Program-made: the position numbers and the translations under genes
Assembly: GCA_016185425.1 (NCBI GenBank)
Contig: JACPNQ010000034.1
Span: 124,001 to 188,000, forward strand
DNA from: Acidobacteriota bacterium
GTDB taxonomy: Bacteria; Acidobacteriota; Terriglobia; Bryobacterales; Bryobacteraceae
Reading direction: 5' to 3'
DNA: 64,000 nucleotides
The notes under the pieces: model-generated
The model's input: the letters and a program-made list of their open reading frames with translations, nothing else
Told to the model about the DNA's origin: nothing
Database searches by the model: none
Shown here: piece after piece, positions 1-64,000 of the stretch
Numbering within the stretch: position 1 is the first letter of the stretch
Layout of the letters: each line of letters begins with the position of its first letter

Positions 1-2
1 GC

Positions 3-1886
3 CTGCTCCTCAAGAAGCCCTCGTACACGGTCCCTCATGGCGGCGGCAAACTCTTCAACGAAAACTCCGCTGACTACCAGACCCTGCTCACCTGGATCGC
101 CAACGGCGCGCCCCGCGACCCTAAGACCGAACGCCAGATGGTAAGTCTCCACGTCGTCCCCGAAATGGCCTCGCTTATCGGCCCCGGCGCCAAACGCAAA
201 CTCCTTGTCACCGCTCGCTTTGATGATGGCTCTGAGGCCGACGTATCCAACATCGTCAAATACTCCTCGAATGACGACACGATAGCTTCCGTCAGTCTCT
301 CCGGCACCGTCACCGCCGCCCGCGGCGGTGAGACTGCCGTCGTCGTACGCGGCCCCGGTGTCACTGCGGCTGCTCGCATCGCCGTCATCCCTAGCCCGCA
401 AAAAATCGCGGTCCTCCCCGTCGGGAATTTCATCGACGAGCACATCAACACCAAACTCCAGCGCCTCTCCATCGCCCCATCCGAACTGTGCGACGACGCC
501 ACCTTCCTCCGCCGCGCCCACCTCGACATCATTGGCCTCATTCCCACCGCCGCCGAGGCTCGCGTCTTCCTCGCATCCACGGATCCCAGCAAACGCGCCA
601 AGCTCGTCGACTCCCTTCTCACCCGCCCCGAATACGCCGACTACTGGGCGCTCTATTGGGGCGATCACCTCGATAACACCAAGCAACTCCTCTACAACAA
701 GGGCCCGTACTCCTTCACCCGCTGGCTCACCGCGCAGTTCGAAAAGAACGTCCCCTACGACCAGTTCGTGCGCAACCTCCTCGTCTCCAGTGGCAACATG
801 TACGATCACCCCGCCACCAACTACTACCCGCTGATGAAGAAGGAGCTCGACCTCGCCGAAAAAACCAGCCAGCTCTTCCTCGGCATCTCCATCGGCTGCG
901 CACGCTGCCACAACCATCCGCTCGAAAAATGGAAACAGGATGACTTCAACGGTATGGCCGCGTTCTTCTCGCAGGTCCGCTACAAAGGCGGTGGCCCCCG
1001 CAACAACGAGCGTGCTCTCTACGTCGACTTCGATCGCCAGTTCCAGAATCCCGACAGCAAGAAGGCCTTCCTGCCCAAACCTCTTGACGGCCCCTACATG
1101 CCGTCCCAAGGCCTGACCGATCGTCGCGAGCTCCTCGCCAACTGGATCACCGCGAAAGGCAATCGGTGGTTCGCCCGCGCCATCGCCAACCGCATGTGGC
1201 GCAACTTCATGGGCCGCGGCTTCGTCGAGCCCATCGACGATTTCCGCATCACCAACCCGCCCACCAACGAACCCCTCCTCGCCGCTCTCGCGCAGGACTT
1301 CGCCGATCACAACTTCGACCTTCACCACCTCATCCGCCGTATTACGTCATCGTCCGCCTACCAGCTCTCCAGCGTGCCCAACAAGTCCAACAAACAGGAC
1401 ACCATGGCGTACTCGCGCTATTACCCCAAGCGCCTCTCCGCCGAGCCGCTCCTCGATTCCCTCTCCCTCGCCGCCGCCAGCCCCGAACACTTCCAATCCA
1501 TGTACCCCGGCACCCGCGCCACCCAACTCCCAGAGCCGGAAATCGAAAGCTACTTTCTCGAAGTCTTCGACCGGCCCAGCCGCCAGCTCGTCTGTGAGCG
1601 CAAGAATACACCGACGCTCAATCAGGCGCTCCACATGATCGGCGGCGACACCGCCCACCGCAAGGCCAGCGACCCCCGCGGTTTCATCGCGAAAAATCTA
1701 ACCGTCATCCCCGACGACAACAAGATGATCGAAGAGCTCTACCTTCGCGCCCTCGCCCGCTTCCCCGATGCCGAAGAGCGTGCCAACGCCGCCAACGCCG
1801 TTCGCGCCGCCAAAAGCCGCCAGCAGGGTTTCGAAGACGTGCTATGGGCCCTTCTGAACACGAAAGAATTCCTCTACAATCACTAG
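3..1886 (+). CDS. DUF1549/DUF1553 domain protein (planctomycete-type cytochrome-associated), 5' partial
   Basis: The frame is open to the left edge, so the start lies outside the window; an internal ATG at 138 is not the true start. The first ~45 codons (HGGGKLF, LLTWIANGAP) look like the end of a PSCyt1 cytochrome-like domain. A Big-2-like Ig fold follows (from VSLHVVPE to about GPGVTA), then DUF1549 (FIDEHINTKL onward) and DUF1553 towards the C-terminus. A CARCHNHPLEKW stretch contains a CxxCH motif that could bind heme. In this family the protein is exported and is almost always paired with a DUF1501 protein, as here 15 nt downstream. The biochemical role is unknown; links to polymer degradation in Planctomycetes and Acidobacteria are inferred from context only. 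Confidence 0.9.
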   Translation: MLLKKPSYTVPHGGGKLFNENSADYQTLLTWIANGAPRDPKTERQMVSLHVVPEMASLIGPGAKRKLLVTARFDDGSEADVSNIVKYSSNDDTIASVSLSGTVTAARGGETAVVVRGPGVTAAARIAVIPSPQKIAVLPVGNFIDEHINTKLQRLSIAPSELCDDATFLRRAHLDIIGLIPTAAEARVFLASTDPSKRAKLVDSLLTRPEYADYWALYWGDHLDNTKQLLYNKGPYSFTRWLTAQFEKNVPYDQFVRNLLVSSGNMYDHPATNYYPLMKKELDLAEKTSQLFLGISIGCARCHNHPLEKWKQDDFNGMAAFFSQVRYKGGGPRNNERALYVDFDRQFQNPDSKKAFLPKPLDGPYMPSQGLTDRRELLANWITAKGNRWFARAIANRMWRNFMGRGFVEPIDDFRITNPPTNEPLLAALAQDFADHNFDLHHLIRRITSSSAYQLSSVPNKSNKQDTMAYSRYYPKRLSAEPLLDSLSLAAASPEHFQSMYPGTRATQLPEPEIESYFLEVFDRPSRQLVCERKNTPTLNQALHMIGGDTAHRKASDPRGFIAKNLTVIPDDNKMIEELYLRALARFPDAEERANAANAVRAAKSRQQGFEDVLWALLNTKEFLYNH

Positions 1887-1901
1887 CAGCCGGAGAACCA
1901 T

Positions 1902-3173
1902 ATGGAAATCACCAACCGCACCGATCTGTTTGGCCGCCGTGACTTCCTCCGTATCGGGTCGCTCGGCCTCGGCGCCATGCATGTAGGCGCAGCCACAACG
2001 AAGAAGGAATTGAGTTGCATTCTCCTCTGGCAAAGCGGCGGCTCGCCTCACCTCGACACGTTCGACATGAAGCCCAACGCGCCGAAAGACATCCGCGGCG
2101 AGTTCAACGAAATCTCTTCCAACGTTCCCGGCATCCGTGTCTGTGAGCATCTCCCCAACACCGCGAAAATCATGGACAAGGTCACCGTTCTCCGCTCCAT
2201 GAAGTCCAAGGAGAACAACCACGAGCGCGCCATCAACTACCTGCTCACCGGCTACCTGCCGCTCCCCACTCTCGAATTCGCTTCTATCGGCAGCGTTATC
2301 TCCAAGCTGAAAGGCCCGCGCAACGGAATGCCGCCTTACGTCGCCGTGCCCAATACCTTCCCCAGCTACGGCGCAGGCTTCCTCGGCGGCGAGTTCAACC
2401 CCTTCATCTCCGGCGACCCCAACGTCACCGGGTACCGCCAGCGCGATCTCACACTTCCCGTCGATGTCGATTGGGATCGCCTATCCTCCCGTTCCCACCT
2501 GGTCAAACAGATGGACGCCAAGTTCCGCAGCATCGAGGCCAGCCCCGACTTCGCCGCCCTCGATGAGTTCTCGAAGAAGGCCTACAGTCTGATCCAATCC
2601 CCCGCCGCCAAGAAAGCATTCGACGTAGGCGCCGAGCAAGACGCTCTTCGGGAACGCTACGGCCGCACCCCCGTAGGTCAAGGTGCGTTACTCGCTCGCC
2701 GCTTAGTCGAATCCGGTGTCCGTTTCGTCACCGTGGCGAAGGGGTGGCTCAACTACGACACGCACGGCGACAACTTCAACATCTGCAAGAAGGCACTGCT
2801 CCCCGAATTCGACAAAGCGTTCGCCGGCCTGGTCGCTGACCTCCACGAGCGCGGCATGTTGGACACGACGCTCGTAATCGGAATGGGCGAATTCGGCCGT
2901 ACGCCAAAGATTAACGACGGTGCCGGCCGCGACCATCATTGCAAGGCATGGTCGGTAGTATTCGCCGGCGGGGGCACACAAGGAGGAAGGATACTCGGCG
3001 CGACGGACGCCACAGCCACGGAAGTGACGGACTTCCCGGTCGAACCCGAAGACCTGATGTACACGCTGTACACACAATTCGGAATCGACCCCGCCCACGA
3101 ATTCCAAACCCCAATCGGCCGTCCCGTCAAAGTCGCCAACGGCGGCAAACTAATCCCCGGCCTGTTCGCCTAA
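1902..3173 (+). CDS. DUF1501 domain-containing protein (Tat-exported)
   Basis: A 423-residue protein starting at ATG 1902, 15 nt after the DUF1549/1553 gene, so the two are very likely co-transcribed. Residues 12-20 (RRDFLRIGS) form a twin-arginine signal, predicting folded export. The body matches DUF1501, a relative of the alkaline-phosphatase/sulfatase fold: LLWQSGGSPHLDTFDMKP near the N-terminus, VAKGWLNYDTHGDNF in the middle, and the conserved GMGEFGRTPKIN and GRDHH near the C-terminus. The last two are typical of the family's putative metal site. Substrate is unknown. The product is expected to work with the upstream partner outside the cytoplasm. Confidence 0.92.
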   Translation: MEITNRTDLFGRRDFLRIGSLGLGAMHVGAATTKKELSCILLWQSGGSPHLDTFDMKPNAPKDIRGEFNEISSNVPGIRVCEHLPNTAKIMDKVTVLRSMKSKENNHERAINYLLTGYLPLPTLEFASIGSVISKLKGPRNGMPPYVAVPNTFPSYGAGFLGGEFNPFISGDPNVTGYRQRDLTLPVDVDWDRLSSRSHLVKQMDAKFRSIEASPDFAALDEFSKKAYSLIQSPAAKKAFDVGAEQDALRERYGRTPVGQGALLARRLVESGVRFVTVAKGWLNYDTHGDNFNICKKALLPEFDKAFAGLVADLHERGMLDTTLVIGMGEFGRTPKINDGAGRDHHCKAWSVVFAGGGTQGGRILGATDATATEVTDFPVEPEDLMYTLYTQFGIDPAHEFQTPIGRPVKVANGGKLIPGLFA

Positions 3174-3183
3174 AACCGTGTCA
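3172..3183 (+). repeat. 12-nt sequence shared by two gene 3' ends (copy 1)
   Basis: AAAACCGTGTCA overlaps the last base of the DUF1501 stop codon. The identical 12 nt recur at 5661-5672 right after the ADOP permease stop. This copy lacks the inverted arm that the second copy has, so it cannot form the same hairpin. It may be a dispersed REP-like remnant. Confidence 0.4.
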
Positions 3184-3219
3184 AAGACCAATTTAATCCA
3201 ACCTTAATCTTTCCCCGTC

Positions 3220-5661
3220 TTGCCCCTACAAGACCTCCTTCTCGCCGTCCGCACCCTCAAGCGCAGTCCCATCTTCGCGCTGACCGTCATCGCCACCCTC
3301 GCTCTCGCAATCGGCGCCAACACCGCCATTTTCTCCCTCGTCAACCACTACTTGCTGCAGCCTCTGCCCTACCCGGATGCGGACAAACTCGTCCAATTCT
3401 GGTTCACCACTCCCGGTGGAGCCGGTCTGACTCTCTCAGTCCCCGACATCTCCGCCCTCTCTTCCGAAACCGGCGTATTTCAAGATGTCGCTGCCTACGA
3501 TTTCAGCGGCCCGGGCGTAAGCGTCACGGGCGGCGGAGAACCCGAGCAAGTGAAGGCGATCCACGTCTCCGAGTCATATTTCCGGCTCCTCGGCGCCCCT
3601 TTCCACTCCGGCCGGCCATTCATGTCCGATGAAGATAAACCCAACGGCCCCCGCGCCGCCATACTCAGTTATGATCTTTGGCAACGCCGCTTCACCGCCG
3701 CATCCAACGTCCTTGGAAAGTCGATTTCTCTCGGCCATGAGTCGTACACGATCGTCGGCATCGCCGGAGCCGGCTTCCGCTCGAACCCTCCCGCGCAAAT
3801 CTGGCTGCCTCTACAAGCCGACCCCGCCAGTACCAGCCACGCACACTATCTCCGCGCGATCGGCCGCCTCCGCCCGGGCGTGACAATTGAGCAGGCCAAC
3901 GCCCGGCTCCGCTTGACGTTCGCTGCCTTCCTGCGCCGCTTTCCGCTCATCAATCCGCAGGCCGGATTCCTCGCCAAGCCGCTGCGGGAGACGCAGGCCG
4001 GAGATGTTCGAACAGCTCTGGTCATTCTTCTCTTCACGGTTGGCTTCCTGCTCCTCATCGCCTGCTCGAACATCGCGAATCTCTTGCTCGCGCGCGCAAC
4101 TTCCCGTACCCACGAAATCGCTGTGCGTGTCGCGCTCGGCGCCACGCGCAAACGGATCCTCTCGCAACTACTCACTGAATGCGGCTCGTTGGCCATGATC
4201 GGTGGTATCCTCGGCCTCGCTTTTGGGCAGATGTGCTTGCGTTTGCTGCTGACTCTCAACCCGGAAGCCATTCCCGGCGCGGGTGAATTCGCTACCCTCT
4301 CGTTGGACTGGCGCGTTCTCCTCTTCACAGGTCTGACCTCTCTCTTCGCAACCATGATGTGCGGCTTGTTCCCGGCATGCAAAGCCGCGGAAATCGATCT
4401 TGCCGGAGCCATGCAATCCGGTGGCGCGCGCACCGGAGCAAGCCGCTCCGCCGCAAGGGCAAGCTCTCTCCTGGTCGTCGTTGAGGTGGCCTTGGCCGTC
4501 ATCCTCATCGCCGGCGCCGCGCTAATGCTTCGCTCCTTCGCCGCCCTGCGCCAGGTGCAATCGGGGCTCGACACATCGCGGGTTCTGACGCTGCAGATGT
4601 CTTTACAAGGAACACGCTTCCGCGATACTGCGGCGGTAGCGAATCTTGTCGATTCATCGGTCGAAAAGATGCAGACCATTCCCGGCGTAATCGCCGCCGC
4701 CAGCTCTTGGACTCTCCCTGTGGAACTGGCCTTCGGCTCCAGCTTCATCATCGAAGGCAGGCCGCTCGGTGTCGATCGCGTGCACGGCCCCGCTTTAATG
4801 CGGCCTGTTTCTTCCAACTACACCGCGGTCTTCGGCGTACCCTTGCTGCGCGGCCGGTTCTTCACGGCGCGCGATACCGCCAGGTCCGCTAGCGTCGCCG
4901 TAATCAGCGACGCGATGGCGAGGAAGTACTGGCCGGGCCGCAATCCAATCGGCGAGCGGATCACGATCGACAAGTATCTCGGACCCGATTTCTTCGCCCC
5001 GCCCCGTGAGATCGTCGGAATCGCGGGCGACGTGCACGACACGGGCCTCAACAAAGAGCCGTCCCCGTTGGTCTATATTCCTCAGTCCCAGGTGCCGAAC
5101 GGAATGACCCGTATCGATATCGGCGTTTTGCCGATCGTCTGGGCTGTCAAAACGGCTGCCGAACCCTACTCGTTTTCACCTGCGATCCAGCGGGAACTCC
5201 GCGCCGCAAGCGGCGGTCTCGCCGCATGGCGGGTTCGCTCCATGGAGGACGTCGTCAAAGAATCCACCGCGCGGAGCGACTTCACAACCATTCTCCTTGC
5301 CGCGTTCGCGATGATTGCTTTGTTGCTCGCGGTAGTCGGCGTCTATGGACTCATCTCTTACACCGTCCAGCAGCGGACGCGCGAGCTTGCCATCCGCATA
5401 GCCCTCGGGGCCACTCCGGGTCAGGTTCGTCGAATAAACCTTTGGCAAGGTCTTCGTCTAACCGGGCTCGGTGTGGTCCTTGGCGCCGCTGGCAGCATCG
5501 CGCTCGCCCGATTCATGGAGACGCTGGTATACGGCGTCCAGCCGCTCGATCCGATGGCCATCGGCTCCTCTTGCGCCATCGCCGTTCTCGCCGCCCTTCT
5601 CGCGGCATATCTCCCGGCCCGCCGCGTCGCACGCCTCGATCCCCTCGTCCTCCTCCGCTAA
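3220..5661 (+). CDS. ADOP-type ABC permease (MacB/FtsX duplicated)
   Basis: An 813-residue membrane protein starting at TTG 3220. It has the acidobacterial duplicated orphan permease layout: a MacB_PCD ectodomain and FtsX domain, both repeated. The first transmembrane helix is near residues 18-41 and a second cluster near 267-290 (FLLLIACSNIANLLLARA). The second half begins near 415 with another helix, and the last FtsX domain carries RTRELAIRIALGATPGQV. VALGATRKRIL in the first half is the matching FtsX signature. No ATPase gene is adjacent, as is usual for these 'orphan' permeases, and no PadR regulator is seen nearby. Substrate unknown. The TTG start gives MPLQDLLLAVRTLKRSP, the typical beginning of the family. 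Confidence 0.9.
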   Translation: MPLQDLLLAVRTLKRSPIFALTVIATLALAIGANTAIFSLVNHYLLQPLPYPDADKLVQFWFTTPGGAGLTLSVPDISALSSETGVFQDVAAYDFSGPGVSVTGGGEPEQVKAIHVSESYFRLLGAPFHSGRPFMSDEDKPNGPRAAILSYDLWQRRFTAASNVLGKSISLGHESYTIVGIAGAGFRSNPPAQIWLPLQADPASTSHAHYLRAIGRLRPGVTIEQANARLRLTFAAFLRRFPLINPQAGFLAKPLRETQAGDVRTALVILLFTVGFLLLIACSNIANLLLARATSRTHEIAVRVALGATRKRILSQLLTECGSLAMIGGILGLAFGQMCLRLLLTLNPEAIPGAGEFATLSLDWRVLLFTGLTSLFATMMCGLFPACKAAEIDLAGAMQSGGARTGASRSAARASSLLVVVEVALAVILIAGAALMLRSFAALRQVQSGLDTSRVLTLQMSLQGTRFRDTAAVANLVDSSVEKMQTIPGVIAAASSWTLPVELAFGSSFIIEGRPLGVDRVHGPALMRPVSSNYTAVFGVPLLRGRFFTARDTARSASVAVISDAMARKYWPGRNPIGERITIDKYLGPDFFAPPREIVGIAGDVHDTGLNKEPSPLVYIPQSQVPNGMTRIDIGVLPIVWAVKTAAEPYSFSPAIQRELRAASGGLAAWRVRSMEDVVKESTARSDFTTILLAAFAMIALLLAVVGVYGLISYTVQQRTRELAIRIALGATPGQVRRINLWQGLRLTGLGVVLGAAGSIALARFMETLVYGVQPLDPMAIGSSCAIAVLAALLAAYLPARRVARLDPLVLLR

Positions 5662-5684
5662 AAACCGTGTCAGGCACCGGTTTT
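5661..5684 (+). terminator. Possible hairpin after the ADOP gene (copy 2 of the shared sequence)
   Basis: AAAACCG (5661-5667) and CGGTTTT (5678-5684) form a perfect 7-bp stem around a 10-nt loop directly after the stop codon, ending in a short T run. It may act as a terminator, or be a REP-like hairpin, since the left half repeats at 3172. Confidence 0.45.
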
Positions 5685-5685
5685 C

Positions 5686-5949
5686 TTACCCAATCACCAC
5701 CAGTTCCTCGCCCGCATACCGCAATGGCCACGCCCATCAACGCGCGATCAAACGGATCCGAGTGATGTGGCGCAAGTTGCCGGATCGCCGCCATCCAGAT
5801 TCCCGCGCATACTCTTGATCGTCGCCTCCCAATAGGAAATAACGCTCATGTACGCCGGACCCGTCTCTATTGCTTTCCGAATCGGCCGGGACACTCGCTC
5901 CGGCGACGAACCAGCCAGGCCACGTTCCTGTCTCGCAGATAACCGGTCA
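5686..5949 (-). pseudogene. Degraded PIN-domain toxin (VapC-like) next to the Phd antitoxin
   Basis: Reading the minus strand just after the antitoxin stop gives pieces of one PIN-domain toxin in different frames. An N-terminal piece TGYLRDRNVAWL (about 5915-5950) corresponds to the family's TGYLLDTN start. A middle piece RPIRKAIETGPAYMSVISYW (about 5829-5888) is in a second frame. A C-terminal piece HHSDPFDRALMGVAIA (about 5715-5765) is in the first frame again, and the final EELVVIG plus stop (5686-5688) is in a third. The whole remnant is only ~88 codons against ~125-130 for intact members, so an internal deletion has occurred as well as frameshifts. It cannot encode an active nuclease. 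Confidence 0.75.
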
Positions 5950-6177
5950 GAATTGGCTTTTCAGAAACTGATCTTCCGTGATCGGTGCGTCCCAACCCGG
6001 CTTCAAGTGAATCCTTCCCTGCAACGCTCCCCACCGCACCTTGCCCGACGGCTGCGGAGCCGGAGTCAACTGCGCCACGGCCTTTCCGTTCCGGGTGATG
6101 ATGACCTCCTCGCCATCCTCCATCGCCCGGATCAACTGGGAGAGCCTATTCTTCGCCCCTGCAACCGATATCCGCAT
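5947..6177 (-). CDS. Type II antitoxin, Phd/YefM family
   Basis: A 76-residue protein starting MRISVAGAKNRLSQLIRAME. This is the typical Phd/YefM N-terminal DNA-binding fold, with the conserved VIITRNGKAVAQLTP hairpin at about residues 25-40. The C-terminal tail (WGALQGRIHLKPGWD) is the flexible toxin-wrapping segment seen in PIN-toxin partners. The gene is full length and uninterrupted. Its toxin partner, which would begin at the antitoxin stop codon on the same strand, is broken. Antitoxins of this family usually repress their own promoter. Here the protein may persist as an orphan regulator or as an anti-addiction remnant. Confidence 0.88.
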   Translation of the reverse strand: MRISVAGAKNRLSQLIRAMEDGEEVIITRNGKAVAQLTPAPQPSGKVRWGALQGRIHLKPGWDAPITEDQFLKSQF

Positions 6178-6186
6178 GTCTAGCTA

Positions 6187-7014
6187 TCACACATTACAAC
6201 TCGCTACCGCCTCATCCAACGCCTCTCTCCACCCCTTCACCTTCGGCGTATATTCATGCGAAATATACCCTTTGTACCCTAGATCCGCGATCGCCTTCGC
6301 GATCCCCTTATAATTCAACTCCTGATCCGCGCCCAGCTCATTCCGCCCCGGAACTCCCGCTGTATGAAAATGCCCGAGCCACTGAAAGTTATCCCGAATC
6401 GTCCGAATAACATCTCCCTCCATAATCTGCATGTGGTAAATGTCATACAGCAATTTCACTCGCGGCGACGCCACCCGCTTACAAACCTCCACCCCCCACA
6501 CCGTTCGGTCGCATTGATAATCGGGGTGATTCACCTTGCTGTTCAATAGCTCCAGGCACATCGTCACGCCCTTATCCTCGGCGTGTTTCTTTAACTCATT
6601 CAAGCAAGCGACCGTGTTGTCCATCCCCTCCGCGTCGCTCTTCCCCCGCCGGTTCCCCGACAAAATAATCAAATTCGGCGCTCCCGCCGCCGCCGAGACA
6701 TCGATCAACTCATGCGTCCTCGCAATGATTTCCTTGTGCAGGCTCTTATCGTTCACCCCGTCGGTTAGCTTTGACGAACCCGGCACCATCGACGGCACAA
6801 TCCCATACTTCTTCATCACCGGAAACTTGTCCGGCCCCTGTAAGTCGTATCCCGTCAGCCCCAACTCGGCCAGCGCGCGGCACTGCGCCTCAAAGTCCAG
6901 ATTTGATCCCCGGAACACCCCTCCGCACACGCCCTGTTTCAACCGTCCGTGGGATGGCGCCGCCGCCAGCAACGAAGCGGCCGCCGGACTCGCAAGAAAA
7001 GCTCTCCGTTTCAT
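6187..7014 (-). CDS. Hydroxypyruvate isomerase-like TIM-barrel protein (Tat-type leader)
   Basis: A 275-residue protein starting at ATG 7014 (MKRRAFLASPAAASLLAAAP), whose RR and hydrophobic stretch give a Tat/Sec leader. A longer frame begins at 7131 but would hide that leader, so I prefer 7014. The body is a xylose-isomerase-like TIM barrel: LTGYDLQGPDKFP, NLIILSGNRRGK, CLELLNSKVNHPDYQCD, KLLYDIYHMQIMEGD, LGHFHTAGVPGRNELG and YISHEYTPK match the hydroxypyruvate isomerase (Hyi) pattern. The conserved Glu/Asp/His residues for metal and substrate binding are visible in those stretches. Related Tat-exported proteins are abundant in Acidobacteria and Planctomycetes. The exact sugar or keto-acid substrate is unknown. 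Confidence 0.88.
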   Translation of the reverse strand: MKRRAFLASPAAASLLAAAPSHGRLKQGVCGGVFRGSNLDFEAQCRALAELGLTGYDLQGPDKFPVMKKYGIVPSMVPGSSKLTDGVNDKSLHKEIIARTHELIDVSAAAGAPNLIILSGNRRGKSDAEGMDNTVACLNELKKHAEDKGVTMCLELLNSKVNHPDYQCDRTVWGVEVCKRVASPRVKLLYDIYHMQIMEGDVIRTIRDNFQWLGHFHTAGVPGRNELGADQELNYKGIAKAIADLGYKGYISHEYTPKVKGWREALDEAVASCNV

Positions 7015-7039
7015 GCGCACGATAATATCAGGTAACGAA

Positions 7040-7291
7040 ATGGGATTCGCTGTCTGGATGACAAACGACGAAGCATGGGCCCAAGGCACCCACGAATACC
7101 GCCCCATGGGGTGCGCCGTAATCGCTCGCAACGGCCAATTCCGCGCGCCCGACTTCAGCCGCTACCGCCGTTCCCCTGACCGCCGCTCTCTCCACTTCAT
7201 TGGCCTCTTCGGCTCCCTCGAAGAAGTCAACGTTTTCCTGCGCCGATCGAAGCCACGCGCGCCCGACATCCGGACCCCGGCAATCCTCTGA
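7040..7291 (+). CDS. Small hypothetical protein
   Basis: An 83-codon frame from ATG 7040 (or ATG 7058) with GC-rich third positions like its neighbours, divergent from the TIM-barrel gene. The translation (MTNDEAWAQGTHEYRPMG, then LHFIGLFGSLEEVNVFLRR) looks protein-like, with no signal peptide or membrane segment. I do not recognise a family. It is short and could be spurious. Confidence 0.4.
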   Translation: MGFAVWMTNDEAWAQGTHEYRPMGCAVIARNGQFRAPDFSRYRRSPDRRSLHFIGLFGSLEEVNVFLRRSKPRAPDIRTPAIL

Positions 7292-7295
7292 AAAG

Positions 7296-7354
7296 AACCG
7301 GGAAGAAACCGCGGAACAAACCAAGGTTCAAACCAGGGAACGAACCAATGGCGA
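7296..7354 (+). repeat. Degenerate 12-nt tandem repeat
   Basis: AACC occurs at 7296, 7307, 7319, 7331 and 7343, i.e. with spacing 11, 12, 12, 12. The bases between follow a loose pattern close to (A/G)GGGAAC(A/G). The block lies 4 nt after the small hypothetical gene and about 190 nt upstream of the next gene. Function unknown; a protein-binding array is possible. Confidence 0.5.
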
Positions 7355-7543
7355 GCTATGCCAAAACACTGGCTCGATACATAAACGGCTTAGGGCAGTC
7401 ACACAACTCGAAAATAACTTTTCAGAGTCGGTAAACCTGCCATAAATCAATCACTTGCAGTCGACCCTGCCTCCCACGCCACAAAAACCAACAAGCCGTT
7501 TTCCGCCTCCGGGTTGTTAGACTCGGGGCGCAAAGTGACATCT

Positions 7544-8617
7544 ATGAATTCCGACATTTTTTCGGCCCCGAAAATCCATTTTCACTGGGTCCGGGAGACG
7601 CCCTCGCGCGGCCTCGAAATGCCTGTCTCTCAAACCCTGACTTCGCTGGAAACGCTGCCCCCGTGTGTCCAAAAAGCCGTCCTCGCCACAGGTCTTGCCG
7701 AAGTGGAGGTGCACCTGCCGCCATACCTCGCCGTGACGGACGAAACCTGCGAGCAGTGGCTCGACTCCCTGCGGTTCCGCCAGGACGCCGTCGGCCGCGT
7801 TAACGCCGTCAGCTCCAACGATCCCGACCCCCTCACGTCCATGGCTTTCCATCAGGCAGTCGTGCTCGCCCTCCGCGCCATTGGCGGTGGCACAACACCG
7901 CTCACTCTCGTCGCCGAGACACCCGCGTCGCCCGTCCTGCCAAGGCAGCTTCCCAAGCGCCATGTCTGCAGTCCACGCGGAGCACTCGCCGGCGCCCCTG
8001 GCGAACGTTCCAAGCACTACGCCTATATCTACCGCCATGTCTCCATCGCGCTGCAAAACGCTCTCCGCGAAGCGCTGCCCGGTGCCAATCTTCCTACGGT
8101 AGATGCGCTTGCCGACATTCCCCAAGCCCACTCTCTGCTCGCTTGGGGATCGGCGGCTCCCGTCGTTGGCCGCCACGTCGACCAGCTTGCGGTCGACGTC
8201 CTCGATCGCCAGTTGATCAAACGAGCCTGCGTCGGCATGGACGAACGCTTCTACTACGCTCTCGCGGCCGTCCACGAAGTGCTCACGCGCCTCGATGCGC
8301 CGCGCGCCGTCCGCGATAACTACGATCCGGAAAACGCCGTCACCGCCCTCCAACACTGCCGCCGCTACCCGAAGGTGCTCCACCTGCTGTTCGCCAATGA
8401 GTTCCGCGTCATTCAGGCGTTCGTGCTTTTCTGCGCGAGCATTGAAAAATGGCGTGCGAAGGCTCGCGGTAATCCGGCCGTTGTCTACCGCGAAGTCCGC
8501 GAATCCTGGAAAGACGTCGAAAGCCGCCTCCGCCGCTTTTATCGCCGCCAGCCCCAGTGTGGCTTCGGCTCGCTCCTCCTGGTCGAAGCTGTTCGGATTC
8601 TGGAAGCGATAGACTAA
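7544..8617 (+). CDS. Protein of unknown function in an epimerase/methyltransferase cluster
   Basis: A 357-residue soluble-looking protein from ATG 7544; a TTG at 7514 in frame is possible but less likely. I do not recognise a family. Visible features are a helical C-terminal half rich in Arg and aromatic residues (YYALAAVHEVLTRLDAPRAV, YRRQPQCGFGSLLLVEAVR) and no signal peptide or membrane helix. It ends 11 nt before an NAD-dependent epimerase gene that overlaps a methyltransferase by 4 nt, so the three are probably one operon, perhaps for modifying a sugar or other small metabolite. A 368-codon open frame exists on the opposite strand, but the + strand has the more natural codon use. Confidence 0.7.
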   Translation: MNSDIFSAPKIHFHWVRETPSRGLEMPVSQTLTSLETLPPCVQKAVLATGLAEVEVHLPPYLAVTDETCEQWLDSLRFRQDAVGRVNAVSSNDPDPLTSMAFHQAVVLALRAIGGGTTPLTLVAETPASPVLPRQLPKRHVCSPRGALAGAPGERSKHYAYIYRHVSIALQNALREALPGANLPTVDALADIPQAHSLLAWGSAAPVVGRHVDQLAVDVLDRQLIKRACVGMDERFYYALAAVHEVLTRLDAPRAVRDNYDPENAVTALQHCRRYPKVLHLLFANEFRVIQAFVLFCASIEKWRAKARGNPAVVYREVRESWKDVESRLRRFYRRQPQCGFGSLLLVEAVRILEAID

Positions 8618-8628
8618 AGGCACCTGCT

Positions 8629-9624
8629 ATGAGTTATTCGGGGAAGCGGGTCCTGGTCACGGGTGGCCTGGGATTCATCGGCAGCAATCTGGCAGTGCGC
8701 CTGGCTCGCGATGGCGCAATCGTAACCGTGGTCGATTCGGCCGTCCCCGGCTGTGGCGCGAACGAGTTCAACCTCGCCCCCGTCCGCTCCCAAATCACCT
8801 GGATCAACTCCGCCATCGGCGATCTCGACCGCCACCGCACCGCCATCGAAGGCACCGGAATTGTCTTCAACATGGCCGGCGAGATCAGCCACATCAACTC
8901 CATGCGTGACCCCGTTCGCGACCTCGAGCTCAATACGGCGGAGCAGCTTCGCTTCTTGCTGGCGCTTCGCCAAATCTGCCCCGGCGTTCGCGTCATTTAC
9001 GCCAGTACCCGCCAGGTCTACGGCGTGCCGCAGTACCTGCCGATCAACGAAATCCACCCCGTCAATCCAATTGATTTCAACGGCATCCACAAGCACGCCG
9101 CCGCATCCTATCATCGCCTGCTCACAGCGAACGGCGAGATCGATGCAACCATCCTCCGCCTGACCAACATCTACGGTCCGCGCATGGCTCTCAACATTCC
9201 GGAGCAAGGCGTGCTCGGCCACTTCTTCCGCCGCGCCCTTCTCGGCGAGGACATGGAAATCTTCGGTGACGGCCGCCAATTCCGCGATCCTGTCTACATT
9301 GATGACATCGTCGAGGTCTGCCTCATCGCCGGTACGCGCAGCCGTCTGCCCAGCAATACCATGAACGCCGGCGGCATCGAAGCCCTCTCCCTCGCCGCCA
9401 TGGCCGAAATTCTGGCCAACGAAGGCGGCTCCCGAGTCCGCTACCGCCCCTTTCCCGAAGGCCACAAGGCCATCGACATAGGCAGCTTCTCAACCGACAA
9501 CTCTTTCATCCGCGAACAGCTCGGCTGGCAGCCCAAAGTCTCTTTCAGCGACGGCGCGCACCGCACCCTCGCCTACTTCCGCGAACACCGCGAACATTAT
9601 TTACCCCGCACTACATCCAGATGA
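8629..9624 (+). CDS. NAD-dependent epimerase/dehydratase (extended SDR)
   Basis: A 331-residue protein starting at ATG 8629; the frame extends upstream, but only this start leaves the Rossmann motif at its usual place (TGGLGFIG, residues 11-18, GxxGxxG). Further family signs are FNMAGEISHINSM (NAD-binding strand), VIYASTRQVYG (active-site Ser/Thr region) and LRLTNIYGPRM. The usual Tyr of the catalytic YxxxK is replaced by Asn (NGIHK). Similar NGINK-type sequences occur in relatives of the nucleotide-sugar epimerases, so the protein may still bind NAD and substrate. It probably modifies a nucleotide sugar. It is followed by a methyltransferase with a 4-nt overlap, indicating translational coupling. 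Confidence 0.88.
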   Translation: MSYSGKRVLVTGGLGFIGSNLAVRLARDGAIVTVVDSAVPGCGANEFNLAPVRSQITWINSAIGDLDRHRTAIEGTGIVFNMAGEISHINSMRDPVRDLELNTAEQLRFLLALRQICPGVRVIYASTRQVYGVPQYLPINEIHPVNPIDFNGIHKHAAASYHRLLTANGEIDATILRLTNIYGPRMALNIPEQGVLGHFFRRALLGEDMEIFGDGRQFRDPVYIDDIVEVCLIAGTRSRLPSNTMNAGGIEALSLAAMAEILANEGGSRVRYRPFPEGHKAIDIGSFSTDNSFIREQLGWQPKVSFSDGAHRTLAYFREHREHYLPRTTSR

Positions 9625-10370
9625 TGAACCCGGCCGAATTCGCAAACATCGCTAAAGCCGAGAACGACTTCTGGTGGTACCGCGGCATGCGCCACATCAT
9701 GTTCGGTCTCCTCGATCCCATCGCCGCCCAAAAGAAGTTCGGCCGTGTGCTCGAAGCCGGCTGCGGCACCGGCCACTTTGCGCAGGCCCTCGCGCATCGC
9801 TATCACTGGCCCATGTTTCCGCTCGACCTGGGCTGGGAAGGCCTCCAATACGGCAAAGGACTCGGCATCGCCCGCCTCACGCAAGGGGACATCCAAGCCC
9901 TGCCCTACAGCGGCGAAGCATTCGACGCCCTCGTCAGCATGGATGTCATCGTCCACATGCCCTCCGGCGAGGAATCGAACCCCATGCGCGAATTCCATCG
10001 CGTACTAAAACCCGGCGGCCTGCTCGTGCTCCGCGCCTCGGCTCTGGATATCCTCCGCAGCCATCACTCCAAGTTCGCCATGGAACGTCAACGCTTTACG
10101 CGTTCGCGGCTCATCCATCTCGCCGAAGCAACCGGCTTCAAAGTCCTCCGCTGCACCTACGCCAACTCGCTCCTCATGCCAGTCGCCCTCGTTAAGTTCC
10201 GTGTAATCGAACCCCTCTTCGGCGGCGAGCCCCAAAGCGGCGTCCGGCCCGTCGCCCCCTGGCTCGATAAGCTGCTCTTCGCTCCCCTCAAAGCCGAATC
10301 GAAGCTCCTCCTGGCGGGCATCAATCTGCCGGTTGGCCAGTCGCTGATCCTGCTGGCAGAGCGGCGCTGA
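9621..10370 (+). CDS. Class I SAM-dependent methyltransferase
   Basis: A 249-residue protein whose ATG (9621) overlaps the stop of the epimerase gene. Motif I is RVLEAGCGTGHF (about residues 42-53). Motif II/III follow as GDIQALPYSGEAFDALVSMDV, and HRVLKPGGLLVLRA is the post-III strand typical of Methyltransf_11. The C-terminal third has a FTRSRLIHLAEATGF segment common in sugar and polyketide methyltransferases. The substrate is presumably the product of the upstream epimerase, but this is an inference from context. Its last 50 nt overlap the 3' end of the convergent addA gene. Confidence 0.88.
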   Translation: MMNPAEFANIAKAENDFWWYRGMRHIMFGLLDPIAAQKKFGRVLEAGCGTGHFAQALAHRYHWPMFPLDLGWEGLQYGKGLGIARLTQGDIQALPYSGEAFDALVSMDVIVHMPSGEESNPMREFHRVLKPGGLLVLRASALDILRSHHSKFAMERQRFTRSRLIHLAEATGFKVLRCTYANSLLMPVALVKFRVIEPLFGGEPQSGVRPVAPWLDKLLFAPLKAESKLLLAGINLPVGQSLILLAERR

Positions 10371-13300
10371 CCTCCCACTCCCGCCACCCGTCCATCAGCG
10401 GAAAATAGAGCCCCACGCGAATCGGCCGCTGATCCAATCTCCCTACCAACTCCGCATATCCCTGCAACTGGCTCCGGTAGCGATTCAACTCGTTATCCAG
10501 AAAGCCCTCCCTGTCCCCGCCCAAATGCGCGCTCGTCTTGTAATCAATGATCCACCGCATCCCATCGGCCACAAACGAGCGATCCAGTTTCCGCGTATAG
10601 ATATCGTTCCCAAACACCCCGCTCAACTCCCACTCCGAAACAGCCTCATCGTGCGCTGCCAACACCCAGCGCCCACGCTCACTCCGCAAGGTCTGCCGCA
10701 AAGCCTCCATCGCCCGTAGTACGGCTCCGTCCAGACCTGCGCGCGGCACACCCAGGCTGCGCAACTGCGCTCGAATCGCCGGTTCCCGGTCCTCCAGCCG
10801 TTCCTCATCCCAGGCGTCCAAGCCCTGCAGCGCCACCTGTTGCAACACCCGATGCACCACGGTCCCAATCACCCGCAGCGTCTCTCCGCTCCAATCGAAT
10901 TCCGGCGTCTCCTCGTCCACCCGATTCTCCGCCACCTCCCACGCCAACGCCGGTCCCGGCTCAGGCGCCTGCCAGCCATCCGGAACGCGCCGCAAAGGCA
11001 CTCCCCGCGAAACGGCGCCGTCAGCCGCGCCCTGCTGCACAGCCGGGGCAGGGAAGTCGTTCGCCACCGCATGCCACAGCCGCGCGAGAAAGGAGCCCTT
11101 CTTCGGCTCGCTCCCGAACAGGTGCAGCCGTTGTTTTGCTCGCGTCGCGGCAACATACAACACCCGTCCATCCTCATGCTCCCGCTTCTGTCTTGCCAGC
11201 CCCCCCAAATAGGCATAAACCAGGTCGTTGTCCGACCCCGTCTCGCGAATGCATCCAATCACCAGATCGTCCAGCTCATCCCACCGCAACAGATCGATCC
11301 CGCCACTTCTCGGCACGTTCGACAACCCCGCCAGCAGCACATGGTCGAACTCCAACCCCTTTGACTTGTGCACGGTCATGATCTGCACGCGATCGCCCGC
11401 TCCCGGGTCCGGCGCCGCATAGAGCTTCTCCAGTGACTCATCCAACACTGCAAACTCCGGCAGCTCTCCGGCGACATCGAGTTCATCGAGCAATGCAAAA
11501 AAGCGATTCGCATCCTCCTGCTCTGCCGCATCCCGCAAACACGCCGGTCCGCCCAGCTTCCGCCATGTCTCCTCAACATGCCGCCGCAAGCTCTGCCGCC
11601 GCCCATTCGCCAATGCCTCCTGGAACACATTCGCCACACGCAACAATCGCGAACTCTCCAAGCTCCGCAATGCCGCCGGAATCGCCGGCCTCTCGCCAAT
11701 CTTCAACAACTCCGCCAGTGTCAATCCGCACCACGGCGCTCGCAGCACACTCAACCACGCCACACGGTCCGCGGAATGTAATAGCGCCCGCGTCAACGCC
11801 CGCAAGTCCTGAATGATCGAGCGCCCCGCGAGCGGATCCATCTCCACCGCTTGGAAACGAATCCCGCGCCGCTTCAGCTCCGCCACGATCGCGTGCGCAT
11901 CGGCCCGCCGGCGAACCAGGATCGCCACCTTCCCCTCCGTCGCAGCCACCACATCCGCCACAGCCGCCGGTTCTTCCTCCGCCGTAACCGGATGTGGCGC
12001 GACCGCCACTCCATCCAATGCGCCCCTTTGCGCGGAGCTCGGCGAATACCTCACGTCCCCCGTTAGAACCGCCGGAAATACGTCATTGAACCAATCGACC
12101 AGGTTTGCCGACGATCGAAAGTTGGCATTGAGCACAAGGAAAGTAAGCGGCAAACGGCCCAACCCAAATTCCCGAACCTTCGCGAACAACGAAACGTCCG
12201 CCTCCTGAAAGCTATAGATCGATTGCATCGGATCGCCCACCGCGAACACGGTCCGGCCATCCCCAGGCATCCAGTCCGCTGTCAGCCGCTCAAGCAGATC
12301 CAGCTTCGATCGCGACGTGTCCTGAAACTCGTCCAACAGCAAATGCTGAATCCGGAAATCGAGTGCATAAGCCAGCGGCGTCGGCTCCGCGTCTGTGCCA
12401 AGCGCCTGCGTCGCGGACAAAGTCAACTCCACAAAGTCCGACATCCTCCGCTCTCGAAACACCATCCGAAGCTGCGCCACCGCAAGTTGCAGCACGCCGC
12501 ATAGCGCCTCGATGATGCTCCATTGCGCATCCGTATAAGTTGGTGGTGGTACGGAGCGAATGGCAAACAGGCCGGCAATAAGCGCTTCGCTCAACCCGCC
12601 GCATAGCGTCTCCATCTCCTTCTTCCGGGGATGGCCAGGCGGAAAGCCTTCATTCTTCGTGATCCGTCTCCGCGCCTCGCCGTCTTTTGTCAGCAGGAAG
12701 TCCGAAAGCGCACGAAGCCGATCCAACTCGGAATCCCCTTCCGCCTCCCGCCCCGCGCTCCGCATCAACTCCCAAGCCAGCGCCGGAACCTGCGGTCGAA
12801 GCCGCTCCACTGCCCGCTCGCCAATCGCCCGCAAGCTCGCCTCCAGCCGCTCGCGTTCCAGCCCGCCCGCAATATGCCGCAGCCACTGATCACGCTTGGC
12901 GAGCATCTGCATCAACAACTCCGCCGCCCGAGTCAGGTTGTTGTCCAGATGCAGCAGCAACTGCTCCAACTGCGCCCCAAACGGTGTCTCCTGTTCCAGC
13001 AGCCCCAACGTCCGCAATGCCGCCTCATGGTGCAACTCGCTCGGATCGTCGGCCATCGCCGGATAACCGCCCATCCGGCTCATCCACGGCATCTGGCCCG
13101 TCAACGACGCGCATAGCGAATCGATCGTCATCACTCGCAGCCGGGAAGGGTTGTCGAGCAGTCCCCAACCCAACTCCGCATCCCGCTCCAACACCTGCCG
13201 CGCCCGCGCCCCCTCCGCCTTCTGCAGCGCCCCGCTAATCCGCGAACGCATCTCGCCGGCCGCCTTGCGGGTGAATGTAATTGCGACAATCGCCTCCGGC

Positions 13301-13437
13301 GTCTCCACTACGCTCAACAGCGCTAGAAACCGCTGTGTCAGCAACTCGGTCTTGCCCGAGCCCGCCGGAGCCTGTACCAGGAACGACTCGTTGACCGCAA
13401 GCGCGCGCTCGCGAACGTCCGCGTCAGGCGGTCTCAT
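10321..13437 (-). CDS. addA: UvrD/Rep-type helicase-nuclease, AddA-like
   Basis: A 1038-residue superfamily 1 helicase. The chosen ATG (13437) overlaps the end of addB by 14 nt; a GTG 9 nt further upstream is also possible. Walker A is APAGSGKT (residues 23-30), Walker B/motif II is LLLDEFQDTS, motif III is VGDPMQSIYSF, motif V is MTVHKSKGLEF and motif VI is LYVAATRAKQRL. The C-terminus has a RecB-type nuclease domain with MRWIIDYKTS and the QLQGYAELV motif. With AddB it should form the helicase-nuclease that resects double-strand breaks for RecA-dependent repair. The 3' end overlaps the convergent methyltransferase gene by 50 nt. Confidence 0.92.
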   Translation of the reverse strand: MRPPDADVRERALAVNESFLVQAPAGSGKTELLTQRFLALLSVVETPEAIVAITFTRKAAGEMRSRISGALQKAEGARARQVLERDAELGWGLLDNPSRLRVMTIDSLCASLTGQMPWMSRMGGYPAMADDPSELHHEAALRTLGLLEQETPFGAQLEQLLLHLDNNLTRAAELLMQMLAKRDQWLRHIAGGLERERLEASLRAIGERAVERLRPQVPALAWELMRSAGREAEGDSELDRLRALSDFLLTKDGEARRRITKNEGFPPGHPRKKEMETLCGGLSEALIAGLFAIRSVPPPTYTDAQWSIIEALCGVLQLAVAQLRMVFRERRMSDFVELTLSATQALGTDAEPTPLAYALDFRIQHLLLDEFQDTSRSKLDLLERLTADWMPGDGRTVFAVGDPMQSIYSFQEADVSLFAKVREFGLGRLPLTFLVLNANFRSSANLVDWFNDVFPAVLTGDVRYSPSSAQRGALDGVAVAPHPVTAEEEPAAVADVVAATEGKVAILVRRRADAHAIVAELKRRGIRFQAVEMDPLAGRSIIQDLRALTRALLHSADRVAWLSVLRAPWCGLTLAELLKIGERPAIPAALRSLESSRLLRVANVFQEALANGRRQSLRRHVEETWRKLGGPACLRDAAEQEDANRFFALLDELDVAGELPEFAVLDESLEKLYAAPDPGAGDRVQIMTVHKSKGLEFDHVLLAGLSNVPRSGGIDLLRWDELDDLVIGCIRETGSDNDLVYAYLGGLARQKREHEDGRVLYVAATRAKQRLHLFGSEPKKGSFLARLWHAVANDFPAPAVQQGAADGAVSRGVPLRRVPDGWQAPEPGPALAWEVAENRVDEETPEFDWSGETLRVIGTVVHRVLQQVALQGLDAWDEERLEDREPAIRAQLRSLGVPRAGLDGAVLRAMEALRQTLRSERGRWVLAAHDEAVSEWELSGVFGNDIYTRKLDRSFVADGMRWIIDYKTSAHLGGDREGFLDNELNRYRSQLQGYAELVGRLDQRPIRVGLYFPLMDGWREWEVSAALPAGSATGQPAD

Positions 13438-15937
13438 CGTCACCACCCGCCGGCATCGGCCCGCTATCGTAAATCCGGCACAACGAGTGCAGATGGCACT
13501 GCCCGCACGGCTTTCCGTCCTCCTTCGGATCGATGTCCGCCCGCCCTGCCTGAAACTCCGCCCATATCTTCCGGATCACGGCGCGCCACTCCTCCAGTTG
13601 CGCCGCCCAATCGGATTCCTTCACGCCGGGCAATAGATCCTTCGCCGCACCCAGCCCATCGAACTTATGCTCCCCGCGCTTCAACTGTGCAAACGCGATC
13701 GCCGCCGGTGTCTTTGGCATCGCGGCCGCGTACATCGGCAACTGCAAATTGTCTGGCCGCTCGCCCGCCCATACCTTCTTGCTCGGCGCGGTGCTCTTGT
13801 AATCGATCAGCACCAACTCACCGTTCGGCAGCCTGTCGATGCGGTCCGCGCGCGCCTTCACCGGCAAGCCAAGCGGCGACAAGTCGATTTCCGTCTCCAC
13901 ACCGACCACCTCAAAGTCCTCCAGCCGGGAACAATCAAGCTCGATCCAATCCTCCAGAACCCGCCGTAACCGCACACGCTCCAACGCAACCAACTTCTCA
14001 CGCCCAGTGGCTTCGATCTCCGCGCAGCCCTTTACGACAGCGTCCCGCAACGCCGCTTCCATCGCCTCAGAACTCGCGGACGCCAACTGCGACCTCGTCC
14101 TGAACCGCTTCCACAACGATCCCAAAGCCGCATGAAGCGCAATCCCCCGTTCCAGCGCCGACAGGCCAGGCTCCGGCTCGGTCCACTCTTCAGCCCGCAG
14201 CCGCACGGAAGCAAAAGCCCGGAACGGACAAACCGACTGCCAGGTCAGTACACTCGTACCTCCGCGAACGGCGGCCTCGTCGGGCAGCGCCGGCGCCGAC
14301 TCATCCCTCGTCTCTTCCAGTGCCTCGCCAATCGCATATCCCGGATAAACCCGCGCCTCCGGCACCGACTCCGGATAGGGCAGGATCAACCGGCTCGGTC
14401 GCAACTCCTCATCGCCATCGTGCCCCGGATAACTAAACACCACCGATTCCGCGCTCCGAACCAGCCGCTCCGTCACCTCTCGCGCAAACCGCAACTCCCG
14501 CTCCGGCGTCGCGTGCGGCAAATCGAGCTCTCTCTGCAACACTCGCGGCAAAAAAGGATTCGGCTTCGCCGGCGAAGGCCACGCCGTGTCTGTCAAACCC
14601 AGCGCCCACAGCGCGTCGAACTGCGAGCCGGCCGCCTGCAGTGCCTCCAGGATCTGAACAGGCATCTCCGGCGTCTCCGGCTGAAAAATCGCCTCGCCCG
14701 CTAGCTCAGATAGTAGCGATACCGCTTGGGCAAAAGGCATCGGCCCCTCGACCAGATCGAGCGAAGCAAAGTCTCGCAACACTTGCTGCCACCGGGCCAA
14801 TACCTGTCGTTCCGCACTCGATTGTGTCCGTGCTCCCGGCCAGCCGCCCGCCTTCAACAACTCCGGCAACACCCGCGCCCACTCGCCCGGTGACTGCTTT
14901 CGCGGCTGCGCCGCCAACGTCGTAATCGCCCGGCCAATCGATTCCGAAAACACCGGCAAATTGGCCGCTCGTACGCGCGACGCTGTCACCTCCAGCAAAT
15001 TGTCTTCCCGCAATCGCACATCGAGTAATGCCCGCTCATCCGCCGGTCCCCGAAAAAACGGCGACCGTAACAACACCCCAACGCTCCCAATGTCGAGCGA
15101 TCCCGGCAGCCACTTCAAAAACAGTAACGCATCGCCGGCGATCGGCCATTCACGCAATGGCCTGCCCAGCGAAATATTGAAAAGCGGTGTTCCCAACACG
15201 TCTTCAAAAACGGCTTCAACAACCGGCCGCAGCTTTGCCAGGTTCTGCACAACAACGCCAACGGTCCGAGCCTTCCCGTCCTCAAGCAGCGTCCGCGCCC
15301 AACTCGCCGCCGCTTCAATCTCAGCCTTCGCATCCGCATAGCTGCAACGAACAATCCGCCCCGCCGGCCGGGCCGCGCCTGCGTAACTCCGCGGCTTCAA
15401 CTTCGCCAGCAGCCGCCGCTGCGCCGGCGTTGTCTCATCAAACCCATCCAACCAGACTTCGCGAAACATCGGCCCCATCTGCTCCGCCAGCCACAACTCC
15501 CTACGCGCCGCCGGCAGCCAACGTCTGGCGTCCACGCGCTCCTCAAACTTCCGCGCCCACTCGCGAAAGCGCGCCGTATCCTCCGAGCTTCCGAATGCCT
15601 CATGATCCAGCGGCAACGCATACTGCTGGCACAGCGTCCAGGCTTGCGCCGCACTCTCCGCTGTCGCTTGTTCGTCGAGCAGCGGCCCGCCATCGATAAC
15701 CTTCCGCCAGCCTCGCCGTTCCACAAAACCGCTCGGAAGGATGCGGTCCGGCAGCAACGCATCGATCGACTCGCCCACCCAATCCTGCCACGCCCGTACG
15801 GCCGGCGCCGCCCACGCCCTCCGCCCCGCGGCTACCTGCGCATCTTCATAAACCCGCCGCCAGTGCCGGGCCAACCGCCGGTTGGCCGTGAGCAGAAGCG
15901 CACCCTGTCCCAGCGCAGTGAGTAGCGTATCCTGCAT
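13424..15937 (-). CDS. addB: AddB-like PD-(D/E)XK nuclease / inactivated helicase subunit
   Basis: An 837-residue protein from ATG 15937 (MQDTLLTALGQGALLLTANR); an in-frame GTG/ATG further upstream would run into the divergent NIPSNAP gene. The N-terminus has LLLTANRRLARHW where helicases have a Walker A, so this subunit is probably ATPase-dead, as in the 'probable DNA repair protein' branch of AddB. The C-terminal nuclease core is visible as ADRIDRLPNGELVLIDYKS and LQLPMYAAAM. A cysteine upstream (SVCPFRAFA) plus CGQCHLHSLC near the C-terminus match the four-Cys Fe-S staple of AddB nucleases. It is co-transcribed with addA. Confidence 0.88.
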   Translation of the reverse strand: MQDTLLTALGQGALLLTANRRLARHWRRVYEDAQVAAGRRAWAAPAVRAWQDWVGESIDALLPDRILPSGFVERRGWRKVIDGGPLLDEQATAESAAQAWTLCQQYALPLDHEAFGSSEDTARFREWARKFEERVDARRWLPAARRELWLAEQMGPMFREVWLDGFDETTPAQRRLLAKLKPRSYAGAARPAGRIVRCSYADAKAEIEAAASWARTLLEDGKARTVGVVVQNLAKLRPVVEAVFEDVLGTPLFNISLGRPLREWPIAGDALLFLKWLPGSLDIGSVGVLLRSPFFRGPADERALLDVRLREDNLLEVTASRVRAANLPVFSESIGRAITTLAAQPRKQSPGEWARVLPELLKAGGWPGARTQSSAERQVLARWQQVLRDFASLDLVEGPMPFAQAVSLLSELAGEAIFQPETPEMPVQILEALQAAGSQFDALWALGLTDTAWPSPAKPNPFLPRVLQRELDLPHATPERELRFAREVTERLVRSAESVVFSYPGHDGDEELRPSRLILPYPESVPEARVYPGYAIGEALEETRDESAPALPDEAAVRGGTSVLTWQSVCPFRAFASVRLRAEEWTEPEPGLSALERGIALHAALGSLWKRFRTRSQLASASSEAMEAALRDAVVKGCAEIEATGREKLVALERVRLRRVLEDWIELDCSRLEDFEVVGVETEIDLSPLGLPVKARADRIDRLPNGELVLIDYKSTAPSKKVWAGERPDNLQLPMYAAAMPKTPAAIAFAQLKRGEHKFDGLGAAKDLLPGVKESDWAAQLEEWRAVIRKIWAEFQAGRADIDPKEDGKPCGQCHLHSLCRIYDSGPMPAGGDDETA

Positions 15938-15980
15938 CACAAGAAGACACCATTGTACCGGGGCGATATACTCGAAACCT

Positions 15981-16406
15981 ATGCGTACGCTGTTACTGCT
16001 GTGCACGGCCTTCGCCGCCGCCGCTTTCGCCCAGACACCCGCCCCTTCCCCATCTCTGAAAACTACCGGCAAGTTTTACGAGCTCCGCATCTATCACGCT
16101 GCGCCCGGCAAGCTCGAAGAGCTCCACGACCGCTTCCGCAAGCACACGAATAAGCTCTTCGTGAAGCACGGTATGGAAATCGTCGGCTTCTGGGGTCCGA
16201 CCGAAAAAGAAAAAGGCGCCTCCAGCGACCTCATCTACATCCTTGCCTATCCGAGCCGCGAGGCCCGTGAAGCATCCTGGAAAGCCTTCCGGACCGATCC
16301 CGACTGGATCGCCGCGAGCAAGGCCTCCGAAGCCAACGGCAAGCTCGTCGACAAAGTCGACTCCGTCTACATGAACGAAGTCGACTACTTTAAGGCCAAG
16401 AAGTAA
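15981..16406 (+). CDS. NIPSNAP family protein, exported
   Basis: A 141-residue protein from ATG 15981 with a Sec signal peptide (MRTLLLLCTAFAAAAFAQT, cleavage near residue 18). The mature part has the ferredoxin-like NIPSNAP signature: YELRIYHAAPGKLEELHDRF, then FVKHGMEIVGFWGP and LIYILAYPSREAREASW. In Bryobacteraceae these small secreted proteins are frequent. The function is unknown. Only 43 nt separate it from the divergent addB start, so the two promoters must overlap. The following MDR reductase begins 6 nt after its stop. Confidence 0.88.
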   Translation: MRTLLLLCTAFAAAAFAQTPAPSPSLKTTGKFYELRIYHAAPGKLEELHDRFRKHTNKLFVKHGMEIVGFWGPTEKEKGASSDLIYILAYPSREAREASWKAFRTDPDWIAASKASEANGKLVDKVDSVYMNEVDYFKAKK

Positions 16407-16412
16407 TCCGCC

Positions 16413-17390
16413 ATGCGCGGCTGGCTCATCACCAGATCGGACGGCAACATCGATGTCCGCTTCGGCGAAATCGACGACGCCTGGCTGCCCCCGGGCGATG
16501 TCCGAATTCGCGTCGCATGGTCCAGCCTCAACTACAAGGACGGCCTCGCCATCACCGGTCAACCCGGTGTCGTGCGCTTCTTCCCCATGGTTCCCGGTAT
16601 CGATCTCGCCGGCGTCGTTGCAGAGTCGTCATCGCCCGAGTTCGCCACCGGCGATAACGTCCTCGTGACCGGCTGCGGTTTGAGTGAAAGGGTTTGGGGC
16701 GGCTACGCCGAGCAAGCTCGCGTCCCCGCCGATTTCGTCGTACCTCTGCCGCCCGAGTTCACTCCCCGCCAGGCCATGGCCATCGGCACTGCCGGCTTCA
16801 CGGCCATGCAATGTGTCGACGCGCTCGAACACCACGGCCTCCGCCCCGGCGGCCGTGATGTTGTGGTGACCGGCGCCGCCGGTGGCGTCGGCTCGATAGC
16901 CGTTGCTCTGCTTGCCGGCAAAGGCTATCGCGTTGCCGCGAGTACCGGACGGCTCGAAGAATCGGAGTACTTGAAGCGTCTCGGCGCCGCTGAAATCATC
17001 GATCGCGCCGAACTTTCGGCGCCCGCTACTCGCCCCATGGAAAGCGAGAGATGGGCCGGTGCAGTCGATACGGTCGGCGGCGAGACGCTCGCCGGAATCA
17101 TTCGCACGCTCGCGCACGGTTGTTCCGTCGCCGCGTGTGGCCTGGCCGGCGGCGCAAAGCTAAGCACCACGGTGCTCCCCTTCATACTCCGCGGCGTGAA
17201 TTTGCTCGGCATCAACTCGGTCGAAGTCCCCAATGCCGAACGGCGCCGTATCTGGTCTCTGCTCGCCAACTACCTCGACCGCGACCTCCTCGACTCTCTG
17301 ACAACCGAGTCTGATCTCGAATCCCTCCCCGACGCCGCGAAGCGGATCCTAGCCGGCCAGGTCCGCGGCCGCATCGTCGTGCGCCTCTAG
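16413..17390 (+). CDS. Zinc-less MDR oxidoreductase, YhdH/YhfP (acrylyl-CoA reductase-like)
   Basis: A 325-residue medium-chain dehydrogenase/reductase. SSLNYKDGLAITGQPGVVRF and FPMVPGIDLAGVV near the N-terminus are signatures of the YhdH/AcuI branch. The Rossmann nucleotide-binding motif VTGAAGGVGSIAVALLAGKG lies near residues 150-170. There are no structural zinc cysteines. Members reduce acryloyl-CoA or quinone-like enones with NADPH; the true substrate here is unproven. It sits 6 nt after the NIPSNAP gene and its last 42 nt overlap the convergent MFS transporter gene. Confidence 0.9.
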   Translation: MRGWLITRSDGNIDVRFGEIDDAWLPPGDVRIRVAWSSLNYKDGLAITGQPGVVRFFPMVPGIDLAGVVAESSSPEFATGDNVLVTGCGLSERVWGGYAEQARVPADFVVPLPPEFTPRQAMAIGTAGFTAMQCVDALEHHGLRPGGRDVVVTGAAGGVGSIAVALLAGKGYRVAASTGRLEESEYLKRLGAAEIIDRAELSAPATRPMESERWAGAVDTVGGETLAGIIRTLAHGCSVAACGLAGGAKLSTTVLPFILRGVNLLGINSVEVPNAERRRIWSLLANYLDRDLLDSLTTESDLESLPDAAKRILAGQVRGRIVVRL

Positions 17391-18683
17391 CGCGGCCTTC
17401 TCGATATCGACACGGCTCAACAGCGCGAAGCCGATGACGAAGAAAATGCCGAGCGACAACGCCGCCAGCCGGTAACTCCCGGTCATCTGCAGCGCCAGCC
17501 CGAAAACAAGCGGCCCCAACCAACTCGTGCCTTTATCGGTGATCTCGTACAGGCTGAAATATTCGGCCTCCTTGCCCACCGGAATCATCAGCGAGAACAG
17601 CGACCGGCTCAGCGCCTGGCTCCCTCCCATCACAATGCCGACCAGCGCCGCCATGATGAAAAACTCAGCCGCCGTCGACACCGACAGGTAGATATAAAAG
17701 AGGACACCGGTCCAAATGACGAGCGCGCCGAGCACCGTTCGCTTCGCCGTGAACTTGGCGCTGATCCAGTTGAACAACATGGCTCCCGCAAACGCCACGA
17801 ACTGTACCATCAGGATCGCGAGCGTCAACTGCTCCATCGGCATCTTCAATTCATCGCTGCCGAACTGTCCCGCCATCGCGATCACTGTCTGAATCGCATC
17901 GTTGTACGTCAGATACGCCGCCAGAAAAAGCAGCGTCCGCGGCTGCCGGCGCAGGCGCCGCAAGGTGTGTGTGAACTGCCGGAAACCAACGCCAAGCAGC
18001 GACTCGCCCGCCGGCAACGCACGCTGCGCGCCGCGGTTCGTCAACACTGCCATCGGAATCAGTGTGAACAGGGCCCACCACACTCCCGCGCTGCCCATGC
18101 TGATTCGCACGGCCATGCCTTTCGTGATGCCGAGCTTATCGGCGAAAGACAGGAACGCCAGATTCAACGCGAGCAACAACCCGCCGCCGAGATATCCGAT
18201 CCCCCAACCTTTCGACGAAACGCTGTCGCGTTCCTCCGGCGCGCTGATCTCAGGCAGGAACGCGTTGTATATCACCATCGACGCGCCGAACGTGAGATTC
18301 GCAATCAGAAACAACGCCGCGCCGAGCAGGTAGTTCGATCCCTCGACAAAGAACAAACACATCGTCGCGGCAGCGCCGGTGTAAGCCAGCGCGCCGAGAA
18401 TCTCGCGCTTGCGCCGCCCATAGTCGGCAATTGCGCCCATCAGCGGCAGCACGAACACCTGCGTCAACACCGACAGCGACACTAAGTAACCCCAGAGTGA
18501 GCGCGGATCGATGTGCAATCCGAAAGGATGTAAGTATCCATCTGGCCCCGCCGCCGCCTTCGCGATCGCCGTCAGATACGGACCGAGAAACAGCGTGACA
18601 ACCGTCGACGAATAGGCCGAGTTGGCCCAGTCGTAAACAAACCAGGCGCGCTGCTCACGTACCGGCGAAGCCACAGTTTGCAA
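17349..18683 (-). CDS. MFS transporter, UMF1/Atg22 family
   Basis: A 444-residue polytopic membrane protein (about 11-12 helices). The N-terminal RAWFVYDWANSAYSSTVVT is the diagnostic UMF1/Atg22 motif, followed by PLMGAIADYGRRKREIL, the MFS loop 2-3 signature. The most upstream start is TTG 18683; a GTG 9 nt downstream is the alternative. Family members are putative amino-acid or metabolite effluxers; the substrate here is unknown. The C-terminal tail (EAHDDAAADLAG) overlaps the convergent MDR gene by 42 nt. Confidence 0.9.
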   Translation of the reverse strand: MQTVASPVREQRAWFVYDWANSAYSSTVVTLFLGPYLTAIAKAAAGPDGYLHPFGLHIDPRSLWGYLVSLSVLTQVFVLPLMGAIADYGRRKREILGALAYTGAAATMCLFFVEGSNYLLGAALFLIANLTFGASMVIYNAFLPEISAPEERDSVSSKGWGIGYLGGGLLLALNLAFLSFADKLGITKGMAVRISMGSAGVWWALFTLIPMAVLTNRGAQRALPAGESLLGVGFRQFTHTLRRLRRQPRTLLFLAAYLTYNDAIQTVIAMAGQFGSDELKMPMEQLTLAILMVQFVAFAGAMLFNWISAKFTAKRTVLGALVIWTGVLFYIYLSVSTAAEFFIMAALVGIVMGGSQALSRSLFSLMIPVGKEAEYFSLYEITDKGTSWLGPLVFGLALQMTGSYRLAALSLGIFFVIGFALLSRVDIEKAALEAHDDAAADLAG

Positions 18684-18743
18684 GTATACTTTGTTACCCC
18701 TCTTAACTCGTAACAGGATTTGCGCGTGCCGCGTCCAACAGGC

Positions 18744-19181
18744 ATGCCTAACAAGATTCTAACGATCACATTATTAACAGGGCTAAGCGCATTCGCGCAG
18801 TGGGGCGGCGGATCCCAGACGCGAAACGCAAACATTCGAGGCGGAGGCGGCGACGGCAAGTGCACGATCGAGGTTGAGGTCGATGGCGCGGCCGAGGTGG
18901 AAATCTACGGCACGCAGGCGCGTTTGCGCACACTTTCCGGCCGGCGCGCCACTTGGCGCCGATTCGAGTGCAACCAACCAATGCCCGCAAGACCGTATGA
19001 CTTCCGCTTCAGCGGCGTCGACGGCCGTGGCCGGCAGGACCTGGTAAGAAGCCCTGACGGCGGCGGGCCGGCGGTGATCAGAATCGAAGACCGCGACGGC
19101 GGCCGCGAAGGCTACACCTTCGACATCAAATGGCGGGGCGGCAGCGACTCCGGATACTACGACCGGCGCCGCCGTTACTGA
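18744..19181 (+). CDS. Secreted hypothetical protein
   Basis: A 145-residue protein from ATG 18744, chosen because MPNKILTITLLTGLSAFAQW is a clear Sec signal peptide; an in-frame TTG at 18720 preceded by an AGGA is an alternative. The mature domain has KCTIEVEVDGAAEVEIYG and several Gly/Arg-rich stretches ending in YYDRRRRY, suggesting a small beta-rich extracytoplasmic protein. I do not recognise the family. Its stop codon overlaps the end of the convergent amidohydrolase gene by 7 nt. Confidence 0.65.
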   Translation: MPNKILTITLLTGLSAFAQWGGGSQTRNANIRGGGGDGKCTIEVEVDGAAEVEIYGTQARLRTLSGRRATWRRFECNQPMPARPYDFRFSGVDGRGRQDLVRSPDGGGPAVIRIEDRDGGREGYTFDIKWRGGSDSGYYDRRRRY

Positions 19182-20935
19182 TACAACCGCACGTTGTCGA
19201 TCTCTAACCATGCGCGATGCCCTCCCGGCCGCGCGATTTCAAATGTGAGCAAGCTCAACCGGCTGGTGTCGACTTTCGGATCGAACGGGATCCGGACGAC
19301 GGCCCAGCCGGAACTTGCTTCGAAGGCCGTCTTCTGTGTCTGTACGCGAAAGTTATAAGAGCCTTCTCCACGGACTTCGAACTCTACGCCTTTGAACTCG
19401 TGCGCGTCCATTGGCTCCACCGCGCCGCGAGTCAGCGGCAAATTCATTCGTGCATACGGACTCGACGAATCCGAGAAGTGCGCGTGAATCGCCAGCGCAT
19501 GATTGTTATTGCCGCGGTCGACAAGCTGATAAATCATCCCCGTGCGGTCGTGCCCGGTATCGGTCGAATTCACCCAGCGAGTATCTAATCTGCTCCGGCC
19601 ATTCGGCGCCTCAAAATCATCGAGCAACGCGCGCGCCGGTTTGGCCGGAGCCGGTGTCGGACCATTCGCGCGAATAGCCTCTGACAGGCTGCCCAGGTCG
19701 ACAACGCGGCCCGACTGAATGACCGTTTCAATCCGGTCGATCGTGTGGATGTCCTGGTCCGGCCGCCCGTCGATGATAACCACATCGGCGATTTTGCCTT
19801 CGGCCAAAACGCCGCGTTCCGGCGAACGCACTACCGTCGCGGCATTGACCGTCGCGGCTTTCAACGCCTCCAGCGGCCCGAGCCCCGCGCCGGCGAGAAG
19901 CTTGATCTCGCGCAGCGAGGCCCAACCGTGATGTGTGCCGGCGATGCCGGCATCGGTGCCCGAAACGATAACAATGCCCGCATGGTGCAGCGCCGCTACG
20001 TTCTGTTTAAGCAGCTCGTATTTGCGAATGCGCTGCGCGCCCGGCGCCGCGAGCATCGGCCGGTTTTTCAAAGACGCCAAGGCCGCCGGCTCGAGCAGTT
20101 GCTCCAGCAGCGGCTCATTGATGTATCCCGCGCGGGGCTCATAAACAGTTGCCGTCGGCCCATACGCGACGTTGTTCGCCTTCATCAGCCGGATCAACTC
20201 GTCGTCCACAGGCTGATCCTGAATGCCATGCATGATCGCATCCACGCCGGCCCGCGCGGCAATCTTGCCCTTTGCGAGCGTGACGGTGTGTGTCAGCACG
20301 GGCAGTCCCGCTTTGTGTGCGTCCTCCACGATCGCCTTTAGCGTCTCTTCCTCCATGCTTGTCATATCCGGCGCCGCCGCATAGCGCCAACCGTCCGTGA
20401 ACACTTTAATGACGTCCGGTTTGTACGGCAGCACACGCGCCATCGCGGCGTGCGCCTGGCGCGGCGTCAGCACTTCCTGCGTGAACAAATCGCCGCGTCC
20501 GCCCTCCACTCCGTGCCCGCCCGGCGTGCTGAACCGGACCGCGAAGTGGACCTTTGGCCCGCGCCACTCGCCGGTCGCGAGCAACCGGCGAACCGGCTCA
20601 TACGTCTCCGGGTACGTTCCGAAATCGGCCAGCGACGTGATACCGGCGCGAAGATACGCCTTCAAGTTTTTGCCCCAGTCCTGCGGTGAGCCCCCGACCG
20701 TCGCATACGGCACGTGCGTGTGCAGGTCGAACAGGCCTGGCAGAACCGTTTTGCCAGTCGCGTCGATCACCTGAGTCCCGGCCGGCGCCGTGAGTCCCTG
20801 GCCGACGGCCTTAATACGATCGCCTTCGATCAGGACGTCCGCCGGCCGCACTGAGCCGTCGAAGATCCTGCCGCCGCGAATAAGGATTGGCTGCGCCGCT
20901 GCCGATAAGCAAAGAAGAACCAGAAAGAGCTTCAC
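19175..20935 (-). CDS. Secreted amidohydrolase with C-terminal CIA30-like domain
   Basis: A 586-residue protein with an N-terminal Sec signal (MKLFLVLLCLSAAAQ). Residues ~18-400 form an imidazolonepropionase-like amidohydrolase: LPGLFDLHTHVPYAT carries the metal-binding HxH, then VLTHTVTLAKGK and VSGTDAGIAGTHHGW supply the later His/Asp ligands. From about residue 430 a beta-rich tail (LLDDFEAPNGRSRLDTRW to GHRAWLEIDNVRLY) resembles the CIA30/NADH:ubiquinone oxidoreductase intermediate-associated domain, which is a carbohydrate-binding-like jelly roll. The combination suggests an exported metal-dependent hydrolase acting on a cyclic amide or dipeptide-like substrate. Substrate is not deducible. 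Confidence 0.88.
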   Translation of the reverse strand: MKLFLVLLCLSAAAQPILIRGGRIFDGSVRPADVLIEGDRIKAVGQGLTAPAGTQVIDATGKTVLPGLFDLHTHVPYATVGGSPQDWGKNLKAYLRAGITSLADFGTYPETYEPVRRLLATGEWRGPKVHFAVRFSTPGGHGVEGGRGDLFTQEVLTPRQAHAAMARVLPYKPDVIKVFTDGWRYAAAPDMTSMEEETLKAIVEDAHKAGLPVLTHTVTLAKGKIAARAGVDAIMHGIQDQPVDDELIRLMKANNVAYGPTATVYEPRAGYINEPLLEQLLEPAALASLKNRPMLAAPGAQRIRKYELLKQNVAALHHAGIVIVSGTDAGIAGTHHGWASLREIKLLAGAGLGPLEALKAATVNAATVVRSPERGVLAEGKIADVVIIDGRPDQDIHTIDRIETVIQSGRVVDLGSLSEAIRANGPTPAPAKPARALLDDFEAPNGRSRLDTRWVNSTDTGHDRTGMIYQLVDRGNNNHALAIHAHFSDSSSPYARMNLPLTRGAVEPMDAHEFKGVEFEVRGEGSYNFRVQTQKTAFEASSGWAVVRIPFDPKVDTSRLSLLTFEIARPGGHRAWLEIDNVRLYQ

Positions 20936-20962
20936 TTCCTACAGATACACTGATAGAAGGCG

Positions 20963-22099
20963 ATGAATCCACCGTTTTCCCGCTACCTCCCCGAAATCTT
21001 CGGCATCTGCCTGGTGCTGATCTGCCATCGCGTGCTGTTGCGCTGGTCGGAGCGCCCGTCCGTGCGCACCTGGATTCGGATCAGCGGCGTCATTTCCGTG
21101 GCGGCGCTGTTGCTCAACCTGCCGTTCGTCTGGCGATTCGTGCCGCCCGGGCCCGCACTCAACTGGGCGCGAGGCGCGGCGATCTTGTGGGCGATTGGCG
21201 TATGCGGCACTACCGCCGCCTTGGCGCTCTCGCGGCGAATGCGCCGAGCCGAGCCGCCGGCCGATCTCGGACGGCGCGGCCTGCTGCAGGCGGCGCAGGC
21301 CGCCGTTGTCGCGGCGCCTGCCCTGGCGCTCGGATACGGCACCCTGTATGAGCGGCGGCGTCTGACTCCGCTGGAAGTGAACCTGTCGATCCCCGGTTTG
21401 CCGAAAGACCTCGACGGTTTGCGCATCGCGCAGTTGAGCGACATACACATGAGCAGTTTCCTTTCCGCCGAGGATCTCTCCGCGGCCGTCGATATGGCGA
21501 ACGGGTTTCGACCGCATCTTGCGGTAGTGACCGGCGACCTGATCACACGCGACGGCGATCCGCTCGATGCCTGCCTGCGTGAGTTGCGGCGGCTGAAGGC
21601 AGACTCCGGCCTCTATGGCTGCCTGGGCAACCATGAGATCTACGCCGGCTGCGAGGACTATACGGCCGGGCAGGCGGCGAAGTTCGGACTCAAGTTTTTG
21701 CGCGGCGAAGCGCGGACGCTGCGCTTCGGCCAGGCGCGGTTACGGCTAGCCGGCGTCGACTATCAAAAGATGCACAGCCCCTATCTGATCGGCGCCCAGG
21801 CGTTGCAGGAACCGGGCGCGTTTCAGTTGTTGCTGTCGCACAACCCCGATGTTTTCGACACGGCCGTGTCACAAGGCTGGAACCTGACGCTCGCCGGTCA
21901 CACACACGGCGGTCAAGTCACGGTAGAGTATCTGAATCAGCACTTAAATTTTGCCCGGTTCTTTACTCCATACGTGTACGGACATTACGAGAAAGAGAAT
22001 TCGCATATCTTTGTGACGCGCGGAATAGGCACCGTTGGTGTGCCTGTCCGGATTGGCGCGGCGCCGGAGGTTGCGTTGGTCCGCCTGTGCGCTATTTGA
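20963..22099 (+). CDS. Membrane-anchored metallophosphoesterase (YkuE-like)
   Basis: A 378-residue protein from ATG 20963. The first ~125 residues hold three or four hydrophobic helices, followed by a twin-Arg-like GRRGLLQAAQAAVVAAPALA stretch. The calcineurin-like core then shows all metal motifs: IAQLSDIHMSS, VVTGDLITRDGD, GCLGNHEIYAG, LLSHNPDVF and LTLAGHTHGGQ. Relatives include YkuE/YaeI-type phosphodiesterases, so a role in envelope lipid or nucleotide turnover is plausible. The last 13 nt overlap the start of a second, soluble metallophosphoesterase gene. Confidence 0.9.
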   Translation: MNPPFSRYLPEIFGICLVLICHRVLLRWSERPSVRTWIRISGVISVAALLLNLPFVWRFVPPGPALNWARGAAILWAIGVCGTTAALALSRRMRRAEPPADLGRRGLLQAAQAAVVAAPALALGYGTLYERRRLTPLEVNLSIPGLPKDLDGLRIAQLSDIHMSSFLSAEDLSAAVDMANGFRPHLAVVTGDLITRDGDPLDACLRELRRLKADSGLYGCLGNHEIYAGCEDYTAGQAAKFGLKFLRGEARTLRFGQARLRLAGVDYQKMHSPYLIGAQALQEPGAFQLLLSHNPDVFDTAVSQGWNLTLAGHTHGGQVTVEYLNQHLNFARFFTPYVYGHYEKENSHIFVTRGIGTVGVPVRIGAAPEVALVRLCAI

Positions 22100-22830
22100 T
22101 CGTAAGCGATATCCATGCCAATTTAGAGGGCCTGCAAGCCGTGCTTACGGCGAACGAAGGCCTTTACGACCAGATCCTCTGCTGCGGAGATTTTGTCGAC
22201 TACTGCGCGAGCCCGAACGAGATCTGCGACTGGGCCCGTGAGCACTGCCAGGTGGTCATTCGCGGCAACCACGATAAAGCCTGCTGCGGCCTGGACGACA
22301 CCGATGACTACAACCCCCTGGCGCAGGCGGCGGTGCAGTGGACCATGGGCCAGTTGACGCCTGACAATCTGGAGTGGCTCCGGCAGCTCCCGCAAGGGCC
22401 AGTGTGGATTGAAGACAAGTTTCAGTTAGTGCATGGCTCTCCTTATGACGAGGACGAGTACCTGCTCGATGTGCAGGAAATCATCCGGGCGCGGCAAGTG
22501 ATGCAGTCGCCGCTGGTATTCTTCGGACATACCCATCTGCAGTGCGCCATCCGCTTCCATGAGGACCAGGGCATGATGCTGCCGACAGTTGGAACCGAGG
22601 AGGAGACATCGCTGATTGAGCTGGAAGAAGGCGACTACTACCTCATCAATCCAGGCTCCGTCGGTCAGCCGCGCGACCGCGACTGGCGGGCGTCGTGCGC
22701 GCTCTATGACAGCACGGAAAACCGCATATTGCTACGGCGCATTCCTTACGATCTGAACGGCGCGCAGCAGCACATTCGCGAATCGGGCTTACCCCCGATG
22801 CTCGCCGAGCGGCTGGCTCGCGGGCAGTAG
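22087..22830 (+). CDS. Cytosolic metallophosphoesterase (YfcE-like)
   Basis: A 247-residue protein starting at GTG 22087, inside the end of the previous gene. The motifs are MRYLIVSDIHANLEGLQAVL, CCGDFVDYC, VIRGNHDKACCG, VFFGHTHLQCA and LINPGSVGQPRDRD, the YfcE/DNA-repair-exonuclease-like metallophosphoesterase pattern with a complete set of metal ligands. No signal peptide is present. Translational coupling with the membrane-bound relative suggests a joint or sequential phosphodiester-cleaving role, but the substrate is unknown. The last 42 nt overlap the 3' end of the convergent uvrC. Confidence 0.88.
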   Translation: MRYLIVSDIHANLEGLQAVLTANEGLYDQILCCGDFVDYCASPNEICDWAREHCQVVIRGNHDKACCGLDDTDDYNPLAQAAVQWTMGQLTPDNLEWLRQLPQGPVWIEDKFQLVHGSPYDEDEYLLDVQEIIRARQVMQSPLVFFGHTHLQCAIRFHEDQGMMLPTVGTEEETSLIELEEGDYYLINPGSVGQPRDRDWRASCALYDSTENRILLRRIPYDLNGAQQHIRESGLPPMLAERLARGQ

Positions 22831-24627
22831 CGCCACGGTTTCGAAGTGTTGACGGATTCGTTGCGCGGCTACCGGGCCGACTTCGCGAACGAGGTCCGCT
22901 TCGCTGGCCGTTCGAACGCGCTCCACGCTACCGAGCGTCTTGAGCAGCTTTTCGACCGTTTTCGGCCCGATCCCACCGATTTCCAACAGTTCTGAGCGCA
23001 GGCGGCTGGCGTCGCGCCGGCTTCTGTGAAAGGTGACAGCGAAGCGATGCGCCTCGTCGCGAACCGTTTGCACGAGATGCAGAACCGGATTGAAGCGGTC
23101 CAGCACGATCGGTTCCTCCTCGCTGCCGTAGACGTAGATCCACTCTTCGCGTTTGGCGATCGACGCGAGCGGCTGATCGGTAATGCCGATCGCTTCGAGC
23201 GCCGCCGCGGCAGCGTGCAACTGGCCGAGTCCACCGTCGATTAACACCAGGCCCGGCATCTTGCCGCCCTCTTCCTGAATCCGGCTGTAGCGGCGCGTGA
23301 CCACCTCGCGCATGGAAGCGAAATCGTCGTTGCCTTCGACGGTCTTGATGATGAATTTGCGATAGTCCGACTTCTTCATGCGGCCGTCTTCCCAGACGAC
23401 CATGCTGGCGACCTTGTCCGTGCCCTGCACGTGCGAGATGTCGAAGCACTCGATGCGCGCCGGATTGAGCGGAACGCCGGTGGCGTCCTCAAACGCGTCC
23501 AGGATCGCCTTCGACGACGGCTTCAGCACGCGGAATCGCGCGTCGAAGCAGTGCTTGGCGTTCGTCCCGGCGAGATCGTAAAGCGCCTTCTTTTGCCCGC
23601 GTTGCGGCGTATGGATTTCGACTTTGCGTCCGCGCTTTTCGGTGAGCAACTCTTCCAGCGCTTCGCGGTCTTCGAAGTCGGCCGGCACGTGGATGATCGC
23701 CGGTACGTATGTCTGGTCCAGATAGACCTGCTTGATGAGCGCGGCCATAAACTCGGACGGATGGAAGGCGAATTGATCCTCCCAATAAAACTCGCGGCGG
23801 TCGACGATGCGGCCGTTGCGCAGGTGAAACAGGTTGACCGCCAGCAGCGGCGGCTCGGCGTAATAGGCGTAGATGTCTACGTCGTCGCCGGAGACAGCGG
23901 CCATCTTCTGGCGGTCATCGAGCTCATCGACAGTCTGGATGATGTCACGCAGCGACGCGGCTTCTTCGAAGCGTAGATCTTCGGACGCGGCCTCCATGCG
24001 CTGGCGGAGATCCTTCGAAAGATCCTTTAAGCGGCCTTCTAGAAACATGCGCACATTGCGAACGGCGGCGGCGTACTCGAAATCCGTCGTGAGGCCAGCG
24101 GCGCATGGGCCGAGGCAGCGGTGGATGTGGTACTGCAGACACGGATTGGGGTGCAGCCTGGTAAGGTCGACTTTGCAGGACGGCACCTTGAAGTGCCGAT
24201 GAATGAAATCGACCACGCGGTGGGCGAGATTGCCCGGAAAGTACGGACCGTAGTAGCTGCCGCCGTCTTTGCGCAATCGGCGAGTAACGAAGACGCGCGG
24301 GTATTTTTCGGCGGTCACCTTGATGTACGGATACGTCTTGTCGTCGCGTAGCAGAATGTTGAATCGCGGTTTGTACTGCTTGATAAGCGAATTTTCGAGC
24401 GCGAGTGCTTCCTTCTCGTTGTCGACGACGATGTAATCGATGTCGCGGGCCTCGCCGATGAGCGTGCCGGTTTTGGAGTCGGAAAGGCTGTCGTCCGAGA
24501 AATAGTTGCGCACACGCGCGCGAAGAATTTTCGCCTTGCCAACGTAGAGAACCGCGCCGTGAACATCCTTGTAGAGATACACGCCGGGCAAGAGCGGGAG
24601 CAGGGCGACTTTATCTTTTAGGTCCAT
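22789..24627 (-). CDS. uvrC: Excinuclease ABC subunit C
   Basis: A 612-residue UvrC. The GIY-YIG nuclease is at the N-terminus (LPGVYLYKDVHGAVLYVGKA). A cysteine cluster follows (C in FKVPSCK, CLQYHIHRCLGPC), as in Fe-S-type UvrC. The UVR motif is FEEAASLRDII, and the RNase H-like 5'-incision domain starts at IECFDISHVQGTDKVASMVV. Tandem HhH motifs close the protein (IGGIGPKTVEKLLKTLG). It makes both incisions around bulky lesions bound by UvrB. The ATG at 24627 is 28 nt from the divergent TPR gene. The 3' end overlaps the metallophosphoesterase gene by 42 nt. Confidence 0.96.
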   Translation of the reverse strand: MDLKDKVALLPLLPGVYLYKDVHGAVLYVGKAKILRARVRNYFSDDSLSDSKTGTLIGEARDIDYIVVDNEKEALALENSLIKQYKPRFNILLRDDKTYPYIKVTAEKYPRVFVTRRLRKDGGSYYGPYFPGNLAHRVVDFIHRHFKVPSCKVDLTRLHPNPCLQYHIHRCLGPCAAGLTTDFEYAAAVRNVRMFLEGRLKDLSKDLRQRMEAASEDLRFEEAASLRDIIQTVDELDDRQKMAAVSGDDVDIYAYYAEPPLLAVNLFHLRNGRIVDRREFYWEDQFAFHPSEFMAALIKQVYLDQTYVPAIIHVPADFEDREALEELLTEKRGRKVEIHTPQRGQKKALYDLAGTNAKHCFDARFRVLKPSSKAILDAFEDATGVPLNPARIECFDISHVQGTDKVASMVVWEDGRMKKSDYRKFIIKTVEGNDDFASMREVVTRRYSRIQEEGGKMPGLVLIDGGLGQLHAAAAALEAIGITDQPLASIAKREEWIYVYGSEEEPIVLDRFNPVLHLVQTVRDEAHRFAVTFHRSRRDASRLRSELLEIGGIGPKTVEKLLKTLGSVERVRTASEADLVREVGPVAAQRIRQHFETVALLPASQPLGEHRG

Positions 24628-24655
24628 AAACGCTGGCGGGCGCTATACTTCCATT

Positions 24656-25033
24656 GTGGCACGCCGCCTGCTCCTTTCCTCGATTTTGAGCCTGTTTACG
24701 CTGGTTGCGCAGAAGCCGCCGGCGACGGCTCAAGAGCCGCCGGAGGAAGATTCGACATTAGTGGAACCCAAGGAGTACACCTTCAATCCGCTGCAGGCGG
24801 AGAAAGAAGTACGCACCGGCAATTTCTACGCCAAGAAGGGCAACTTCAAGGCGGCGGCGACCCGTTACCGGGAGGCCACGAAGTGGAATCCGGGGCTGGC
24901 GGACGCGTGGCTGCGTCTGGGCGAAGCCCTGGAAAAGCGCAAGGACATGAAAGGCGCCAAGGAGGCTTATGCGAAGTACCTCGAACTGGCGCCGGACGCG
25001 AAGAACGTGGAATCGATCAAGAAAAAACTCTAG
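24656..25033 (+). CDS. Small exported TPR protein
   Basis: A 125-residue protein with a GTG start at 24656 and a signal peptide (MARRLLLSSILSLFTLVAQ). Residues ~45-115 carry two TPR helices pairs: AEKEVRTGNFYAKKGNFKAA, then PGLADAWLRLGEALEKRKD and AKEAYAKYLELAPD. It is likely a periplasmic scaffold, possibly a BamD-like or polymer-export accessory, but nothing adjacent specifies the partner. The stop codon overlaps the end of the convergent HU-TIR gene by 4 nt. Confidence 0.85.
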   Translation: MARRLLLSSILSLFTLVAQKPPATAQEPPEEDSTLVEPKEYTFNPLQAEKEVRTGNFYAKKGNFKAAATRYREATKWNPGLADAWLRLGEALEKRKDMKGAKEAYAKYLELAPDAKNVESIKKKL

Positions 25034-25566
25034 CGCCGGAGCATGGCCGCGGCCATGCGCTCCAGGCCCGCGTCGAAGTCTGGAAAGAGATCGACGTATT
25101 GAATCTGGTCGCGGATCTGGCGCGGAACCAGGCAATCGTCCAGACGCACGGGCACGATAAAGATACCATCGAGCGGCTGATTGAGAGCGCAGTCGAGCGC
25201 GTAGCGGAGCTCGGCGTGGAACGTGCCCCGCTTTTCGCTGGACAGCTTGGAAAAGCAGGGCACGAAGAAGTCCGAGTTGCGGATGGCGCGTTCGATAGCG
25301 CGCGGCCAATTCTGGCCGGGCAGCAGCTTGCGGCGATCCATCCAGGGTTCAAAGCCTTTGACGGCGAGGGCCTCGTAGAGGCGGTCGACTTTGGCGGCGT
25401 CCTCGGCGGCGTAGGCGAGGAAGACACGGCGGCGCGTGTCAGCCACGAATTGAAATTCTCCTCCGTCGGCGCGGAAGGTGCCGAGGCCATCGATTTCGAC
25501 GCGGCGGCCTTCGGTGAGACACTGGCGCAGGATTCGGGCCAGTTCATCCATGGTGGCGCGGTTCAC
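25030..25566 (-). CDS. HU-like / TIR domain fusion protein
   Basis: A 178-residue protein with GTG start 25566 overlapping the previous stop by 4 nt; ATG at codon 6 is an alternative. Residues ~6-41 (MDELARILRQCLTEGRRVEI, then DGLGTF) look like the helix plus 'GLGTF' hairpin of HU/IHF-family DNA-binding proteins. Residues ~47-175 form a TIR domain: RRVFLAYAAEDAAKVDRLYE (strand A/helix A), WMDRRKLLPGQNW (BB loop), RAIRNSDFFVPCFS and TFHAELRYALD. E119 in HAEL sits where catalytic NADase TIRs carry their glutamate. By family knowledge TIRs often cleave NAD+ or make cyclic-ADPR signals. Linking one to an HU-type element suggests DNA- or nucleoid-linked sensing, but no function is proven. Confidence 0.82.
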   Translation of the reverse strand: MNRATMDELARILRQCLTEGRRVEIDGLGTFRADGGEFQFVADTRRRVFLAYAAEDAAKVDRLYEALAVKGFEPWMDRRKLLPGQNWPRAIERAIRNSDFFVPCFSKLSSEKRGTFHAELRYALDCALNQPLDGIFIVPVRLDDCLVPRQIRDQIQYVDLFPDFDAGLERMAAAMLRR

Positions 25567-25769
25567 AGCTTTCCCTTTCCCGATTTCGAGAAGTCGAAGT
25601 GTTCCCGATCGCCGGGCGGAAATGTACCGAGGCCCGGAATAGCCGCGGACTGTCCGCGGCGGAGGCGAGAGACAATTTGCGCGACGATATGGTCGAGCTG
25701 ATCGGCCGCGGCGGCGGGCGTAACGCCGGTTGCGCGGGCCAGGCGGCGGATGAGTGCAGACTGTTTCAT
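25563..25769 (-). CDS. Short HU/IHF-like DNA-binding protein paired with HU-TIR
   Basis: A 68-residue protein from ATG 25769. LIRRLARATGVTPAAAADQL and DHIVAQIVSRLRRGQSAAI give the two N-terminal dimerisation helices of HU/IHF, followed by PGLGTF, the conserved turn into the beta sheet. After this the protein ends with a short charged tail (FDFSKSGKGKL) and lacks the long DNA-clasping arms of a normal ~90-residue HU. It may therefore dimerise with HU-type partners, including the HU-like element of the TIR protein encoded immediately downstream and coupled by a 4-nt overlap. Classical chromosomal HU genes are usually not arranged like this. Confidence 0.8.
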   Translation of the reverse strand: MKQSALIRRLARATGVTPAAAADQLDHIVAQIVSRLRRGQSAAIPGLGTFPPGDREHFDFSKSGKGKL

Positions 25770-26157
25770 TGCATCTTCACTGTACGGCCCCCGATACTAG
25801 CAATCGCGAGGCCGCTGTCCGCGACGAACTACTCTAAGTGATTGATGCTGAGCAGGTTGTTGGCCAGAAAATAAATACAACTGTCGTGTGACTCTATGAG
25901 AGCGGAGGTGAGAATTCGGGGCGAGAATGCCTGTATCGGGGCCCGATGCCGTACGCCGAAAGCGCGGCGAGACCCGGTTATGGGGTTTGAATGGCCGACT
26001 CGACCGGCAGCGGGCGGCAAGCGAGGGCATCCGAAAAGGACGATGCCGGAATCGCCGTGCGCTTTCGGGTTCCGGCCGGTATGCGCCGGGCGGAAAACAA
26101 CGGCTGCCGGCCTTGCAAGCAGTGGAGACCGTTCGCGCCCCCGAGGAAAACGGGGTC
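25770..26157. other. 388-nt region without a supported gene
   Basis: Lies between the HU-like gene start and the end of the PfkB gene, both on the minus strand. The part next to the HU gene (about 25840-25890) is AT-richer and could hold its promoter. The remainder is GC-rich with short inverted segments (CCGGCAGC near 26007, GCTGCCGG near 26102) and no convincing frame on either strand. I could not identify an RNA gene. Confidence 0.4.
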
Positions 26158-27096
26158 TCAGGCGGAGATAATGCGCGTTTCGACGCGGGCGAACATCTTC
26201 TCGGTTTGGGAGAGCGTTGGGAAGGCGATGCCGGGCAGGGCGGCGGAGGCGGTGCCGCAGGCGACGCCCCAGCGGACCGCATCGTCGAAAGATTGGTTGT
26301 CCGCGAGTGCCCATACGAACGCCGCCGCGAGTGCGTCGCCGGCGCCGATCGGGCAGACCGCGTCGATGACGGGAGGAATCGCCTCCACAATACGAGTGCC
26401 GATCGCGCCGACGGCGCCCCGGCTGCCGAGCGACATGATGACGGATTCAGCGCCCATGGCGGCGATACGCTGGGCGGCCTCGCGGAAGTGCGCCTGCGTG
26501 ATGAGTGCGCGATTAAGCAGACGCTCGGCTTCCGCCTGGTTTGGCGCGACGGCGGTCGGCCCGGCTTCGAGGCCGTGGAGGAGCGCGTCTCCGTCGGTAT
26601 CGAGCAACGTCTTCACTTTGGCCTTTTGCGCCAGGTGGATCAGGCGCCCATAAAAATCCGCCGGCACACCGGGCGGCAGGCTGCCGCAGATCATCAGCCA
26701 GCCGGCGCCGTCGAGATTCTCGGCGACGGTCCTTTCGAAGCGGGCGAGCTCGGCGGCCTGGATATGGGGCCCGCGCTCGTTGAGCTTCACGGCCAATCCC
26801 TGTTTGTCGACGATAGTGAGGTTGCCGCGGATGCTGTGGCGGATTCGCACGAAGATGGTTGGAAAGCCGGAATCGGCGAGAAGCTCTTCGAATCGTTTTC
26901 CGGCTTTGCCTCCGGAGCAGGCGATGGCTTTGGTGGGGGCGTTGAAGGCGTGGAGGACGATAGAGGCGTTGATGCCACGGCCGCCGGGGGTTTCACCGGT
27001 GGAGAGAATATAGGCGCGATCCTCGAACACGAGCCGGTCGGCTTGAACATTGCGGTCGATGGCTGGGTTGAGTGTGAGCGTAAGAATCAAGCCCAT
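26158..27096 (-). CDS. PfkB-family sugar kinase, 1-phosphofructokinase/tagatose-6-phosphate kinase type
   Basis: A 312-residue kinase from ATG 27096 (MGLILTLTLNPAIDRNVQAD). NPAID at residues 10-14 and GGRGINASIVLHAF near 37-50 are marks of the FruK/LacC branch of PfkB. PIGAGDALAAAF (249-260) supplies the anion hole and catalytic Asp (GAGD, 251-254). It phosphorylates a sugar monophosphate at C1 or C6; which one cannot be told from sequence. The frame is open far upstream, but that stretch is antisense to the divergent EamA gene and is not coding. Confidence 0.9.
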   Translation of the reverse strand: MGLILTLTLNPAIDRNVQADRLVFEDRAYILSTGETPGGRGINASIVLHAFNAPTKAIACSGGKAGKRFEELLADSGFPTIFVRIRHSIRGNLTIVDKQGLAVKLNERGPHIQAAELARFERTVAENLDGAGWLMICGSLPPGVPADFYGRLIHLAQKAKVKTLLDTDGDALLHGLEAGPTAVAPNQAEAERLLNRALITQAHFREAAQRIAAMGAESVIMSLGSRGAVGAIGTRIVEAIPPVIDAVCPIGAGDALAAAFVWALADNQSFDDAVRWGVACGTASAALPGIAFPTLSQTEKMFARVETRIISA

Positions 27097-27140
27097 ATCA
27101 TAGCAACGGGCCGTTAAATCGGCGGATGCTACGATGACTA

Positions 27141-28058
27141 ATGGGGTCGCGAGCGCATCTGCTCCCGTATGCTGCGTTGCTGGCGGTGTGCTTCTTCTGG
27201 GGCACGACGTACTTGGGTATACGTATGGCGCTCGAGAGCTTTCCGCCGCTGCTGCTGGTGGCGATTCGGTTTCTCGCGTCGGGGTTGGTGTTGCTTTTGT
27301 GGGCGCGATGGAAGGGATGGGTACTTCCGGAGCGGCGGGAGCTGGTGCGAACGTGCCTGTTCGGGCTGATGCTATTGGGCGTGGCGAACGGCGCGCTGAC
27401 GTTTGCGGAGACGTGGATTCCATCGAGTCTGGCAGCGCTGTTTCTGACGACATCGCCGTTCTGGCTGGTGGGGATGGACGCGTTGACACCGGGCGGCGAG
27501 AGGTTGACCGCGGCGGTGGCGATTGGACTGCTAGTGGGCATGCTGGGAGTGGTGCTGCTGGTGCTGCCGGGTGGCGGCGCAATGGAGTTGGGGCCGAATC
27601 TGTGGAAGGGTTTTGTGGTGTTGCAGGTGGGATCGTTCTCCTGGAACGCGGGATCGATATTGCAGAGGCGATGGCGGCCGACGACGCATCCGTTATTGAC
27701 GGGTGCGCTGCAGCAGACGGCGGCCGGAGTGGTCTATCTGGCCGCCGCGCTGGTGGTTCCGGAGCGTCCGGTGATGATGTCGGCCACAGGCATCGCGGGC
27801 GTGCTTTGGCTGGTGACGTTCGGATCGATTGTGGGATATTGCGCTTATATTTACACGCTGGAGACACTTCCCGTTTCGCTCGTGTCGCTCTACACGTTTG
27901 TCAATCCGGTTGTGGCGGTGGCGCTGGGGAAACTGTTTTATGACGAGCCGTTTGGAAAGAGGGAGGCGGCGGCAATGGCGGTGATATTCGCGGGTGTATT
28001 CATCGTGAAGATGAAGGTGTTGTGGTTTGCGAGGCAGAGGCAGAGGCGGAGCGGGTAG
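27141..28058 (+). CDS. EamA/DMT family transporter
   Basis: A 305-residue membrane protein with ten predicted helices in two EamA halves (YAALLAVCFFWGTTYLGIRM in the first; FVVLQVGSFSWNAGSILQRR opening the second). The C-terminus carries ETLPVSLVSLYTFVNPVVAV and FYDEPFGKREAAAMAVIFAG, typical of drug/metabolite exporters. The substrate is unknown. It diverges from the PfkB kinase gene with a 44-nt gap. Its synonymous sites are visibly G-rich (gcg, ggg, ctg), unlike the C-rich plus-strand genes at the left end of the window. Confidence 0.9.
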   Translation: MGSRAHLLPYAALLAVCFFWGTTYLGIRMALESFPPLLLVAIRFLASGLVLLLWARWKGWVLPERRELVRTCLFGLMLLGVANGALTFAETWIPSSLAALFLTTSPFWLVGMDALTPGGERLTAAVAIGLLVGMLGVVLLVLPGGGAMELGPNLWKGFVVLQVGSFSWNAGSILQRRWRPTTHPLLTGALQQTAAGVVYLAAALVVPERPVMMSATGIAGVLWLVTFGSIVGYCAYIYTLETLPVSLVSLYTFVNPVVAVALGKLFYDEPFGKREAAAMAVIFAGVFIVKMKVLWFARQRQRRSG

Positions 28059-28239
28059 GCTGGGAGATGGAGGACTCACCGCTGGTCGGTCTGGAACTGG
28101 AGTTTGAGCGAGGCCCCAGCCCAAGCCGCGATATCTCAATTGTGATGGGTTATCTTCTCGAGACGAATGTCTCTCCGAATTGACTCGCGTGAAGCCAGAA
28201 ACGGCTCAATAGGTCAGCTTGGTCCGGCGGTGGTGTTAT

Positions 28240-28950
28240 TTACATAATGCTCGCGACTTTGGCATTATCGCATGCTGCAGGAGCAGTGAGTGTCGTTACT
28301 GTCGATTTCATTATAGTTGTGGAGTTGCACGGGACGCAGTCATCCATACCAAATGTGTGGCCAAGCTCATGAACCAGCACAGCGGTCATCTGTGTAGTCA
28401 CATTGCTTCTAATCTCAATTACCGCGTCTGCAAGTCGGTCCTCGTCACCGACGCCGTCGTTGTTGTAATCCATTAGGGCCATTCCTTGCGTTACAAACCT
28501 CCCGAGCGCAGTGCCCATTGAGGTCGGACTCATGCTCCTGATAGCTATCACGAAGGGATCAGTTCCATACGTGCTGGAGAATAATTGGTTAAAACTAAGG
28601 TTCGACCCGTTAGCCGTCTTAGCACTGATCCAGGCTGAGAATGCGCTCTCCATAGAGGTTTGCTGTGAGCCGGTAAAGTTAGCATCACCTCCGCCAGGCG
28701 ACGCACATATTGGGTTCGGCCAGGCTGGGCAGTAAACATACTGGATACCACTCGCCGGCATACTGATCCAGGAAGCTCCAGCTTGAACCCTGGAGCCATT
28801 CTTTGGCCAAGCCACGTGATCGCCACCGTTCATTAAATAGTCCGCCTGGTTGGTTCCCACAACGCAAGGCTGAGCGTCTAGTAGGTACGACGAGAGAAGG
28901 AGGGCGCTTACTGAGCGCGATAGGATCGTTCCAATTATTCTGGTATTCAT
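28240..28950 (-). CDS. Secreted Asp-type metzincin (snapalysin/matrixin-like protease)
   Basis: A 236-residue protein with a signal peptide (helical stretch VSALLLSSYLLDA, residues 14-26). The zinc motif is HELGHTFGMDD (194-204): HExxH, then Gly, then Asp as the presumed third ligand, as in M7 snapalysin. IMKS at 213-216 is a plausible Met-turn. DYNNDGVGDEDR (161-172) resembles a calcium-binding loop. Several cysteines (29, 74, 82, 205, 208, 228) could form disulfides. It ends only 22 residues after the Met-turn, so the C-terminal lobe is very short. Base composition is lower in GC than in the flanks. It lies 10 nt after an unknown secreted-protein gene, probably co-transcribed. Confidence 0.8.
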   Translation of the reverse strand: MNTRIIGTILSRSVSALLLSSYLLDAQPCVVGTNQADYLMNGGDHVAWPKNGSRVQAGASWISMPASGIQYVYCPAWPNPICASPGGGDANFTGSQQTSMESAFSAWISAKTANGSNLSFNQLFSSTYGTDPFVIAIRSMSPTSMGTALGRFVTQGMALMDYNNDGVGDEDRLADAVIEIRSNVTTQMTAVLVHELGHTFGMDDCVPCNSTTIMKSTVTTLTAPAACDNAKVASIM

Positions 28951-28960
28951 TGTTACACCT

Positions 28961-29638
28961 TTACTTCTTGATCTGTGCTGCTAAGAGAGCGATTATATCT
29001 GAGGCCGGTCTGCCTGCGATCGTGGAGCGTGAGCCAAGCGCGAGATCCTCCGGATAAGCCGGCCTCATTAACCCGTTTTCAATGAGCCAAAAGTTCCGGT
29101 AGGAAAACCCCTCAAGCTCGGATTCGGAGGTAAGGAAGAAGAGGCACGTTTGATGACGCCTCGGCGTAATGTCGTTGAGTATGTTATGCTTGGCGACCTT
29201 CCCGTTGGGCAGCCGGGCAATTCCGCCCTCTCGAAAAATGGTAGCTAAGTCGCCGACAATAGGGACCGGGAAGGTGCCAGACTTTAGCACTGTCGTGATG
29301 GACACGGAATACTCCGTGTAAAGTCCTTTGCCGTCAGAACTTAGGAAAGGTTGGAGATCTACGATGTCGCCGATCATGATTGTATCCGCCGCCTGATACG
29401 GTAACTCGGGTTGCTCCTCATGTAATACCTTTACAAATGGGTGAGTTCGGCCGGGGGCTGGTTCAATCATCGAAAATGGGACGCGTACATTAAACCTAGT
29501 GGCTCGGGCGCGTCGGATGGACTCCCTGACTATATCTTTCTCCGCCGGTAGTAGTGGAGGGATGGTGTCGGACTGCGCGAGCAGAGCTGTGACAGTCAGA
29601 AAACAAAAAGCAATCAGTCTCATCAACATAATGTGCAT
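28961..29638 (-). CDS. Secreted protein of unknown function
   Basis: A 225-residue protein from ATG 29638 (MHIMLMRLIAFCFLTVTALL is a Sec signal peptide); an in-frame GTG at 29653 is also possible but lies in an inverted repeat. The mature protein includes ADTIMIGDIVDLQPFLSSDG, YTEYSVSITTVLKSG and HQTCLFFLTSESELEGFSYR. The alternation of strands and the mention of a scaling 'level' segment are reminiscent of small beta-barrel periplasmic proteins, but I recognise no family. It is the likely first gene of an operon with the downstream protease, in a locally AT-richer patch. Confidence 0.7.
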   Translation of the reverse strand: MHIMLMRLIAFCFLTVTALLAQSDTIPPLLPAEKDIVRESIRRARATRFNVRVPFSMIEPAPGRTHPFVKVLHEEQPELPYQAADTIMIGDIVDLQPFLSSDGKGLYTEYSVSITTVLKSGTFPVPIVGDLATIFREGGIARLPNGKVAKHNILNDITPRRHQTCLFFLTSESELEGFSYRNFWLIENGLMRPAYPEDLALGSRSTIAGRPASDIIALLAAQIKK

Positions 29639-29647
29639 CCTTGATAA

Positions 29648-29666
29648 CGACACTTAAAGCGTGTCG
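29648..29666. repeat. Inverted repeat upstream of the secreted-protein gene
   Basis: CGACAC and GTGTCG, 6-nt perfect arms around TTAAAGC, lie 10 nt upstream of the ATG at 29638. The position suits a repressor operator, though a chance palindrome is possible. Confidence 0.35.
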
Positions 29667-30149
29667 CTTAACCGAAATCTTCGAGCCGCCCCGACCCTAT
29701 TGTAGTACTGCTACGGCGATAGTTCAGTGTACGTTTGGCCTAGATAAACGTCAATTAAATTGTCTGCGAGCAATGCAAATAAATATTAAATAAAGTTTGA
29801 ATAATAACGGATCATGTAAGGAGGGCTCAGAACCAGCACCAGTCCGAAACTCGTATGAAATGTGAGCCAACGGTTACAGCTATCTCCCGCCAACAGCGAT
29901 AGTTGGGAAAAGATGAACTAGAGGCAATACGGTCGGGGAACAACCGGTTATCACGCCGTATTTGGCAGCCAGGAGGACCGGCTTCCGGTTTCAGCCGGTT
30001 TCCTAATCTGGTTTGGCTCATACCGGATACAAACTAGCTTGAAACGGAGCTTTGCTGTGTTACAGAGTATAGAGTACGGAAGGACTGAAGGATCCTGCCG
30101 TGAATGCTCAGCGTATGAGGGGCCGACAAACGCCGACTCTTCAAAAAGA
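29667..30149. other. AT-richer intergenic region
   Basis: About 480 nt without a convincing gene. 29740-29815 is notably AT-rich (AATAAATATTAAATAAAG) and suits a promoter region for the leftward protease operon. Around 29970-30000 GCCGG/CCGGTTT motifs repeat (CCGGCTT, CCGGTTT, GCCGGTTT). A plus-strand frame from 30039 runs into the HxlR gene but has atypical content before 30288. Confidence 0.4.
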
Positions 30150-30299
30150 TCAGGCCCCAGCGGAGCCGAAGACAAGGTTTTGAACCGCGCCGGCGGCCGT
30201 GCGAATGTCGTTCCGCAGGCCGATACCCATCGCTTCCGCCAAGTCCTCAACTCGATCCAAGATCGACTTCGCGTCCAGGGCCTGAACTTGGAGCACCAC
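30150..30299 (-). pseudogene. Possible minus-strand gene fragment overlapping the HxlR start
   Basis: From GTG 30299 the minus strand reads MVLQVQALDAKSILDRVEDL and goes on through MGIGLRNDIRTAAGAVQNLV to a stop at 30150, 49 residues. Third positions are GC-rich and the peptide looks like a real helical protein end. No upstream portion exists because the HxlR gene occupies that DNA. I do not recognise the family, and it may be coincidental. Confidence 0.3.
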
Positions 30300-30812
30300 C
30301 GTCCGAGTCTCGATCAACGTTCCGGATGCCCGATCAACCTCACCATGGAAGTGCTTGGCGACCGCTGGAGCCTGATCATCATCCGGGACATTATGTTCGG
30401 TAATTGGAGGCATTTCCGGGAGTTGCTGGCGAACTCGACGGAAGGTATCGCGTCGAACATTCTGGCCGCGCGGTTGAAACATCTGGTGGAGATCGGCCTG
30501 CTTGTGCGCCGGGGCGACCCGGCGCACAAGCAGAAGGTGATCTACAGCCTGACGGAGAAGTCGATCCAACTGGTGCCGGTCCTTGCCATGATTGGCGCCT
30601 GGGGCCGGCGGCGTCTGCCGGTGCCGGAGGAGCTATCGATCCATGCACAGTTGCTGGAGGGGGGTGGTCCGGCGCTGTGGGAGGAATTTATGGAAGAGCT
30701 ACGGCGGGATCACTTGCCGGGGATGGCGGCCGCGGCGAATGGGCCGCCGGTGCTGGCGCGGTTGAATGCGGCATACGAAGACGTCGTGCGCCGGAAGGCT
30801 CGTGGGGAGTAG
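30288..30812 (+). CDS. HxlR-family winged-helix regulator
   Basis: A 174-residue protein. The start is not obvious: I place it at TTG 30288, which puts the conserved Cys (C14 in RSGCPINL) the usual ~14 residues in. The frame is open to 30039 but that part is unlike the family. LTMEVLGDRWSLIIIRDIMF then GNWRHFRELLANSTEGIASN are the HxlR helix-turn-helix. VEIGLLVRRGDPAHKQKVIY is the wing. A ~60-residue tail after LSIHAQLLEGG occurs in the longer HxlR members. Many HxlR proteins sense electrophiles or oxidants through the N-terminal Cys. The target genes are unknown. Confidence 0.85.
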   Translation: MEHHRPSLDQRSGCPINLTMEVLGDRWSLIIIRDIMFGNWRHFRELLANSTEGIASNILAARLKHLVEIGLLVRRGDPAHKQKVIYSLTEKSIQLVPVLAMIGAWGRRRLPVPEELSIHAQLLEGGGPALWEEFMEELRRDHLPGMAAAANGPPVLARLNAAYEDVVRRKARGE

Positions 30813-30824
30813 CGCCGCGTTGGA

Positions 30825-31508
30825 TTAGTCGTGCTCGAGGGCCTTGGCCGCTACCGCGCCGCCCAGAATCATGGGCAAGGTGAAGGCAACGAAGACCATC
30901 GCCAGCATCATCACGATAAGGGCTCCGAAGGCTTCCGGGGATTGCATGATTTCGGTGAGCTGTTTTACGGTATCCGCCGGTGCGTTCGATTCCTGCAGTT
31001 GTTTGCGGTAGGCCTCGATGATGCCGCCCTGGTCCTGCAGGACGATGATCGTCACCGTGAAAAACAGAATCCAAATGACGTAGAACAGCACGCCGGTGAT
31101 CCAACCGAGACGCGCGCCGGCGGAGACGGAGAGCACCTGGCCGGTACGCTTGGAGTAGAAGAACACGGCGAGGGAACCGCCGCCTAACAGCACGAAGAGT
31201 TTCAGGAACATGCCGGCGACGCCGCCGATGGGGATGATCATCAGCAGCCAGATGATGATTGCGGCAACGAATCCGGCGCGGACGGCGTTGGCATTGTGGA
31301 AGCTGATCGGAGCCGGACCCGTCGCCGGCGCTGCTTGCGCCTCCGTCGCGAGGGCGCGGAGATCGTCGCCGGAGTGCTCCAGATTAGACGGATGCTGGAA
31401 CTCGGGATTGAATTCAGGGGGAGGATCGGCGAACTGGGGTTTACCGCAGCGGTGACAGAAGCGGGCGCCGGACGGCAGCTCTGCGCCACAGGTACAAAAA
31501 TCGGCCAC
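30825..31508 (-). CDS. Zinc-ribbon integral membrane protein
   Basis: A 227-residue protein. The N-terminus is a zinc ribbon (CTCGAELPSGARFCHRCGKP, residues 5-24) with four cysteines, followed by a Pro/Glu-rich linker and then about five hydrophobic helices from residue 78 (AGFVAAIIIWLLMIIPIGG, LFVLLGGGSLAVFFY, LGWITGVLFYVIWILFFTV, FGALIVMMLAMVFVAF). This 'zinc-ribbon plus DUF' architecture is common in acidobacterial genomes and its role is unknown. It converges on HxlR with only 12 nt between stops, and diverges from the dehydrogenase gene at 31551. Confidence 0.82.
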   Translation of the reverse strand: MADFCTCGAELPSGARFCHRCGKPQFADPPPEFNPEFQHPSNLEHSGDDLRALATEAQAAPATGPAPISFHNANAVRAGFVAAIIIWLLMIIPIGGVAGMFLKLFVLLGGGSLAVFFYSKRTGQVLSVSAGARLGWITGVLFYVIWILFFTVTIIVLQDQGGIIEAYRKQLQESNAPADTVKQLTEIMQSPEAFGALIVMMLAMVFVAFTLPMILGGAVAAKALEHD

Positions 31509-31550
31509 GATTTCAGTGTGTCATAAACGCGGCGTGTTACGTTGGAGTCA

Positions 31551-32519
31551 ATGTCTTCGATGACGATGCTTGTGGTTTCAAATCCAAGCGCGCCGTACTT
31601 GAAATGGCTGCGCGAAATGCCCGCCGATGTGAATTACGTGGTCGGGAATACGGTGGAGACGCTGTCCGGGCTTGCCGAGAACGCGGATGCGATTTTGTAC
31701 TGTATGGGGCCCGGGATTTCATTGAAGGCGGTATGGGATCTGGCGCCACGGGTACAGTGGGTGCATTCGCTGTCGGCCGGCCTGGAGAGCATCCTGTTCC
31801 ACGCGTTGGCGGAGAGCACGGTGCCGATGACGAACGGGCGCGGAGTCTTCAAGGACTCGCTCGGTGAGTTTGTGGTGGCTTCGATTCTGCATTTCGCGAA
31901 AGACCTGCGGCGGATGGTTAGAAACCAGGAAGCGGCCCGGTGGGAGCAGTTCGACGTGGAGATGGCGGCGGGAAAGACGCTGGGCGTGATCGGGTATGGA
32001 GAGATTGGGAGGGCCGCGGCAGTGCGGGCTCATGCGTTGGGGATGAAGATTCACGTCATCCGGCGGCGGCCGCAGTTGTCGGATGAAGATCCGATTGTGG
32101 AGAAGAGCTTTTCGATCGCGGAGCGCGCCGAGATGATGGCCGGTGTCGATTACCTGTTGCTGGCGGCGCCGTTGACTGGCGAGACGCGAGGCCTTGTTGG
32201 CGAGAAAGAGCTGCGCGCGATGAAGCCATCGGCGGTGGTGATCAACGTCGGCCGTGGGCCGGTTATCGATGAGGCGGCGCTGATCGCGGCGCTGAAGGAT
32301 GGGGTCATCAAGGGCGCCGCGCTTGACGTGTTCGACAAAGAGCCGCTGCCGCAGGGCCATGCGTTTTGGGGTCTTTCGAATGTGCTGCTATCGCCGCACT
32401 GCGCCGATCATACGGCCACATGGACCGATGAGGCGATGCAGTTTTTCCTGGAGAATTTACGGCGGTTTCAAGGCGGCGAGCCGTTGACGAACATGGTGGA
32501 CAAGAAGAGCGGGTACTAG
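31551..32519 (+). CDS. D-2-hydroxyacid dehydrogenase
   Basis: A 322-residue protein from ATG 31551; a TTG 9 nt upstream is also in frame. The NAD-binding Rossmann motif is LGVIGYGEIGRAAAVRAHAL. The catalytic triad region is visible: INVGRGPVIDEAALIAAL (Arg), DVFDKEPLPQGHAFWGLSNV (Glu) and LSPHCADHTATW (His). The substrate-binding half has TNGRGVFKDSLGEFVVASIL. It interconverts a 2-ketoacid and a D-2-hydroxyacid such as glyoxylate/hydroxypyruvate or phosphoglycerate-like compounds. It faces the desaturase gene across a strong bidirectional hairpin. Confidence 0.93.
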   Translation: MSSMTMLVVSNPSAPYLKWLREMPADVNYVVGNTVETLSGLAENADAILYCMGPGISLKAVWDLAPRVQWVHSLSAGLESILFHALAESTVPMTNGRGVFKDSLGEFVVASILHFAKDLRRMVRNQEAARWEQFDVEMAAGKTLGVIGYGEIGRAAAVRAHALGMKIHVIRRRPQLSDEDPIVEKSFSIAERAEMMAGVDYLLLAAPLTGETRGLVGEKELRAMKPSAVVINVGRGPVIDEAALIAALKDGVIKGAALDVFDKEPLPQGHAFWGLSNVLLSPHCADHTATWTDEAMQFFLENLRRFQGGEPLTNMVDKKSGY

Positions 32520-32525
32520 AAAAAC

Positions 32526-32558
32526 AAAAAGGGGGCGGCGCGAGCCACCCCCCTTTTT
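32526..32558. terminator. Bidirectional Rho-independent terminator
   Basis: AAAAAGGGGG on the left pairs with CCCCCTTTTT on the right (32526-32558). The stem is GC-rich and flanked by A and T tracts, placed between the convergent dehydrogenase and desaturase genes, so it can terminate transcription in both directions. Confidence 0.85.
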
Positions 32559-32572
32559 ACCTTGTAAATTGC

Positions 32573-33439
<867 letters not shown>

Positions 33440-33621
33440 AATTGGGACAGTCTCTCTAGCCTAACAGACAGGGGTGTACCACGCCGGATAGGACTGTTTA
33501 CCTAATCGGCAGGCTTCGAGAATAGGATTATGATTTTTTGTCCCGGCATGTAGAGAACCCGCGGCGGGCTCCGACATACCAATGAAAGCTCGCAAATGAA
33601 TGCGAAGCGAAGAGGAGAAAA

Positions 33622-34017
33622 ATGAAATACATGCTGCTGATGTCTCACGGAAGATCGGGCGGTGACCCGATTGGTACCTGGCCGCCCGAGGATATTAAGG
33701 TGCACATCGCCTTCATGATCGGCTTCGCCAAGGAACTGGGCGCCAACGGAGAATTGGTGACCGCTGAAGGATTGGCCGGCGCCGGGGAAGCGGTGCTTGT
33801 TCGCGCCAACCAGGATGGGCTGCCTGCGACCGACGGCGTGTTCCCGGAGACGAAGGAGTTTTTGGCCGGCTATTGGATCGTGGAAGTGCCGGACAAGGAA
33901 CGTGCCTTCGCAATCGCCGCGCGTGCTTCCGCCGCGCCGGGACGAGGCGGTGTGCCGTTGAACATGGGTATCGAAGTCCGCCAGGTGATGGCCGGACCGC
34001 CGCCGGAATTCATTTAG
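33622..34017 (+). CDS. YCII/DGPF-domain protein
   Basis: A 131-residue cytosolic protein with a good ribosome site (GAGGAG at 33611-33616, 5 nt before the ATG). MKYMLLMSHGRSGG, then DIKVHIAFMIGFAKELGANG and LVTAEGLAGAGEAVLVRANQ, is the YCII/DGPF fold. FPETKEFLAGYWIVEVPDKE completes the second strand pair. Members bind small metabolites and some are encoded beside ECF sigma factors; none is seen here. Catalytic activity is unknown. It precedes a sugar isomerase gene by 30 nt and may share its transcript. Confidence 0.9.
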   Translation: MKYMLLMSHGRSGGDPIGTWPPEDIKVHIAFMIGFAKELGANGELVTAEGLAGAGEAVLVRANQDGLPATDGVFPETKEFLAGYWIVEVPDKERAFAIAARASAAPGRGGVPLNMGIEVRQVMAGPPPEFI

Positions 34018-34047
34018 CTACGACCGCCGTTGGGCGAGAATAGGTTT

Positions 34048-34950
34048 ATGATCTCTCGTCGCGCTTTATTTGGTTCGATGGCGTTGGCAGGTGTGCGGTT
34101 GCCGGCGGCGCCTTTTACGGGGCGGATTCCCCTGGCAGTTTCGACCTATAGCTACTGGCACTTCAAAACGGAAAAGTATCCGATCGAGAAGGTGATCGAA
34201 CACGCCGCCTCGCTGGGGTTTGATGGTGTGGAGATTCTTCACCGGCAGATGGCGGACGAGTCGCCGGCATACTGCGCGAAGTTGAAGAAAATGGCGTTCG
34301 AGCGTGGATTATCGTTCCCGATGCTGTCGATTCATCAGGACTTCGTTTCGCCGGATGCGGCGGAGCGGCAGAAGATGATCGACCACACGGTGCGGTGCGT
34401 ACAACTGGCGGCGCGATTGGGGATTCCGTGCGTGCGTTTGAATAGCGGGCGGTGGAAGACCATCAAGTTGTTCGACGATCTGATGAAGGTGAAAGGCGAT
34501 GAGCCGGCGCTGCCCGGGTATACGGACAAGGATGCGTTTGCGTGGTGCATCGACTCGATTCAGAAGTGCCTGCCGGCCTGCGAAAAAGAGGGAGTGATGC
34601 TGGCGTTGGAGAACCATTGGGGACTGACGACGAAGGTGGAGAACCTGCTGACAATTTGGAAAGCAGTGAACTCGCCTTGGCTGGGGATCAATATGGACAC
34701 CGGGAACTATCCCGGCGATCCGTATGAGGGGATCGGGAAGCTGGCAGGGTTGGCGACGATTGTGCAGGCGAAGACCTATTACGGCGGCGGGGAGTGGTAC
34801 ACGCTGGATTTGGACTATCCACGGATTGCGGGGATATTGCGGAAGGCCGGGTTTAAGGGGTGGGTGTCGTTGGAGATGGAAGGGAAAGAAGATCCGCAGA
34901 CCGCGGTGGCGAAGAGCTATGCAGTGTTGCGGAAGGCGTTTGGGGGGTAG
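34048..34950 (+). CDS. Tat-exported sugar phosphate isomerase/epimerase-like protein
   Basis: A 300-residue TIM-barrel protein from ATG 34048 ([20 protein letters not shown]). The SRRALFG motif is a Tat signal. The barrel shows [54 protein letters not shown] and [14 protein letters not shown]. These carry the conserved Glu, His and Asp that bind the metal in the xylose-isomerase-like superfamily. The substrate is unknown. It is the second such exported isomerase in the window; together with the Gfo/Idh/MocA protein it suggests periplasmic sugar oxidation or isomerisation. Confidence 0.9.
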
Positions 34951-34995
34951 CTTTGCGCGGGTATTGGGCTTGGGTGAGGCTATCGTTTCCACGCG

Positions 34996-35238
34996 TTAGA
35001 GAGTGTGGACATCCACACGCCGGACCTGGCCTCGTTGCATGAACTCGATCATTATTGCGTTCTTGGCGGCGAAGCGCTGCCACCCTAATTGCCCGGCCCA
35101 TGTGACTAGATGAGGCCGGAGATGGTGCGCCAGCGTCGAACCCTCATCCAGATGTTCAAACAACGACGCGACCGGCATCCGCGTACCCGCAAAACACCAC
35201 TGGCCTCCGAGCTCGGCTTTGCAGTCTGCCCAATTCAT
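34996..35238 (-). CDS. Truncated DUF433-type antitoxin, possibly fused to a DUF5615-type toxin fragment
   Basis: An 80-codon frame from ATG 35238. The first ~38 residues (WCFAGTRMPVASLFEHLDEG) match the N-terminal half of DUF433 antitoxins. The expected continuation is missing. Instead the frame passes into HHLRPHLVTWAGQLGWQRF, which resembles the middle of the DUF5615 PIN-like toxins that normally follow DUF433 genes. The simplest explanation is a deletion joining antitoxin to toxin in frame, leaving a non-functional remnant. There is no obvious ribosome site and no other toxin gene nearby. It could also be a real small gene of another kind. Confidence 0.45.
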   Translation of the reverse strand: MNWADCKAELGGQWCFAGTRMPVASLFEHLDEGSTLAHHLRPHLVTWAGQLGWQRFAAKNAIMIEFMQRGQVRRVDVHTL

Positions 35239-35253
35239 ACTTTGAGTTTATCT

Positions 35254-36201
35254 TTACCGCGCCGGAGGCGGCGGCGGTGGGGGCGGCTGGTTGACGTGCT
35301 TTAGAATTCCCGTCGCGCTGGCGATGATGCTGCTCAGATCCGTCAAATTCGCGGGCACGATCATCGTATTGTTCGACCGCGCGAGTTTGCCGAATTCCGT
35401 GATCCATTGTTCCGCGATGCGGAGTTGCACCGCGTCGCGGCCGCCGTTGTTCTGAATCGCCGCGGCGACGCGCTCAATACTCTCAGCCGTCGCTTTCGCC
35501 ACAGTGAGGATCGCCGAGCCTTCGCCTTCCGCCTCGTTGATTTGCTGCTGCCGCTTGGCCTCCGACGCTTTGATCACCATCTGCTTCTCACCCTCGGCCT
35601 TGTTGATCGCCGCTTCGCGAACGGCCTCGGAATTGAGAATGGTCGCGCGCTTCTCGCGCTCAGCGCGCATCTGCTTCTCCATCGCGCCGAGAATGTCAGC
35701 CGGCGGCGTGATGTTCTTGATCTCATAGCGCATCACCTTCACGCCCCAGGCTTCGGTGGCCTTGTCGAGCTCGGTGACGACGGAGATATTGATCGCCGTG
35801 CGCTCCTCAAATGTGCGGTCGAGCTCGATCTTGCCAACTTCGCTGCGTAGCGTGGTCTGCGCGAGCTGGATGATGGCGAAACGGTAATCGCTGATACCGT
35901 ACGAAGCCCGCTCCGGACTTAGTACCCGCATATACAGAATGCCATCGACGCCGACCTGGACGTTGTCGCGCGTGATGCAGATCTGCTCCGGAATATCGAT
36001 GGCGCTTTCCTTGAGTGAGTGCTTGTAGCGGATGACATCGAGGAACGGCACAAGGACGTGGAAGCCGGCATCGAGCGTGCCGCTGAAACGTCCGAGGCGC
36101 TCGACGACGTAAGCGCTCTGCTGCGGCACGACGATCGCGGTCTTCGCGATCATGATAAACACAATGAGGATAAACGCGGCCGCGATGATCAGCTCAGTCA
36201 T
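35254..36201 (-). CDS. SPFH/Band 7 (stomatin-like, QmcA type) membrane protein
   Basis: A 315-residue protein. The N-terminal anchor is LIIAAAFILIVFIMIAKTAI (residues 4-23). The Band 7 domain begins at VVPQQSAYVVERLGRFSGTL and includes QAQTTLRSEVGK-type strands (LAQTTLRSEVGKIELDRTF) and VMRYEIKNITPP. A long Ala/Glu-rich coiled-coil follows (AEREKRATILNSEAVREAAI), and the tail is poly-Pro. Such proteins form flotillin-like microdomain rings. The NfeD-domain gene 10 nt upstream is the standard partner, so the two form an operon of membrane-integrity function. Confidence 0.93.
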   Translation of the reverse strand: MTELIIAAAFILIVFIMIAKTAIVVPQQSAYVVERLGRFSGTLDAGFHVLVPFLDVIRYKHSLKESAIDIPEQICITRDNVQVGVDGILYMRVLSPERASYGISDYRFAIIQLAQTTLRSEVGKIELDRTFEERTAINISVVTELDKATEAWGVKVMRYEIKNITPPADILGAMEKQMRAEREKRATILNSEAVREAAINKAEGEKQMVIKASEAKRQQQINEAEGEGSAILTVAKATAESIERVAAAIQNNGGRDAVQLRIAEQWITEFGKLARSNNTMIVPANLTDLSSIIASATGILKHVNQPPPPPPPPAR

Positions 36202-36211
36202 ATAGCTATCC

Positions 36212-36649
36212 TTATTCGGCGGCGCGGATATACAGCGTGAGGCCGTCGACCTGTTCTACGATACACCGCTGACCGGCCTCGATGGGCGTACCGCTGATAT
36301 TGCGCACGGTCCAACTGCTGCCGCGGAGCTCGGCCTGGCCGAACTCGCCGGGATGCAGCGCGTTTGCCAGAGTGGCCGTTTCGCCGATCAGAGAATCGAC
36401 TCTGGTGGAGGGGACCACGGGTTGAAAGCGCCGGAGTAGCGGCTTACGGAAGAGCAGCACCGCGGCGATGGACAACGTGAGAAAAATGATCGACTGCGTG
36501 ACGAGGTTCTCGACGCCGGCCAGCGCGGCGAGCGCGGTCGCCAGCGCGCCAACTCCAAAGAAGAAGAAATAGAAACCGCCCGGGGTGAGCATCTCCACCA
36601 CCAGCAGCGCGACCGCGGCGACCAGCCAAACCCACCACTGCATGAGCAT
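36212..36649 (-). CDS. NfeD-like membrane protein
   Basis: A 145-residue protein from ATG 36649, with a second ATG 6 nt later. Three or four hydrophobic helices occupy residues ~3-72 (VWLVAAVALLVVEMLTPGGF, GVGALATALAALAGVE, SIIFLTLSIAAVLLF). A C-terminal OB-fold NfeD domain follows (LIGETATLANALHPGEFGQA, then EQVDGLTLYIRA). It is the usual partner of stomatin-type proteins; the genes are 10 nt apart. The length is typical for the short form without the protease domain. Confidence 0.9.
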   Translation of the reverse strand: MLMQWWVWLVAAVALLVVEMLTPGGFYFFFFGVGALATALAALAGVENLVTQSIIFLTLSIAAVLLFRKPLLRRFQPVVPSTRVDSLIGETATLANALHPGEFGQAELRGSSWTVRNISGTPIEAGQRCIVEQVDGLTLYIRAAE

Positions 36650-36671
36650 CCCCTCCGGGGTACTGCGTTCG

Positions 36672-38015
<1,344 letters not shown>

Positions 38016-38045
38016 AATGGTTGGCTCCCGAACCCTCATTTTTGC

Positions 38046-39443
38046 ATGAATTCCTCTATAGAACACGCGCCCACCCGCCGATTAAGGGGGGAGATGCCAT
38101 TTACCGACCTGGAAGGGCTGAACGAATACGCCGATTACAGCGGCGGCGCTGACGAAGGGCCGGATGCCATTGTGCCGCCCGTTCCGGAAACGGTTGAGCA
38201 CACGGGGATTCCGCAGCAGTTAATTGAGCAACTGATCCTGAAGGACCTCTACTACAAGGGCGAGATAGTCGGCAGGGATCTGGCGTCGGACCTCGGGCTG
38301 CGGTTCAGCGTTATCGAAGGAATGATGGACGGGTTGAAGCGCAACAACCTGCTGGGTGTGAAGAGCTCGCTCGGCATGGGCGCCATTTCGTCCCGCTTTT
38401 TGCTCACCGAAAACGGCCGCGAGCTGGCGAAGGAATACATTTCTGCCTGCGCATATTCCGGGAGAGTTCCGGTGCCGCTGTATCAATACGCGGACCTGGT
38501 ACGGCAGCAGAAACAGGGCGATGGATGGCTCACCATGGACGCGCTACGTGACGCCTACAGGCACATGGTGGTGACAGAGGAGCTGCTGAACGCGATCGGG
38601 CCGGCAGTAAACTCGGGCAAGTCCTTTCTGATCTATGGACAGCCGGGGAATGGTAAAACGTTCCTGGCCGAAGCGCTGTTCAACGTCGACGAAACGCACA
38701 TCTACGTGCCGCACGCGATCGAGTGCCAGGGCATGATCATCCAGATGTTCGATCCGGTGTATCACCACCCGGTCGACGAGGAAACCGATCAACCATCCGC
38801 GTTTACCACCGAATCGACTTACGATAAGCGCTGGTTCAAGACACGGCGGCCGTTCATAGTCAGCGGCGGCGAACTGGATCTGAAGATGCTCGATTTGAGT
38901 TACAACCAGGTGGCGAAGTATTACGATGCGCCTTTGCAGTTGAAGGCGAACAATGGCATCTACCTGATCGACGACTTCGGCCGGCAGAAGGTGACCCCGG
39001 CGGAAGTGCTGAACCGGTGGATTGTGCCAATGGAACGCCGCGTCGACTTCCTGACATTTGTGAATGGCTCAAAGATGACTGTGCCGTTCGAGTGCTTCCT
39101 GATCTTCTCGACGAACTTGAAACCGCATCAACTCGGCGATGAAGCGTTCCTGCGCCGCATCCAGTACAAGATGCTGATGAAGAGTCCCGCCGAGAACGAG
39201 TTCGTCGACATTTTCGTGCGGTTTGCCGAGAGCAAGGGACTGACATGTCCGCGCGCGCTGGCCAATGGATTCATCGACCGGCATTACCGGACGACCGGGA
39301 AGGCCCGGCGGCGCTGTCATCCGCGCGATGTGCTGTCGCACGCGGTCGATATTATCCGCTTTGAACGGCTACCGATGGAATTGAACGACGAGATCCTCGA
39401 TAAGGCGTTCCATTCCAACTTCGTCAGCGAAGACGAAGACTAG
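38046..39443 (+). CDS. AAA-type ATPase with N-terminal winged-helix region
   Basis: A 465-residue protein from ATG 38046, 30 nt from the divergent oxidoreductase start. Residues ~55-135 look like a winged helix (LILKDLYYKGEIVGRDLASD, then FSVIEGMMDGLKRNNLLGV, LTENGRELAKEYI). Walker A is GQPGNGKT (about 198-205) and Walker B is GIYLIDDFG (about 303-311). LIFSTNLKPHQLGDEAFLRR contains sensor 1 and the presumed Arg finger. I do not know the client. Similar proteins occur widely in Myxococcota, Acidobacteria and Geobacter. The frame continues upstream by nearly 500 codons, but that part is antisense to the oxidoreductase and not coding. Confidence 0.85.
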   Translation: MNSSIEHAPTRRLRGEMPFTDLEGLNEYADYSGGADEGPDAIVPPVPETVEHTGIPQQLIEQLILKDLYYKGEIVGRDLASDLGLRFSVIEGMMDGLKRNNLLGVKSSLGMGAISSRFLLTENGRELAKEYISACAYSGRVPVPLYQYADLVRQQKQGDGWLTMDALRDAYRHMVVTEELLNAIGPAVNSGKSFLIYGQPGNGKTFLAEALFNVDETHIYVPHAIECQGMIIQMFDPVYHHPVDEETDQPSAFTTESTYDKRWFKTRRPFIVSGGELDLKMLDLSYNQVAKYYDAPLQLKANNGIYLIDDFGRQKVTPAEVLNRWIVPMERRVDFLTFVNGSKMTVPFECFLIFSTNLKPHQLGDEAFLRRIQYKMLMKSPAENEFVDIFVRFAESKGLTCPRALANGFIDRHYRTTGKARRRCHPRDVLSHAVDIIRFERLPMELNDEILDKAFHSNFVSEDED

Positions 39444-41116
39444 GCCATCGAACCTGCGCGGATCAACTGTTCGGCGTGCTGCAGTGCCTCCGGCGTCAGA
39501 CGCTGACCGCTCAACATCCGTCCGATCTCCTTTGTCCGCTCCACACCCTCCAACTCCACGACGACGGCAACTGTCCGGCCCTTCGACTCCTTCTTCTCTA
39601 CGCGGTAGTGAAACGCCGCGAACGACGCGATCTGCGCCTGGTGCGTCACGCAGAGCACCTGATAGCCCCGGCTGAGTTCCTTCAGCCTTCGCCCCACCGC
39701 TTCAGCCGCTTCACCGCCGATCCCCGCATCGACTTCGTCAAACACCAATAGATGTTGCGTTCCGGCGGGCCGTTCGCGCTCCACACACGTCTTGATGGCG
39801 AGCGCGATGCGGGAGACCTCGCCCCCGCTGGCCACTTTCGACAACTCGCGCGGCTCCTCACCCCGGTTCGCCGAGACAAGGAAGACCACGGCGTCGCGGC
39901 CATCTTCGGTCCATGCCGATTCGGCGAACGCGATGCGAAATGTGGTGCCGGCCATGGCAAGGGCGGTGAGTTCCTGCTCGACGCGTTTTTCCAACTGGCG
40001 CGCCGCCTGTTTGCGAATCGCGGTCAGCTTGGCGGCAGCCGTTTCATACTCGCCGGCGAGTTTCCTGCGCCGCGCTTCGATCGCCGCGCGCAATTCCGAA
40101 GCCGTCTCGACGGTCCGCATCTTGCCCTGGATATCGGCGAGAAACGAGAGAATTTCGTCGATGGTTGCGCCATATTTCCGCTTCAGCTTCTCGATCCCCG
40201 CCAGCCGTGTTTCGACCGTTTCCAAACGCGCAGGATCGGCCTCCAGGTGCGTCACGTAATCGCGGAGTGTGCGGCCGGCCTCCTCGAACGCGATCACCGC
40301 AGGTCCAAGAATTTCCGCCACGTCACCGAGCTGGGCGTCGATGCGCGCGAGTTCGTCAACGTGGCGCTGCGCGATGCGGGCCTGGGCCAGGGCGGAGTCC
40401 GGGGCATCGTAGAGGGCGGTGAACGCGGCCTCGGCGTGTTCGCTCAGGCGCGTGACGTTTTGCAGAACGCGCTTCTCGTTTTCGAGATCGTTGTCTTCGC
40501 CCGGCTTCAGGTCGAGCGACTCAATTTCCTTTCGCTGAAATGTCCAGAGATCGGCCAGCCGAAGCTGTTCCTGCTCGCGTTGCGCTATCTCGTCGAGCTC
40601 GCGGTCGCAGTCCTTCCAGGCGCGATAGATCTCCGCGACGGCGCTCCTCGCATCGTGCGCGTTGGCGAACGCATCGAGAATCTCGCGCTGGGCGCTGGCA
40701 TCGTAGAGCTGCTGCTGCTCATTCTGCCCGTGAATGTCGCCAAGCCACGGCGAGAGCTGCTTTAACAGCGCGGCTGTGACCGGCCGGCTGGCGGCGAAGG
40801 CGCGGGACTTGCCGTTGGCGAGGATCTCGCGCTCGATGAGCAGCTCGTTTTCTTCAAGCTCGATGCCGGCGTCTGCGAGGAGAGCGCGGAAGGCGGGGGA
40901 GTCGGGGACGTCGAAGATACCCGAGATGCGGGCGCGTTCGGTGCCGGAGCGCACGACTTCGGCGGAGGCGCGTCCGCCGAACAGCAGGCCGAGCGAATCG
41001 ACGATGATCGATTTGCCGCTGCCGGTTTCGCCGGTCAGGAGATTCAGGCCGTGGTGAAAGCGCTGGCGAAGGCGCTCGACGACGGCGAAGTTTTCGATGT
41101 GCAGTTCGACCAGCAT
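39440..41116 (-). CDS. recN: DNA repair protein RecN
   Basis: A 558-residue SMC-like ATPase from ATG 41116 (MLVELHIENFAVVERLRQRF). Walker A is LLTGETGSGKSIIVDSLGLL. A coiled-coil segment covers about residues 155-360. The ABC signature is KVASGGEVSRIALAIK and Walker B is LLVFDEVDAGIGGEAAEAVG. VTHQAQIASFAAFHYRVEK gives the H-loop. The frame extends 76 codons further upstream through low-complexity sequence antisense to nothing, which is not family-like. It acts in double-strand break repair by tethering ends. It shares a direction and short spacing with two upstream membrane-protein genes. Confidence 0.95.
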   Translation of the reverse strand: MLVELHIENFAVVERLRQRFHHGLNLLTGETGSGKSIIVDSLGLLFGGRASAEVVRSGTERARISGIFDVPDSPAFRALLADAGIELEENELLIEREILANGKSRAFAASRPVTAALLKQLSPWLGDIHGQNEQQQLYDASAQREILDAFANAHDARSAVAEIYRAWKDCDRELDEIAQREQEQLRLADLWTFQRKEIESLDLKPGEDNDLENEKRVLQNVTRLSEHAEAAFTALYDAPDSALAQARIAQRHVDELARIDAQLGDVAEILGPAVIAFEEAGRTLRDYVTHLEADPARLETVETRLAGIEKLKRKYGATIDEILSFLADIQGKMRTVETASELRAAIEARRRKLAGEYETAAAKLTAIRKQAARQLEKRVEQELTALAMAGTTFRIAFAESAWTEDGRDAVVFLVSANRGEEPRELSKVASGGEVSRIALAIKTCVERERPAGTQHLLVFDEVDAGIGGEAAEAVGRRLKELSRGYQVLCVTHQAQIASFAAFHYRVEKKESKGRTVAVVVELEGVERTKEIGRMLSGQRLTPEALQHAEQLIRAGSMA

Positions 41117-41147
41117 GACCCCAAAGAGAAATTGTAGCCGGAGGAGC

Positions 41148-41525
41148 TCAGGGCAAGGGAAGTTTTTGGAGGAAGTTGGGGACGTGAGTGGAGATCGTCT
41201 GTAGGGTGAGGCCCAGGAAAACGAGCGTCGCGAGGAGCCGTACCCACTGCAGGCGGCTGCGCCACGCCTCGGCGCGGGCCGCCGAGAGCTCGAAAACGCG
41301 CGGCGCGATGGCGGCCCAGAAGCGTGTGCCGAAGTAGATGCCAAGAGCGAAGGCGGTCCAGAGAAAGAGGTCGGCGGTGGGCACGTGGATGTTCGCCTGG
41401 CCGAGCGTGTTGTTGTTGCGGGCGTGTTCGCGCTGGACGATCTCCCAGTAATAGATGACGGCGGCGAGTAGCAGGCCTAGCGCAAGGAGTGCCGCGGTCT
41501 CCAGGCGGCGGGAGTTAGCTGACAT
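41148..41525 (-). CDS. Hypothetical membrane protein upstream of recN
   Basis: A 125-residue protein from ATG 41525, which lies inside the end of the preceding gene (11-nt overlap). Three hydrophobic segments are visible: LETAALLALGLLLAAVIYYW, ADLFLWTAFALGIYFGT and WVRLLATLVFLGLTLQTIS. No conserved domain is recognised. It appears to be translated together with the DUF1648-like gene upstream, and recN begins 31 nt after its stop. Confidence 0.7.
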   Translation of the reverse strand: MSANSRRLETAALLALGLLLAAVIYYWEIVQREHARNNNTLGQANIHVPTADLFLWTAFALGIYFGTRFWAAIAPRVFELSAARAEAWRSRLQWVRLLATLVFLGLTLQTISTHVPNFLQKLPLP

Positions 41526-41868
41526 TGCGGGAGTTATGGTACAAGCCGGCGGCGACCGTGGCGAGCAGGCTGACCGTGAAGACCGGCGGCACAACTCGTC
41601 CAACCCCCTCCGCCTCGCCCCGCGCTGTCCGGATCATCGACGAGGTCACGAAAACGGCCGCGCCGACAATAAGTAGCGGTATTAACAACCACTTGCCACC
41701 GTATCCGTCGGGCTGGCCGTCCAGGTGGAAATGGGAGGGAATCGTCTCCAGCAGACCCGCGTAACTCGGCAGAACGACGGCGAGCATAAGGACAAACGCC
41801 CCGAAAGCGGCAGCCTCGACGACCCACCAGGGACCTGTTGGCATTTCGTCTCCATTGTAATCCTTCAC
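41515..41868 (-). CDS. DUF1648-like small membrane protein
   Basis: A 117-residue protein with three hydrophobic helices (AAAFGAFVLMLAVVLPSYAG, LLIPLLIVGAAVFVTSSMI, VFTVSLLATVAAGLYH). Between the first two is IPSHFHLDGQPDGYGGKWLL, the 'P.HF...G..DG...K' signature of DUF1648, found in SdpI-type immunity and related membrane proteins. It is the first gene of a three-gene run with a second membrane protein and recN. Its function is unknown. Confidence 0.72.
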   Translation of the reverse strand: MKDYNGDEMPTGPWWVVEAAAFGAFVLMLAVVLPSYAGLLETIPSHFHLDGQPDGYGGKWLLIPLLIVGAAVFVTSSMIRTARGEAEGVGRVVPPVFTVSLLATVAAGLYHNSRNVS

Positions 41869-41893
41869 GCCGGAACCGCCGATAGACCGGGAG

Positions 41894-43693
41894 ATGCTGC
41901 TCTCGATCCTCGTCCCTCTCTATAACGAAGAAGAGTTCGTCGGAACGTTGCTGAAACGAGTGCTCGAAGCGCCGCTGCCGGAGGGGATGGACCGGGAGAT
42001 CATTGTCGCCGACGACGGTTCCACGGATGGGTCGATTGAGATTGTAGAGCGAATGGCCGAACTCTATCCGGGGAAGATCCGCCTCTCCATCGCGGCGCGA
42101 AACGAGGGGAAGTGCGCGGCGCTGCGCCGGGCGATTTCACTCGCACGCGGCGAGTTCTCCATCATCCAGGACGCCGACCTCGAATACGATCCCCGCGAAT
42201 ATCCGCGAATGCTGGGCCCGCTGGTCGATGGCCGTGCCGACGCCGTGTTCGGCTCCCGCTTCCTTCCTACCACCGAGCGCCGCGTCCTCTACTACTGGCA
42301 TTCTCTCGCCAATTGGATGCTGACGACACTCTGCAATGTCGTCGCCGATCTAAACCTCACCGACATGGAGACCTGCTACAAGGCCTTCCGCACGCCGCTT
42401 TTGCAGAGCATTCCCCTGCGTTCGCAGCGGTTCGGCTTTGAGCCGGAGATCACCATCAAGCTCGCCAAACGCCAGGCCAAGATCTTCGAAGTCCCCATCA
42501 GCTACAACGGCCGCACGTATGAAGAGGGCAAGAAGATCGGACTGAAAGATGCATTCGAGGCGTTCTGGGTGGTGATGCGCACCGCATTCACTTCCGACAT
42601 CTACGCCGACTCCGGCAAATCGATCCTCGACGCCTTCGCCGACGCTCCCAACTTCAACCGCTGGATGGCCGATACCATCGGGCCGTACGTCGGCAAGCGC
42701 GTGCTGGAGATCGGTGCGGGGATGGGTAACCTGTCCCGCCAACTGATTCCGGGCCGCAAACGCTACGTCGCCACGGACCTCGAAAAGGAGCATCTGGAGC
42801 GCCTGAAAACTCGCCTCTCGCACCGGCCCGCGCTCGAAATTCAGTGGATGGACGCGGCCGATCCGAAGTTTTTCACCGGGCTTCGCGAGCAAATGGACAC
42901 AGTCGTCTGCCTAAACGTGGTCGAACACATCAAGGACGACCTCGGCGCGCTTCGGAATATCCACTCCGCGCTCGAGGTGGGCGGCCGGGCCATCATCCTG
43001 GTACCCGAGGGACAGAGCATTTACGGCTCGCTTGACGAGGCGCTGGGCCATCATCTCCGCTATTCGGAACTCCTTCTGCGCGAAAAAATGTCCGGCGCGG
43101 GCTTCGTCGTCGAAGAGATGATCCGCTTTAACCGCATGTCGCGGCCCGGTTGGTGGTTCAACGGCAAGATTCTCAACCGGACCGAGATCAGCCGCTTTCA
43201 GTTGAAGAACTTCGACCGGCTCGTCTGGCTGTGGCGGCGCGTCGACAAACTCCTGCCGTGGAGGCCGGTATCGATTATCGCCATCGGCCGCAAAGTCGCA
43301 TCAGAACTGCAACCGCAACGAGAGCTGGATCTGGCGGGGCGGCTTGGCCGAGAGTATGCGGCCGAAGGTGGCGGGCTCGTCGAGGAATCGCTCCGGCAGC
43401 TCGAAGTTTGTGCGGTTCAGCACGTTGAAAGCCTCGAGCGAAGCGGTGAGCCGGTAGTGCTCTTTCAGGTAAAAGACACGGGCGGCGGAGGCGTCGGCGG
43501 TGGCGAGCGCGGGACCGGTGAGAATGTTCCGGCCGGCGTTACCGAAGGTGTAGCGGGCGGGCATGGCGAAGGCCTCGGTGCGGAACCAACGCTCCTCCGA
43601 CTTGCCGCTCAGGTTGGGGTCTCCGATAACGTTGGGACGGTCGTACCCGAACGTCCCGCCGGTATTCCCAGTGTTGGAGTTGTCAAACCGTAA
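41894..43693 (+). CDS. Glycosyltransferase family 2 / methyltransferase fusion, reading into antisense DNA
   Basis: ATG 41894. Residues 1-~235 are a dolichol-phosphate-mannose-synthase-like GT2: LVPLYNEEEFVGTLLKRVLE, IIVADDGSTDGSIEIVERMA, QDADLEYDPREYPRM (DxD-like) and YNGRTYEEGKKIGLKDAFEA. Residues ~260-465 are a class I methyltransferase: GKRVLEIGAGMGNLSRQLIP and DTVVCLNVVEHIKDDLGALR. Bifunctional proteins like this normally end soon after the IIAIGRKVAS strand, at about 470 residues (near 43300). Here no stop appears until 43693. The last ~130 codons (Gly/Glu/Val-rich, GGGGVGGGERGTGENV) are exactly antisense to the end of the TonB receptor. Either the stop was lost or the tail is a true overlap. 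Confidence 0.8.
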   Translation: MLLSILVPLYNEEEFVGTLLKRVLEAPLPEGMDREIIVADDGSTDGSIEIVERMAELYPGKIRLSIAARNEGKCAALRRAISLARGEFSIIQDADLEYDPREYPRMLGPLVDGRADAVFGSRFLPTTERRVLYYWHSLANWMLTTLCNVVADLNLTDMETCYKAFRTPLLQSIPLRSQRFGFEPEITIKLAKRQAKIFEVPISYNGRTYEEGKKIGLKDAFEAFWVVMRTAFTSDIYADSGKSILDAFADAPNFNRWMADTIGPYVGKRVLEIGAGMGNLSRQLIPGRKRYVATDLEKEHLERLKTRLSHRPALEIQWMDAADPKFFTGLREQMDTVVCLNVVEHIKDDLGALRNIHSALEVGGRAIILVPEGQSIYGSLDEALGHHLRYSELLLREKMSGAGFVVEEMIRFNRMSRPGWWFNGKILNRTEISRFQLKNFDRLVWLWRRVDKLLPWRPVSIIAIGRKVASELQPQRELDLAGRLGREYAAEGGGLVEESLRQLEVCAVQHVESLERSGEPVVLFQVKDTGGGGVGGGERGTGENVPAGVTEGVAGGHGEGLGAEPTLLRLAAQVGVSDNVGTVVPERPAGIPSVGVVKP

Positions 43694-46360
43694 GTAGGGC
43701 GAGAACGGCTGGCCGGATTGCGCCGTCAAAATGCCGCGAAGCTCGAAGTTGCGCGTCCAGACGTGTGTACCGGGCAATGTCCACGATGCAGTTGCGGCCA
43801 GGCGCTGGCGCATGTCGAAGCTGGAAAGTGCGCGTTCGGCGGCGTAGTTGCGGCTGTTCTGCGGGAAGTTCTTGTCGGGCCCGCTGGTAATGAAGCTGGA
43901 CGTGTTGTCGATCGACTTGCTGTATGTGTACGACGCGAGAAGCGATAGTCCGCTCGCGAGGCGCCGGTTCAAGTTGACCTGCAGCGAGTGATAGTTCGAA
44001 TTCGCTCCCGTCTCAATAAAGAAAATGCCCCCGAAATTCGGCCGCGGGCGATTGGCCTGCGCGTTGCCCGCCGCGGGGAGCGGCTGGTTCAGATCGCGCG
44101 ACCGCACCAGGTTCGTCCCCTTCGACCCGGCATACGCGGCGGAGAGCGTTGTGGACGCCGTGATCTGCCGCTCGACAGAGAAGCTCCAATGCTGCAGGTA
44201 AGAGGTGCGGGCGTCGGGGCCGACCGTGTTGAGTGTCGCCGGGGGAACGATGCCGCCGTTTGACGGGAACGGGTTCGTCAGGGATGGGAAAACGGTCGCG
44301 GTCGGGAACCAGACGCGGATGGAGAAATAGGGCGGATTGAAATACTGCGACGAATTGACGACGAACATCCCCGCGTCATAAAACAGGCCGTATCCGGCGC
44401 GGACGACGGTATTCGAATTCACCGAATAGGCGAGTCCCAGGCGCGGCGCGAAGTTGTTGCGATCCGGCGCCATCACGCCGCGGCGAACGCCATTTGTTCC
44501 AACCCGCGAGACCACCCCTGTCGCGGGGTCGAACGCGGACATACGGTCAAACCGGTCGACGGGCGGCGTGAAGTATTCATACCGGAGTCCGAGATTCAGC
44601 GTCAGCCGTGGCGACACCTTCCAATCGTCCTGAAACCAGACGCCCGTGAAGTAGCTCTTCAGCGTCTGCGGATTATCGAACTGCGCCTGAATGGCCGTCT
44701 GCGGAAACCCCAGCAGCAGGTCGCCGATGCCCGAACCCGTCAGCGCCCCGCCGAAGGTCAACTGTCCGCGCGCGAAGTAATCCAGGAACCCGTTTACCTC
44801 CTGCCGGCGCACATCGGCGCCTAGCTTGAGCAGATGCCGGCCGCGGTGGATTTGCAGGCTCTCGGTGAGTTGATACGTGTTCGAATACCGCTCAATCGGC
44901 AGCGGCGTCGCATCGCCGACGGAGCTAAACCCCTGCACGTTGAAAAGCGGATAGCCGAAGTCGCGCGGGCGCACATTCAACCAATTCACTCCCCACTGCT
45001 GCCCCACATTGCGTTCATTGTTCTCCGGCAACACCTGGCGAAAGCTGCGGGTGAATCCGGCGCGTAACGAATTCAAGATGCTGGGGCTGAATGCATGCAC
45101 GTGATGGACCATCGCGTTGTGCCCATTGTTGATCACTTTGTTGCCGAATCCGGGGATCGACTGTGTCTCCTCGGCATATGGCTCAAAGAGGTTCTGCCTG
45201 CCGTAGCTGTAGCGGAAGTTGAAGCCGTGCGTGTCCAGCCGGCCGCTACCTTGGGGCAGGGAATCGCGAAGAACCGGCTGGAAGAGATTCGTAGTGGGAA
45301 ATAGATCCAGAACGCGGCTCGTGAGCGGATGGATGCGGCTGGCCGGGATGATGTTGCCGGGGAAGGGGCGCTGTGCGAAGGGGTCGATGACGGGTCTGCC
45401 GAGGCTGGTCAGGTCGCCCGTGCGCAACGCCGCCGATGGTACAACTCCCAACCGTGAAAAGCCGCGCCGTTCTTCCAATCCGCCGAAATTTCCGTAAAAG
45501 AATGTCTTGTCGGTCTGAATCGGCCCGCTCAGCGCGCCACCGAACTGGTTCCGCTGATAGCGCGCCTTTTCCGCCGGCGCTTCGAAATAGTTTCGCGCAT
45601 CCAGCGCGCGATTCCGAAAATACTCGTACGCCTCGCCATGCCAGTAGTTGGACCCGCCGCGCGTGATGATATTGATCTGCCCGCCTGCCGAGCGGCCGAA
45701 TTCGGCGCCGTAGCTGTTCGTTTCCACGCGGAACTCCTGGATCGTCTCCATCGGCGGCTGCAAAATAAAGCGGTTGTTGTAGGGATCGTTATTGTCGACG
45801 CCGTCGAGCAGATATTGGTTGAACTCCTCGCGGGCACCGGAAGCATGCATGGCGAACGCGCCGCGGGAGGAGAGTTCGGAGTCCTGCACCGGAGGCGCCA
45901 CGCCGGGCGACAAGAGTGCAAGCTGCAAAAAATCGCGGCGGTTCAGCGGCAGGCTTTTGATGCGGTCGGCGTCGAGCGTCAGGCCGAGTTGCGCCGATTC
46001 GGACGCGGTGCGGGTCAAGTCGGCCACCTCCAATTCCGTGTGAGCGCCCGCGACTTCCAGCGATACGTCCTCACGGCGCGTCTGCCCGGGCGTGATGACG
46101 ACACCAGTCCGGGCGAAATTCGAGAATTTATCCGCCTTGGCATTCAGCACGTACGCATATGGCGGTAATTGGGAAAACCGATACAATCCGTCGGGCCCAG
46201 ACACAGTTTCGCGCTTGAAGCCGTGGTCGGCATCGGACAGCGAAACAGTGGCCGAGGGAATGGCCGCTCCGGAAGGGTCCAGCACGCGTCCGGTCAGCGT
46301 ACCCGTCGTAACTTGCGCGAGGGCCGCGAGCCCAATGCAGAAAAATAGCAGCAACTTCAC
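43301..46360 (-). CDS. TonB-dependent receptor, Oar-like with carboxypeptidase-regulatory domain
   Basis: A 1019-residue outer-membrane protein with GTG start 46360 and a signal peptide (VKLLLFFCIGLAALAQV). The carboxypeptidase regulatory-like domain comes first (GTLTGRVLDPSGAAIPSATV, PDGLYRFSQLPPYAYVLNAK). The plug follows (LPLNRRDFLQLALLSPGVAP, YLLDGVDNNDPYNNRFILQP, QEFRVETNSYGAEFGRSAGG). A beta-barrel of about 700 residues ends in RQIQLSLRLQF, with the C-terminal Phe typical of outer-membrane proteins. Such receptors are very numerous in Solibacter-like acidobacteria and probably import oligosaccharides or peptides. The ligand is unknown. Confidence 0.93.
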   Translation of the reverse strand: MKLLLFFCIGLAALAQVTTGTLTGRVLDPSGAAIPSATVSLSDADHGFKRETVSGPDGLYRFSQLPPYAYVLNAKADKFSNFARTGVVITPGQTRREDVSLEVAGAHTELEVADLTRTASESAQLGLTLDADRIKSLPLNRRDFLQLALLSPGVAPPVQDSELSSRGAFAMHASGAREEFNQYLLDGVDNNDPYNNRFILQPPMETIQEFRVETNSYGAEFGRSAGGQINIITRGGSNYWHGEAYEYFRNRALDARNYFEAPAEKARYQRNQFGGALSGPIQTDKTFFYGNFGGLEERRGFSRLGVVPSAALRTGDLTSLGRPVIDPFAQRPFPGNIIPASRIHPLTSRVLDLFPTTNLFQPVLRDSLPQGSGRLDTHGFNFRYSYGRQNLFEPYAEETQSIPGFGNKVINNGHNAMVHHVHAFSPSILNSLRAGFTRSFRQVLPENNERNVGQQWGVNWLNVRPRDFGYPLFNVQGFSSVGDATPLPIERYSNTYQLTESLQIHRGRHLLKLGADVRRQEVNGFLDYFARGQLTFGGALTGSGIGDLLLGFPQTAIQAQFDNPQTLKSYFTGVWFQDDWKVSPRLTLNLGLRYEYFTPPVDRFDRMSAFDPATGVVSRVGTNGVRRGVMAPDRNNFAPRLGLAYSVNSNTVVRAGYGLFYDAGMFVVNSSQYFNPPYFSIRVWFPTATVFPSLTNPFPSNGGIVPPATLNTVGPDARTSYLQHWSFSVERQITASTTLSAAYAGSKGTNLVRSRDLNQPLPAAGNAQANRPRPNFGGIFFIETGANSNYHSLQVNLNRRLASGLSLLASYTYSKSIDNTSSFITSGPDKNFPQNSRNYAAERALSSFDMRQRLAATASWTLPGTHVWTRNFELRGILTAQSGQPFSPYLRFDNSNTGNTGGTFGYDRPNVIGDPNLSGKSEERWFRTEAFAMPARYTFGNAGRNILTGPALATADASAARVFYLKEHYRLTASLEAFNVLNRTNFELPERFLDEPATFGRILSAKPPRQIQLSLRLQF

Positions 46361-46413
46361 CCTACCAGTGTACTTTTCTGAGAGCTTTCGGACCGCGCAC
46401 GCACTACCTCCAT

Positions 46414-48978
46414 ATGCCCGAAGCAAGACCCGCGGAGAAGGGAGCGGTATGGAATGAGCCGGTGCTGATCCCGTCGATCGGTGTGGCGGGCGGTGTATTG
46501 GTCGAACGATTGGCGTCGTTCCCCCTCGTGGAAGCGGGCGTTGCGGGCGCGTTGTTTGCGGGGCTGGCGCTCATCCCGGGCGCGGCGATCCGCCGTCGAA
46601 TCGCCGCCGGAATGGCCTGCTGTGCCCTTGGTGTCGCGACGGCCGTGTGGCACCGGCCCGGTCCGCCGCCCGTGATCGACGCCGCGGCGTCGGAGGCGGT
46701 GATTGTTGAAGGTTGCGTCGTCGAGCCCAGTGTCTTCTCGGAGAATCGCGAGCAGTTCACGCTTGAGCTCGTCCCTGGCGCCCGTGGCAGGGTATCGTTG
46801 AATCTGCGCGAAGGCCAGATGCCTCCCCAACTGCGCTACGGGCAGCGCGTGGAGTTCGAGGGCCGCATCCGCGCCCCGCACAATTTCGGTAATCCCGGCG
46901 CGTTCGACTTTGAGGGCTACCTGGCGCGGCGGCAGATCTACTGGAACATCTCCACGCGCACCGGCGCCGAAGTGACACTGCTCGACGGCGTTTGCGGATC
47001 GCGGTTGGAAGGCTGGCTATTCGGGCTGCGTTCGGCGGCGTTGGAGCGGCTGGAGACGTTGTACCGGAACGACGCCTACAAGACGATCATGATGCAGGCG
47101 ATTCTCACCGGCGAGAGCACGCGGCTGGAGAAGGCGTGGACCGAACACTACCGCCGCACGGGCACGTATCACGCGCTGGTGATCAGCGGCCTGCATCTGA
47201 CGGTGCTCGCCGGATACCTGTTGATCCTGCTGCGCTATACAACCGGCCGGCCTGTTCTCTCGATGATCCTCGCGCTCCTCGCGGCGTGGGTCTATGCCGG
47301 CGCGAGCGGGATGACGGCGCCCATCGGCCGCGCTGCGGGCGGGTTCACACTCTTCCTGATGAGCCGCTTCTGGCACCGGCAAACGCACCTGCTGAACGCG
47401 CTTGCCGTTGTCGTCGTGTCTTTCCTGCTCATCGATCCCGGCCAGCTTTTCGAAGGCAGCTTTCTGCTCAGTGTCCTCAGTGTGCTCGCCATCGGCGCAT
47501 TGGCGGGGCCGCTGTTTGAGGCCTACACGCGGCCCATCGTCCTGGGCTTTGCCGAGCTCGGGCGCGATCAGAACGACGTCGACCTCGAATGGCGGATCTG
47601 TTCGATGCGCGTCGAGGCCCGGCTGTTCGCCCAGACCATCGCCGTGTGGACGCGCATTCCCGAAAGATTCTGTTTGTCGTTTGTCTCCACCGTAGTTCGC
47701 ACCTTCTTCCATCTCTATGAGATCTTCATGCTTTCGGCCGTCGTGCAGGTGGCTCTGGCTCTGCCGATGGCGCTTTTCTTCCACCGCGTCTCGTTGAGCG
47801 GTATGGCGGCCAATGTCCTTATCGTGCCGGTGATGAATGCGGTCGTCGTCATCGGGTTCGTCGCCATCCTAACCAATCTCGGACCTCTGGCCTGGCTCGC
47901 CGGGGCGCTGCTGGAGTTCTCCCGCCGCGTTGCCGCGTTCTTCTCCGGCCTGGAGCCGGATTGGCGCATCCCCGATCCTCCTCTTTGGCTAGCCCTCGCC
48001 TTCACGGCCGCCCTGATCGCACTCGCCATCGTGGCGCGGCGTGCCTCGCCCGCGCGCTGCGCCGCCTTCGCCGCGGTCTGTATCCTCTTCGCCACCCTCG
48101 TCGCGCATCCGTTCGCACCGCGGATTGCGCCAGGCCAATTGGAAGTTACGGTGGTCGACGTCGGCCAGGGCGACTCGGTGCTCGTCGTCACCCCGGAGGG
48201 CCGGACCATCATCGTCGACGGCGGCGGCGTGCCGGGCTTCAAAGGCCGTCCGAAACCGAAGCTCGACATCGGCGAGGACGTTATCTCGAATTATCTTTGG
48301 ACGCGGTCCATGCAGCGGATCGACGTGCTTGCGCTCACCCATGCGCACGAAGACCACAGCGGCGGCCTGGCCTCGCTCATCGTCAACTTTCGCCCGAAGG
48401 AGCTCTGGATCGGCGCGATGGGAGAAAGCCCCGTCTGGCAGCGCCTTCGTGCCGTGGCGCGGGAGCACGGTGTGCGGATCGTGCCCCGCCACGCTGGCGA
48501 AACGTTCTCGCTCGGGGGCGCGCAGTTCCACGTGATGGCGCCGTTTCCGGACCAGGTGCCCGGCGTGATTCCCCGCAACAACGACTCGCTGGTGATGACC
48601 GCGCGGCTCGGGGCGCGCGCGTTTCTGTTGACGGGCGATGCGGAAAAGGAGATCGAATGGCGTCTCGTCGATGAGCACGCCGTCGAGCCGGTGGACGTGT
48701 TAAAACTCGGCCATCACGGCAGCCGCACGTCGTCCACGGCCGAGTTCCTCGATCTCGCCAAACCGCGTTTTGCCGTTATCTCCGCGGGGCTCGATAATCT
48801 CTACCGTCATCCGCACCCGGACGTATTGGCGCGCCTGGAGCAGCGTGGAATTCGCGTGCTGCGAACCGACCGCGGCGGCCAGATCCGCTTTCTCACGGAT
48901 GGCTACAGGCTGGAAGTGACCGCTTTTCGCGCCCTACAGCAGGGCGCCGATAACCGGCAGCTCGCGGCGATGGAGTAA
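46414..48978 (+). CDS. comEC: ComEC/Rec2-type DNA internalisation protein
   Basis: An 854-residue protein from ATG 46414. The N-terminal part has a DUF4131-like domain with helices (VEAGVAGALFAGLALIPGAA) and an OB-like segment (YGQRVEFEGRIRAPHNFGNP). The competence membrane core includes HALVISGLHLTVLAGYLLIL and YAGASGMTAPIGRAAGGFTL. The C-terminal metallo-beta-lactamase domain has VVDVGQGDSVLVVTPEG, LTHAHEDHSGG and KLGHHGSRTSSTAEFLDLAK. It should form the DNA channel of natural transformation. Its 3' end overlaps the convergent DoxX gene by 45 nt. Confidence 0.93.
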   Translation: MPEARPAEKGAVWNEPVLIPSIGVAGGVLVERLASFPLVEAGVAGALFAGLALIPGAAIRRRIAAGMACCALGVATAVWHRPGPPPVIDAAASEAVIVEGCVVEPSVFSENREQFTLELVPGARGRVSLNLREGQMPPQLRYGQRVEFEGRIRAPHNFGNPGAFDFEGYLARRQIYWNISTRTGAEVTLLDGVCGSRLEGWLFGLRSAALERLETLYRNDAYKTIMMQAILTGESTRLEKAWTEHYRRTGTYHALVISGLHLTVLAGYLLILLRYTTGRPVLSMILALLAAWVYAGASGMTAPIGRAAGGFTLFLMSRFWHRQTHLLNALAVVVVSFLLIDPGQLFEGSFLLSVLSVLAIGALAGPLFEAYTRPIVLGFAELGRDQNDVDLEWRICSMRVEARLFAQTIAVWTRIPERFCLSFVSTVVRTFFHLYEIFMLSAVVQVALALPMALFFHRVSLSGMAANVLIVPVMNAVVVIGFVAILTNLGPLAWLAGALLEFSRRVAAFFSGLEPDWRIPDPPLWLALAFTAALIALAIVARRASPARCAAFAAVCILFATLVAHPFAPRIAPGQLEVTVVDVGQGDSVLVVTPEGRTIIVDGGGVPGFKGRPKPKLDIGEDVISNYLWTRSMQRIDVLALTHAHEDHSGGLASLIVNFRPKELWIGAMGESPVWQRLRAVAREHGVRIVPRHAGETFSLGGAQFHVMAPFPDQVPGVIPRNNDSLVMTARLGARAFLLTGDAEKEIEWRLVDEHAVEPVDVLKLGHHGSRTSSTAEFLDLAKPRFAVISAGLDNLYRHPHPDVLARLEQRGIRVLRTDRGGQIRFLTDGYRLEVTAFRALQQGADNRQLAAME

Positions 48979-49320
48979 CAGCACCGCGGAGCTCGCCATT
49001 AGCACGATCATCGCCAACGCAAACAGTTCGCCGTGATCGCCCACCTGCGGAATCGTCAGCCCGAGCTTGGTAATGTGGCTCACCACAGCACCCGTGATAA
49101 CGCCGAACGATAGCGCCGCGCCGATCGCCACCGTGGGCGGATAGAGAATCAGAATCGACGCGATGAGTTCAACGACTCCCGTGCCGATCCGTCCCCACGG
49201 CTCCATCCCGAGCGTCGTGAAGATATAAACCGACTCCGGCGCTCCCGTGAATTTGAAATAGAGCGTCTGCAGCAGAATGACCGCCGTTACGATGCGGAGG
49301 CCGAGGCTGAGGTAGGACAT
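48934..49320 (-). CDS. DoxX family membrane protein
   Basis: A 128-residue protein from ATG 49320 with four helices (GLRIVTAVILLQTLYFKFTG, GTGVVELIASILILYPPTVA, GAALSFGVITGAVVSHITK, FALAMIVLMASSAVLLLHR). The N-terminal LQTLYFKFTGAPESVYIFTT is the DoxX signature. Family members are linked to quinone redox or thiol stress. The start lies inside the 3' end of the upstream acyltransferase gene (34-nt same-strand overlap), so the two are co-transcribed. Its end overlaps comEC by 45 nt. Confidence 0.88.
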   Translation of the reverse strand: MSYLSLGLRIVTAVILLQTLYFKFTGAPESVYIFTTLGMEPWGRIGTGVVELIASILILYPPTVAIGAALSFGVITGAVVSHITKLGLTIPQVGDHGELFALAMIVLMASSAVLLLHRRELPVIGALL

Positions 49321-51044
49321 AGCGATGTGTTTTCCTTTCGATGGCAGGCGCGAAGGGCGTCGGCGCCTTCTTTGGTGAAATAGCGGTCCAGCAGTTTCGG
49401 ATCGGCTTGCAGCAGATCGACGACGATCATGCCGTCCAGCGTGCTGGAGAATGCCGCGTCCAGATGAAAGCCGGCGAGCTTGCCGCCGAGCCTGAGATAC
49501 TGCCGCAGCAGGATCGGCGCCTTTGCGCCTTCCAATTCCGTGAGCGCATCGTCCAGATCGTCAATGTCATTGACGCTATCGGGTTCGGTACGCCAACGCG
49601 GTACAACGCGGCCATGGATCCACCGGGCGGTCCCTTCCATCCACGCGGCGCGCCGTAGAAAAGCGAGCATCAGCTTGCGGGACTCGGTGGAGTAAGCGTT
49701 GCTGATGCTCACGGGGCCAAATAGCACGCGGTGCCGCGGGTGCGCGGCCACCCACGCGCCGATGCCTTTCCACAACAGGAGCAGGGCGGAGAAGGAGCGC
49801 TGGTAGTTGGCGCAGATGAAGGATCGCCCCAGCTCCAGAGACGGCGCGCCAAGGCCATGGAGGAATTTGTCGCCATAGCGAAAGAGCGTCGACGTGTAGA
49901 GGTCGTGCGGCCGCGTGACACCGGGCGTCACAGGCTTCATGCGATAGGCGCCGGCGATCTCCCGCGCCTCCGCATTCCACAGGAAGAGGTGCAAATAGTG
50001 CGCATCGAACTCGTCGATGTCCTGGGTGTTGCCGGTGCCTTCTCCGGCCGCGCGAAAGGTCAACTCACGCAGCCGGCCGAGCTCGCGAAGGGTGAAGGGA
50101 ATCTCGGACGCGGTGGCGATGTGTGCGGTCAGATTCCCATTCGCCGCGATCGCGGGAAGCGCATCGATCTCTCGCTCCAGCAGCGCCGGATCGACAGCCG
50201 GCGCGACCGGCGCAAGGGCTTCCGTCCCTCGGTGCAGCGGCCGGGACGTGTGCGCGCGATAGGGTGTGCGTTTACTCAGCAACTCCACGCGCCAGCGCAG
50301 ATATTGAATCGCTCGTGCGGGCGTGCGCTTGCGCAGCACTCGTTCGGCGGACGTGCCCTTCCCAATGCGCACTTCCACGCTCCGTCCTTCCTTGTTCCAC
50401 AACTCGCGGAACAGCATGGCCGTGCGGAGGCGCTTCGAAATGTGGCCGGTCAAATGGAACAGCAAACTGTTACGGCCGGCGATGTGAATGGGAACGATCG
50501 GGAACTCCACGCTGCGGTGTACGAGATCCAAGAGCTTTGCGGTGCCGTCATTCCAAGGAGCATCGGCAGTACCTTGCGCCACCTCACCAGCCGGAAAGAC
50601 CACTAGCATCCCACCGCGCCGCACGAACTCCACTGCATCGCGTAGCGCAGAAATATTCCGGGCGCCGGGCTCCAGATCGAGAGGCACAACCACATCCCGC
50701 AGCTCGGGGAACGCGCGAAGAGCGTGGTTTGCGAGGAACTTCACGTCGGACCTGCGCCGCCGTAGCATCGCCAGCAGCACGGCGCCGTCGAGTATTCCGT
50801 GCGGATGATTGGCTACAACGACGGCGGGTCCCGCCGATGGGATCTGCGAGAGGTCGGCCTCAGTAACCAACGTGTCGACGCGGAGCAAGTGCAACAACCG
50901 TTCCGCCAGACATGCACCGCCTATTTGCTCGTAAACGGACTTGGCGCGCGCGAGCCCCGTAAGATGCGCAAGCGGTTCCTGCATCCACTGCGGCAGGTGC
51001 GCGACGTGCGGCCAGGCGGCGTTGAGGATGTGTGTCTTTTCCAC
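49287..51044 (-). CDS. PlsC-type acyltransferase fused to OlsB-like GNAT acyltransferase
   Basis: A 585-residue protein. The N-terminal half is a PlsC/OlsA-like lysophospholipid acyltransferase: VVVANHPHGILDGAVLLAML (the NHPxGxLDG variant), LVVFPAGEVAQG and IPVHIAGRNSLLF-like IVPIHIAGRNSLLF. The C-terminal half (from about residue 300) resembles OlsB-type N-acyltransferases: EIPFTLRELGRLRELTFRAA, FDAHYLHLFLWNAEAREIAG, LELGRSFICANYQRSFSALL and FGPVSISNAYSTESRKLML. Together they would make both acylations of ornithine lipids or another aminolipid. The order (OlsA-like then OlsB-like) is the reverse of OlsF. Similar fusions occur in Bacteroidetes. Substrate unproven. Confidence 0.85.
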   Translation of the reverse strand: MEKTHILNAAWPHVAHLPQWMQEPLAHLTGLARAKSVYEQIGGACLAERLLHLLRVDTLVTEADLSQIPSAGPAVVVANHPHGILDGAVLLAMLRRRRSDVKFLANHALRAFPELRDVVVPLDLEPGARNISALRDAVEFVRRGGMLVVFPAGEVAQGTADAPWNDGTAKLLDLVHRSVEFPIVPIHIAGRNSLLFHLTGHISKRLRTAMLFRELWNKEGRSVEVRIGKGTSAERVLRKRTPARAIQYLRWRVELLSKRTPYRAHTSRPLHRGTEALAPVAPAVDPALLEREIDALPAIAANGNLTAHIATASEIPFTLRELGRLRELTFRAAGEGTGNTQDIDEFDAHYLHLFLWNAEAREIAGAYRMKPVTPGVTRPHDLYTSTLFRYGDKFLHGLGAPSLELGRSFICANYQRSFSALLLLWKGIGAWVAAHPRHRVLFGPVSISNAYSTESRKLMLAFLRRAAWMEGTARWIHGRVVPRWRTEPDSVNDIDDLDDALTELEGAKAPILLRQYLRLGGKLAGFHLDAAFSSTLDGMIVVDLLQADPKLLDRYFTKEGADALRACHRKENTSLCPTSASASAS

Positions 51045-51072
51045 ACCTCTTCAATGCCAGCCGGCGCGGCTG

Positions 51073-51717
51073 TTATTCCAAACGAAGCAAGAATCGGTCG
51101 CCGCGTTGCACCAAGCGCCCGCGGAGCGTCAATGGCTCGGCCGGCGCGAGCGGAAACTTGCCATCGAGAAAGTAAAGATGTCCGTCGCGCGTACGCATGG
51201 CGGCGGGAACGCCGCCGCGCAGACAGCGAATGGCACAGTCGCGATGGACCTTTCCATCGCCCGGATTCATTACGCCGAGGTGGCACTTCGTATCGACCAG
51301 CTCACCCGTCACCGTAGCGGATCCCAGGTCCTTCTCCGCCAACTCGCCCGCCGGGCCATCCAGCGCCGAGACGCTCGCGATCTCCAGCATCCGCACGCCG
51401 TCACGCTCGATCAGCGAGCCCTGCACGCGCACCCGTCCCGACGGTACCGGACCCGCGCCGCGTTTCCCCGCGCCCACCAGCCACAGGCTCCGGCCGTCGC
51501 CCTCCACCAGCGCCGGCCAAGGCTTCAAATCCACCCAGCCCTCATGCGCCTTTACATTTCCAAACTCGAACCGGCTCCGCGCGAAGCGCCGCTGCGAATA
51601 TACAAGCCCAGCAGCCAGCAGAAGAACAGCAACCAGCAGGTTAATGACCAAAAGACGGACATAACGCCCAGTCCGCGGGGGTGCTTGCGGATGATAGCCG
51701 ACATAAAACTCCTCCAT
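51073..51717 (-). CDS. Membrane-anchored protein with conserved cysteine motif, redox operon
   Basis: A 214-residue protein with one N-terminal helix (YVRLLVINLLVAVLLLAAGL, residues 19-38). The exported part has VTGELVDTKCHLGVMNPGDG and HRDCAIRCLRGGVPAAMRT, a Cys/His pattern (CHLGVM..., HRDCAIRC) often seen in small periplasmic proteins of respiratory operons, where it may bind a metal or a heme. I do not recognise a named family. Its ATG overlaps the stop of the Rieske protein gene, so it is the last gene of the five-gene operon. Its role is probably tied to that redox protein. Confidence 0.75.
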   Translation of the reverse strand: MEEFYVGYHPQAPPRTGRYVRLLVINLLVAVLLLAAGLVYSQRRFARSRFEFGNVKAHEGWVDLKPWPALVEGDGRSLWLVGAGKRGAGPVPSGRVRVQGSLIERDGVRMLEIASVSALDGPAGELAEKDLGSATVTGELVDTKCHLGVMNPGDGKVHRDCAIRCLRGGVPAAMRTRDGHLYFLDGKFPLAPAEPLTLRGRLVQRGDRFLLRLE

Positions 51718-52679
51718 TAGCGGGCCTCCGCTTTGGTGCTTACGAAGGCCGTGCCATTTTCAATGCGTATAGGAAATACGGCGACCTGATCGTCAAACGG
51801 GGCTGGCGCACGGCCAGTGGCGGGGTCGTATTGGTACCCGTGCCAGGGGCACGTGATGCAGCCATCGATGATTTTGCCTTCGCCGAGTGGACCGTTTTGA
51901 TGGCGGCATACGTTCGAGACGGCATGAACCTGGTTTCCGTTCCGAAAAACCGCGATGCGTTCCTTCCCCGCGCAGACGATGACGGCGCGCTGATCGGGGA
52001 TGCTGTCAACCGGGCCGACGCGCAGATCTGCTTCGTTCGAAGGCGTGTCCCGCTCCTTCCGCGCCGCCGTTATATGCAGTGCGCTGAGCGTGGCTGCCCC
52101 CGCCGACACTACCGCGATATTGAACCAGTGCGGCTCTGACTGCAGCGCGCCGAACGCTACATGCGCCACCAGCAGAGCGTAAGCGAGATAGACGCCCATG
52201 TGCAGCCGCTTCCACACCGGCGGAGTCAACCAATGCAGCCACACATCATGGCTGGTGGCCGCCATTGCAAACAACAAAAACAGTGCCGCCGCCCCGAGCA
52301 ACTGAAAGCTCGGAAACGACTGCACCAGGCTCGTCAGCATCCCCACATTGCCAAGCGCGTGAAACTGAATCAGCGAGAGCAAACCGTGCGTCAGCGCCAG
52401 CAGGAACATCAGCACGCCCAGGTGGCGGCGGTTGTAGAGCAGCGGCAGGAAGCGCTTGTCCAGGCGGGTCAACGGCCCGATAGCGAGGACGACGTGCAGC
52501 AGCAGGAATGCGCCAGTCCCGAATGCGCGGATCAGCAGCGTCTCCGCCGTGGCATCCGGATGCGCTAACGCTCCCAGGCCAGCGAACACACCCAGATAGA
52601 GCAACGTTCCGCCGGCGGCCACGCCGTCATAAATCTTCTTCTGCCGGCTCCAGCCGACCGCCTGATAGTGAACGCTCAT
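51717..52679 (-). CDS. Ferric-reductase-like (MsrQ-type) membrane domain fused to a Rieske domain
   Basis: A 320-residue protein from ATG 52679, overlapping the stop of a 36-residue gene. The first ~215 residues hold about six helices with conserved His residues likely to bind heme (LLLHVVLAIGPLTRL, RRHLGVLMFLLALTHG, ATSHDVWLHWLTPPVWKRLH, LLVAHVAFGALQ), as in MsrQ/YedZ. The C-terminal Rieske [2Fe-2S] motif is complete: C258-x-H260 (CRHQNGPLG) and C277-x2-H280 (CPWHGYQYD). It would pass electrons between quinone or heme and a periplasmic or cytoplasmic partner. The partner is unknown; the two small membrane proteins upstream and the Cys-rich protein downstream are candidates. Confidence 0.9.
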   Translation of the reverse strand: MSVHYQAVGWSRQKKIYDGVAAGGTLLYLGVFAGLGALAHPDATAETLLIRAFGTGAFLLLHVVLAIGPLTRLDKRFLPLLYNRRHLGVLMFLLALTHGLLSLIQFHALGNVGMLTSLVQSFPSFQLLGAAALFLLFAMAATSHDVWLHWLTPPVWKRLHMGVYLAYALLVAHVAFGALQSEPHWFNIAVVSAGAATLSALHITAARKERDTPSNEADLRVGPVDSIPDQRAVIVCAGKERIAVFRNGNQVHAVSNVCRHQNGPLGEGKIIDGCITCPWHGYQYDPATGRAPAPFDDQVAVFPIRIENGTAFVSTKAEAR

Positions 52680-52786
52680 GGTTGTGGATCCACGCGGCTG
52701 AGAACGCCCGCCGCCAGCAGCGCCAACAGCACCGCGGGCAACACCAACCAGACCCAATAGTGCGCGCGCCGCAGCGGCCGTATCAT
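52676..52786 (-). CDS. 36-residue single-pass membrane protein
   Basis: ATG 52786 to TGA 52676-52678. The peptide begins MIRPLRRAHYWVWLVLPAVL and continues into a hydrophobic helix ending near VLSRVDPQP. Its ATGA overlaps the stop of the upstream 68-residue gene, and its own stop overlaps the start of the Rieske gene, so all three are translationally coupled. The positive-inside N-terminus and single helix suggest an accessory subunit of the adjacent heme/Rieske protein. Confidence 0.75.
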   Translation of the reverse strand: MIRPLRRAHYWVWLVLPAVLLALLAAGVLSRVDPQP

Positions 52787-52989
52787 TCCGCCGCCTTTCT
52801 CCGCCATGCCCACGCCACCAGCGGCCACAACAGCATCGCCGCTGGAAACGCTAGCAGACGAAAAGCAATCGAGGTGTTCCGGGCCGCCGGATCGTGGCGC
52901 GGCAGCAGCATCGTCACGAAGGCCAGTGCGAACCAGAACCCCAGCCCCGCATATAACGCCATCGCGCCCACGATCAGATCGGCAGGCAT
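52783..52989 (-). CDS. 68-residue membrane protein of the Rieske operon
   Basis: ATG 52989 is preceded by AAAGGA at a 6-nt spacing, supporting translation. Two helices are visible (LIVGAMALYAGLGFWFALAF and LLAFPAAMLLWPLVAWAWRR), with a short loop containing the charged RHDPAARN. The gene starts 10 nt after the SDR stop and its own stop overlaps the start of the 36-residue gene. No family is recognised; a role as small subunit of the neighbouring redox membrane protein is inferred from position. Confidence 0.72.
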   Translation of the reverse strand: MPADLIVGAMALYAGLGFWFALAFVTMLLPRHDPAARNTSIAFRLLAFPAAMLLWPLVAWAWRRKAAE

Positions 52990-52999
52990 AGGGGTTCCT

Positions 53000-53794
53000 T
53001 TAGGAGGACCAGGCGACGCGGAACTCAGGGCAAAGGGTCAGTCCGCCGCAGGCGAATACCGTTTGCCCTGTAATGTAGCTCGCCTCGTCCGAAGCCAGGA
53101 ACGCAAAAACCGAGGCGATCTCCCGCGCTTCACCGGCGCGCCCCAGCGGAATGTGGCTTTCCACCTCCTGCCGCGCCTTTTCATTGTTGATCCACGCCGA
53201 GTTGATCGGCGTCACGATCGCGCCCGGACCGACGGCGTTCACGCGGATGCCGCGATCGGCATACTCCAGTGCGAGGGTTTTCGTCATATTCTCCATCCCA
53301 CCCTTGGTGACCGAGTAGCTGACGTAGTGCGGCTTGGGGATGATTTCATGGACGGACGAATTGTTTAGGATCACGCCGCCCTTGCCTTGCTTTAGGAAAT
53401 GCCGCAGCGCCTCGCGCGAACAGAGAAAAGGTCCGCGCAAATTGACGGCGATAACGCGGTCGAAATCGGCGGCTTCCATCTGATCTGAAGGGCTCGGCTT
53501 CTGAATGCCGGCATTGTTGATCAGTACATCGACGGAGCCGAATTCCGCCGTGAACGCATCGAACATCGCCTTCACATCCTGCTCGTTCGAAACGTCGGCC
53601 TTCAGAAGTACTTCGCGGCCGTCGCTCACGCGGGCCGTCTTGGCCTGCTGTTGTGTTTGCTCGGCGCCTTCCGGTCCACCGATATAGTTGATGCCGATAT
53701 TCGCGCCTTCCTGCGCGAACCGGATAGCGATAGCCTGTCCAATGCCGGAGGACGCTCCGGTGATAAGTACGTTTTTGCCTTTCAGGCGTTCCAT
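53000..53794 (-). CDS. Short-chain dehydrogenase/reductase (glucose 1-dehydrogenase-like)
   Basis: A 264-residue SDR from ATG 53794 (MERLKGKNVLITGASSGIGQ; cofactor motif GASSGIG at 13-19). The NNAG strand is DVLINNAGIQKPSPSD, the catalytic Ser is in ILNNSSVHEI and the YxxxK is YSVTK. GIRVNAVGPGAIVTPI follows. The Ala/Asn after strand 2 (NIGINYIGGPEGAEQTQQ) suggests NADP or NAD glucose-dehydrogenase-type binding. An upstream in-frame extension runs into the intergenic region and is not family-like. Only 10 nt separate it from the small membrane-protein gene, making it the first gene of the operon. Confidence 0.9.
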   Translation of the reverse strand: MERLKGKNVLITGASSGIGQAIAIRFAQEGANIGINYIGGPEGAEQTQQQAKTARVSDGREVLLKADVSNEQDVKAMFDAFTAEFGSVDVLINNAGIQKPSPSDQMEAADFDRVIAVNLRGPFLCSREALRHFLKQGKGGVILNNSSVHEIIPKPHYVSYSVTKGGMENMTKTLALEYADRGIRVNAVGPGAIVTPINSAWINNEKARQEVESHIPLGRAGEAREIASVFAFLASDEASYITGQTVFACGGLTLCPEFRVAWSS

Positions 53795-53907
53795 GACTGA
53801 CTCGTTTCCTTTGCTGTGGTAAATGTCCCGGCAAGCCGCGATTATTCCCATCTTGGCAAACGTGCGAAAATAAGGGTTTCCTGCCTTTCCCCCAACCACA
53901 CACCCAA

Positions 53908-56900
53908 ATGAAGTCTGGCGATACTCTTTCTCTCTCCTTTGGTCTGCAGTTTGAAGAGCTCTACACACCGGAGGGCTTGGCCAAAGTCGACATAGCCTTT
54001 CAACGTTTTCTGGAATCCGGCGATGCCGCGCTGCTGCCGCAAATGCTGGCCGCGCGCGTCGACCCGAAGTCCCTCGACCGCAAAGCCGAGTCCGGCCTGC
54101 TCCTCGCGATCGCTCCGCATCTCGAAGACTTTTTGGGCGAACTCTTCCAGATTCAAAAGGAAATTCGCGGGCTGCAGCTTAAGCACGAAGAACTGTCGCC
54201 ACTCTATACGGTGAAGCGCAATTTCGTCCAGCGCAAGGCTCTTGCGACGATTAAGGAAGCCGACGCGCAACACCTGCACGGTAAAGCCTTGCAGAGCGAG
54301 TTGGAAACCTACATGGGGGAGCGGATGACGGAGCTGGCCTACGCCCGCGCCGTCACCAAGTGGCTCGATGATCCCTCCGGCCATGCGCACCACCTGGAAA
54401 TCGCCGCCAAGTACGCCGCCTGGGCACACTTCACCAGGCCGGGCAAGGAAAAGCATAAGGCCGGCATTCTCTTCAAGAAGCCGCACAAGCTGGAGTTTGA
54501 AAATCTGGTCCACGTGGAGACCATCACTGAAAATAATGCGGAACGCTTCGTCTTCCCGCAGCATGAGTGGCGCCACCGCGAAGGCTTCGGACTCACCGAC
54601 CCGGGCACCGATCTGACGGGCGCCCTCGACGAAGCCAACTACTGCATCCACTGCCATAACCAGGGGAAGGACTCCTGTTCCACAGGGCTCCGCGAGAAGA
54701 CCGGCGAGTTCAAGAAATCGCACTTCGGTGTCACGCTGAACGGCTGCCCGCTCGAAGAAAAAATCTCCGAGTTCCACGCCGCGATGGTGAAGGGCCACAC
54801 CGTGGCCGCGCTCGGCATTATTACGATCGACAACCCCATGTGCGCCGGCACGGGCCACCGCATCTGTAACGACTGCATGAAGTCATGCGTGTTCCAGAAG
54901 CAGGAGCCGGTGAATATTCCGCAGGCGGAAACACGTGCGCTGAAGGAAGTACTGAACCTCACCTGGGGCTTCGAAATCTACTCGTTGCTCACGCGTTGGA
55001 ATCCGCTGAACTTCCAGCGCCCGCTGGCGAAGACGGATACCGGATACAAGGTGCTGGTGGTCGGACTCGGCCCGGCCGGCTACTCGCTGGCGCATCACCT
55101 GCTCAACGATGGCCACACGGTCTGCGCCGTCGACGGCCTCAAAATCGAGCCCCTGCCGGAACATCTCTCCGGCGTCGATGCCTACGGCAACCGCAAGCCG
55201 TTCCGCGCCATCCGCGAGATTCACGAGATCTACGAGTCGCTCGACGATCGCGTCATGGCGGGCTTTGGCGGCGTCGCCGAGTACGGCATCACCGTTCGCT
55301 GGGATAAGAACTTCCTCAAGATCATTCGCCTGCTGATCGAACGCCGCCAGCGCTTCGCCATGTTTGGCGGTGTGCGCTTCGGCGGATCGATCACCGTGGA
55401 CAGCGCGTTCGAACTCGGCTTCGACCATATCGCTCTCTGCGCCGGCGCCGGCCGGCCCACCGTCATTCCAATGAAGAACGGGCTCGCGCGCGGCGTTCGC
55501 CAGGCGTCGGACTTCCTGATGGCACTGCAATTGACCGGCGCCGCGCGCGGCAACTCCATCGCCAATCTTCAACTGCGCCTGCCGGCGGTGGTCATCGGCG
55601 GCGGCTTGACCGCCATCGATACGGCCACAGAATCGCTTGCCTATTATCCGGTGCAGGTGAAGAAGTTCCTGGAACGCTACGAGTCGCTCTGCGCGGCCAA
55701 CGGCGAGGCCGCCGTGCGCGCGATCTGGAACGAAGAAGAGAACCTCATCGCCGACGAGTTCATTGCCCACGCCCGCGCCATTCGCGCCGAGGATGACGCG
55801 GCCGCGTGCGAAGGACGCAATCCGGTCTACTTGCGGCTTTTGCAGTCGTGGGGCGGCGTCACTCTGGCGTACCGCCGCCGCATGATCGATTCGCCCTCCT
55901 ACACACTCAATCACGAGGAAGTAGCGAAGGCGCTCGAAGAGGGCATCCACTTTGCCGAATGTCTCTCGCCGGAAGAGGTCGGTGTCGACCGCTTCGGCCA
56001 TGCCGCGTCGATCACGCTGTCGAAGCTGAAGTTTGACGTGGAGGCGAAGAAACTGGCCGCGACCGGCGAGACCGCCACGCTCCCCGCGAAGTCTATTCTG
56101 GTCGCCGCCGGTACGCAGCCGAATACCGTGCTCGAGCGTGAAGACAGTGTGAACTTCATGCTGGACGGGAAGTACTTCCAGGCGCTCGACGAGAATGGCG
56201 ACCCCGTTAAACCGGAGCGTGTCGCCAAGCCGAACGATACCCGCGTACTGACATCGCTGCGTCCGGACGGCAAGGCCATCAGCTTTTTCGGCGATCTGCA
56301 CCCGTCGTTTAGCGGCAACGTCGTGAAGGCGATGGGCAGTGCGAAGCAGGGGTATCCCGTTGTCAGCCGCATCCTCGCCGCGCGCCGCAAGCCGGAAGGC
56401 ATCGGCGGCGCCGAGATGATCAACCGGCTGAACAAGGAGATGCGCGCGGTTGTCGCCGATGTTGTCCGCCTGACACCGACGATCGTCGAGATTGTGGTGA
56501 AGGCACCGCTCGCCGCGCGGGCATTCCACCCCGGCCAGTTCTATCGCCTGCAGAACTTCGAGACCATTGCGCCGCGCACCCCGGAAACCGTGTTGGCAAT
56601 GGAAGGTCTTGCGCTTACCGGCGCGTCGGTCGACCGCGAGGCGGGGACGCTCTCAACGATCGTGCTCGAAATGGGCGGGTCGTCGGACCTTTGCTCGCTG
56701 TTGCGGAAGGGCGAGCCGGTCGTGCTGATGGGTCCCACCGGAACGCCAACGGAGACGCCGGGCACGGAAACGGTGTTGTTGGTTGGCGGTGGATTGGGCA
56801 ACGCGGTGCTGTTCTCCATCGGCCAGACGCTGCGCAGGAACGGCAGCCAGGTGATTTACTTCGCCGGCTACAAGAAGGCGATCGACCGCTACAAGGTGGA

Positions 56901-57429
56901 AGAGATCGAACGCGCGGCGGACGTGATCGTGTGGTGCTGCGATGAAGCGCCCGGCTTCACGCCGACCCGCGTACAGGATCGCGCGTTTGTAGGCAACATT
57001 GTCGCCGCGATGGAAGCGTACGGTAAGGGCGCGCTGCATGGCGACATGGAAGAGACCGTGTTGAAGCTGCAGGATGTCGACCGTGTGATTGCCATCGGCT
57101 CCGACGGCATGATGGCGGCAGTCGCCCGCGCGCGGCACAACGTGCTCGCGCCATACCTGACGAAGCGTCCGCAAGGCATCGGCTCCATCAATTCGCCGAT
57201 GCAGTGCATGATGAAAGAGATCTGCGCGCAGTGCCTCCAACTCCACCGCGACCCCGAGACAGGGAAGGAAACGGTGGTGTTTTCCTGCTTCAACCAGGAT
57301 CAGTCCCTTGATCACGTCGACTGGACGAGTCTGCGGCAGCGTCTGTCGCAGAACTCCACCCAGGAAAAGTTGACCAAGCGGTGGATCGACCGTTGCCTGA
57401 TCGAGCTCGGCATGCGGGTTGCCCGGTGA
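53908..57429 (+). CDS. Large multidomain Fe-S/FAD/NAD(P) oxidoreductase
   Basis: A 1173-residue protein. An N-terminal helical region covers ~1-240. Cysteine motifs follow: YCIHCHNQGKDSC (near 247) and CAGTGHRICNDCMKSC (near 311), suitable for [4Fe-4S] clusters as in GltD-like proteins. A first dinucleotide fold is VLVVGLGPAGYSLAHHLL (near 381) and a second is VVIGGGLTAIDTATES (near 561). The C-terminal third resembles the FNR/PyrK family: RAFHPGQFYRLQN (FAD), VLLVGGGLGNAVLFSIGQTL (NAD(P)), and a final CAQCLQLH...C cluster (near 1107) that could hold [2Fe-2S]. It may be a self-contained electron bifurcation or transhydrogenase-like enzyme. The substrate is unknown. Confidence 0.87.
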   Translation: MKSGDTLSLSFGLQFEELYTPEGLAKVDIAFQRFLESGDAALLPQMLAARVDPKSLDRKAESGLLLAIAPHLEDFLGELFQIQKEIRGLQLKHEELSPLYTVKRNFVQRKALATIKEADAQHLHGKALQSELETYMGERMTELAYARAVTKWLDDPSGHAHHLEIAAKYAAWAHFTRPGKEKHKAGILFKKPHKLEFENLVHVETITENNAERFVFPQHEWRHREGFGLTDPGTDLTGALDEANYCIHCHNQGKDSCSTGLREKTGEFKKSHFGVTLNGCPLEEKISEFHAAMVKGHTVAALGIITIDNPMCAGTGHRICNDCMKSCVFQKQEPVNIPQAETRALKEVLNLTWGFEIYSLLTRWNPLNFQRPLAKTDTGYKVLVVGLGPAGYSLAHHLLNDGHTVCAVDGLKIEPLPEHLSGVDAYGNRKPFRAIREIHEIYESLDDRVMAGFGGVAEYGITVRWDKNFLKIIRLLIERRQRFAMFGGVRFGGSITVDSAFELGFDHIALCAGAGRPTVIPMKNGLARGVRQASDFLMALQLTGAARGNSIANLQLRLPAVVIGGGLTAIDTATESLAYYPVQVKKFLERYESLCAANGEAAVRAIWNEEENLIADEFIAHARAIRAEDDAAACEGRNPVYLRLLQSWGGVTLAYRRRMIDSPSYTLNHEEVAKALEEGIHFAECLSPEEVGVDRFGHAASITLSKLKFDVEAKKLAATGETATLPAKSILVAAGTQPNTVLEREDSVNFMLDGKYFQALDENGDPVKPERVAKPNDTRVLTSLRPDGKAISFFGDLHPSFSGNVVKAMGSAKQGYPVVSRILAARRKPEGIGGAEMINRLNKEMRAVVADVVRLTPTIVEIVVKAPLAARAFHPGQFYRLQNFETIAPRTPETVLAMEGLALTGASVDREAGTLSTIVLEMGGSSDLCSLLRKGEPVVLMGPTGTPTETPGTETVLLVGGGLGNAVLFSIGQTLRRNGSQVIYFAGYKKAIDRYKVEEIERAADVIVWCCDEAPGFTPTRVQDRAFVGNIVAAMEAYGKGALHGDMEETVLKLQDVDRVIAIGSDGMMAAVARARHNVLAPYLTKRPQGIGSINSPMQCMMKEICAQCLQLHRDPETGKETVVFSCFNQDQSLDHVDWTSLRQRLSQNSTQEKLTKRWIDRCLIELGMRVAR

Positions 57430-57557
57430 CAGTGGACTGAGATTTATATTTCTCGTGTTTTCAATCTCTTAGGAGGATCGCCCTTCCGGTTACTGGACGG
57501 CGGTCTGTCACCCTCGGAATGAGAGTGAACTTCTTTGCTTTTGCATTGAGGACCAGT

Positions 57558-57563
57558 AAGGAG
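57558..57563 (+). promoter_or_regulatory. Strong ribosome binding site setting the start at 57573
   Basis: AAGGAG lies 9 nt before ATG 57573. An ATG at 57564 is in the same frame but directly abuts the site, so 57573 is preferred. Confidence 0.7.
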
Positions 57564-57572
57564 ATGGAACAC

Positions 57573-57848
57573 ATGAACACAAACCAATTGGCGACCTTGG
57601 AAGAGGCTGTCGATATCAAGAAACAACTTGGATTGTTCGGCGGAGGCGTTTCGAACGTCTACGTGCCGGAATATCAGTACTTTGCGGCGCCGAACGATGG
57701 AGATAAGAAGTTTTACCACTTCGATTTCGTCAACGGCGCGAAAGGCCTGAATGTCGGCCTTATTCGCGAGACCATCAAACGCAACCCGTTTACCTGGCCC
57801 GCCATGATTGCGGCGGATATCGCCGGCGCAACGTCGCGAGCCGAATAG
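57573..57848 (+). CDS. Small hypothetical protein, 91 residues
   Basis: The start ATG 57573 has an excellent AAGGAG at 9 nt. The peptide MNTNQLATLEEAVDIKKQLG leads into a Gly-rich LFGGGVSNVYVPEYQYFAAP segment and a Tyr/Phe-rich middle (KKFYHFDFVNGAKGLNVGLI). No signal peptide or membrane helix is visible. I do not recognise a family. It follows the large oxidoreductase by 143 nt, a distance that allows its own promoter (AT-rich TTTATATTTCT at 57443-57453). Confidence 0.65.
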   Translation: MNTNQLATLEEAVDIKKQLGLFGGGVSNVYVPEYQYFAAPNDGDKKFYHFDFVNGAKGLNVGLIRETIKRNPFTWPAMIAADIAGATSRAE

Positions 57849-57859
57849 GAATCGGGCGC

Positions 57860-58330
57860 CTAACGGTTGTAGCTTACTTGAGATGCAGCGCCGAAATAGC
57901 GCTGCATCTCGTAAGCCGTGACGAAAGGGTTCTTGCTGGTGAGCTCTGCGGAGAAGTGCTCGGTCTTTCCGCCCGAGGTCACGTTGATCAGCTTGTTGGT
58001 ATACGAGCCGCCGGGATAACCGACGACCTCTTCGCTGTAGGAAATGCTCATTCCCGAGGTGCTCATGCCGAGCGCGCTCATCGTGTCGAGGAGCTTCTGC
58101 ATGCCGCTCGCTTCGATCTGGCCGGCGGCGGGATGCGGTGCCGGATTATCGACAGTGGCAGTTTTTTGACTGCTGCCTCGCGTGGCGGATGTGTCGTCCG
58201 CGCGAGTGGATTTCGTAACTGAGGACGGAGAAAACAATGAAGCGGCGGCGGAAGTGCCGCGCTGGCGCTGCGGAGCGGCGGTGTGCGTGCTCTGCGTGGT
58301 GTACGGGGTGCGTTGTGGAACGACGAACAA
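57860..58330 (-). CDS. Hypothetical protein with TTG start
   Basis: A 156-residue protein. TTG 58330 is preceded by GGAGG (58336-58340, read on the minus strand) at a 5-nt spacing, which supports this start. The first ~70 residues are Ser/Thr/Pro/Gln-rich and probably disordered. The C-terminal half is more compact (MQKLLDTMSALGMSTSGMS, VGYPGGSYTNKLINVTSGGK, TAYEMQRYFGAASQVSYN) and may form a small beta/alpha domain. No family is recognised. It lies downstream of the sulfatase and secreted-protein genes on the same strand. Confidence 0.6.
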   Translation of the reverse strand: MFVVPQRTPYTTQSTHTAAPQRQRGTSAAASLFSPSSVTKSTRADDTSATRGSSQKTATVDNPAPHPAAGQIEASGMQKLLDTMSALGMSTSGMSISYSEEVVGYPGGSYTNKLINVTSGGKTEHFSAELTSKNPFVTAYEMQRYFGAASQVSYNR

Positions 58331-58372
58331 AATGGCCTCCGGAAGTGTTAAAGCAACCGGCGGGCCAAATAC

Positions 58373-59200
58373 TTACTGCTGCTTCGGCAACTGCTTTTTT
58401 AGCTCTTCGGGAATGTCGAAGACGATCGGGATGATCAGAGTTTTTCCGGTGGGCTCGATGCGCAGCGTCGCTTTGAGAGTGGGTTTGGCGGAGGGGTCTT
58501 TCGGGTCGTAGACGATTTCGATCTGCGACGATTGGCCTGCCACAAGCTCCGTCCTCTCGACGCGATAGGTGAGGCCGGGAATGGATTCGGTTTGGAACGA
58601 AAGCGTCACAGAACCGGGCATGCCGTTGGTCACGACAATCGTGTCGGCGGACTTCTCCCAGCTATTCACCAGGAACTTCTCTTTGTTGATCTTGATTTGA
58701 TTGAGGATGATGTTGGGGTCCTTCATCATGTCCTCGATCTTCATGCCTTCTTTATTGCCCGGACCCGGCGTGATCCGGCCCATCGGCGTCTCGCGGCCTA
58801 ATGCGGGATCGTAATAGTAGCACCACTTGCCGTTTTCGAGTTTCCAATGCGTCGCCATCGGTGCGTTAGCGGGGATAACCTGCCCGCGCATCTGCAGCGT
58901 TGTCTGGATCAACGTAACGACCGAAGCCTTCTTGAAGCTGTCGTCGTAGTTGATCTTGATGATCTCGAAGCCGCGAATCTTCGTCTTTTCCTGGTTGTAA
59001 TGCAGGTCTTTGGTATCTTCGGCGACGAACGGTTCGGCGTTGCGAAACTTCCCATCGACGTACGCCTGATAAAAACCGGACACCCGCTCCCGGAGTGCCT
59101 TGTCGACTTCCGGCGGCGCCGCGTTGAAAAGATTGGGCTTCTCTTGCGCCCCCGCGAGCATGGCAGCGGCGAAGACAAAGACAAACGGGCGGTGCATCAT
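58373..59200 (-). CDS. Secreted hypothetical protein with C-terminal beta domain
   Basis: A 275-residue protein with a signal peptide (MMHRPFVFVFAAAMLAGAQE). Residues ~25-130 resemble an NTF2/SnoaL-like cone fold (VSGFYQAYVDGKFRNAEPFV, EDTKDLHYN, FEIIKINYDDSFKKASVVTL, WKLENGKWCYYYDP). The rest is an Ig-like or DUF1573-like strand-rich module (GMPGSVTLSFQTESIPGLTY, SSQIEIVYDPKDPSAKPTLK). The fold assignments are tentative. It may bind a ligand in the periplasm. It follows the sulfatase gene by 60 nt. Confidence 0.7.
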   Translation of the reverse strand: MMHRPFVFVFAAAMLAGAQEKPNLFNAAPPEVDKALRERVSGFYQAYVDGKFRNAEPFVAEDTKDLHYNQEKTKIRGFEIIKINYDDSFKKASVVTLIQTTLQMRGQVIPANAPMATHWKLENGKWCYYYDPALGRETPMGRITPGPGNKEGMKIEDMMKDPNIILNQIKINKEKFLVNSWEKSADTIVVTNGMPGSVTLSFQTESIPGLTYRVERTELVAGQSSQIEIVYDPKDPSAKPTLKATLRIEPTGKTLIIPIVFDIPEELKKQLPKQQ

Positions 59201-59260
59201 AGGCTAGTGTATCAGTCCCTCTCCACTACTAGACGCGCGAGGCCGGCGAATTGTTTAGAG

Positions 59261-60754
59261 CTATTGCTTGCGCGCCGGGAAGGGGCCGTATTCGGTGAGA
59301 TGCTGTTTGGTGGTGGAGTTCCACTTCTCAATAGGCGGCGCGCCAGCCGTTGCGAACCACTTCTCCAAGTCGGCCTGAAGTGTTTTGATTTCTTTGGCAT
59401 ACGCCGGATCGTCGATCTTGTTCGCGGTCTCGCCGGGGTCCTTTTCGAGATCGTAAAACTCCGATGGAAAGCCTTCCGCGCGAACGATCAGCTTGCGCGT
59501 CGGTGTGCGGATTCCCCGTACGTAGCTGTATTCAAAGAACAATTTGTCTTCGCGCCCCAGCTTCTGGCCTTTCAGAAGCGGCCCATAGCTTCGTCCGACG
59601 CGGCGGCGGTCGGGCGGGGCGGTGAGACCGGTGTAGTCGAGCATCGTCGGGAAGAAATCATAGGACGACACCATGGAAGTGATTGTCTGGCCTGGCTTTA
59701 TCCCCGCGGGATGGTTCCAGATCATCGGCACGCGGATGGATTCTTCGTACATATTAAACGGCCATGTGCCGTTCCCTTTGCCCCAGACTCCGTGATGACC
59801 GGCGTTCCAACCCTGGTCGGCGGTGAACACAACCAGCGTGTTTTCGCGCAGTCCGCGTGCTTCCAGGTGTCGTAAAACGCGTCCAATGTTGCGATCCGCA
59901 CCCGAAATGAGCGCAAAATAGCTCATTTTTGATGCATTATTTGCATGATGTTGCCCCAATCCGGGGTTCTGGTTGGCGTGTTTCGGGGTGTCCGGATAGC
60001 AGGAGAACGAGGCCTTCTCGTAGTGCTTGCGATCCTCTTCGGGCTGGAAATCGTAGGGAGTGTGAGGAGCGTAGAAGGGCACGTGCAGGTAGAACGGCGT
60101 GCCGGTGTCTTGGTGGTCGAGGAACTCGAGCGCGAAGTCGCCGATGGCGTCTTCCTTGAAGCCGGAGTAGGGAGTGGGCTTGCCGTTCTTCACGTACGTC
60201 GCGTTCTTGAATGTTCCGCCTCCGCCGGGGACAGTGGCCCAATAGGTGAAGCCGCGTTGCGCCTGTTCGTCATGGCCCATGTGCCACTTGCCAACCATGC
60301 CGCAGCGGTAGCCGTTCCTCGCGAGGACTTCGGGAAACGTTGTGAAGCCATCGAGCCACGCTTTTGCGGTTTCGCCGAAGCTGTCTTCCGGCCGCAGCCA
60401 GTCCTGCACTCCGTGAGCGGATGGCACGCAGCCGGTCATGTACGTCATGCGGCTGGGCGAGCAGACGGGCGTACAGGCAAAGGCGCGTGTGAATTTCGCG
60501 CCGCCTTTGGCGAGTGCGTCGATGTTGGGTGTGTGGATTTCGCCGCATCCATAAGCACCAGTGGCCCAGGCGCCATGGTCATCCGTCATAAAGACGATGA
60601 CATTGGGCCGGCTACGTTGTTGCGCGAGAGCCGCGAATGGCAGTCCGAACAGCGCGCGGCGCGAAAGTAGAAAGGGCGCTCCAGAGTGGAACGCCCTTTC
60701 GGCACGTCGGTCGGGTTTGACCTTGTGTTCGGAATTGTGCAGTCCCCTTCGCAT
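59261..60754 (-). CDS. Sulfatase (formylglycine-dependent, Tat-exported)
   Basis: About 497 residues from ATG 60754; the exact start is uncertain because a strong hairpin (60670-60700) lies between that ATG and the LLSRRALFGLPFAALAQ Tat signal. RPNVIVFMTDDHGAWATGAY opens the catalytic domain with the metal Asp pair, and CSPSR (inside CTPVCSPSRMTYMTGC) is the formylglycine-forming C-x-P-S-R motif. GKWHMGHDEQ and VVFTADQGWNAGHHGVWGKG supply the further metal and substrate ligands. It removes sulfate esters from an exported polysaccharide or small substrate. A formylglycine-generating enzyme is not in the window. Confidence 0.9.
   Translation of the reverse strand: MRRGLHNSEHKVKPDRRAERAFHSGAPFLLSRRALFGLPFAALAQQRSRPNVIVFMTDDHGAWATGAYGCGEIHTPNIDALAKGGAKFTRAFACTPVCSPSRMTYMTGCVPSAHGVQDWLRPEDSFGETAKAWLDGFTTFPEVLARNGYRCGMVGKWHMGHDEQAQRGFTYWATVPGGGGTFKNATYVKNGKPTPYSGFKEDAIGDFALEFLDHQDTGTPFYLHVPFYAPHTPYDFQPEEDRKHYEKASFSCYPDTPKHANQNPGLGQHHANNASKMSYFALISGADRNIGRVLRHLEARGLRENTLVVFTADQGWNAGHHGVWGKGNGTWPFNMYEESIRVPMIWNHPAGIKPGQTITSMVSSYDFFPTMLDYTGLTAPPDRRRVGRSYGPLLKGQKLGREDKLFFEYSYVRGIRTPTRKLIVRAEGFPSEFYDLEKDPGETANKIDDPAYAKEIKTLQADLEKWFATAGAPPIEKWNSTTKQHLTEYGPFPARKQ
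60670..60700 (-). terminator. Strong hairpin between pruA and the sulfatase
   Basis: GAAAGGGCG (60670-60678) and CGCCCTTTC (60692-60700) are perfect arms; TCCA/TGGA extend the stem inside around GAG, with one C-A mismatch. On the minus strand it is followed by TTTCTACTTT, as expected of a Rho-independent terminator for the pruA transcript. Confidence 0.75.
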
Positions 60755-60780
60755 CGGGGACTTCCAGTATGACACGGCGA

Positions 60781-62343
60781 TCAAGGGATTTTCTCGGCGA
60801 TGGATTTGGCCTGCAGGAATTGGAGCAGGTAGTCCGGGCCGCCCGCCTTGGAGTCAGTGCCGGACATATTGAATCCGCCGAATGGGTGCGCGCCAACCAT
60901 GGCGCCGGTGCACTTGCGGTTGAGGTAGAGATTGCCGACGTGGAAGTGGCGGCGCGCCTTGTCGAGCTTGTTGCGGTCGCGCGTGTAGACGGCGCCGGTG
61001 AGGCCGTAGTCGCTGTCGTTGACGAGCGTGAGGCCGTGGTCGAAGTCCATGGCCTTGGTGATCGCCAAGACTGGACCGAAGATCTCCTCTTGAAAGATGC
61101 GGGCTTTACTGTCGACATCGGCGATGATGGTCGGCCGGATGAAGTAGCCATCGCCCGTATACGTTGCCCCACCCGTGATGAAGCGGCCTTCGGCTTTTCC
61201 GGTTTCGATGTAATTGCTGATGGTCTGCTTGGCTTTTGCGGAGATCACGGGGCCCATGTAGTTCCCGGGATCTTCGGCGGGGCCTTGCGTAAGCGCTTCG
61301 GTCTTTGCTTTAACGACGCCGATGAATTTTTCGTAGATGTCCTGATGCACGATGGCGCGGGAGCAGGCGGAGCATTTCTGGCCCTGGAATCCGAAGGCGG
61401 ACTGGACGACGCCGGTGGCGGCGGCCTCGATGTTGCAGTCGTCGTCGACGAGGATGGCATCCTTACCGCCCATTTCGGCGACGACTCGCTTGATCCAGAT
61501 GCAGCCGGGCTGCGGGCGCGCGGCGAGCTCATTGATACGCAGGCCGATCTCGCGGGATCCGGTGAAAGAGACGAAGCGGGTTTGAGGGTGGGTGACGAGC
61601 GTGTCACCGACTTCACTGCCGCTACCGACACACAGGTTGAGCGCGCGCTCCGGGAGGCCGGACTCGAAGAGCGCTTCGACAAATTTCGCGGCGATGATGG
61701 GCGTCTCGCTGGAGGGTTTCAGGACGACGGTGTTGCCGCAGACGAGGGCCGCGGCGGTGGTACCGGCAAGGATGGCGAGAGGGAAGTTCCAAGGCGGAAT
61801 GACGATGCCCACGCCAAGAGGCAGGTAGACCATTTCGTTCTTTTCGCCGGGGAGCTGGACGATGGGATCGGGGTCGGCAAGGCGCAGCATCTGGCGCGCG
61901 TAGTATTCGCAGAAGTCGATCGCCTCCGCGGTGTCGGCCTCGGCCTCCGCGAACGACTTTCCGGCTTCGAGGATCAGCCAGGCATTGAATTCGAACTTAC
62001 GGCGGCGGAGGACCTCCGCGGTGCGTGTGAGGATCGCAACGCGCTGCTCGACCGGCGTCTGCGCCCATTGCGGAAAGAACGCATGGGCATCCTGGACGGC
62101 TTGGCGAGCCTGTTCCGCGTTCGCCTTTGCATGCCGGCCGATGATTTCGGAGGGATGGGACGGATTTACGGACTCCAGCCATTCGCCCGTCTGCACCGCC
62201 CGTCCCGCGATCCAGTTTTCGTATTGGCGGCCGAGTTGACCGCGGACAGCGGCGATTGCTTCCTGCTGGCGCTGCCGGTTGGCAGGCACGTTGAAATCGG
62301 CGTACGCCTCGTTAGCGTAGGCCGGAAGCGCCGGCGCGATCAT
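60781..62343 (-). CDS. pruA: L-glutamate gamma-semialdehyde (1-pyrroline-5-carboxylate) dehydrogenase
   Basis: A 520-residue aldehyde dehydrogenase. YLPLGVGIVIPPWNFPLAIL and AGTTAAALVCGNTVVLKPSS form the NAD-binding Rossmann part, and GSREIGLRINELAAR is the GxTxxG-equivalent. The catalytic Glu is in RVVAEMGGKDAILV and the nucleophilic Cys in FGFQGQKCSACSR. FQEEIFGPVLAITKA closes the active site. Length and motifs match RocA/PruA, the second step of proline (and arginine) catabolism. No proline dehydrogenase is adjacent. It begins 3 nt after the YtxH gene stop, so the two share a transcript, ending at the hairpin 60670-60700. Confidence 0.93.
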   Translation of the reverse strand: MIAPALPAYANEAYADFNVPANRQRQQEAIAAVRGQLGRQYENWIAGRAVQTGEWLESVNPSHPSEIIGRHAKANAEQARQAVQDAHAFFPQWAQTPVEQRVAILTRTAEVLRRRKFEFNAWLILEAGKSFAEAEADTAEAIDFCEYYARQMLRLADPDPIVQLPGEKNEMVYLPLGVGIVIPPWNFPLAILAGTTAAALVCGNTVVLKPSSETPIIAAKFVEALFESGLPERALNLCVGSGSEVGDTLVTHPQTRFVSFTGSREIGLRINELAARPQPGCIWIKRVVAEMGGKDAILVDDDCNIEAAATGVVQSAFGFQGQKCSACSRAIVHQDIYEKFIGVVKAKTEALTQGPAEDPGNYMGPVISAKAKQTISNYIETGKAEGRFITGGATYTGDGYFIRPTIIADVDSKARIFQEEIFGPVLAITKAMDFDHGLTLVNDSDYGLTGAVYTRDRNKLDKARRHFHVGNLYLNRKCTGAMVGAHPFGGFNMSGTDSKAGGPDYLLQFLQAKSIAEKIP

Positions 62344-62346
62344 ACG

Positions 62347-62610
62347 TTACCCCTCGACGAGTTTGCGGCCGCGTTCGAACATATCGGCGGCTTCGTCGGC
62401 CATGCTCTTTCCTTTGTTGTAGAGCTCGCGACCGCGTTCCATGAGGTCTTTGCCGCGGTCGCCGAGAACGTCCCGGCCTTCGTTTGCCTTTTCCAGCAAC
62501 TTGGCCCGCGTTTCTTCTCCGCTCGCCGGTGCGTAGAGCAGCGCAATAGCCGCTCCGATCGCCGCGCCGGCCAGAAACCAAACTACTTTGTCGCCATTTT
62601 CACTTGCCAT
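62347..62610 (-). CDS. YtxH domain-containing protein
   Basis: An 87-residue protein. One N-terminal helix (VVWFLAGAAIGAAIALLYAP) followed directly by the charged SGEETRAKLLEKANEGRDVL repeat-like stretch is the YtxH signature. The remainder is an amphipathic helix rich in Lys/Glu/Arg. YtxH proteins are membrane-anchored and linked to general stress. It sits just upstream of pruA (3-nt gap) and 16 nt after the ankyrin-repeat gene, suggesting one transcript for all three. Confidence 0.88.
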   Translation of the reverse strand: MASENGDKVVWFLAGAAIGAAIALLYAPASGEETRAKLLEKANEGRDVLGDRGKDLMERGRELYNKGKSMADEAADMFERGRKLVEG

Positions 62611-62626
62611 GTTGGATCTCCTGATT

Positions 62627-63802
62627 TTAGTATCCCACTGGTGAATCGCCGGAACGCGATTTTACGCTGTGGAGATAGTTCTCGATTTCCGTTTTCTTTA
62701 GATAGGAAGCCCAGCCGATAGGGGTGCTTTTGTAGATTGTGTCGGGGACATCGAGGCGGGCTCCACGTTCGACGAGAAGTTTGACCGTGTCGAGATGGCC
62801 GGCGCAGATTGCTTGATGGAGCGGCGTGGAATGTGCGTGGGTGCCGGGCGGGTTGTAGCGATTCGGATCTTCGCCGGCGTCCAGCAAGAACCTGAGTACA
62901 TCGGTGTGGCCGAGCTGCGCGGAGAGAGCGATGGCGCGATGACGAGTCTCGGCGCTGGCGGACGCGAAGAGCCGTTCCACGCCGGCGAGCCGGCCGAGGG
63001 CGGCGGCAGCGTCGAGCGTCTCCACACTTGCGCCGCGGCGGACGAGTGTTTCCGCCGTATTCTGGTACCCGAACACAAGCGCGGTCATGAGCGGCGACTG
63101 CCAGTTTCCGGAGCCCATCTCGTTGATAGAGGCTCCATAGTCGAGAAGTGTTTCCGCGAGTTTCGCCTGCAGGCCGGCTTCAGCGGGGTGGCCGCTAGAG
63201 ACGAGCATGGACATAGTGGTACAGCGGCCGCCATACATGCCGGCGAGAGCGTCGGGCTCCGCACCGGCTTCGAGCAGGATTCTCGCGATTTCGACGGCGT
63301 TGGCGGGAGTTTTCTGACGATGGCCTTCGACGCCATTGGCGGCGATGTAGTGAAGGAGGGTGGCCTCGTGGAGCGGCGGGTCGAAATGCATGATGCGGGT
63401 GGAGCGGGCTCGAATTAGTTCGGGATGGGTTTGGAGGAGCTGGGTCAGGGTTGCGGCGTCCCCGTTCACGACCGCCTCGACGGCCGCTTCGAAACGGGCG
63501 ACGGGTGAGTTGGGATCGATGACGGCATCGACATATTCGGTGAGGGCTTGCCAGTCCCGGAAGTCGTACCAACGGGCCAGCGCGAGCTGTGCGTCGGCGA
63601 GGTTTATCCCGGCATTTTCAATCTCGCCTTCGGGAAGGTCCTTGGGGAGCCAGACGACCTTGTCGTCCAGGAATCGGGGGTGGCAGTGGTGGAAGAGGTC
63701 GATGGCTTCGGGGTCGGCGGCGTGGTGGGCGGCAAGGAGTTGGGCGGCTTGTTGCTGGTACTGATCGAGAGAGGCGTTGTAGGGAAGGTGATGGAGGGTC
63801 AT
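62627..63802 (-). CDS. Ankyrin-repeat protein
   Basis: A 391-residue protein from ATG 63802 (MTLHHLPYNASLDQYQQQAA); a longer start at 63826 is possible. After an N-terminal ~100-residue helical region, ankyrin repeats are visible: EATLLHYIAANGVEGHRQ with VEIARILLEAGAEPDALAG, then KLAETLLDYGASINEMGSGN, WQSPLMTALVFGYQNTAETL and DVLRFLLDAGEDPNRYNPPG. It ends with TPLHQAICAGHLDTVKLLVE. No signal peptide. It likely scaffolds a protein contact; the partner is unknown. It is the most upstream gene of the YtxH-pruA run. Confidence 0.9.
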   Translation of the reverse strand: MTLHHLPYNASLDQYQQQAAQLLAAHHAADPEAIDLFHHCHPRFLDDKVVWLPKDLPEGEIENAGINLADAQLALARWYDFRDWQALTEYVDAVIDPNSPVARFEAAVEAVVNGDAATLTQLLQTHPELIRARSTRIMHFDPPLHEATLLHYIAANGVEGHRQKTPANAVEIARILLEAGAEPDALAGMYGGRCTTMSMLVSSGHPAEAGLQAKLAETLLDYGASINEMGSGNWQSPLMTALVFGYQNTAETLVRRGASVETLDAAAALGRLAGVERLFASASAETRHRAIALSAQLGHTDVLRFLLDAGEDPNRYNPPGTHAHSTPLHQAICAGHLDTVKLLVERGARLDVPDTIYKSTPIGWASYLKKTEIENYLHSVKSRSGDSPVGY

Positions 63803-64000
63803 GGGGATACGCGCTCTTTGGGCCACGATACGCGAATTGCCGGACTGACTGCAATGCGAGGCGCAGCACCGGATGCGGGCGCACCGGGACTATTTCACTG
63901 ATTTCTCGACGAAGCCTATCGAACCGGCAGAACTACAGAATTGCTCCTCGATGTGACATACAGGAACGGAGATCGGATGTTTGGTTGCTCGCAGTTGGTC

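Follow-up and report, generated by a model that had tools for sequence, protein, structure and literature searches.

A short HU-like protein and an HU-TIR fusion encoded as an overlapping gene pair in the Bryobacteraceae

The two genes and their products

The window analysed here is the whole 64,000-nucleotide stretch taken from an Acidobacteriota contig (JACPNQ010000034.1; Bryobacteraceae, "the family" below). On its minus strand lie two genes that the earlier note had described as a same-strand pair with a 4-nt overlap, and both open reading frames are indeed present as described. The upstream gene (25563..25769), recognised as an open reading frame with a match to the Pfam HU model PF00216, encodes a 68-residue HU-like protein that we call the partner. 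The second gene (25030..25566), identified by its open reading frame, Pfam matches and a structure model, starts with GTG and encodes a 178-residue fusion of an HU half to a TIR domain. Both genes share the sequence GTGA, in which GTG starts the TIR gene and TGA stops the small gene. A convergent TPR-repeat gene on the plus strand (24656..25033) and the TIR gene share 4 nt at their ends, and beyond the TPR gene lies uvrC (22789..24627, minus strand), a frequent neighbour; we judge neither to be part of the system. The short TPR gene is divergent from uvrC. Two calcineurin-like phosphoesterase genes with an end-to-start overlap occupy 20963-22830 and are found beside uvrC in many relatives. We found no consensus match to a promoter or terminator at the locus, and the five upstream regions of the pair that were compared can be aligned in patches only. 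Across the window and three close genomes (six pairs), mean dN/dS is 0.09 for the TIR gene and 0.15 for the HU-like gene, which indicates that the gene pair is not a product of chance; the same four genomes give 0.13 for the TPR gene (five usable pairs) and 0.06 for UvrC.

The partner matches PF00216 with 29.7 bits (cut-off 22.4) over model positions 1-55 of 90. Hence, the match stops where the DNA arms would start. A profile built from 34 partners matches solved HU with E=9e-11, and the previous description of a truncated, armless HU/IHF-like protein of 68 residues therefore stands. Its architecture is helix 1, helix 2, a strand, PGLGTF, a short strand and a short tail; the HU body (helices 1-2 and the GFG turn) is present, and the DNA-binding beta arms and C-terminal helix are absent. 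Two motifs stand out in the 157 paired sequences of the enlarged set described below. The aspartate of an AAD motif (residues 21-23; 25701..25709, minus strand), D23, is kept in 154 of 157 partners. PGLGTF (residues 45-50; 25620..25637, minus strand) sits at the place of the dimerization signal of HU; a strict PGLG-like pattern is found in 139 of the 157, with variant turns in 10 more, and the 139 strict sequences have a median of 22 residues after GLG. The net charge of the C-terminal tail in these 139 is at least 3 in 42% and at most 0 in 31%.

In 15 inspected partners the GLG/strand part is lost or degraded and helices 1-2 are kept (L038, L047, L048, L049, L194, L195, L196, L282, L305, L306, L307, L308, L310, L311 and L312); a degenerate turn is still present in L047 and L048. 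These reduced partners include all eight inspected genomes of genus g276 and all three inspected genomes of genus g7. In G566, the fourth genome of g7, the match to the partner profile covers positions 1-58, so this genus is probably mixed. Helix 1 is missing from the partner match in L160 and L309 and looks degenerate in L032; thus, no single element of the partner is invariant. Partners also resemble HU-CCDC81_bac_2 (PF18175), which at E<=0.01 matches 32 of 34 partners and 14 of 38 fusions, but the window partner (24.3 bits) and window fusion (16 bits) both fall below the Pfam cut-off of 35.

The HU half of the fusion (residues 1-44; 25435..25566, minus strand) consists of a helix 2 equivalent, a strand, DGLGTF and a hairpin, with helix 1 missing. 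DGLGTF occupies residues 26-31 (25474..25491, minus strand), and its G29 is found in 156 of 157 sequences. Taken alone, the HU half is below Pfam cut-offs (HU-HIG, 19.5 bits against 26.2). Comparison of the fusion with the partner family by hhalign gave 95.7% probability (E=9e-9) over 41 columns that cover helix 2, GLG and the following strand. The AlphaFold2 model of the window fusion (pLDDT 86.3, pTM 0.77) has an N-terminal helix and three strands followed by a TIR fold; the helix spans residues 3-18 and the strands 23-25, 29-34 and 37-42. The proposal that an HU-like element is fused to a TIR domain is thus upheld for the joining of the two, by the hhalign comparison and the TIR match given below, but has to be narrowed in one respect: only half of an HU fold is present, without helix 1. 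DNA arms are absent from every partner and every fusion seen. The fusion of one close relative reads in two frames (L055, 5905-6447, and L090), through either an assembly error or a recent frameshift.

The TIR domain spans approximately residues 47-176 (25039..25428, minus strand), and is recognised by Foldseek and by the match to TIR_2 (PF13676; residues 48-171, 95 bits, cut-off 28), a model that 38 of 38 orthologues match at E<=0.01. The best Foldseek matches, and so the closest solved structures, are the TIR domains of SPARTA. Profile alignment places Glu119 (codon 25210..25212, minus strand) on Glu77 of CrtSPARTA, which has been named as catalytic (PMC11156904). Including the window, position 119 is Glu in 156 of the 157 paired sequences and Asp in one, in keeping with the earlier naming of E119 as the candidate catalytic residue. 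It lies in a predicted helix (residues 115-128), so that the fusion has the conserved Glu in helix C by which TIR NADases are recognised. W75, D77, G84, W87, F116, P139, R141, C145 and P148 are invariant across the 157. Identity to the window TIR protein falls to about 50% among relatives, with Glu119 kept. The alignment with Glu77 and the conservation of Glu119 support the reading of the TIR domain as an enzyme, and judged from its sequence the fusion probably has NADase-type activity.

Pairing, neighbourhood and distribution

We assembled an enlarged set of 159 distinct TIR sequences, which overlaps the best 80 of 172 named relatives; TIR matches below 150 bits, identical TIR proteins and L081-L086 (other or broken TIR genes, including two pieces from G026) were left out, as L051 and L055 were from an early conservation count. 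Far from being absent from other genomes, an outcome the earlier note had allowed for, the pair occurs widely across the family: 157 of the 159 have an HU-like partner immediately upstream on the same strand, and the two misses are at contig ends, with less than 100 nt before the TIR match. Likewise, 79 of the best 80 of 172 relatives have the partner directly upstream, the one miss being a contig end. With start codons assigned by a script, the genes overlap by 4, 8, 14 or 11 nt in 111 of 157 cases, a pattern consistent with translational coupling. The layout is that of toxin-antitoxin systems, with a small, overlapping and co-inherited upstream partner gene.

Separate profile searches of 237 family genomes found both proteins in 169, the partner only in one, the fusion only in 18 and neither in 49. 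On inspection, 13 of the 18 fusion-only genomes hold a diverged partner (G024, G045, G059, G516, G527, G513, G514, G515, G524, G528, G564, G565 and G605). In G056 the locus is at a contig end, and the matches in G557 and G660 are other TIR genes. The remaining two, G520 (L313) and G026 (L085/L086), have no recognisable HU half and no partner upstream. Joint loss of HU half and partner is a possible explanation, but G520 is 7% contaminated and the TIR gene of G026 is broken over two contigs, so support for joint loss is thin. The one partner-only genome, G646 (L193, 1500-2250), has a decaying copy of both genes beside uvrC, in which the partner has in-frame stops and the TIR gene is recognisable only as fragments. 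Among the other TIR genes of the family, two have no partner that we could find: L314, in which the TIR gene follows what by eye appears to be the end of a protein-kinase domain, and L315, which lacks an HU half.

Among the best 80 of 172 relatives, the convergent TPR gene is present in 46 loci, 44 of which also have uvrC, and 34 loci have neither. Six of these 34 have less than 3 kb of downstream sequence. Within the 74 loci of this set that have enough sequence, uvrC is not seen nearby in 30, and neither TPR nor uvrC is nearby in 28. A role linked to uvrC or DNA repair, considered as a general explanation, was rejected on this last count. The TIR tree, from which L090 and L093 were left out, shows about 10 changes of neighbourhood, at least two of them firm, through which the two genes have stayed together. 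For the 36 loci without the full TPR-uvrC context, the most frequent neighbour cluster, by eye a large outer-membrane-receptor-like protein, covers 10 loci, and the next clusters cover 6 (cysteine-synthase-like, by eye), 5 and 4; this clustering is of limited sensitivity, as it placed the TIR gene in a cluster in 18 of the 36 loci and its antisense frame in 11 more. Since the pair is kept beside uvrC or away from it, and other neighbours recur in at most 10 of 36 loci, the pair is the constant unit.

Where uvrC is linked, the pair appears to have been inherited with it. TIR and UvrC distances are correlated over 41 uvrC-linked loci (r=0.79, a value that none of 2000 permutations reached), which is what vertical descent would produce. 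Eleven genomes without an intact fusion were searched: one has a decayed copy, and in the other 10, all with TPR and uvrC, the roughly 1 kb visible past TPR contains no fusion (uvrC of G498 is split over two contigs).

The fusion profile (E<=1e-30) matches 187 of 237 family genomes, 122 of 148 good-quality family genomes and 64 of 76 genera. One match is found in 176 of the 187 genomes and two to four in 11. A portion of the matches was inspected, and four proved not to be intact fusions (G557, G660, G520 and G026). About one fifth of family genomes lack the pair, among them the good assemblies G025, G043 and G533. As a yardstick, the restriction (defence) domain HSDR_N is found in 13 of 37 family genomes, compared with 28 of 37 for the fusion profile (one of them, G026, broken).

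Of the best 80 of 172 named relatives, 78 are named as acidobacterial groups (Bryobacterales, Solibacter and others). The other two, L102 and L110, are metagenome-assembled genomes named Acidimicrobiia and Arcobacter in which the pair adjoins uvrC at 59-61% identity; these names are probably wrong. In an even sample of 396 genomes from the phylum, 28 match at E<=1e-10. Only in three of these, all from the family, does the match begin at model positions 4-8; the others begin at position 27 or later and cover mainly the TIR part. Of 40 genomes from outside the family, G100 alone carries a full-length copy accompanied by a partner, possibly through transfer or mis-binning. The fusion has no match in 50,697 phage records, and a pattern-based scan of viral contigs found no relative; 14 of 72,556 plasmids have a match, in each case to no more than 80% of the query.

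The earlier note had inferred a role in defence, but our results do not support a defence-system setting. The family-wide distribution, together with the lack of any phage match and of any full-length plasmid match, argues against a mobile defence island. We rejected such an island on distribution: 187 of 237 family genomes match, and the phage, viral and plasmid searches gave the results above. A scan of 10 window neighbours, the PfkB gene excepted, gave no match to PADLOC-DB at E<=1e-5, and TIR distances track those of UvrC in the 41 uvrC-linked loci. Hence, the pair is not patchy or mobile as judged by its distribution, nor set in an island as judged by its window neighbours.

A proposed HU-type switch and its alternatives

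What might hold the two proteins together? HU owes the stability of its dimer to helices 1-2 and its grip on DNA to the arms (PMC5683647), and the GFG turn (GFGKF), termed a 'dimerization signal', contacts helix 2 of the other monomer (PMC7493962). The GLGTF shared by the partner and the fusion sits at the place of this signal, in agreement with the previous suggestion that the two heterodimerise. In one relative, L070, both genes are in one frame, and we modelled the product as a single chain. The pTM is 0.83, compared with 0.77 for the window fusion alone (the two sequences differ). Residues 1-50 of the partner have pLDDT values of 88-92 and the HU half has values of 86-91; 5 of 34 alignment rows cover the HU part of this chain. 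Since a loosely attached domain should lower pTM, the tandem value favours, within the model, a defined packing. Covariation between the two proteins is weak: the HU half accounts for 5 of the 10 highest-ranking inter-protein pairs (2.3 expected), 13 of the first 50 (11.6 expected) and 31 of the first 100 (23.1 expected). Overall, we consider it quite likely that partner and fusion form a physical heterodimer.

We propose that the armless HU-like protein and the HU half of the fusion bind each other through the HU dimer surfaces, that is, helices 1-2 and the GLG turn, with the fusion supplying helix 2 and the GLG/strand part and the partner supplying helices. TIR NADases need self-association in order to act (PMC11156904); because of this, an HU-type heterodimer that holds the TIR domain in a set assembly state would let partner occupancy decide whether the TIR domain consumes NAD+. 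The partner, made first from the overlapping upstream gene, would restrain the TIR domain until a stress or infection signal removes or remodels the partner. We lean slightly towards restraint of this kind; that the partner instead assembles the TIR domain is a tentative reading, a little short of an even chance. Use of the pair in a stress or immune response is rather likely. As a whole, the reading of the locus as an obligate two-protein module, in which an HU-type heterodimer sets the activity of a NADase-type TIR domain, has in our estimate a probability of about 0.55. With less assurance, and below even odds, we suggest that an armless HU heterodimer with one half fused to a TIR NADase is a dedicated protein-protein switch, retained over the history of the family and serving core chromosomal control of NAD+, whether as an immune guard or as an everyday signal, and not a mobile defence island.

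An alternative explanation, put forward in the earlier note, is that the heterodimer acts as a DNA sensor, either gripping abnormal or phage DNA or residing on the nucleoid, with DNA binding switching the TIR domain. The HU fold itself, the basic C-terminal tails in part of the partners (the 42% of 139 with net charge of at least 3) and the sensing of nucleic acid by some TIR systems, such as SPARTA (PMC11156904), are consistent with this idea. However, neither protein has DNA arms, the basic tail is not general (net charge is at most 0 in 31%), and the window genome has three other, near full-length HU matches. Moreover, the 15 inspected partners without an intact GLG/strand part keep helices 1-2; together with the missing arms, this suggests that HU here means contact, not DNA. 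We therefore regard a DNA sensor as improbable. The idea that the TIR domain only assembles, so that the pair is a structural or regulatory complex without catalysis, has a precedent in TIR domains that act as scaffolds (PMC8494770), but the persistence of Glu119 in 156 of 157 sequences, even as identity to the window protein drops to about 50%, makes it improbable.

The remaining alternatives concern what the pair is for. The partner could be a dedicated inhibitor, as in a toxin-antitoxin system or a phage-triggered guard, whose loss or titration by phage or stress leads to abortive depletion of NAD+. The small, overlapping upstream gene would suit such a role, as would the constancy of the pair when no other recurrent neighbour exceeds 10 of 36 loci outside the uvrC context, and there is a parallel in that the TIR NADase SpbK is inhibited by Nip, a phage protein for which an HU-like dimerization domain is predicted (PMC11984713). 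By contrast, the pair is family-wide, vertical in the uvrC-linked set and under purifying selection, with matches neither in phage or viral sequences nor, at full length, in plasmids, and the authors of Nip state, in their account of its contact with SpbK, that no confident interaction model was obtained (PMC11984713). A dedicated inhibitor is thus possible but doubtful. Could the pair instead serve everyday signalling, with a TIR domain that makes a low-level NAD-derived signal or regulates NAD+, a structural partner and no role in defence? Its presence in 187 of 237 family genomes and 64 of 76 genera, mostly as one match (176 of 187), its tracking of UvrC and its excess over HSDR_N in the 37-genome yardstick (28, including the broken G026, against 13) all point this way. 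Yet absence from about one fifth of genomes, including the good assemblies named above, indicates that the pair is not essential, and no downstream pathway gene is known; such a role seems unlikely. The obligate two-protein module remains our preferred reading.

Relation to known systems

Bacterial TIR proteins have mostly been studied within mobile, patchy antiphage systems. For a TIR effector, the type of partner seen here appears to be new, and its distribution over the whole family is unusual. Our searches of the open-access literature found no published account of an HU-like/HU-TIR pair, and the earlier note likewise knew of no described system in which an HU-type fold is the sensor; a 2017 survey of HU clades by Burroughs and colleagues may mention HU-TIR fusions. 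Our data suggest that a fold otherwise used for packing DNA has come to serve here as control partner for an immune-type enzyme, in a chromosomal pair inherited in most sampled genomes of the family.

SPARTA, which combines TIR-APAZ with a short prokaryotic Argonaute, is among the closest known systems: its TIR domain is the closest solved one by fold and among the closest by profile, its catalytic Glu77 aligns with Glu119, and, as proposed here for the fusion, its TIR domain is controlled through a partner-bound module. However, the fusion has only HU and TIR matches and no APAZ match, its partner is HU-like, and no Argonaute is among the 10 window neighbours scanned, so that the APAZ and short Argonaute that define SPARTA are not found here. 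With Thoeris ThsB and other antiphage TIR proteins the fusion shares a TIR domain with a candidate catalytic Glu, and it partially matches PADLOC and NCBIfam models; unlike Thoeris, it is encoded by a family-wide chromosomal gene, and no ThsA-type effector, as Thoeris requires, was found among the same 10 neighbours (PADLOC-DB, E<=1e-5).

Compared with HU/IHF (PF00216), the partner has helices 1-2, the strand and the GLGTF turn but lacks the DNA arms and the C-terminal helix, and its counterpart is a TIR protein with an HU half that has no helix 1. A further HU variant, prokaryotic domain 2 of HU-CCDC81 (PF18175, 70 positions), is matched by most partners, whereas the window proteins score below its cut-off. 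A TIR protein that is kept in most of a family, is usually the sole close match in its genome and has a dedicated HU-derived partner offers a clean system for asking what a resident TIR protein does. The pair is also a system for asking how a DNA-packing fold turns into a protein switch, and the partners reduced to two helices point at the likely contact surface. Nip, as described in PMC11984713, is similar to the pair, as read here, in having a predicted HU-type dimerization domain in a protein that controls a TIR NADase, SpbK, and differs in being phage-encoded and in carrying two SH3-like domains besides; it makes a wider link between the HU fold and TIR control testable.
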